Positions 1-64,000 of a DNA stretch of 64,000 nt are shown here, piece after piece. The notes beneath the pieces were generated by a model. It did not search any database and was not told the DNA's origin. It saw nothing but the letters and a program-made list of their open reading frames with translations. Where the stretch lies: assembly GCA_032622095.1 (NCBI GenBank), contig CP136065.1:218716151-218780150 (forward strand), in the 5' to 3' direction. How positions within the stretch are numbered: position 1 is the stretch's first letter; each line of letters starts with the position of its first letter. The translations under genes and the position numbers were made by a program. The DNA comes from Siphonodentalium dalli (Eukaryota > Mollusca > Scaphopoda > Gadilida > Siphonodentaliidae).

Positions 1-1190
1 GCTAATTAATACATTTTGGTCAAATGAAAATTTTATTGGCCAAATTTTTTTTGGCCAAATTAAATCCTAATTTTCGGGGCTGTTCATAATTGAAATTAAT
101 TCCAAATTCGGAAACATGAAACTAACATTCAATATAATTATAATCACATAAATCTGCTTAACCCTTTCAGTGCCAGGGGCCCGATCTCATCGGCCCTAAT
201 TTACGGTCTGTAAAATCAGCCTTTTTTTGGGTTGAATTTTATTTTGGTATGCTTAAGCATGCTATAGCGAATTTAAAAACAAACTGGATAAAACCTTAGG
301 GGCATGTTATAACTCAAAACTATCACCAAGTATACATAGTAATAAATTTGATGCCCATGAAAAACGTAAGATTCCCTGGCACTAAACCTACAAAATAAGT
401 CTGTTAAAGAATATAAGAAAAAAATATTAAAATTGTAAAAAATAATAACAAATGATGAAAAATGGTTAGGCCAATGCATTCTCTTATATATGCGAGGCGA
501 CCTATGGTCGACTCGCATATATAAGAGAATGCATTGGCACAGGGTATATGGGTTGATACAAAAATCGGACCTGGCACTGAAAGGATTAACCAAGTGCAAT
601 AACTCTTTGTCGCTCACACCATGGTCACCAACTAATAAAGTAATGAGCTGTGTTAGTTGTCATCACTATTTTCACCGAGATAAAAACAAAATGTTGCTTA
701 TTATCGTGATGTGGTAACTGTTGAATCCAGTTTGTTGTTAGTAGGTAGACTGGAAGTTTATGACACAATACGTAACCGACATGCCATTGAGTTAAGTACT
801 GCTTGCTTTAGATCCAATTATGGGACTGCCTGATCAAAAAAAATAACATAACCAGTGAACAGATCAAGTGTTTTGATGATAAGTGTTTTAAATCCAATAT
901 TATTTGAAATGGCATTGTTAAATGTTAGAGCTTACCTTGTCTCCTTTGTGAAGCCGTCACAATGGAATCAATGCTCCTGTTACATGGGTTTTCATTGTAC
1001 AATATTTCCAAAGTATGAAACCCGCATTTTCAAGAAAGGCGATACTTTCGTCACCTAACTTCGTTGATCTTTTGAATTAGCTTCCCGTCTCAATTTGGGG
1101 TAAAAAAATGTTTGGCCAAATGAAATTTTTATTGACCAAAAATGGCCATTGGCCAATATAGCCACCGACAGTGCAAACACTGTTCATACT
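1..1190. repeat. Diverged repeated GGCCAAAT segments flanking element P1
   Basis: 13-120 and 1108-1200 share a diverged block (TTTGG.CAAATGAAA, GGCCAAA, CTGTTCATA.TGAA, TTAATTCCA) in direct orientation. Between them, 590-1100 holds no gene that I can support. Confidence 0.4.
162..585. mobile_element. piggyBac-type MITE, family P1
   Basis: TTAA at 158-161 and 586-589 flank termini CCCTTTCAGTGCCAGG and its inverted copy (one base changed at the right end). Inside is a palindrome at about 473-540 (GGCCAATGCATTCTC...). TTAA targets with CCCTTT termini are the piggyBac signature. It carries no transposase frame. Confidence 0.7.
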
Positions 1191-1199
1191 GAATTAATT

Positions 1200-2600
1200 C
1201 CACACTGCTTCAACAATATGTGCACATGATGTGACACGACACAAATTGAAAGAACATCAAAGGTTTCAAAGCTCTGCAGCCGATACTGTTATCTTTGATC
1301 GGCCATCGTGCAATGATGTTTATTTATTAGTGACTTGTCAATTTCACAACTGGTTTTTGTGTAAGTAATTCTACTAAAAAGTGTGGCTTTTGTTTTACCT
1401 TTTAACACTTTCATCGCCTTTGTTGGTATATTGTATTGTACCATTGTACCATTGTTCTGTTAAAACATAGTGTGTTTATTGCGTGCTCAATTTAATGCAA
1501 CTAATCAACTTGGGATTCTGGAGTCGACTTTTGGTGAGCAATTTGTTGACATTTTTTTTTTTGTAAATGTTTTTATTCAGACAATAGATCATTACAGAGA
1601 AGATTGTCTGTTTTTTATGTTTTTTTCTGGGGCTGCGGTGGGGATATACAAATTTCTTACATAGTTTCTAAAAATTAATTTGATATCACATATTCTATTA
1701 TCTAGTTAAATTTATTTGTTGCACATATACTATCGGGATTTCATACCAAAATAACAAATAATAAATACTGTCGTCTATGTATATGGAACATGATTTATCA
1801 TCGGTTAAGATAACAATGCATAATAGGCATATGCCATAGAACAGTGGTCAGTGATAATTTGAGTGAAATTTTTTTAACACTGCCGATTTTGTCAGGCGAT
1901 TTCCCAAGCGATCAAAGTCATGACCCTCTGTCATTGGTTTACCGGAAAAAAAGTCGTTTCAACACTATTTGCTTTACTTACCTACACAGAGTAGTCCAAG
2001 TTTCCTTCAACTCAAACCAGCTTGTGACATCTGTTTGTACAGTGCTTTATAAAAACAGCAGTATACCAAGTGCTTAAAAGGCCTTAAAATCCATCCATTT
2101 TTGCGTGAATCAAAGCTGATTCACAAGTTTGAGGGTACGGTTAATAAATATCAAATCCTGATTATGCCACAATTTGGTTGGGAGGGGGGTATGGTGTATC
2201 ACATATTCCATGTTAGAGACGGTTTGAAGGGCATTCCCCGGGAAAGTAAGCAAAGTATTGAAAATTGCACTTAGTGAAATTCTCAACAGTAAAATCTTAC
2301 TTTAAAATCTTAAAAAAGTTTACCCTCTCCCTGTATCTTCAGTCAAATGAGTTGATGTGAATGTGACACAAATGCAGAATTGCAATATTTATTGTACATG
2401 TATAGCTTTCAATTTTGAAAGATTTACTGTTATATTAGCGAATTGAAAAAAAACCACTCTGGTCTAATAGCTATGATATGATGTGTTTATATAACAAAGC
2501 AGAGATACATGTAAGTATGTGAGATTCAAACTTGATTCTCATGTTTCACTTTGCGAGAATCGTTTGCAAGAATTGATTCTAATTCTTGTACGAATTTTAA
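1200..2600. other. No supported gene; AT-rich sequence
   Basis: Only short chance frames occur here. The frame at 1470-1664 ends in a hydrophobic FFSGAAVGIYKF stretch faintly like the AIF anchor, but it has no acceptable donor and runs into a stop. Confidence 0.5.
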
Positions 2601-2608
2601 TCCCTGTG

Positions 2609-2760
2609 CAAGCCTTGAAATAGGGTGTCTGTCATTTGCAGAATGAGGTCCCCAGAGGGTGAATTTAGTGATGCTACCCCGCATAGTGGGCTAGCATCAC
2701 TAAATTAACCCTCTGGGGGACCTCATTCTGCAAATGACAGACACCCTATTTCAAGGCTTG
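2609..2760. mobile_element. Palindromic hAT-like MITE, family H1 (single, 152 bp)
   Basis: Near-perfect foldback from CAAGCCTTGAAATAG to its inverse, with the arm AGAATGAGGTCCCCAGAGGG. Flanks TCCCTGTG (2601-2608) and GCCCTGTG (2761-2768) look like an 8-bp target duplication with one mismatch. Confidence 0.7.
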
Positions 2761-2768
2761 GCCCTGTG

Positions 2769-5372
2769 CTATCAGGCAACAATTTAAAATATCATTGTTT
2801 CCCCTCACCCTACCACATGTTTCAAGAGTGATTAGGTATTTTATATTTTTTTCTTCTCAAAGAAGCCACTGGATAAGTTTATTCAGCCATTGGTCATGAA
2901 GTGCATGTACGTGATGAAACCCAAATAATAATTTTTACAGGTACATGATACTGACAAATACTGGACCAAATACCAGCTGTTTCATTTAGAGAGCAAACAT
3001 GAGGCCATGTCACGATATTTGATACTGTTCAATATTTGAGATTGATAAACCTGAGCTATTCATGTAGATACAGACGATCCAACTTATTAAAGGAATATGA
3101 TCCTGAAATTTTTTTAGTATTTTCTTTCAATATACCGATAATATATATATAAAATGTCCATAATGCGCATATAATCTAATATTCGGCCGCTAATCGTTAT
3201 TTTTATAACGATTAAAAACAATTCCGAAGTTAGCCGAAGATTTTGTGTTGTAGACGAGTCACGTGATCATCGGCCCGATCACATGATTGTCACGTGTAAA
3301 CATAAGCATAGTCACATAATCGATCACGTGGTAACTCATTGACAACGCATAGATACGCAACGATACCATAAGTTTGCACGCGCAAAGCGATCATGAATTC
3401 GATCGCCGCTTTTGAAGTTTGTCGCATTATGGGAGAACACAGCGAATGCAAATACATCGCAGTTCTCACAATTAAACGTCTTTAGCGTGTTATTATTATA
3501 TGTATCGCGATGTGTTATTATTATAAAGCCATGTCCGTATGTTACGTAGGATCTGGAAACTGGAATGTTTACGAGATGATAATTGTCTATTAGTATAATC
3601 TTTATATGAATATATAATATATAACTTGGACTATTCCGGTAACGAACAAAAAAAGAGAAACACGAGCACATGCTTATATAGATAACTGACCGTAAAATCG
3701 AAATAATATACGATAATTTATTAAAACATCGTGGTAGAATATAGTTATTAATATACCAAAGTCTTCATATGTGATTTATTTTACAGTGAACGCTCTTTAT
3801 TGAGTCATGGTAAAGGAAAATGGGGACTCGACTTAGAACAGTTGTCATCGTGATTATTTACTGATTACACCAATACACGTAAATACACGCACACGAACTT
3901 GCGATATACATGCTTTATATATCTGTCAAAGTCATAGCAATTTCCGGTTTATTAAACTCTTTTTATTCGCACCATATTAGGGATACCCTTAACATGGAAC
4001 GCTCTTTATTGAGTCATGGTGAAGGAAAAAGGGGACTCGAGTTGTCATCGTGAATACTTTACTAAATTATTCATCAATATACTCCCCACTTTATCTGCAA
4101 TTGTATGTATTCGTAACCATGACTGACTCGTCAAATTAAACGCTCTTTATTTGGTATATGTATTCGCTTTTTAGCGATAGGTTCGATTGGATATACTCAT
4201 GACTGGAAGCTCCAGCAAATTTATATTCTTTACGGGAGTTGACGTTTTTCTTGGGATGGCATTCTCGTCGGTGGTCCGTTTGTTTAATGTGGGGGTTGCG
4301 TCTCTTCTGAGTTGTCGTCGGTAGCCACTGTTAGGACCAAGTGTATTCGCGTTGTCCTCAAAACACCTTTTTTCGAAGTGGACGGAACAAATTCTGGACT
4401 ATTTCGTTGGCAACCACTTCAATAGTTTCTGATTTTGCGCAACGGGTTTCCCACAGAACTCCCGCCAAATGTCACGTAAACGAACGTCGTTTGGAAATGA
4501 ATGCAGAATTAATACCTAATTGAGAGTCACTTTTCCGGCCACAGCCGAAAACTGCATTTATGTGGCATTGTCACGAATGAATGATTGTAAATACGGGACA
4601 CTCGGGGCATATATATATATGTGGAAAATTAAAACAACATCGTGAACACGCACCCGAATAGAGTTCACATTTCGGCTCGTGTTTTATAAGCTTTATTTTT
4701 TACACGAAAGTGTTATCTACCCCGCTCAATTGGCCTTCTATATTTTTTGTCAAAACAATAACTTTCCAAACAGCACTTATGACAAGATAACTCACCGGGC
4801 GATGAAAATTCACCACGTGCACACAATGTTATTGACATGCCATGCCCCGCATTAATTCCATTACACTCACGCGCTGATGTCGATTCCGCATTTTCCATCG
4901 CCACTCATATGACGTCATATGGGTAGACACAATTAACTCCGACTCCGATTCCTTGTTTTTAATTAGTTTACTCATTTGACGTCATATGAGGATTTACGAC
5001 GGAGATAGCCGACAACCGGTGGGGATATTATTTATTTATTTCTAGGCTTATTTATTACGCGATTGTTATGGGACTTGGATCATTGTGATTACAATAGGGG
5101 TGGCCTTCCGATAGTGTTTTGTTGTTTCATCAGGATAGCAATCCTTTAACATAACGGAATATAACATATCCCGTTTATAACCATATTAACGTGGTCAAAT
5201 GACCATACAAAGTACACACAAAATGGGCCAAATATCGGAATCCCGCACATAAACATACACGCTTATTAACATAAATTCCTCTTGCACCGAGGCTATGTGA
5301 TAAAGCAGCATTAACTGTATCATAAAATGATGTATATCTGTCATTCTTTGAAACATATGGCTCTATCTAAGG
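2769..5372. other. Unassigned stretch with CpG-bearing segment and direct repeats
   Basis: 3240-5000 has more CpG than its surroundings. A block of about 70 bp (AACGCTCTTTATTGAGTCATG, GGACTCGA, GTTGTCATCGTGA) occurs at 3787-3862 and 3996-4058, and CGCTCTTTAT recurs at 4140. Two CRE palindromes TGACGTCA lie at 4910-4917 and 4977-4984. No convincing + strand exon was found. Confidence 0.4.
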
Positions 5373-5800
5373 AAGTCTGAGTTTAGTGTGTCTTCATTTG
5401 CAGAATGAGGTCTCCAGAGGGTGAATTTAGTGGCTAATAGCGGGATAGCATCACTAAATTTACCCTCTGGGGACCTCATTCTGCTTACAGTAGGCCTCAT
5501 CTTTGGAAAGTTTTTTTATTTTCAAATTTCTATAGAAACTTCTTCAAAGATTCTATTTCTTTTTTAGTTTACTTTCTCTATATCCACAAATTGGCAGATG
5601 ACACATTGCATAATCAAGGTTCCCAATTGGTGTATACATCACAATATTCACCATTTGGGAAATTCAATCTGAGTCCATGTCTCCCATAGCAGATAAGACC
5701 ATGCGGAATGTGGCCATGCTATGCGGAATAGTGTCACTAAATTCAACATCTGGGGACCTCATTCTGCAAATGACACTTACACTAAACTCAGGCTTTTATC
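5373..5800. mobile_element. Palindromic MITE, family H1 (long form)
   Basis: Both ends carry the AGAATGAGGT..CCAGAGGGTGAA module and its inverse. The inner part (5480-5680) is unique to the long form and recurs at 13480-13890, 25199-25735 and 53145-53580. Confidence 0.6.
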
Positions 5801-6194
5801 TATGCCTCTGCATGTTGTACGCTAACTGTACGGAGCAAGATCAGATGCATAGAAACCGATTAAAGTGATGTGAAGCACTCTGATAGGGTGAGAAAATAGA
5901 AATGGAGAATAATCTTGCTCAAAGTAGTTATTTTCACAAGTATTATATCCAAATTGACAACACACATGGCCATTCTTTTAAATTAATTAAATGCAGTGGT
6001 GAAAAGGTTTGCGTCAGTTTATCGCCGATAGTTGCATCCCAAATCGAGATGTACATATTTACAAATGAACATAGTTCAAATGATGTTTTCTATCGAGTGG
6101 TGCGGTCGATATGTTAGAAATTTTCTGTTATGTTAGTAGAATGTTACATTCCTCCATGCAGTTGCCATAGCACCTGAGTAATAACTTATCAGTT

Positions 6195-6402
6195 TCACAT
6201 ATCCGAACAATTCCATAATATGTCTTTAATAACTGTCAAAAATAATGTAATAAATAGAGTTTCAAATACAAAGTTTCTGGGACTTATTCTTGATGATATA
6301 CTTTCATGGAAAGAAATTATTAATACAATTTGTATGCTTCACTTTTCACGGAAAATGCGACAGGTGTACTTCGACATCGGAAAAATTTATGCAGGAGAGT
6401 AA
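6195..6402 (+). pseudogene. Non-LTR retrotransposon reverse-transcriptase fragment
   Basis: The frame at 6220-6402 includes NNVINRVSNTKFLGLILDDI followed by LSWKEII. The pattern V/I-NRV-x-x-TKFLG-x-I/L-x-D-x-x-L-x-W-x-x-H/E-I is typical of the region just after the polymerase core of LINE reverse transcriptases. No start, active site or upstream domain remains, so this is a remnant. Confidence 0.55.
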
Positions 6403-6639
6403 TGGAGAATGATACAATAATATTAACCTGCATTTACCTTTGTGATATTCAAACATTTTTGAATAAAAAATTTCAAATCAAATAGAATATTGGGAATGAA
6501 TCGAATAACGAATCGAGCATCGAATATTCGAAGGATCCTACATGTACTAGTATTAAAGCCTTTAAATGACTGTTTGACTACATGAGAGTGATTTTTTTTA
6601 TCTAAGAAGTGCTCAATTGATTAACATGTATTTTTTCAG

Positions 6640-29390
<22,751 letters not shown>

Positions 29391-29427
29391 TAATAATTGT
29401 CTTAGTTATTACTCATACTAGTGCTAA

Positions 29428-29517
29428 AAATCATGTGATCAGTGCCACATTTGGCAGAAATCATGTGATCAGTGCCACATTTGGCAGAAATCATGTGATC
29501 AGTGCCACATTTGGCAG
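29428..29517. repeat. 30-bp tandem triplication just after the AIFM1 stop
   Basis: Three exact copies of AAATCATGTGATCAGTGCCA + CATTTGGCAG, 38 bases after the TGA, so probably within the 3' UTR. Confidence 0.95.
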
Positions 29518-29612
29518 CATATATTTTTACTCAAAGATGAAAATGGTGCCAGCATGACATTGCTGGCAAAAAGAGTAATGTTCTATGGATTATCTGGAAA
29601 TTTAGTCAGATA

Positions 29613-29821
29613 CAATAATGCTCTAAGTAATCGACTTCTTAACCACAGCAGAGTTATGGGTAACTTTTCAGGATTTCGAAATATGGCTTGTTGCCATTCA
29701 TCGGAAAGCTCTCGGGGAGAGCTTTCCGATGAATGGCAACAAGCCATATTTCCGACTAAATCCTGAAAAGTTACCCATAATTCTGCTGTGGTTAAGAAGT
29801 TGATTACTTAGAGCATTACTG
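29613..29821. mobile_element. Tc1/mariner-like MITE, family T1, complete
   Basis: TA at 29611-29612 and 29822-29823 flank CAATAATGCTCTAAGTAATC and its inverse ending GCATTACTG. Near-perfect hairpin centred near 29717 (GAAAGCTCTCGGGGAGAGCT). Confidence 0.75.
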
Positions 29822-29914
29822 TACCTCAATCTTACGAGTAAAGGTATTTATTATGTTTTTTAAACCAATCATGAGAATTTGAAAATGAGAATGAGAGAAT
29901 TGATAGTCCTGTAA

Positions 29915-30131
29915 CCATGTCTTTACTTAATGGATTCTCCCATTCAGTTATAAAAGTATACAATGGAATGGTCTATTAGTCCTATGGAGGGATGTTCAGG
30001 AAATATTAGCAGACGACAGGCAGGTGAAAAGACAACAGATGTGCAGAAGTATTCATTTTTTTGGTGGGAAATATTCAGATTATAAGTTAAACAAATGACC
30101 TATTGTTCATGAGTATTTGGTAAAGAATGGG
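29915..30131. mobile_element. piggyBac-type MITE, family P2, degraded
   Basis: TTAA at 30132-30135, left target GTAA. Contains ATGGATTCTCCCATTCAG and GCAGACGACAG as in other P2 copies. Confidence 0.5.
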
Positions 30132-30420
30132 TTAAAATTGAGCTTGGGACACTATAGTCCACAGTTCTTTATAAATGTGTGCCAAACCCAAGGACCATGC
30201 ATGCCATGTGATAGATTTAGATGCAAATATTAACATAATAATGACTATTTGAACACAAACTTGTGCTAGGTATAGCAACTGAGGATTTCATTCCCATTAA
30301 ACTGAAATATATCATTCCAGGTAGGACAGGTTATAAATTGTAGTCAAGACTTAGTGCCAAAATGTTTTACTATTAATATAATAAAATTGTCGACAACAGA
30401 AGTTTTAGGTCAATAAAGTT

Positions 30421-31530
30421 TATAGTATAAATATATAAACAATAACTTGAGTTTGGAGGTCATTCTGGTGTATTATCAGCCTGGCAGAAATGATAAACAC
30501 TGCGACCAAAGGACCAAGACGAAGTTGAGGGCCATTAATGAGGTGAAGAGTTGTTAATACACCACAATGCCTGACAGCATCATTTTATTTTATTATTACC
30601 ACTTCCTCTGTTGAGGGATGCATTAAGCAGTATGTGGAAGTAACATTTCATTATCATCCCAACACGTCACGTGACATGTTGACATCATATTACGTGTTGA
30701 GCATTTGCTTGTTGAGCGTTACCATCTTAGTTCCCAGGAAAACTACAGAGAATACCTCATAAAGTGTATATTAATAGTGTGGAAGGAATAAAAGCTTCAG
30801 TTTAACGGTTGGTCATGATTGATATGTTTTGACACATACGATTGACACATATGCAGAACATAATATATTAAAACTATGTAAAATGTTCAACATAGCAAAT
30901 ATTGCCATTCAATATCAGTAAACTCAGTTATAGATAAATATGTCCAACCAATTTAAAAAACAATTACAAACTGCCCCCAGACTAATTTCCTGCCAGAGGT
31001 GACAGGGTGAGTGCTAATCAGAGTCTTGTGACACTGGAGTTCATAACTCTCCGATACATACACACTGACACATTTAGTGAACCCACTAAAAGCTGTATTA
31101 AAACAATCACGCGTGTATGTATCATTACACATAAAAGAATATATACAAAAACCGTGGTAATGTGGAATAATAAAAAAAAACTAGAACATATATACGAAGT
31201 TTGAAATGAGTCATGTTTAGATGCAATTATTTTGGATAAATATTTGTTCAACTGTTTATATATACTATTAGATTCCAGTGTGATCTCCAATTTTCTTTGG
31301 AATAAATTTGTTGATTTTCTATGAACCATTTGTTGTAATAATCATCCCAAAGTCTACAACATTTTGCAAGAAATGGCAGTGGGAGCAACCAATCTTAGGG
31401 GGGACTTCAAAATATATATCCAAAATAAACAATGAATTTTAAGAATTTTAGTTTCCAGAAATACCAAGGAAAGCTGAGGAAAGAACCAATAAGCAACAGA
31501 TGCGATAGTGTGCACACTAATATAATTACT
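30421..31530. other. Intergenic AT-rich sequence
   Basis: Overlapping frames on both strands at 31007-31329 have no supporting features. Confidence 0.5.
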
Positions 31531-31537
31531 CGAAATA

Positions 31538-31642
31538 CAGTAATGTCCTAAGTAATCGACTCCTTAACCAGACCAGAATTATGGGTAACTTTTCAGGATT
31601 ATTCTGCTGTGGTTAAGGAGTTGATTTCTTAGGGCATTACTG
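31538..31642. mobile_element. Tc1/mariner-like MITE, family T1, internal deletion (105 bp)
   Basis: TA target at 31536-31537 and 31643-31644, CAGTAATGTCCTAAGTAATC at the left and the inverse at the right. The hairpin core is missing. Confidence 0.75.
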
Positions 31643-31734
31643 TAGTTACTGGTATTGCACATGGTGTAAAATTAAGTGGTGTTTCCCATCAGTAATACAC
31701 ATTTAGCAATGTTACTCAAGTACAAAGTTGGTAA

Positions 31735-31871
31735 AGAAATAACTTGTTTTGATTAAGGTTATGCAGTTATAACCAAAAAGTTTGAAGACAAATTCTATAA
31801 CGCGTTATAGAACATTTGTCTTCAAACTTTTTGATAACTCGTAACCTTAATTAAAACACGAGTTATTTCTT
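31735..31871. mobile_element. Foldback element, 137 bp
   Basis: AGAAATAACTTGTTTTGATT, AAGTTTGAAGACAAATT and their inverse meet at TCTATAACGCGTTATAGA. The arms are about 60 bp with few mismatches. Confidence 0.65.
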
Positions 31872-32480
31872 ATAATTTAATCCACCATTTCACAGGAGAA
31901 CCAACAAAAGTAGCAGTTGGACGTATAACGAGCATACACCATTGAGTCTATTTCCGATGAAAAAGACACGTGAAGTTGAAAGAGACATCTGTCACTCAAA
32001 ACTTGTGCTTATCGTTTGATCAAGTCGCGTTGGCAAATCAGTGTTTTTGTTTGGCTACTCGCAACAGTTCACACATCACATGGCACTTGGCAGCTGTAAT
32101 TGCACATGTGATTGATATATTCGATCGTGGTGACACAAACCTGTGTTGGTTTTAATTTCCGTGTTTCATTTCTTTGCAAATTTTCAATCTTGCTGATATG
32201 TCTGGTTACATGTGCACTGGATATTAGCATCTAGTACGGTTATTGTCTATACAGTCACATATACCCAAAGGAATTATAATACAGCATCGAAATTTCATGT
32301 TAAATTGTAGGAAGTATCAAACAGTTTCCATGTACATTTTTTAGGCGTGGTCACTCAATGTTGCTGTTATTTCTGTAGCGGGAAAGTAATTAAGAAATTT
32401 AGGTTATCGAGAAATAACCTGATTGGCAAAGTTGTGGCAGCCAATTGTTTTACAGTATTCTGTGGATTGACAGCTTATGC

Positions 32481-33001
32481 TTAAAGATACGGGCGGCGTT
32501 GGCGGTGGGTATGCTGTTAAAATATTCACCTCCGTCAAAAACTTCCATAAACAGAAAGAATAGTAAGATATAGACAGACTTTGTTCTTATGCCAATCAGA
32601 AATATGGCATAAACAGTATGTTATTGTCAATTTTTTCCCCTTTGTTATGTAAACAAAAGCAAAAAACGTTACATTTCCTGGCTTTTGTTTAGATTCGGAT
32701 ATGGTAAACATAAAGAGCTTTATTTGTTACTGTTTTCGTGATATTGAAATAATAAAGAGCGTTTATATCATTTTTGTGTGATTAACCAATAGAATTGCAC
32801 TGTGTTGTGTAAACAGAAGCGCAACATGAGCAGGTTCTTGTTTACGTACATCATCGTACGTCTTGATGACAATATACTGTTTACGCGCTGATTATGTTTG
32901 GCATATGAACAAAACTATATATATTTTGGTGTTCCTTCTGTTGATGGCGATTTGAACACATATGAATATTTCTGCAACGAACGCCGCCCGTGCCTTTAAA
33001 T
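32481..33001. mobile_element. Inverted-repeat MITE with GGGCGGCGTT ends
   Basis: TTAAAGATACGGGCGGCGTT at the left and AACGCCGCCCGTGCCTTTAA at the right. The interior has TACGTACATCATCGTACGT and an AAAGAGC(T)TTAT motif also met near 3790-4150. Confidence 0.65.
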
Positions 33002-33017
33002 TATATTGGAATATCTT

Positions 33018-33922
33018 TTGGTATAGTAAAAGTTCTAATTAAAATTAGACTCTTGAACAAGTCAGTGTAACACGGAGCTGTTCGAGAGTCTAATTGTCCC
33101 CTGAAATTTTCGGAGGACTATTGTAATCAGCCGCGTCCGTCCATCTGTGCGTCCATCCATCCGTCCGGAAGTTATAACTCCAGTAATGATCATCAGATTG
33201 ATTGAAACTTGGTATGTAGGTGTCTCAACCAAGAACACAGGTGCTCTGCAATTCTGGGTTTGATCCGATGTTCTTTTATGGAGTTATTTCCCCTTTTTTT
33301 TACTTAGAAAATTTCTCACTTTTTCGGTTTCCGGATGATATCTCAAGTTTGGATCGTTTAATTGTAAATATCGGATCATACATATCAAGATACAGGTTGA
33401 GTTCGAATTTGAGTTTGATCCGATTATATTTCTTAGAGTTATGGACTTTTTTCGACTTAGAAAATTCAATTTTTTCTTCTTTTTTCTTCTTTTTTCTTTG
33501 GTTTCCAGATGATAACTCAAGTTTGGATTGTTTAATTGGAAATTCTGTCGTTCATATCAAAATACAGGTCAAGTTCGAATTTGAGTTTGATCCAATGATT
33601 TTTCCCAGAGTTATGGGCCTTTCGACTTTGAAAAACATTTTTTATAATTTTCTTATGAGGGTACATGTGTACCTTCATGGTGTAATCAACTCCTCCTACA
33701 GTTTTGAAACTTCAGAGTATTGTTACCCACATATTGGAGATGTGCAACATGTATATAGATGACGGAAAAATTATTTCTTTACGGAATTATTAACCCTTTC
33801 GACTTAGAACATTTCAACATTTTTTTTTATTTCTTTAACAAAGCGGCGTCGACTTGCCACGTTTTCGGGGGACACTGCGGTCGGCTGACCTTTTATTTTA
33901 ATTAGAACTGTTACTATACCAA
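33018..33922. mobile_element. Tandem-core DNA element, family C2, with terminal inverted repeats
   Basis: TTGGTATAGTAAAAGTTCTA at the left and TAGAACTGTTACTATACCAA at the right; the 27-bp TIR has one mismatch. Inside are a CGTCCGTCC run and at least two units of about 180 bp (GATAACTCAAGTTTGGAT, TTCGAATTTGAGTTTGATCC, AGAGTTATGG, TTTCGACTT). The frame 33220-33762 is a by-product. Confidence 0.75.
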
Positions 33923-35088
33923 GTGTAGGGAAATGATACCCTCATACTATTTGTTGAATTTGTTAATAAAGTGAAAGCTTCCTCCCAGTTATAACTCTGT
34001 GACAATTTTGTGGAAGGGGTGACTCAATTTGAAAATATGTTAAAAGTATTAAATTTGTGAATTTAAAGAGCATCGAATGTGCACTGGTGTACTTCTCCTT
34101 CTCGTCTCCCCTTGCCTAACTTTCATCATTTTATAGGCCAAATTCACATTTAATAATAATTAGACTGAAGTGCATCTCAATTGCATGGAAGTGAAATAAG
34201 ATTTGAAACCTTTGATGAAATCCAATTTGTCATGCTTTCAAAGTACAACTATGCAATATTCAGTATAATTGAATTGTACTATAGCAACCCCAATAGAAAA
34301 ATAGTACCTTTGCAGCACAATTGAATTGCACATCAGCACAGTTCAATTTACGCTTCAACATAGTTATTTGCCCAGAAAATGGCTAATCCAGATTCAAGTT
34401 TATTGAAATAAACGAAATGATCAGATGTATATCTTATCCATAGCTGCATTTACCTGGTCTTCAGGTCTTACAATCCAAAATGGTCATCTGGGATATAAGG
34501 TAAGGAAGGCATTTTTTACATTTATTCCTTATTTGAGCTGAAGTGCAAATAGGGGTACTGAATCATAACTAATTACACTGAAGCACACATTATTTGGGCT
34601 GAAGTGCATAATATATTTACCTTATTTGAGCTGAAGCTGAAATCATTTACGCTTAAGCATAAATAATTACACTGGAGCGCAAATACGTCCTATACATGTG
34701 CATGTATCATCAGATATATAATTGTAATTTGTTTGCACTGAAATTCAGATTGTCGTTTGTGCTAAAGCGCAAATAATTAATATATACCGATTCTGCCTAA
34801 ACTTAATTGCAATTGTGCCGAAGCGCAATTTTATTGTTTCAACACTTCAGTGACTTCCCGTACAATAAATTGTGCTTAAATATATATTATGGACTCTTAT
34901 GATATGAGTTTCAGTGCAATGTGAATTGTATTTGAGGCTTTTTCACATTTATTTATTATTTACACTTGAGTGAAAATATTTTACCGGTAATAAATTTATT
35001 TTGGCTTCAGCGCAAATCATGCATTTCAGTGCAAATATCTAAGCCTAACTGAGTTTCCTCAGGAATAACTGAGTCCATTTCATAGTGT

Positions 35089-35655
35089 GGCTGTAGGGGT
35101 CAAATTTGTCACCACATTTTAGTGTGTTGGATACCCAGCTTTACGAAAAGATGTTTTGGGTGCCCATCTTGCCCTTTGTGGGTTAAAGGCGGCATGGATG
35201 GCCTTCATTATAGGTTAAAATTTATAAATAACAGTTACCAAATTATGAAAATTTCCCCAAGAATATACTAAATAGTATAGTATAATGATAGTATGAATGC
35301 GATATTATCAACAAACACACTTTGTGCGAGCCAAGCATTTATTTATATACAGTGAGCTATAAGCAAAACACTCACACAATTTTTTAGGACAGTGATTCAC
35401 AGTGACACATTCAACACCGAAATCTTGAGAGCCAAAGATTAAAGAACGCTAAAGGTATGTTGTAAAAAAAACTTGGTGGCATTATGTTGCCGATAAAACT
35501 ACCCATGCGCCTTGTCATTGGATACAACTTGAGATTTTGGTGTCAACTGCGTGCTGAAAACAGCAAAGATCAGGCTGAGAACCGAAAACACCTTATTGTA
35601 AAGCTGGGTACCCAACACACCAAAATGTGGTGACAATAACCCCTTCAGCCATTGT
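35089..35655. mobile_element. Inverted-repeat element, TIR of about 60 bp
   Basis: GGCTGTAGGGGTCAAATTTG, CACCACATTTTAGTGTGTTG and ATACCCAGCTTTAC at the left match the inverse at 35596-35655 with few changes. Confidence 0.6.
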
Positions 35656-35744
35656 ATGGGTGGAGTGTCTGCAGTTATTATGCTTCTAGCAATTCATGCT
35701 TGACACCAACATCGGTAGGCCTATATGTTCAAGAGATGTCTTAA

Positions 35745-35970
35745 CCCTTTGAGTGCCAGGGGCCGATCTCATCGGCCCTAAACCTACAAAGTAAGTCTGT
35801 TAAAGAATATAAGAATAAATTATTAAAATTGTAAAAAAAAAGAAGAAATTGTTAGGCCAATGCATTCTCTTATATATGCGAGGCGACCTATGGTCGACTC
35901 GCATATATAAGAGAATGCATTGGCACAGGGTATATGGGTTGATACAAAAATCGACCTGGCACTCAAAGGG
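35745..35970. mobile_element. piggyBac-type MITE, family P1
   Basis: TTAA at 35741-35744 and 35971-35974; ends CCCTTTGAGTGCCAGG and CCTGGCACTCAAAGGG. Same internal palindrome as the copy at 162-585. Confidence 0.8.
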
Positions 35971-35974
35971 TTAA

Positions 35975-36273
35975 CCCTTTGGTGGGTAAAATGACAGGTG
36001 GAGCGATAGTTATGTTATTAGGTAGTTCTTGGGTAATATCATGTTACTGTGTAAATAACTTAGAAAATATGTCTCCTAAATGCGAACTTTTCATAGATAT
36101 CATGCGGATAGATATTATTTTTAGAGTACATAAGATTCTTGATTTTAATAATATTATATTATATGATTTATTTCTAACAATATGCCAATGTTACAATATT
36201 ACTCAGTTTATTTGCAAAAATATATTCACCCATTGATAGGACGTCATATATGATGTATTCACCCGCCAAAGGG
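35975..36273. mobile_element. piggyBac-type MITE, family P4
   Basis: Ends CCCTTTGGTGGGTAAA and CACCCGCCAAAGGG; TTAA at 35971-35974 (shared with the neighbouring P1 copy) and 36274-36277. Confidence 0.75.
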
Positions 36274-36734
36274 TTAATGGCCTGATGCGATTTGAGTTTA
36301 GGCAAAACACTTCATGTATAAAAATAATTTTTATTTGGCCTCCAGTGTTGAATTACTTGCTCCTCAGCGTAAATATGATGTGTTCAGTAACCCCAATTAT
36401 TTGCAGTTTCGTGCAAATGATTTGTGCTTCAGTGCAAATAAAGTTTGCTCAAATAAGGAATAAATGTGAAATTAATACTATCTATAATCTGGCCTCAAAA
36501 ATAAAAATGTAGTGAAAACAGTTTTAAGGTCCTTGTGGACCCATTTTTTTCCCAAAATTTGATGGAGTCCAAATAAAGGATTCTGTTCACTCATATTGGT
36601 AATAACAGCATCCAAGCCCATTGATGCAACATTTTAAGAGGATAATTGATGGTGGATTATGTTAGAAATACAAAATGTTAAATTTATAGCAGTTTTAAAA
36701 AATTATGTTTTCTTCTATCTGTAATGGTTCTTAT

Positions 36735-37502
36735 GTATGGGATGCCAAATTGACATTTAATAAATAATTGAGCTTAAGCGCAATAAGGAATCCCTTATTG
36801 CGCTTAAGCGCCATAAGGGAAGATCTATTTGAACTTAAGCGCAATAAGGAAATTCCTTATTGCACTTAAGAGCAATAAGGAATATCTTATTGCGCTTAAG
36901 CACAATAAGGAATTTCTTATTGCGCTTAAGTGCAATAAGGAATCTCTTATTGCGCTTAAGCACAATAAGGAACACTCTTATTGCACTTAAGCGCAATAAG
37001 GAATATTCTTATTGCGCTTAAGCACTATTAGATCTTCCCTTATTGCGCTTAAGCGCAATAAGGGATTTCTTAGTGCGCTTAAGTGAAATAAGACATTCCT
37101 CATGAGATCACCCCTATGCTAATAGTAAAATTATCCTATATTTGCTCCACCCATTGTACCATGGACTACACCATTTGAATTATAGGAGTTTATGTAATAG
37201 CGCAATAAGGAATATTCCTTATTGCGCTTAAGCGGAATTAGTTCTTATTGCGCTTAAGCGCAATAACAATATTCCTTATTGCGCTTAAGCACAATTTAAG
37301 AATACTTCTTATTGCGCTTAAGCGCAATAAGAGATTCCTTATTGCGCTTAAGCACAATAAGATATTCCTTATTGCGCTTAAGTGCAATAAGGAATTTACT
37401 TATTGCACTTATGCGCAATTAGATCTCCCTTACGCGCAATAAGGGATTTATTATTGCGCTTAAGCTCAATTATTTATTAAATGTCAATTTGGCTTGCCAT
37501 AC
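36735..37502. mobile_element. CTTAAG-palindrome element K1 (768 bp)
   Basis: TIRs start GTATGGGATGCCAAATTGAC and end in the inverse of GTATGGCAAGCCAAATTGAC; TTAT target duplication at 36731-36734 and 37503-37506. The interior is about eighteen words of the type TTGCGCTTAAGCGCAA spaced about 30 bp, each self-complementary, plus a unique segment of about 100 bp (37098-37200). No frame codes for a transposase. Confidence 0.8.
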
Positions 37503-37778
37503 TTATGCAGGATCCTCACAGATGTATAAGCACTCGAATTGGAAAATTAGGACGAGTTGGATCTTATGTTATCCAGCACTCTTGTTTGGTTGCACACTCT
37601 GTCCTCGAAAGTTTATTCCAATATAGGATAGTCCTTGTGTAGAAAGGATGTTCCAATTCTACAGATTTTGCCTTTATGATCTTGAATGGCCTTGTATTGT
37701 TACACTCATATTTATCCACTATATTGGATGTTTTGTAGCCTTCGAACTTGCTAGCGAATATCCTCCTATACCACTGCT

Positions 37779-38802
37779 GTATGGCAAGCCGTTTTCACAT
37801 TTTCGATTGATTTAGACTTTAAATAATTGGACTTAAGTCCAAATAGCGAATTGTACTTAAGTCCAAATACCACATAATTGTGAATTCGGCGAGGAATTGG
37901 ACTTAAGTCCAATTGATTTGGACTTAAGTCCAAATACCGATATTTTCATCTATTTGGACTTAAGTCCAATTCCTCGCCGAATTCACAATTATGTGGTATT
38001 TGGACTTAAGTACAATTCATTTGGACTTAAGTCCAATTCATCTGTATAAGAAACACCCCCATCAGATATTAAGCAGGTCTGGTTTTGCTCATAGGGCGGA
38101 GTTGTGGGAAAATGGCCGTTTACATTTGGGTCTAATTCTTGTTGATCTTGTTAATTGTTACCTTTCTCAACATATATAATGAATCGAGCAAATTATACAA
38201 ATAAGACACTTAGTAAATGCAATAAACGAAACTGCGTGTAGCCTACACTACATGCTGTCAAATAACAATTGAATCAAGTCGTGAATTAATTTTACTTCAT
38301 TCATGCATGCAGTTAGCATTTATTAAGATGCCAATTCGGATTCGAAACATTTTCAATCTCGGCATGCCGAAAACAAGCCACGTGGCAAAGGGGACGTACG
38401 GAGTTAGTCTTGGAGTCAGGAATGCCCTGGTTAGTACGGAGTTTGACTGTCAATCAAAACTTGCAGGAATATACCATTACAAAGAAGGGGACTATCGTTT
38501 CAAACCAGATGAATTGGACTTAAGTCCAAATGAATTGGACTTAAGTCCAAATGAATTGGACTTAAGTCTAAATCAATTCACTAATTGGACTTAAGTCCAA
38601 TTATTGGACTTAAGTCCAATTATTTGGACTTAAGTCCAATTATTTGGACTTAAGTCCAAATCAATTCGCTAATTGGACTTAAGTCCAATTCATTTGGACT
38701 TAAGTCCAATTCATTTGGACTTAAGTCCAATTATTTGGACTTAAGTCAAATAATTGGACTTAAATCTAAATCAATCAAAAATGTGAAAACGGCTTGCCAT
38801 AC
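37779..38802. mobile_element. CTTAAG-palindrome element K2 (1024 bp)
   Basis: TIRs start GTATGGCAAGCCGTTTTCAC, with TGCT target duplication at 37775-37778 and 38803-38806. Two clusters of TTGGACTTAAGTCCAA words (37840-38040 and 38508-38765) flank a unique core (38040-38507). The left cluster itself forms a larger hairpin on GAATTCGGCGAGGAATTGGA and its inverse. It shares the first 12 TIR bases and the CTTAAG core with K1. Confidence 0.8.
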
Positions 38803-39252
38803 TGCTGACCTTTGGTTGTAATAGTCCTTTGGATGTCAGTAGCCCATACACTATCTTACCCAGGGACATGGCTAGAGGGTCTCTGTTGGGGGGGGGGGGG
38901 GTGTCCACCTTTGTAATTCCAACTGCACCTCCCAAGGAATCAGATTATTTGCACCCCCTTTGCACCTCAGTGCTCAGGCTGATAGCCTATTCATGAGCCA
39001 TGGTGCTATATACCTACATGTAGTTTGAGAACATTCAGATATTGTGAATCTATTCATGTAAATTGCATAAAGCCTAACATCTAGTTTTCTAACTCGAGAC
39101 TCATGCACATGGTTACGGACGAGAGACCAATACACAACGTGTCTACCATGGTTCGGCCTGGTCTGAGAATTTTTTTACCAAAGTTGGGGGGGGTGAGACA
39201 ACCCCCCAACCCCCTGTCACCTCGTCCCTGATCTTACAGTCTTTAATGATTC

Positions 39253-39782
39253 TGCAATGGTCCAACAAACACAAAGTTCATATCTAAGAAAAACAATGGG
39301 AATGTGGATTGAACACTGTGAAGTGTTGAACTACATAAAAATATTCATATTTCTTGTGTGTTCTGAAAACTTTACATAGAATCAGTCGTTGGCAAATAAT
39401 AGATTTGCTTGTTTAGCGTGGCTAGCAGTCCATGGGTCACCATGTTCATATAAGCTGGTCCATGAAAGATTATCCCATTAGTGGTGACCTATTTATGGGC
39501 TACAGCCTTCATCTAGCTTCTATGCTAGATTTTGGTGCTTAACAAATGCTTTTGACAACAGAGTTCACAGATAAACCATGTTAAGCAAGCAAATCTACCA
39601 TTAAATTTTGTCAACCAGTTTGTAAGAACAATTAAAAAAAAACCCTAAAAAAATATGAATATTTTTGTATAGTTCATCATTCTTCACAGTGTTCAGTTAC
39701 GGTACTTCAGTAGGTCTATCATGACACATTCCCATATCTGTTTTTTAAATATGGACTTTGTGTTTGTTGGTCCATTGTAAGA
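39253..39782. mobile_element. Foldback element, 530 bp
   Basis: CAATGGTCCAACAAACACAA, AGTTCATAT and CACTGTGAAG...GAACTACATAAAAATATTC are inverted at the right (AATATTTTTGTATAGTTC, TTGTGTTTGTTGGTCCATTG). The inner loop also folds (GATTTGCTTG / CAAGCAAATC). Confidence 0.6.
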
Positions 39783-39959
39783 ATTTTTTTTTTTAAACCT
39801 CTATAAAGTTCACATTTTGTATTTCTAATATAATCCACCATTAATTTTACTCGTAAAATGTTGCATCAATGGGCTTGGTTGCTGTGACATAAGTGAACAG
39901 AATTCTTTTGACTCAATGACATTTAGAAAATAAATGGGTCCACAAAGACCTTAAAGGCA

Positions 39960-40659
39960 CACTTAATTTTCGAACCCCCAGAGTACATTATATAAATTAT
40001 GTGCCATATTATATACCATTTGAAAGAGGAAGCTCCAAAACATTGTATTATCAACTTATCCGGTGTAATAAACTGAGGATATGTTGTTTTTATTGAGTTG
40101 CCAATGTGTTTTGTCATCTAGATTGCAGTAAAACGCAGTTTTATTTTCAATGCAGGGGGAATAACTCTATATATTAAAGATAGAGTTCTTCCCCTTCCAT
40201 TGAAAAAGTTTGAATTCTGTTTCATTCTGGGATCCAAAGGAGGAAAGTCATTTTATGATTTCAGCAGTTTTCTATTTCTCTGTTGGCATCTTCCGAGACA
40301 CAGATGTTTCAAATAGTGATGAATTATAGTATTTTAATCATAGTTTATGGCATAGATTGTTATTAAAACCGTATATCAAGTCATTATAAAAAAAATAATC
40401 GGCGACTCGAAAATTAATTGGGCCTTTATTAATATTAAACACATTAAAAAGATAAAATGTTTTGTGAATGTAAGAAATCGATGTAATTCATTATAGAATT
40501 CCATAAACCATATTGTGCGAAAGACTCCGAGATAATTATAAATTAATATATATTTCAATATGCAAACTTATATTATCAGCTCGATCCAGCTCCATGAGAT
40601 CGATCGGACGTTTTTCACAAACGAAATTTAAGCTACATCGTCTTTGACATTTATTTTGC
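39960..40659. other. Intergenic stretch upstream of gene 2
   Basis: No gene seen. A short inverted pair surrounds 40153-40205 (TCAATGCAGGGGGAATAACT / TTCTTCCCCTTCCATTGA). Confidence 0.45.
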
Positions 40660-40722
40660 GCTCCTGCGCATGTGTGAAATCGGAAGCGACATCCGCCATC
40701 AACATCGAGCCAGCAACCAGAC
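40660..40722 (+). promoter_or_regulatory. Putative promoter/5' UTR of gene 2: NRF-1-, ETS- and YY1-like sites
   Basis: Within 60 bases upstream of the start codon are TGCGCATGTG (40665-40674, NRF-1-like), CGGAAG (40681-40686, the core of ETS/GABP sites) and CCGCCATC (40693-40700, reverse complement of the YY1 core ATGGCGG). In vertebrates this combination is typical of TATA-less promoters of nuclear genes for mitochondrial proteins. The sites were read by eye; function is inferred. Confidence 0.5.
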
Positions 40723-40780
40723 ATGAATCGCGGAGCATTGATTAGCAAAAGTTTTAAATTCTTGGCTTTGTCAAGAATAG
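40723..40780 (+). CDS. Gene 2 exon 1: presequence-like N-terminus
   Basis: ATG at 40723 has G at -3. The exon encodes MNRGALISKSFKFLALSRI and one extra base (phase 1) before GTACGC. Four basic residues, no acidic ones and alternating hydrophobics suit an amphipathic mitochondrial targeting helix. It joins the 47670 exon exactly in frame, which supports both. Confidence 0.6.
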
Positions 40781-43700
40781 GTACGCTCTTTTATTAATGT
40801 CCAGAATAACTCCACGTATGTCAAGAATGTTCCTGCACCGAATAAGCACCGAATAACTTATTGTTTGTTCAATAAATTCTTTTGACCGACTCGACCTTCA
40901 CCGACGTGACCACGGCGGCACGATGATGATCACAATCTCACTCGGTGTTTAACTCGTAGAGTCGTACTAACTCTTTGAATGCCTATGAATAGTACAAGGT
41001 GGAATAATACTAATAGTACAGGGTGGAACAAATTATAAAATTTGAATAATTGTACAACTTACAAGCAGATCAAATAAAGCGAAGAACTTCACTCGGAGTC
41101 GTCAGAGCCGACTGAAATATCATTATCCAGGGCATATATTTCATCTGATTTTGCGAGAATCCAAACATACTTTTTCGCGAGAATCCAGGGTAATTTGCGA
41201 GAATATTTTCGAGAATCGAGATTGGATTCTCGCCGAAATATAAGCCCTGTTATCAAGCTAACGCCATCATCAAGAGAAGACAATCACAATTAGTGATGCG
41301 TACCGGACCGCTTTGGACCGGTCCGTACCGCTTTTTGCCGCTGGTCCGGTACTCTCCGACCGGTCCGGTCCACTATTTTACTTCAGTTATAATAAACTAT
41401 CGCGAATATTATTGCGTATTTTCCGTCATATCAATTAGCAACGATGTATTGGCGTATTCAAGTGGTTAATATCTATTAAACGTTTGATTCCACGAAAACA
41501 ATGTATAGATGTATTTTTTACATATCACTTTCCTTATAATGAAAGTGCCAGTGTCGGTGGCCGCTTGTTTCGTTCTAAATTGTTTTTAATAACTACTATC
41601 CTACACTGGCCAACACTATGTAGTACCCTATCAATGCGACAAACAGGCAACTGAATGAGTATGGAACTATTTGTCATAAACAGTGTAACATGGCATCAAC
41701 TAATCAATTTGGATGGATATCGAATCGAGTATTCTATTGTTTTTCACAGTTATAATTATCGCAGAAACATGCAAACCACATTACATAGTACATACACAAG
41801 ACCGACTGTCTTCAAAACCCCCCGACCCAATTTTTTAAATAAAAAAAATCAATCTATAAACCGACCGACTGCACTGATAACCAAACTGTGTACGGTACGC
41901 GTGTTTCCATTTTATCTGATTCACCTCGCGAAATAAATTATATCTTTGATATATTTATATATTTTTCGCAAAGCCACATCGTCACTCTAACGGAAAGTCA
42001 AATTACGACCTGACGCAATATCACGTGTTATCGTTCCTCTTCGCTGCCCGGAAGCCCTTGTTTGTGTTGATTTGGAGTATTATATTATTTGCATAATTTT
42101 GTTAATAAACATCGTAATTTCCGGGGTCCGCTATGGATCATTTCTTATGACTAGTATTGATATTTTTCGACGCCAATGCAGGCCCATGCCATGGCATTCC
42201 ACTTTTCCCGTACAAACAGGTCAGGTGTGTACTCGATTCTTGTATCCAGGTGAATGGTCTACTCCTCTACGGCCAGGCTGCAAGGATTGTGGTGCGGCAG
42301 GATATTGTTTGTCGGTCTCCAATAGAATTGGGATATTATGGGGCGGCCCTTGGGGTCATTGATACCTGTGCCCGTTGTGCAGGTCCCACTGGGGATGTAA
42401 AAAGTTTTCCCTATTTGTATTGATTGTTTTAATTAGTGATGTACCGATTACCGGCTATCTGATCGGGCCGACATATGTGGTATCGGCAAGATATTGGTAT
42501 CGGCAAAATTTAGTCTCCCGATCGATATTGTCAACCGATACATGTCGCTTCCTTTGTAACGTTGATACACCAATTCCGACTTTAATATTAAATAAATGAC
42601 GGGAATTTCAGAAAAAATAGCAACTATATATCTTATGTACGGGTCAGCCCTCCATCACATACGTGATAAACAATGATGACAACATCGACAGGAGACTGCT
42701 GGTACTCTCATGACCCAAATAAACATTTCAAAAGGTACCGTAGTTCCGTACGCTTAATAATTAAAGTTAAAACATAAACTATACAATTAAAATTACTTGC
42801 GAGTGCCGATCTCAAGTAGCATATGTTGAAAGCAAATAACTGACACCCCTGGCATTAGCTTGAGAATGGAATCTTCCTATGACGAATCAGACTGATGTAT
42901 CATTTAGTGATGTGCATATGTATTCATGTGGGTGTGAAATTAATTATGCGCCACGTGCGACAGTAACTTGTCACATGGTTATTATCTTCCCAAGGCGGGT
43001 GCTGGGCAGTAATATCAAACGATTATTTGCATGCATTCGATGTCATCGAGTATATAGGAATCACTAATAAGCCACGTGTTGACAGATGACACAGTTAACT
43101 AAAAATCACAGTGTTTATAAATAGACGAGTCACACTTAAGTTGAACTTAACCAGTTTGCATTAAAGTCGCCGTAGTCGTTACTCGCTATTCCTCGTTATA
43201 TAGAAACATCACGTGTTAACAACATTTAAGTGCGTGTGTAAGTGCCCTTGATTCAAATTGATTGACGTACTGAAGATGGAGGTGACTAACTTGTTTGACG
43301 GAACCATCCAAACCAATCAGAGTGCTCTATGGGAGGGATTTGTATCTGCTGTCATGGGCAGAGAAAATCACGTCAACAATTTATGCGGGACATTGCAGGT
43401 GTTATTAAACGCAAATTCAACTTCTGAAGATTGAGTTTGGCAAATTGAAATTGAGTTCATTTGAGTCATTGACTCAAATGGATTATGGACTGATTCCGTA
43501 AGGCACAGTAACAGAATCAAACAAATTTTGAAGAAATCTTTTGAATGCAATGAAATATTAAATCGTATTGCCAGGGTTTTTCTGGAACGTAAACTAAACT
43601 TTTTTTGCGACCAGGTTGTCTGTTCTTTGTCGACAGTACTTTGCAATTTAAAAGACAAATTGATATGGAGTTTTGTTCACGTACAAGACTTATCTGTATC

Positions 43701-46700
43701 GGATCGGCCGATAATTCTGCTGAAAATATCGGCTATCGGCTTTTACCAATAACCCCCGTATCGTTACATCACTAGTTCCAATGCAGTGCTGATGCCTGTT
43801 GTGGCCAAGCCACATGGCAAGGCAGTGCCTGTTTCAGGTTTATTAAAGTAATTTTAGTAAACTGTCTTACTGTTATCTGTTTTATATGTTTCCCCTCAAT
43901 ATATCAGTTTTATCACCAATTTGTTGGTTGCTCTGGGTCATTGTATGGTGTTTGATGGTGGTTAGGCATGGCCCACACGAGACCTTAAAAAAATAAAATG
44001 AAAACATAAAATAAAATGAAAAGCCTACCGCCCGCCCCTATTTTTTTTGGGCTCGTTACGTGAAACGCGCATTCATTTTGTTTTGGCCTAATAAATAGTA
44101 ATGATCAGGGAAGTCGTTAGCTGAGAGGTAGAATACTGGTCCCTCGTGTAGGGGGCCTGGGATTGCAACCTGGAAGGGTATTCTGACAAAAAAATCAGAA
44201 CTCGGTCAGGATACCAAGTTTGTCAGACTGAAAAGTCTCATTGGAAACCACTGAATAAAGATCCGAATGCAAAATTCCAACTTCCCCATTACAACATTTG
44301 TCCAGATATTTTGTCATGGGTGCAGTAAGCTTTCCAATCGGGCTCGGACATTAATAGCTCACCCGTGTAGTAGCGTGTACACGCCTCGTTGGGTGCACAT
44401 TAAAGAATGCTACTAGTACTGAAGTCACCACAGGGTTATAAAGTTACTTGGCCATGGTAGCACCTGGACCAGGGCGTCTATAACCAGAATTGGTTCCTGC
44501 ACTGAAATATATACAGATACAGAAATTCAGGTTTCACACTGGTAGTCGAGGCACCTCACTGAAACACATATGGTTTATGTCACAGTTGTCAATGTGTGTT
44601 ACCTTACATGTACATTCAAACATGTGCATATTGCATTCAAATTTCATTAATAACATACCACTTAGTCTGACATAAATGAAGCCAATCAGCTTTGAGCTTA
44701 CAAACGGTATTGTCTAGACATTGTGATAATTTGGATGAAGATTTTCATCATGGATAAACAGATTTTCTTGATTCTTTCTTACCCTTTCTAATGGTATATT
44801 ACAGGGTTTCCGCCAAGGGTAAATTAATGAGTCCGTATTGGGGAAACACATAACGCGACGGGACGACCATGGTTGGTCCCGTTGGGCGAAAAAAATTTAT
44901 TTGACACTGAAAAGTAGCCATTTCCTTGCTCCTGAGTGTCCCACAAAGCAATCCAAAGCTACGTATATTACGCAAGTCGATCATTTTCCGTGGGTGCATT
45001 AATTCTGTTGATGGTATCCGGATAATTAATCATGAAATTACGCACGTAAGACTGCCGTCTGATTGAAGACTATATCAAGCTACAAGTTAGTGTTTAAAAA
45101 TTTATAACTTACAATAAGATTCCGACAGGTATAATGAAACTAAACACTAAAAAGCATCTATGCATTGTCCAATAATACCTAGCTGGGAGAACTGAATTAA
45201 GTATATTTCCTAGAATTTCAAGTAGCTTCCGTGAAAATGAAACTGATATATTCCATGTATTCTGTCAATCGTAAAACTATTTGTGCGCTGTGACGTCATA
45301 TATACTGCAGGGTTTGTCTGCAGGAGATATTTATAGCAGCGAAATACGAATGGTAGCGAAATCTTTAAAACTCGGAACGCGTAGCTTGTCAGTAGTCTGT
45401 ATTAGTCCAACAACAGTTTCTGACGACCGCTGCTATAGAGTTTTAGCCAACGTGTTATAAAATATAATTGAGTTTTTGGCGGGAAATGGGAACATGTGCG
45501 CCGTTGTTTGTGTTTGGGGACCCAGGCGGGACAACGAAACTATTATTGACCGTACTTTGACTTTATCTCCATATTGGGGGGGGGGGTGGTATGTTTTTTG
45601 TGTTTATCCTCCATGCATGTAATATGGGTCAAATGAATGGTGTTGTCACTTATAATAATGAATTTCCGCTATAAAGACCGATTTGGGACAGGTTCGTATT
45701 ATAATAGCATGGGATCTCGGAGGTAGATACCTCCTTTGGTAGGAGAACCGCCTGTTGGCGTATGTTGATTCCTACTCAGCAATTCGGCATTCTTTGATCA
45801 AATTATGTAATCGTACGATAGCACGGGATCTCCGAGCGTGAGTAGTTTCAACCACAGAAATCCCGTGCAAAATAATATCCGTATTCAGCAGTCCGACATT
45901 CTTTGACGTTACCACAACATTTATTACGCTGTATATAACGTCGCTCAGGCCTTCCCATGAGGAAAACACAGCGAGAGCATTTATTTGCTCCCGTAATGAA
46001 GAAGACGGGTGTAATATGGCACCCATACTATAATTGTATGTTGGGTTTTTTGCTCAAACAAAAAGTAATTGTGGAATAGACCTATGTCGAGTTACACTTT
46101 AATATGCCATACATGTAGTTCAACTGAGATGCTAAAGGATCTAAATAAACCTTAAAATAGTTCAATATTGAACCAACAATTACAGTCTCCATTAGTATTT
46201 TGCGAAGAGGGACGGGTGCGAATTTTAGCACCCGTGAATTGAAAATTACGAGTGCGTACGGGTGCGAGAGCAATCACTCCCGTCTCCTGGGAAGGACTGG
46301 TCGCTATTTCAATGCACACCAAACATTACGTTGTAGTTTTGGCGCTTTGATTTCAAAGGGTTACGCTGTACCGGTAACACACTGTGCTCAATTGACCCGC
46401 GTTTTCACCAGTATTCTGTTTAAACTCCCGTTGCAGCCGGATTTTTTATGACATATTGCTACTGACTTTTGGTACATGTATGAATCAAACAGATCATCTG
46501 CGAGGGGAATGGGTCCGTGGGACGGACCCGCAGCCGGCCTGGCGGAAACCCTGAATATTATTCAACAGATTAATTTTGAATCACTCAAAAGGTATATATC
46601 ATCCATGGCGAGTCGTGGAGTTTTTTGTTTCTTTGTAGACATCAGAGTGGTAGCCAAATAATAAACATCGATTCTAGTGTTATTTTTTTCGGCTCTCTGT

Positions 46701-49700
46701 ACAGGCATTAAAAACGTAGCTAAATCAGGCTATGATCGACAAAATGAGCTACTAGTAAATAGATCATTTTGCATGTGTGCCAACCTGTTGATAACAAACA
46801 ATTACAGTGAGTTACACAATACACATATTCTCAAATTAAATCCCTATCGACTGCGTTGGAACCAGAGCTGTTAAGTTTCACGGATTGTCCGTGAGACTCA
46901 CGGATTGCCATTGCAATTCCGCTAATACGGATAACCCCAAATTTCTCACAGATTCAGCAAAACCCCGCATTCGAAATCCCCAAAAACAATTTATTTATTT
47001 TTTGAATTAATGAAATTGCGGGGATTCCCAAAATGACAGGGATTTCCTTATTTCCGGTACTGTAAATACCCACTCATCAACAATTCAACATTCACTTTTG
47101 ATGTTCTCTCTGATTGAAGTGGTGAACTGTAACTAATATTAATTGTGAGGCCTCATATTTGGGCATACCTCCCGCAAAAATCTCCCGGATTGACATTTTC
47201 AAAACTTAACAGGTCTGGTTGGAACCGTCATGAGACCGCGTTCAAAACTGACCAACTCAGTTCTAGTTTTCATGCAATGCGGACATAACATTACTTCAAC
47301 GTACTAGTAGTTGTATTTTCCTCAACAAAGTGGAGATAACCACCAATGCAACATAAAATGGTGGAGGTGGTCATAAACGAAACAGAACACTTCCTTGGAT
47401 TCCACCAGCTAATCATTGGGATATCTTTATGACCGCCCAACATTGACAATTTGACAGGCCTGTTTTGTCCGCCAGCGATATGATGGACGAATATATTGTC
47501 TGCAGACTTCCAAAATGCAACTCAGGCTTGTTTAGCATAAGGCAAATTTCTGCTACTTACTAGTAACACATTGACTACCGACTACAAGTTATCCCATAAT
47601 TGAATGGGAGTCAGCAGTCAACTTGTTAACAGGGCTGGCATATTATTTTATATACTGTTTACATTGCAGGCTCACAGTCAGCAAGATGCATGAGTGGGTA
47701 TGGCACTCCAGCTAATTTTAGGACTGCTAAAGAACTTGATATTGAGTATCTGAGAACCTACAATGACTTGCCTTCACCTACAGGATCATATCAAGAGAAA
47801 TCTAGCAAGCACCAGATGAAAATCAACATCGGCTTACTTCTCAGCATAGCATTTTGTGCATTCACTACATTTGTAGTAAGTAAATCTTAAAGAGAATAAA
47901 TTTTTTTCAGTAAAATTTGTTTTACCTACTTCACCACATGAAACCACACAAAGTTTATCTTCTGTTTTTCGGACACTTTTTTCTCAAAATGGGCAGACAG
48001 CCCAGTAGAAAGGTTTTTTAGCTCAACTTTCTTTGTAAGTTTGAGCTATTGCCATGGGTTGGCGTCCGTGTGTGTGCGTGTGTCCAACGACAGTTTCCTT
48101 TGGCGCGGGCTACAGGTTGTACCTTTGGTCTGATCTTTATGAAATTTGTCATGAATGTTGACATTGACATGTAAATGGGAACGAGTCATTTTGGGGTCAT
48201 TCGGCCAAAAAACATGGCTGCCAGCAGCCATCTTGGATTTCAAAATCAAATCCATTGGCGCGGTCTACAGGTCGTACTGTTCTTCTGATCATCATGAAAT
48301 TTGTCATGGATTTTAATATTGACATGTAGATGGGAAAGAGTCATTTTGGGGTCGTTTGGTCAAAAAACATTTTTGGATTTTACTCTTTGCATGACTAAAT
48401 CCTTTGGCGCGGGATACAGGTCGTAGCTTTGGTCGGATCTTCATGAAATTTGTCATGGATGTTAACAATGACATGTAGATGGGAACGAGTCCTTTTGGTG
48501 TCATTCGGCCAAAAAACATGGCTGCCAGCAGCCATCTTGGATTTTACTCTTTGCATGACAACATCATTTGGCGCGGGCTACAGGTCGTACCTTTGGTCAG
48601 ATCATTATGAGATTTGTCATGGCTGTTGACATGTAGATGGGAACGAGTCATTTTGGGGTCATTCGGCCAAAACACATGGCTGCCAGCAGCCATCTTGGAT
48701 TTTACTCTTTGCATGACAACATCATTTGGCGCGGGCTACAGGTCGTACCTTTGGTCAGATCATTATGAGATTTGTCATGGCTGTTGACATGTAGATGGGA
48801 ACGAGTCATTTTGGGGTCATTCGGCCAAAACACATGGCCGCTGGCGGCCATCTTGGATTTCAAAATTAAATCCATTGGCGCGGTCTACAGGTCATACTGT
48901 TCGTCTGATCATCATGAAATTTGTCATGGATGTTAATATTGATATGTAGATGGGAACGAGTTATTTTGGGGTCGTTCGGCCAAAAAACATGGCCGCCAGC
49001 AGCCATCTTGGATTTTACTCTTTGCATGACTAAATCCTTGGGCGCGGGCTACAGGTCGTTGCTTTGGTCGGATCTTCATGAAATTTGTTATGGATGTTAA
49101 CAATGACATGTAGATGGGAACGAGTCATTTTGGGGTCATTCGGCCAAAAAACATGGCCGATTGCAGCCATCTTGGATTTCAAAATTAAATCCATTGGCGC
49201 GGTCTACAGGTCCTACCGTTCGTCTGATCATCATGAAATTTGTCATGGTTGTTAATATTGACATGTAGATGGGAACGTGTTGGTTTGGGGTCATTCGACC
49301 AAAAAACATGGCCACCAGCAGCCATCTTGGATTTTACTCTTTGCATGACTAAATCCTTTGGCGCGAACTACAGGTTGTACCTTTAGTCTGATCTCTATGA
49401 AATTTGTCATGAATGTTAACATTGACATGTAGATGGGAACGAGTCATTTTGGTGTCATTCGGCCAAAAAACATGGCCGCCAGCAGCCATCTTTGATTTTA
49501 CTCTTTGCATGACTAAATCCTTTGGCACGGGCTACAAGTCGTATTTTGGTCTGATCATAATGAGATTTGTCATGGATGTTAACAATGACATGTAGATGGG
49601 AAACGGGTCATGTTGAGGTCATTCGCCAAAAAAACATATTCGGCAGCAGTATTTTACTCTTTACATGATTAAATCCTTTGACATAGGGTACAAGTCGTAT

Positions 49701-52700
49701 CTTTTGTCGGATCATCATGAAATTTGTCATGGATGTTATCAATGACATGTAGATGGGAACGAGTCCTTTTGGGATCATTCGGCCAAAAAACATGGCCACC
49801 AGCAGCCATCTTGGATTTTACTCTTTGTATAACTAGGCCTTTCAACTTTCCTAATCACTCCATTGACTGTAACACATGAAATTATTCCCTTTCGAAGTTG
49901 AGCTACAGTGTCATTGACACTTTCATATTTTGTAAAGTTTGAGCTGTTGCCATGGCTTGGTATCCATCGTGCGTGTGTGAGGTGTCTACAATACAGGCTA
50001 CAGATCGTACCTTTGGTTGGATCATTATGAAATTTGACATATAGATGGGAACTAGTCATTTTGGGGTCATTCTGAAAAAACATGGCCACCAGCAGCCATC
50101 TTGGATTTCAGAACTCAATCCATTAGCACGGGCTACAGGTCGTACTGTTCATCGTATCATCATGAAAGTTGTCAGGGATGTTAATATTGACATGTAGATG
50201 GGAATGAGTAATTTCGGGGTCGTTCGGCCAAAATACATGGCCGCCAGCATCCATTTTGGATTTTACTCTTTGCATGAGTAAATCCTTTGGCACGGGCTAT
50301 AGGTCGTACCTTTAGTCGGATCATCATGAAATTTGTCACGGATGTTGACAATGACATGTAGATGGGAATGAGTAAATTTTGGGTCGTTCGGCCAAAAAAC
50401 ATGGCCGCCAGTAGCCATCTTGGATTTAACTCTTTGCATGACTAAGTCCTTTGGCACGGACTACAGGTCGTACCTTTGGTCGGATCATCATGAAATATGT
50501 CATGGATGTTAACAATGACAGCTCCAGTGAGTGCATTCTAGTTGTGTTATGTTTTCATTTACATCAGGTTGAATAAATGCTTTTTAATAGAACTATTTAA
50601 ATCTGAGCCTTTCCATGTCCCCTGAGTGTCACTATGACCGGCACAGACTGATTGGTGTCTTGTCATATCAAGTTCAGTACTCTTGGGCAGGGTTCGCGCT
50701 GCCACTTGCCAAAATGGCAAAAATAATTCACATTTGGCAAAAAATATTTTCATTTGGCAAAAGTTTTGGCAAGTCACTTTTTAATTCCTCAATAAAGTTG
50801 AAAAATATCGGTCAATCAATACCATTAATTTAGGAAACTATTACAATAGAATTATATTAGTGGTGTTTTAATGGTTTCGGAAAAGTTAACACCTCCATTA
50901 AGATGAAGTTAATCTGGTAACATTATTATCGATGGGTCAGGCCTGGCAATATGGCGCGAGCGATTTTATCGCTCGCGCGTCGCCCGCGCAATTTCAATTT
51001 GGCGTGGGCGATATATCGCTCGCGCAACATTCACTACCCAACATACTTTTGCAGTCGTAATTTTGATGAGTTATCCGTTTGAAAACATATAAGGCAACGC
51101 GACATCGCATCTTTGAAGCAGGAGACACATGCTATGTTAACAGTCGGCTACCACCGGTATATCTAATTAGGCCAAACCATGCTACACACCCGTCACCAGT
51201 GACAGACTGACGATTACATGACCTAACTGTGAACGTGCAGTGCTACCCACAAATCATACCTTACCACAAGGTAGTTTGATGAGCGCTGTTGACAGCGATG
51301 GGTGGGGCTACGAAGGAATCCGCCAATCGCGCAACAGTGCTCGCTGACATGTAAACAAATGAGGTGAATGAAGTGACGAAAACAAAGAATAAATATCGCA
51401 ATATCGTGCGATTAATTACATGAAATGAGTGATTTATACATAGCACGGATGGGTTATGAGATGATACAAACATAGAAGTGATTTAATTTATGATATGTAC
51501 GGAATAATGTATGTTTTGACGCGATAGAAGTGGACGAAATTTCACAAATGTACGGAAGCCGCGAATGTACCGATGGATTATATAGATAAAAGTATGGAAC
51601 AAATAAATGCATGATATAATGATTGATTCTGGTTAGGTAACTTGGTCACTCAGGTATAAAGGAACAAACACAAACATATCATGTACATGTATGTACAATA
51701 TATGCATGGCATAATGATTGATTCTGGTTAACTTACAATAATATCTTACCATGATGTCACCTCATACATGTATTATACAGTATAACAGCATGTAATATAT
51801 GATATAAATATATTATAATGATTGATTGATTCTGGTTAACCATTAGGTCACTTGGATCAGGCATAAAGGAACAAACACAACAATACCATATATGCAAGAC
51901 ATGGTATAACATTTATAAAAGTACTTTATTAAACATTAATAAGTTATACAACATTCATTGATAATTTCACAATTAATATATGATTATAAATTAATTAAAT
52001 TTAAATATTATCACTTACCACATAATAAGTTATATGCAATATGACATATGTCAGTTTACTTGTATTTCATATGTTACAACATTAATACCCCATAAAACAG
52101 AAATTGCCCCTGCAAAATATTTTAGCCCCTGCAAAGTATTTTGGCGAGGGCGAATTTTAACCCCTGCAGATTTTTCATAAGGCCAGCACTGATGGGTGGA
52201 TGGATTACCAGTATTTAGTGTGGTGGTGGTGGTGTTTAAATAGCTAACCATCTTGTGATGTTCCCTTCTGATGAAGCAACTCTTCTTCAATTTTATTGTT
52301 CAGTGATTGGTTTATTGTTGTATGATAAACCACAATAGATATGCGAGTATAATTATTAACTAACTGCTTTCCTATCGATATCAAACGTCGTTCAAACCGT
52401 GAGTGTCGAAATATAAAACTCAATCAAGGTTGCAGAAAATGATACTATCAGGGATAACATTTGGCAAATTCTAATTGGATTTGGCAAAAAATATTTTCAT
52501 TTGGCAAAAGTAAATTTCGGTCCAGCATGGACCCTGCTCTTGGGTGCTAAATAAATGTGCTGGAATAATATGTTGGCCATCACTATTACTTGGTCATGAT
52601 ATAAATAGTGAAAATGCCATCACTATTAATAATTTTAGGGGTAAATGTAAGCCAGCATGTTTATTCAGCCATCATGTTTATTTGGCACCTGAGAGTACCT

Positions 52701-55700
52701 GATATCGATTTTAAATGTAAACTGAGCTTCCTGTACGCTTTCAAAACCCCTTAGTCTTCTCGCATCCAAACGGCCAAGAATTATTAAGCATTTGAGTTAT
52801 TACCATGTTTTAGACCTAAATAGGTTCATGACTACATGATCCTTCCCAAGGTTCTTACCCGTAACATATCAGGGTCAAGCCTTGAAATAGTGTGTCTGTC
52901 ATTTGCAGAATGAGGTCCCCAGAGGGTGAATTTAGTGATGCTACCCCGCATAGCAGGCTAGCATCACCAAATTCACCCTCTGGGAACCTCATTCTGCTGA
53001 GGTGTAAGCAGAATGAGGTCCCCAGAGTGTGAATTTGGTGATGCTAGCCCGCTATGCGGGGGTAGCATCACTAAATTCACCCTCTGGGGACCTCATTCTG
53101 CAAATGACAGACACACTATTTCAAGGCTTGATCAGGGTTGTCTTGCACAAAGCTGGATATAGTGTGTCTCATTTGCATAATGAGGTCCCCAGAGGGTGAA
53201 TTTGGTGATGCTATCCAACACAGTGGGCTAGCATCATCAAATTCACCCTCTGGGGACTTATTCTTAGGCCTCATCTTCTGGAAAGTATCTATAGTCTCAA
53301 AATTAAAATTGTTTTTAGTCACTTTTTCCCATATGATCAGTTTCTATATCCCCTAATTTTCAGAAGATAAAATGCGTAAAAGTGAGTAATGGGTGAATAT
53401 CACCAATTTCAACTGGGGAACTTCAATCTGATCCTAGGTCTCCCATAGCAGTTGAGGCTGAAGCAGAATGAGGTTCCCAGAGGGTGAATTTGGTGGTGCT
53501 AGCCTGCTGTGCAGGATAACTTCGCTAAATTCACCCTCTGGGGGGCCTCATTCTGCAAATGACACTATTTGCAGACTTGCAAGGTTCTTTCTCATAACAT
53601 TGTATCAGGGTCGTTCTACATGTATTGTATTTTATCATTATAGAATATAACCCTCCTAATGCTGATCATGTTCTTTGCTTCAGGCGCACAAGAATGACCT
53701 CTTCTATTTCCGACCTGAAATAAAATACAAGGATATAAAAATAAATGCAGATGCAGTAGGTAAGTCAGAACTAAAATTAATACATAAGCTCGCCGATCGG
53801 AAGACAAATTTTGAATGGAGCACGGTCTCAATGGCACAATTCACATTACATACTGATTCCTAATTATATTACATACTGATTCCTAATTATATTACATACT
53901 GATTCACAACTATATTACAATCTGATTCACATTACATACTGATTCCTAATTATATTACATACTGATTCCTAATTATATTACATACTGATTCACAACTATA
54001 TTACAATCTGATTCACATTACATACTGATTCCTAATTATATTACATACTGATTCCTAATTATATTACATACTGATTCACAACTATATTACAATCTGATTC
54101 ACATTACATACTGATTCCTAATTATATTACATACTGATTCCTAATTATATTACATACTGATTCACAACTATATTACAATCTGATTCACATTACATACTGA
54201 TTCCTAATTATATTACATACTGATTCACAATGCATACTGATTCACAACTATAATACATACTGATTCACATTACATACTGATTCACAATTATACATACTGA
54301 TTCACAACTATATTACAATCTGATTCACATTACATACTGATTCACAACTATATTACAATCTGATTCACATTACATACTGATTCCCAACTATATTACAATC
54401 TGATTCACATTACATACTGATTCACAACTATATTACAATCTGATTCACATTACATACTGATTCCCAACTATATTACAATCTGATTCACATTACATACTGA
54501 TTCCTAATTATATTACATACTGATTCACATTACATACTGATTCACAATTATACATACTGATTCACAACTATATTACATACTGATTCACATTACATACTGA
54601 TTCACATTACATACTGATTCACATTACATACTGATTCCAAATTATATTACATACTGATTCACATTACATACTGATTCACAATTATACATACTGATTCACA
54701 ACTATATTACATACTGATTCACATTACATACTGATTCACATTACATACTGATTCACATTACATACTGATTCCAAATTATATTACATACTGATTCACATTA
54801 CATACTGATTCACAATTATACATACTGATTCACAACTATATTACATACTGATTCACATTACATACTGATTCACATTACATACTGATTCACAACTATATTA
54901 CATACTGATTCACATTACATACTGATTCCAAATTATATTACATACTGATTCACATTACATACTGATTCCTAATTATATTACATACTGATTCACATTACAT
55001 ACTGATTCACAATTATTCATACTGATTCACATTACATACTGATTCCAAATTATATTACATACTGATTCACATTACATACTGATTCCAAATTATATTACAT
55101 ACTGATTCACATTACATACTGATTCACAATTATTCATACTGATTCACATTACATACTGATTCCAAATTATATTACATACTGATTCACATTACATACTGAT
55201 TCCAAATTATATTACATACTGATTCACATTACATACTGATTCCAAATTATATTACATACTGATTCACATTACATACTGATTCACAATTATACATACTGAT
55301 TCACAACTATATTACATACTGATTCACATTACATACTGATTCACATTACATACTGATTCACATTACATACTGATTCCAAATTATATTACATACTGATTCA
55401 CATTACATACTGATTCACAATTATACATACTGATTCACAACTATATTACATACTGATTCACATTACATACTGATTCACATTACATACTGATTCACAACTA
55501 TATTACATACTGATTCACATTACATACTGATTCCAAATTATATTACATACTGATTCACATTACATACTGATTCCTAATTATATTACATACTGATTCACAT
55601 TACATACTGATTCACAATTATTCATACTGATTCACATTACATACTGATTCCAAATTATATTACATACTGATTCACATTACATACTGATTCCAAATTATAT

Positions 55701-58700
55701 TACATACTGATTCACATTACATACTGATTCACAATTATTCATACTGATTCACATTACATACTGATTCCAAATTATATTACATACTGATTCACATTACATA
55801 CTGATTCCAAATTATATTACGTACTGATTCACATTACATACTGATTCACAATTATTCATACTGATTCACATTACATACTGATTCCAAATTATATTACATA
55901 CTGATTCACATTACATACTGATTCCAAATTATATTACATACTGATCCACATTACATACTGATTCACATTACATACTGATTCACATTACATACTTATTCAC
56001 AATTATACATACTGATTCACAACTATATTACATACTGATTCACATTACATACTGATTCCTAATTATATTACATACTGATTCACATTACATACTGATTCAC
56101 AATTATACATACTGATTCACAACTATATTACATACTGATTCACATTACATACTGATTCACAACTATAATACATACTGATTCACATTACATACTGATTCAC
56201 AACTATATTACATACTAGTACTGATTCACATTACATACTGATTCACAACTATAATACATACTGATTCACAACTATATTACATACTGATTCACAACTATAT
56301 TACATACTGATTCACATTACATACTGATTCACAACTATAATACCGCTGAGTGCTCAATACTTAAAAATTTAAAATTAATACATACTGATTCACATTACAT
56401 ACTCATTCAGAACTATAATACACGCTGAGTGCTCAATACTTAAAATTTAAAATTAATACATACTGATTCACATTACATACTCATTCACAACTATAATACA
56501 TACTGATTCACATTACATACTGATTCACAATTATACATACTGATTCACAACTATAATACATACTGATTCACATTACATACTGATTCACAATTATACATAC
56601 TGATTCACAACTATAATACATACTGATTCACATTACATACTGATTCACAACTATATTACATACTGATTCACATTACATACTGATTCACAACTATAATACA
56701 TACTGATTCACAACTATATTACATACTGATTCACAACTATATTACATACTGATTCACATTACATACTGATTCACAACTATAATACCGCTGAGTGCTCAAT
56801 ACTTTAAAATTTAAAATTAATACATACTGATTCACATTACATACTCATTCAGAACTATAATACACGCTGAGTGCTCAATACTTAAAATTTAAAATTAATA
56901 CATACTGATTCACATTACATACTCATTCACAACTATAATACCGCTGAGTGCTCAATACTTAAAATTTAAAATTAATACATACTCATTCACATTACATACT
57001 CATTCACATTACATACTCATTCACAACTATAATACACGCTGATTCACATTACATACTGATTCACAATTATACATACTGATTCACAACTATAATACATACT
57101 GATTCACATTACATACTCATTCACAACTATAATACACGCTGATTCACATTACATACTGATTCACAATTATACATACTGATTCACAACTATAATACATACT
57201 GATTCACATTACATACTGATTCACAACTATATTACATACTGATTCACATTACATACTGATTCACAACTATATTACATACTGATTCACATTACATACTCAT
57301 TCACAACTATAATACACGCTGATTCACATTACATACTGATTCACAATTATACATACTGATTCACAACTATAATACATACTGATTCACAACTATAATACAT
57401 ACTGATTCACATTACATACTCATTCACAACTATAATACACGCTGATTCACATTACATACTGATTCACAATTATACATACTGATTCACAACTATAATACAT
57501 ACTGATTCACATTACATACTGATTCACAACTATATTACATACTGATTCACATTACATACTGATTCACAACTATATTACATACTGATTCACAACTAAATTA
57601 CATACTGATTCACAACTAAATTACATACTGATTCACATTACATACTGATTCACAACTATATTACATACTGATTCACAACTATATTACATACTGATTCACA
57701 ACTAAATTACATACTGATTCACATTACATACTGATTCACAACTATATTACATACTGATTCACAACTATATTACATACTGATTCACAACTAAATTACATAC
57801 TGATTCACAACTAAATTACATACTGATTCACATTACATACTGATTCACAACTATATTACATACTGATTCACAACTATATTACATACTGATTCACATTACA
57901 TACTGATTCACAACTATATTACATACTGATTCACAACTATATTACATACTGATTCACAACTAAATTACATACTGATTCACATTACATACTGATTCACAAC
58001 TATAATACCGCTGAGTGCTCAATACTTAAAAATTTAAAATTAATACATACTGATTCACATTACATACTGATTCACAACTATAATACATACTGATTCACAA
58101 CTATATTACATACTGATTCACAACTAAATTACATACTGATTCACATTACATACTGATTCACAACTATAATACCGCTGAGTGCTCAATACTTAAAAATTTA
58201 AAATTAATACATACTGATTCACATTACATACTCATTCACAACTATAATACACGCTGAGTGCTCAATACTTAAAATAAAAAATTAATACATACTGATTCAC
58301 AATTGATACATACTCATTCACATTACATACTCATTCACATTACATACTCATTCACATTACATACTCATTCACAACTATAATACATTCTGAGTTCTCAATA
58401 CTTAAAATTGCCTATCATAAACTTTTTATTGGGGCCTTCAGTAAATTTACATCACCTCTATGCCCAGATATTGAGTTTTTGTCAAATAAAATTAAAATAT
58501 TTTGACACTATTGGATTATATAACTAAACTTCACATTGATATATGTTGAATTTTATCCTAAGATCAAATAGACCACAGTATTTCAGAAAAATTAAAAAAA
58601 CCAAAAAAAATATATCTACCTACCCTAATTCTCAGAGAGGGTGGTACCCCAAACACAGGTATAATTTTGTTTGGCCTTATGCAGTAACATACTAATCTGT

Positions 58701-61700
58701 TAGAGCTCTTGTTTGACTTGGATATTTGTGAATTTAGCTTGTAACACGAGCTTGAATGATCGGATTTGGTTGTGCTTTGGTGTTTGGGGGAAATGATACC
58801 CACATTTAGAAAATAATATTTGTTTCCATCCATATGTGTACAAATATTTAGTATTGCCACTCTCTAAAATGAGCATTGGGGGAATATGCCACGCTTGGCG
58901 TTACACTTGTTTCATTGCATGTTGATTTTGTGGCCAACCCACGAAATGAACTAATAATAGATCCCCACATATTTTACAGCAATATGATCCACTTCCAATT
59001 GTTTCAAGTGATTGATTGTATGACAGACATTTCATTGCCTTCAGTTTAAGAATAATAATCTGTGATATCTTCGTACCAGAACTGCTGTTCAATTTTAAGG
59101 AATGGACGATAAAAAATGTACTTTTTCATTTGGAGAATCAATTACCCTTTTCGTGAAGGGAGCTTCATTGTTGCATCATTAAAGGTCCTGTACCAGGGCA
59201 TTCTCTTATGCAAGTCTCACATAGGGAGCCTCGCATATATAAGAGAATGCACTGGCTTACAAGGTCAAGGTAAACATTGTTAGGCGAATGTATTTTATTA
59301 TATATGCGAGGCTCCCTGTGGGATACTCGCATATATAAGAGAAGGCATTGGCACAGGGTTTTTCGCAACATTTCAGGAAGCTCCAGTCATAGAAGGGTTA
59401 AATAACATAAGGATAATTCACAGAATTTAACAGTAGCTGTTAGTGTTTCAGGGATAAGTTGTTGAAGTACATTTTACTACCTTATCATGTCTCTATTCTT
59501 GGTTCTCACAGGATACCAGTTACTATTATAATATTTACGACAATGGTGAGACCTCCAGTTCTTTGTTTTAAAAATGTTTAATTATTTTTCTTGTTTGTTA
59601 TTTTCATTTATGTTTGTTCTGTTTCTCAATTCCAGTTGCATTTGAACATTTCGCATCAAAGAATATGAATCCTTCTTCACTTGTATTATTTGTCATCTGC
59701 TTTTATTTCCTGAACATTAATCGACAAGTAATCGACTCCTTAACCACAGCAGAATTATGGGTAACTTTTCAGGATTTAGTCGGAAATATGGCTTGTTGCC
59801 ATTCATCGGAAAGCTCTCCTCGAGAGCTTTCCTATGAATGGCAACAAGCCATATTTCCGGCTAAATCCTGAAAAGTTACCCGTAATTCTGCTGTGGTTAA
59901 GAAGTTGATTACTTAGGGCATTACTGTACCATTCCAATGAATACTTTTATAACTGAGTCGGAGCATCAATTTAGTGAAGAAAGGGTTAAAAACTCAACCT
60001 TCCATTTACTCACAGTTAGAAAATTTGATCGGTAATGGCTAAAATGTTCTGAAAGATAAATTACACATAATGTCTGCATAATGCTATAGGATTTCATTAT
60101 GTAAAGTTAGTATCTATATGTACATTAATTTATGAAACATCAATCAAAAGTAAGAACAAAGTTGAAACAAACACAATCCAACTGTTCATAAGTGATGTGT
60201 TGTACTGGCTACTTCGTAACAGAATTCTGTCTTTTATTGGGTTATATCACTCTCTTTCTCAAGGTACATCAAGCCAGTGATGAATAAAATTCATAGATAA
60301 TTCACATACATGTGTAGCTGCTTCAACCTAACCTAGTTATGTAGGTTGCTTGGCTACATACAGCAACTATGGCCATATCATGATGCTGCCCCCCCCCCCC
60401 CCCCCACCCAATGAATTTTAGTGATATACTAGGTCACAGGTCCCTGACACCAAATTAGTCACACATAACACTAAAAGTACCTATCCTGAGCCTGTGAATG
60501 AAACACTCATATTCCTTGAATAATTACCTTCATTTTGGTATATGAGTTTGATACCACTGGAGATGGGACAAAACAAAGGCTCAGTCATACGATAGACCAT
60601 AAAGACAATAATATAAGAAAATGGAATACTAGTATATCAATTACGGTCATGAGAATAGACAGTCTAGGTCGCCCATTTTTTTCGATGGTCTCGGGGAAGA
60701 TAATCCAATATGGTTGATCTATATATCAAAATGTAGGGAATTATTATAGGAATATGATTATTCTACCATTATTATTTATATCTATTATTGCATCTCTGGC
60801 CACATTTTGTGGACTCGTAGTGAAAATTCTCAATTTGAAGAGTTAAGAACCTTGTCTTACATATATATCAGATTTATTGATGTACGGACTCATTGTATGA
60901 GTGTTCATCAATTCAAATGTGCTTGCTTCAGGGAGCGCGAACAAATTCTCATCGAAATTTCCCTCAACTTTGATCAGACTTGAAAATCAGTCCTGATTTC
61001 ATCCATGTCGGGGTTAGAACCCGCGGCAGGGACCTGTGGACTGGGTTACTTATCTAGACTCTTCAGAATTCATACCTCATTGGTCAGTGTCTAATGACTT
61101 GATGCTCATTGCCTGTCTACTAGATGCTGGTATGTATTTTTTCTATTGGGTGATTTTGTGACATCTTATTTCTTTTTCTATTGCAGGAAAAATGTAGCCA
61201 TTATGAATTTTATGTAAGTATATTCTACTTATCCCAATAAGCCATTTCATTGCTCATTAGCTCTATGATAATTATACTTAAAGAAAATTGGGACGTGAAC
61301 TGTATTGACTTTGTCTGTCTGTCCATCCGTCTGAGTATATATCTCTGCCATGGATTATTGAATGTTAATGAAATTTGGTATGGAGCTTGGCCATCATGAT
61401 TGCTTTCAAAAGAGGTGCAAATGGTGTTCGCATTTTCCATTCAAGAGTTATCATTCTTTTTTTATCTAGAAATCTTTTATTTCTTCAACATGGCTGCTGC
61501 CAAAATGAGGAGCAAGTGACATTCTCTTTTTCCATTGTAGATTTATCCTTCTTTGGAAATCTGGAAATCTTGGAGGTTTTTTTTCCAACCGTGCAGATAT
61601 CTCAGCCATAGAACTATGGATGTTTGTCATCATGACTGTTTAAAAAGAGTGCCCAATGATGCTTTCATTTTCCATTCAAGAGTTATCCTTCTTTTTTTAT

Positions 61701-63663
61701 TTAAAATTTTAGGGGGGGGGTATGCCAGCAGCCAAGGTGCAACTTCTTGTTATGGCTGTAATAATTCTTAACCCTAGCGATATGCTTGTATTGTGATAGG
61801 CTATTTCCGTAATGTTTTCCACAGCTTGTTATAGACTATTTTGTGGCCTATTTATCCTCACAAATACCCTAGCTGCCATCACAGGAATATTTTTGTCTTT
61901 TCTGATTTGCTGAGAAACTATTTCCAAATAATTTTCCTTTCTCAAGTTGAGGTATAGTGCCATTGTCACTAGATCTACTACTATATCTCAGCTCCTAATC
62001 CTCGGGGTTAATCTACTACCATATCTCAGCTCCTAATCCTCGGGGTTATTAAATCTACTACCATATCTCAGCTCCTAATCCTCGGGGTTAATCTACTACC
62101 ATATCCCAGCTCCTAATCCTCGGGGGTTAATCTACTACCATATCTCAGCTCCTAATCCTCGGGGTTAATCTACTACCATATCTCAGCTCCTAATCCTCGG
62201 GGTTATTATACCCCCCGCAACGAAGTTAGGGGGGGTTTACTGGAGTCAGCTTGTCCGTCCGTCCGTCCGTCGTCCGTCCGTGGACACAAATTTGTCCAGA
62301 GTTTTTCTCAGTTGTTTTTTTTATCAATTTCCGTGAAACTTGGCACAGACATCAACCACCATGGGAACCTGTGCACCTGCGATTATGACGTCGGTCGGAC
62401 TTTTTTTGATGGAGTTATCCCCCCTTTTTCGACTTAGAAATTTTTCGCAACATGTATACTTTTGTCCGAGCTTTTATTCCTACATTTTTCGGTCAATTTT
62501 TTAAAAACGTGGCACAGATATTTAGTACCATGGGAACTTGTGCCCCTGCGATTATCACGCCTGTCCGACATTTTTTGGTGGAGTTATCCCCCTTTTTCGA
62601 CTTAGAAACTTTTTTTGCAACATGCATAATTTTTTCCGAGCTTTTATTCCTACATTTTTCGGTCAATGTTTTTTAATCTTGGCACTGATATTTAGTACCA
62701 TGGGAACCTGCGATTATGACGTCTGTCCGACATATTTTGTGTGGAGTTATTCCCCTTTTTCGACTTAGAATTTTTTTCGCAACATACATAATTTTGTCCA
62801 AGCTTTTATTCCTACATTTTTTGGTCAATAGGTTTAAGATTAGGGTTATGGTTGTACACCTGCAATGGGAACTGTTATTTTATTATTTTAACTAAATGTT
62901 TACTGACATGTGAAACATCTTAGTATTTTAAAAACAGTGGGGTATCCGTAGTCCCATTGGGACAGTCACACCTCTAGTTAAATCTACTACCATATCTCAG
63001 CTCCTAATCCTCGGGGTTAATCTACTACCATATCTCAGCTCCTAATCCTCGGGGTTAATCTACTACCATATCTCAGCTCCTAATCCTCGGGGCTAATCTA
63101 CTACCATATCCCAGCTCCTAATCCTCGGGGTTAATCTACTACCATATCTCAGCTCCTAATCCTCAGGGTTAATCTACTACCAAACCATATCCCAGCTCCT
63201 AATCCTCGGGGTTAATCTACTACCATATCTCAGCTCCTAATCCTCGGGGTTAATCTACTACCATATCTCAGCTCCTAATCCTCGGGGTTAATCTACTACC
63301 ATATCTCAGCTCCTAATCCTCAGGGTTAATCTACCATATCCCAGCTCCTAATCCTCTGGGTTAATCTACTACCATATCTCAGCTCATAATCCTCGGGGTT
63401 AATCTACTACCATATCTCAGCTCCTAATCCTCGGGGTTAATCTACTACCATATCTCAGCTCCTAATCCTCGGGGTTAATCTACTACCATATCTCAGCTCC
63501 TAATCCTCGGGGTTAATCTACTACCATATCTCAGCTCCTAATCCTCGGGGTTAATCTACTACCATATCTCAGCTCCTAATCCTCGAGGTTATTTTTGTGT
63601 TGTATGTTTCAGGTATCACTATTTAGATGTTCAACATGACAGTACAACATCGCCTGTTTAAAT
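40723..63663 (+). CDS. Unidentified mitochondrial-type single-pass membrane protein (gene 2), multi-exon
   Basis: Exons 40723-40780, 47670-47875 and 53684-53759 join in frame to 113 residues. Residues 1-25 (MNRGALISKSFKFLALSRIG, then SQSAR) are Arg/Lys/Ser-rich without acids, like a mitochondrial presequence. Residues 27-69 are hydrophilic, residues 71-88 form one membrane helix, and 89-113 are a charged FYFR-containing tail. The tail resembles the AIFM1 segment just after its anchor. Phase-compatible 3' exons at 59512-59545, 61187-61213 and 63613 onward reach a poly(A) signal at 63820. The phase-1 reading of the 59512 exon gives G-YQLLL-stop, about 119 residues; beyond that TAA the frame stays open through the last two exons to TAA at 63661-63663. 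So either translation ends in exon 4, or the copy carries a disabling base, or exon 4 is misassigned. I do not recognise the family. Confidence 0.6.
41293..41390. mobile_element. Possible hAT left end (TAGTGATGCGTACCGG)
   Basis: TAGTGATGCGTACCGGACCG followed by repeated GGACCGGTCCGTACC words resembles a hAT terminus like that at 42434. I did not find the matching right end. Confidence 0.35.
42434..43774. mobile_element. Non-autonomous hAT element, 1.34 kb
   Basis: TAGTGATGTACCGATTACCG at the left; the right end reads CGTATCGTTACATCACTA. Flanks GTTTTAAT (42426-42433) and GTTCCAAT (43775-43782) fit an 8-bp target duplication with two changes. The subterminal parts repeat TATCGGC words. Interior frames are short and unrecognised. 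Confidence 0.65.
44109..44480 (+). repeat. Possible tRNA-derived SINE
   Basis: TTAGCTGAGAGGTAGA (44117-44132) resembles a pol III box A, and GGGATTGCAACC (44159-44170) resembles box B at suitable spacing. The body contains CGTTGGGTGCACATTAAAGA (44389-44408). No intact tRNA cloverleaf; the 3' end is unclear. Confidence 0.35.
44802..46553. mobile_element. Non-autonomous hAT-like element, 1.75 kb
   Basis: CAGGGTTTCCGCCA at the left and TGGCGGAAACCCTG at the right. Flanks TATATTA and AATATTA are a possible imperfect duplication. The interior has repeated CGGGATCTC / TCGGCATTCTTTGA segments near 45710-45905 and an unrecognised minus-strand frame at 45772-46026. Confidence 0.6.
46863..47217. mobile_element. 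hAT MITE, 355 bp, perfect target duplication
   Basis: CAGAGCTGTTAAGTTT at the left and AAAACTTAACAGGTCTG at the right, flanked by the 8-bp GTTGGAAC at 46855-46862 and 47218-47225. Confidence 0.85.
47670..47875 (+). CDS. Gene 2 exon 2: membrane helix
   Basis: Acceptor TTACATTGCAG, donor GTAAGT, phase 1 in and phase 0 out. Encodes GSQSARCMSGYGTPANFRTA, a Tyr/Asp/Pro-containing middle, then INIGLLLSIAFCAFTTFV as the only membrane segment. The two best splice signals in the area bound an open frame, and the exon lies between hAT elements without carrying repeat sequence. Confidence 0.75.
48019..50530. repeat. Tandem-core repeat array, family C3 (about 15 units of 150-165 bp)
   Basis: The unit has GGCGCGGGCTACAGGTCGTA, GATCATCATGAAATTTGTCA, GACATGTAGATGGGAACGAG and CATTTTGGGGTCATTCGGCC, then CAGCAGCCATCTTGGATTTT. 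An element-like start (GTTTGAGCTATTGCCATGG, GTGTGTGTGCGTGTG) occurs at 48035 and again at about 49938, and an element-like end (GAAGTTGAGCTACAGTG) at 49895. So two copies seem joined head to tail. Frames on both strands are by-products. Confidence 0.8.
50688..52536. mobile_element. Non-autonomous hAT element, 1.85 kb, with nested element
   Basis: CAGGGTTCGCGCTG at the left and CAGCATGGACCCTG at the right, flanked by the perfect 8-bp duplication CTCTTGGG at 50680-50687 and 52537-52544. Both ends carry TTTGGCAAAA words. About 50942-52190 looks like a second hAT (CAGGCCTGGC...GGCCAGCACTG) inserted at ATGGGT. Confidence 0.8.
52876..53130. mobile_element. Palindromic hAT-like MITE, family H1 (double form, 255 bp)
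   Basis: Perfect 8-bp duplication ATCAGGGT at 52868-52875 and 53131-53138. Same length and layout as 14316-14570. Confidence 0.8.
53145..53582. mobile_element. Palindromic MITE, family H1 (long form)
   Basis: Follows the previous copy by 15 bases; contains the long-form inner segment and ends GACACTATTTGCAGACTTGC. About 100 bases upstream of gene 2 exon 3. Confidence 0.6.
53684..53759 (+). CDS. Gene 2 exon 3: AIF-linker-like FYFR segment
   Basis: Acceptor TTGCTTCAG, donor GTAAGT, phase 0 in and phase 1 out. Encodes AHKNDLFYFRPEIKYKDIKI, then NADAV. Ten of 25 positions are identical to the first 25 residues of AIFM1 exon a (K, FYFR, E, YK, IN), and both exons start in phase 0 right after a membrane-segment position. 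A 4.5-kb minisatellite begins about 90 bases into the next intron. Confidence 0.75.
53847..58410. repeat. 4.5-kb minisatellite in gene 2 intron 3
   Basis: Variants of ACATACTGATTCACA plus ACTATATT / ATTAT / TT fill the stretch with units of 15-24 bp. Segments repeat as larger blocks (for example the ordered blocks near 54890-55270 and 55490-55870). A 40-bp spacer (CCGCTGAGTGCTCAATACTT then AAAATTTAAAATTAA) recurs at 56343, 56418, 56787, 56866, 56941, 58010, 58171 and 58252. The array starts about 90 bases after the exon 3 donor. Confidence 0.95.
59145..59397. mobile_element. piggyBac-type MITE, family P3 (double hairpin)
   Basis: Right TTAA at 59398-59401, left target degraded (ATTA). Ends CCCTTTTCGTGAAGGGAGCT and AGCTCCAGTCATAGAAGGG; two GCATTCTC..TATAAGAGAA hairpins. 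Confidence 0.6.
59512..59545 (+). CDS. Gene 2 candidate exon 4 (contains in-frame TAA)
   Basis: A 34-nt exon between TTCTCACAG and GTGAGA. Its length turns phase 1 into the phase 2 needed by the next exon, but in that phase it reads G-YQLLL-stop. In phase 0 it would read DTSYYYNIYDN, which would require a weaker donor (GTAGGT) in exon 3. It is either the true terminal coding exon or a sign of decay or misassignment. Confidence 0.4.
59650..59990. mobile_element. P2 MITE interrupted by a T1 Tc1-like MITE (59725-59926)
   Basis: P2 sequence (TCTGCTTTTATTTCCTGAAC) stops near 59719 and resumes at 59928 (CCATTCCAATGAATACTTTT) up to AGAAAGGGTTAA. Between them is a T1 copy with its GGAAAGCTCTCCTCGAGAGC hairpin, ending CATTACTG-TA. 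Confidence 0.7.
60000..61180. other. Gene 2 intron without recognised features
   Basis: Contains a run of 17 C (60389-60405) and no coding frame that I can support. Confidence 0.5.
61187..61213 (+). other. Gene 2 candidate exon 5 (27 nt)
   Basis: Micro-exon between TCTATTGCAG and GTAAGT. In phase 2 it reads KNVAIMNF plus two bases, continuing into the terminal exon as MYHYLDVQHDSTTSPV-stop. It may be 3' UTR if translation ends in exon 4. Confidence 0.4.
61300..61965. mobile_element. Tandem-core repeat, family C5
   Basis: TGTCTGTCTGTCCATCCGTC start, units with TATCTCTGCCATGGATTATT / TATCTCAGCCATAGAACTAT, CCATTCAAGAGTTATC, and an end TCAAGTTGAGGTATAGTGCC like the end of family C3 at 49895. 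Confidence 0.55.
61972..63592. repeat. 38-bp satellite, interrupted by a C1 element
   Basis: The unit ATCTACTACCATATCTCAGC + TCCTAATCCTCGGGGTTA repeats about six times before 62206 and about sixteen times from 62979 to 63592. It ends about 20 bases before the acceptor of the gene 2 terminal exon. Confidence 0.95.
62209..62976. mobile_element. Tandem-core repeat, family C1, copy 2 (inserted in the satellite)
   Basis: Nearly identical to 23420-24196. TTA lies on both sides, and a neighbouring satellite junction (GGTTATTAAATC at 62044) shows the uninterrupted site. Confidence 0.85.
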
Positions 63664-63845
63664 CAGGCATAAAAACAGTCATCATATGAGACAAGAGATT
63701 ATCCTCGACAAGTGGTCTGATTACAATCTGTGCTGCTGTGAAATACTCAGTGCAATGTGACATGTGATAAGATCTAGATCAGTGATTGGATGTTTCATTG
63801 TAAATGTTACTGAGCGGCAAATAAACTTATCACAACATTGTTCAT
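63613..63845 (+). other. Gene 2 terminal exon and 3' end
   Basis: Acceptor ATGTTTCAG directly follows the 38-bp satellite. The phase-2 frame gives YHYLDVQHDSTTSPV and TAA at 63661-63663. The AATAAA at 63820-63825 is followed by a T/GT-rich stretch (63840-63868), a normal cleavage context. Confidence 0.5.
63820..63825 (+). terminator. Poly(A) signal AATAAA of gene 2
   Basis: Canonical hexamer in GCGGCAAATAAACTT, with TTGTTCATATTTTCTGTTC downstream acting as a plausible U/GU-rich element. Confidence 0.55.
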
Positions 63846-64000
63846 ATTTTCTGTTCTTTCTCCATACACATGATTTTATGCATGTTAACTTAATATATAT
63901 TGATGGTTAATATTTATTTCAGTATTTCCATGGGGGAAAAACGAGAGCAATTATTTTCTCCTGTAATTCAGAATATACCTGTAATATAACTGGTCAATAG

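Follow-up and report, generated by a model that had tools for sequence, protein, structure and literature searches.

The window, by which we mean the whole 64-kb stretch of DNA analyzed here, contains two neighboring transposable elements, K1 and K2, whose interiors are largely made up of short palindromic words (Table 1). Both are bounded by terminal inverted repeats (TIRs) starting with TATGG, show two mismatches each between the first 39 bp of their two ends, and carry 18 CTTAAG hexamers each. A preliminary description had placed two TIR elements with a common TIR start at these positions, and we confirm both points. However, it had reported 4-bp target duplications (TTAT, TGCT) and had counted one base too many as the start of the TIR. 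The base adjoining TATGG varies with the flank, both among copies of the K1 type and among those of the K2 type that were retrieved without a fixed G. Therefore, it belongs to the duplication rather than to the element, and the duplication comprises 6 bp, CTTATG in K1 and CTGCTG in K2.

Table 1. Features of K1, K2 and the third member (window positions), and insertions of a TTAA-specific element in K2-type copies (positions within the respective locus).
Feature	Position	Strand	Remark
K1, non-autonomous element with W1 words, 766 bp	36736..37501	.	termini TATGG..CCATA
K1 left target site duplication, 6 bp	36730..36735	.	CTTATG
K1 right target site duplication, 6 bp	37502..37507	.	CTTATG
K1 left W1 word array	36768..37088	.	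pitch mostly 30-31 bp
K1 right W1 word array	37199..37470	.	
K2, non-autonomous element with W2 words, 1022 bp	37780..38801	+	termini TATGG..CCATA
K2 left target site duplication, 6 bp	37774..37779	.	CTGCTG
K2 right target site duplication, 6 bp	38802..38807	.	CTGCTG
K2 5' W2 word array	37827..38036	.	
K2 3' W2 word array	38514..38770	.	pitch mostly 19-21 and 29 bp
K2 word-free core	38045..38510	+	deletion derivative of gene region
Older third member	approx. 34502..36483	.	imperfect CTTCAG/CTGAAG words, nested inverted-repeat elements
TTAA-specific element insertions	L001 (1324, 1916, 3914, 4497), L002 (179, 770), L009 (886, 1484), L027 (2256)		

Among 35 end pairs, one of which (L058) is a chance TIR match, the 6-bp duplication is exact in 28, carries one mismatch in two (L012, L016) and is absent in five (L008, L017, L052, L056, L058); a 7-bp match occurs at none of them. 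Independent end pairs are fewer by three, as K1 and L011 represent one insertion and L071-L073 another, and in L002-L010 only four of the six duplicated bases are independent because the outer two were set by the search pattern. TIRs and duplications, the reproducibility of which had been put forward as a check, are thus reproducible. An apparent CNNNNG target preference, seen among the K2 copies retrieved first, was produced by the search pattern itself, which required a G before TATGG; the rule is absent in L068-L076, K2-type copies found with a different query. Two loci have inverted rather than directly duplicated flanks, L056 at 1913-3501 (CGTAGC..GCTACG) and L008 (GAAAAG..CTTTTC). K1 and L011 occupy the two copies of a duplicated region about 1.55 Mb apart, with flanks matching at 92% and 98% over approximately 50 bp. 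This one insertion measures 766 bp in K1 and 367 bp in L011, and thus the array length changed after insertion.

An older third member had been suggested at 34518-36467. Its imperfect words and inverted ends (67% inverted match between 34514-34620 and 36369-36471) speak for it, while no target duplication was recognized around it (about 34502-36483). Two inverted repeats are nested inside, at 35081-35658 and 35741-35974, the latter with TTAACCCTTTG ends. Elsewhere in the window, an open frame at 7145-7567 reads partly like what we take to be an AIFM1 exon, and a GC skew of about -0.61 extends across 4 kb (54001-58000).

The word of K1, W1, reads TTGCGCTTAAGCGCAA and that of K2, W2, reads TTGGACTTAAGTCCAA; both are palindromes centered on CTTAAG. 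K2 contains 18 perfect palindromes with arms of at least 5, compared with a mean of 1.5 and a maximum of 6 in 500 shuffles, while the six in K1 (shuffle mean 2.2, maximum 8) are not significant on their own. Nowhere else in the 64 kb does one 10-bp palindrome recur at least four times within 3 kb. In the 2.2 Gb searched (nine contigs), exact W1 was found at 10,339 places and exact W2 at 3,931, and the same letters read backwards at none. The dense self-complementary CTTAAG interior, in which each element uses a single type of word, is confirmed, and the genome-wide counts lie far above chance. The further claim that the words are uniform within each element holds for K2, where 14 of 19 words are perfect, and is weak for K1 with 3 of 20. 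Strict helical phasing was rejected: the dominant pitch is 20-22 and 30-31 bp, but distances of 23-27, 36 and 46 bp occur as well.

For the comparison between copies, 16-mers were scored against both W1 and W2. In 12 K1-type elements, 152 of 153 words are closer to W1, one is equidistant and none is closer to W2. All 360 words of 19 K2-type elements are closer to W2, as are all 225 of 20 further partial K2 loci, which gives 585 of 585 for the K2 type. Hence, in the copies examined the two words are kept apart, which answers an earlier call to check for mixing. L001-L010 were chosen by a word-free TIR pattern and L021-L040 by exon 1 DNA, so that their purity is not a selection effect; L011-L020 and L068-L076 were chosen with queries that contained some words. 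L015 and L074 (one end only) as well as L054, L057 and L058 were left out of the word table, and L008, L056 and L067 were scored without being counted among the 12 and the 19. L008 measures just 120 bp; its TIR is K2-like, and of its three words two are W2-like and the third is equidistant.

Perfect words account for 266 of 360 in the K2-type and 47 of 153 in the K1-type elements. Of the 161 mismatches in K1-type words, 109 affect one of the four CpG positions. Among these, 67 are C-to-T or G-to-A changes, and 29 are changes of C4 to A or G13 to T, which are not of the CpG type and are present in the TIR-adjacent word. Judged by these positions and types, the mixture within K1 is largely CpG decay combined with a special end word. 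The uniformity of K2 is partly a matter of youth: at 12 K2 5' ends (including L071-L073, three rows from one insertion), TIR, spacer and leader differ by only 0.3-0.4%. Words in this set show 1.15% mismatches and spacers 0.38%. Constraint on the words was thus not found among these 12 ends, the words being less conserved than the spacers, and this speaks against strong selection on them in the K2 burst, or else the burst is too recent to reveal any.

As non-autonomous DNA transposons, K1 and K2 match the IS3EU superfamily. Sola and Chapaev, which had been considered as superfamilies, are characterized by 4-bp duplications; they do not fit the 6-bp duplication and the termini TATGG..CCATA, and these two features point to IS3EU. 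CACTA/En-Spm membership, which implies CACTA termini and a 3-bp duplication, was rejected likewise. The parts of the IS3EU literature available to us describe target duplications of usually 6 bp and TA..TA termini (PMC10045372) and, for fungal members, TIRs of more than 30 bp with ends TAYGG..CCRTA (PMC12730594). TIRs of more than 30 bp and termini of the TAYGG..CCRTA form are present in both K1 and K2, and the 6-bp duplication also flanks two relatives of 20-23 kb. Further copies were retrieved by TATGG and thus add no independent support as to the termini. An rve-type DDE transposase is encoded in relatives with the same TIR type and W1, not in K1 or K2 themselves, where no more than a portion of exon 1 is left.

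These features bear on a reading in which the palindromes are not protein sites, but form hairpins or cruciforms in single-stranded DNA during foldback-like transposition or replication. Dense inverted repeats are able to fold back, and the inverted flanks of L008 and L056 would fit such a process. However, the elements have TIRs and exact 6-bp duplications and their relatives a DDE transposase, which indicates ordinary cut-and-paste transposition, and pairing alone does not need identical letters in every unit. We regard this reading as very improbable.

The gene remnants in K2-type copies link these elements to larger ones. K2-type cores are differing deletion products from one parent: K2 in the window keeps just the beginning of exon 1 with its ATG at about 38179, while other copies keep approximately 28 codons or more. 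The ATG and the beginning of the reading frame, preserved in some copies as a 29-residue piece, have at least 137 matches at E up to 10 (138 scored). Weak matches with 42-59% identity lie on the same strand, 5-12 kb upstream of matches to PF24764 (rva_4), which we take to be the IS3EU transposase. The K2 piece shares homology with the first exon in transposase-bearing relatives and is about 42% identical to that of a family carrying W1.

This W1 family comprises 22 copies with a helix-turn-helix exon that is 94-100% identical, and its 28-bp TIR occurs 106 times exactly in the genome. The copy at C3:161135439 shows, in succession, the TIR, W1 words, exon 1, further W1 words, the helix-turn-helix exon, another exon and the catalytic exon. 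Its 3' TIR was not found within the 17 kb read (L061, L062), and a scan of seven frames from these 17 kb for cargo genes revealed only the transposase above the curated cut-off. The full length of the family therefore rests on two other elements, C5:135229015-135248892 (19.9 kb, flanked by exact GTTCGC duplications) and C2:183567724-183590687 (23.0 kb, flanked by exact TATACT duplications), each pair found among the matches listed. Their sequence was read at the ends; what they enclose is known from matches to rva_4, to the helix-turn-helix exon and to exon 1. The 3' ends contain 13 and 14 CTTAAG hexamers, respectively, which are W1-like by score, and the 5' ends three each, with about 100 bp read inside the element.

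As to the autonomous copy called for earlier, transposase-bearing relatives thus exist for W1, but searches with rva_4 (the best 150 of 241 candidates), the helix-turn-helix exon and exon 1 detected no W2 copy that also has a catalytic or helix-turn-helix exon. The nearest such exon to a K2-type exon 1 among the matches listed is 131 kb away; this comparison used rounded positions with neighbors merged, covering 81 exon 1 matches, 31 helix-turn-helix matches (standing for 33) and 111 rva_4 matches (standing for 126). K2 might instead have been moved by the W1-family transposase through the near-identical TIR, in which 2 of 23 letters differ, with W2 being irrelevant to that enzyme. The result of the searches for a W2 transposase agrees with this, as do the high identity among the 22 W1-family copies and the divergence of only about 0.4% outside the words among K2 5' ends. 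On the other hand, an exon 1 with a mere 42% or so identity to that of the W1 family implies that the K2 parent had its own gene, and every scored K2-type word is closer to W2. On balance we consider mobilization by the W1 transposase unlikely.

The preliminary description called K1 and K2 sister elements. They are indeed related, but the term is too narrow, as they belong to a group of six or more related families, of which four carry W1, one carries W2 and one a CTTCAG word. Exon 1 is homologous (tblastn) among the K1 type, the K2 type, L054/L056 and L061 and, more weakly, L078 and L079. W1 is carried by K1, L054/L056 (and L077), L061 and L078, and W2 by K2; L079 has the imperfect CTTCAG/CTGAAG word, a decayed form of which occurs in the third element of the window. 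Since W1 is the commoner word among related families, it is probably the older word of the group and W2 the derived one, a polarity deduced from commonness, not from a tree. In L001, a K2-type copy, and L056 the first three words occupy matching positions, every one of them with altered letters, and some spacers, e.g., AAATACCACAT, are common to K2-type and W1 elements; beyond the first words, the alignment of the two loci is poor. Shared places and spacers are suggestive of words having been replaced within a pre-existing array.

Word arrays are not confined to the CTTAAG families. Out of at least 126 rva_4 matches, 17 loci (11 + 6) were picked for differing score and frame length, not at random. 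A word array adjoins 12 of the 17, with at least eight different words; it lies within the piece read in ten (L042, L046-L051, L085-L087) and in separately read 5' ends in L041 and L043. Eight of the 12 arrays consist of perfectly palindromic words, namely W1 twice, CCTGATATATCAGG, TCGTGGCCACGA, GGCGTTTAAACGCC, TTGTGATATCACAA, TCCTAATTAGGA and TCGAGATCTCGA, while the words are nearly palindromic in L051 and L042 and not palindromic in L046 and L087. The pitch is mostly 20-23 bp and, in most arrays, near 21 bp for unrelated words. Array and transposase are joined within one element in L051, a 3.07-kb element with TACGGAAGCC ends, a one-mismatch duplication and arrays at both ends, and in the L041 family; elsewhere the evidence is adjacency. 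L050 is a deletion copy in which just the C-terminal portion of rva_4 is retained. No array was seen in the piece read at the remaining five loci (L044, L045, L088-L090), which by eye resemble one protein lineage, and no comparable palindrome array in L055, L058-L060 and L062, which like the window served for comparison.

Further repeats were observed in and around these loci. A TTAA-specific inverted-repeat element with AGGGGTACTGTAC ends sits inside CTTAAG words of K2-type copies, so that the arrays double as insertion sites for it in at least four loci (Table 1). Inside or beside the elements at L043, L052, L055 and L059 lies a tandem repeat (about 164 bp, around AAATCCAAGATGGC).

The distribution of words informs the question of what reads them. 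A host DNA-binding protein, e.g., a silencer or another nuclear factor, might bind the words, the elements then gathering host sites, and the thousands of exact W1 and W2 places in the genome would be in line with this. Different words beside different transposase lineages, however, are not explained by one host factor and argue for the element's own protein as the reader; a host reader thus appears rather improbable to us.

We attach a similarly low probability to the view that the arrays are neutral minisatellites, in which slippage lengthens and shortens the run of a short unit, palindromes simply being susceptible to it. Several observations agree with it: at L047, L048 and L049 the arrays form regular tandem repeats whose spacers are rather uniform, the one insertion shared by K1 and L011 differs in length, words are no more conserved than spacers between K2 copies, and a recurrent palindrome is also present in a 73-bp satellite that adjoins L048 and is unrelated to these elements. 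Yet identical K2 words are parted by spacers of varied sequence and length, for which unit duplication alone is insufficient, and the perfect palindromy of 8 of the 12 arrays and the pitch near 21 bp that unrelated words have in most of them also count against it.

The transposase proteins were compared in seven aligned sequences from non-CTTAAG families. The D, D and E residues of the presumed catalytic motifs are invariant. Mean identity is 38% and 37% in the N-terminal domains versus 49% in the catalytic part; the presumed recognition helix, with 44%, is not the most variable stretch of the N-terminal domain. A structure model of the L047 protein contains, within roughly the first 100 residues and with fair confidence, the helices of two helix-turn-helix-like units. 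Its mean pLDDT is 55, and it is usable only for about the first 110 residues, the rest being poor. A fold search yielded nothing with an E-value of 0.001 or lower and was given no weight.

Taken together, we think it probable that K1 and K2 are derivatives of IS3EU-kind elements whose arrays serve as subterminal sites for an element-encoded dimer, probably the transposase, with words specific to each family. K1 and K2 would be deletion derivatives of larger elements encoding an rve-type DDE transposase with helix-turn-helix domains, and their interiors would correspond to the subterminal arrays of these parents. Each palindromic word is a putative binding site for a dimer of the element-encoded protein, and an array may allow numerous dimers to assemble close to either end, where they would act in end recognition, synapsis or self-regulation. 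The suggestion of the preliminary description that the arrays are sites for a dimeric DNA-binding protein is accordingly the best available reading, binding being something we infer. Each family would possess its own word, K2 deriving from a lineage whose whole array came to carry W2 and whose protein may have undergone a matching change, the specificity shift proposed in the preliminary description. A stricter lock-and-key version, in which every lineage has its own word in tens of copies, read by its own transposase dimer, and lineages split by replacing both the word across the entire array and the part of the transposase that reads it, seems possible to us, if somewhat doubtful.

If each word is indeed read by its own transposase, a single genome would contain eight or more naturally occurring combinations of a DNA-binding domain with its word. 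A change of specificity at repeated sites without loss of mobility would then become testable, as would the way in which arrays are homogenized and a possible role of private words in preventing cross-mobilization.

The superfamily of these elements is ordinary, while their arrays are unusual. They differ from IS3EU as described by the large arrays of family-specific palindromic words and by element sizes of 20-23 kb; the available portions of PMC12730594 and PMC8268682 describe no such arrays. Related arrangements exist in other superfamilies. Hermes, a hAT element, has a multimeric transposase whose BED domains bind several subterminal sites, one pair of which is quasi-palindromic, as far as the accessible text of PMC10368747 goes. 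It resembles the elements studied here in having several subterminal sites near the ends, but belongs to another superfamily and has a few short sites compared with 10-70 palindromes here. A further parallel comes from soybean. According to the sections of PMC2613891 at our disposal, the CACTA elements Tgmt* and Tgm1 carry subterminal motif arrays at both ends that are read by an element-encoded protein of the TNPA type, the motif diverges between subfamilies of one genome, and one member measures 20.5 kb. The likeness to CACTA/En-Spm, within the limits of that partial source, thus extends to many motif copies beside both ends, a motif differing between subfamilies and the size of one member. 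The differences concern the ends (CACTA with a 3-bp duplication there, TATGG with 6 bp in K1 and K2) and the motif itself: CACTA motifs are repeats that pair into stem-loops, whereas the words described here are, in most families, palindromes in their own right. By analogy, the IS3EU arrays would most likely act like the CACTA arrays that are read by an element-encoded protein.
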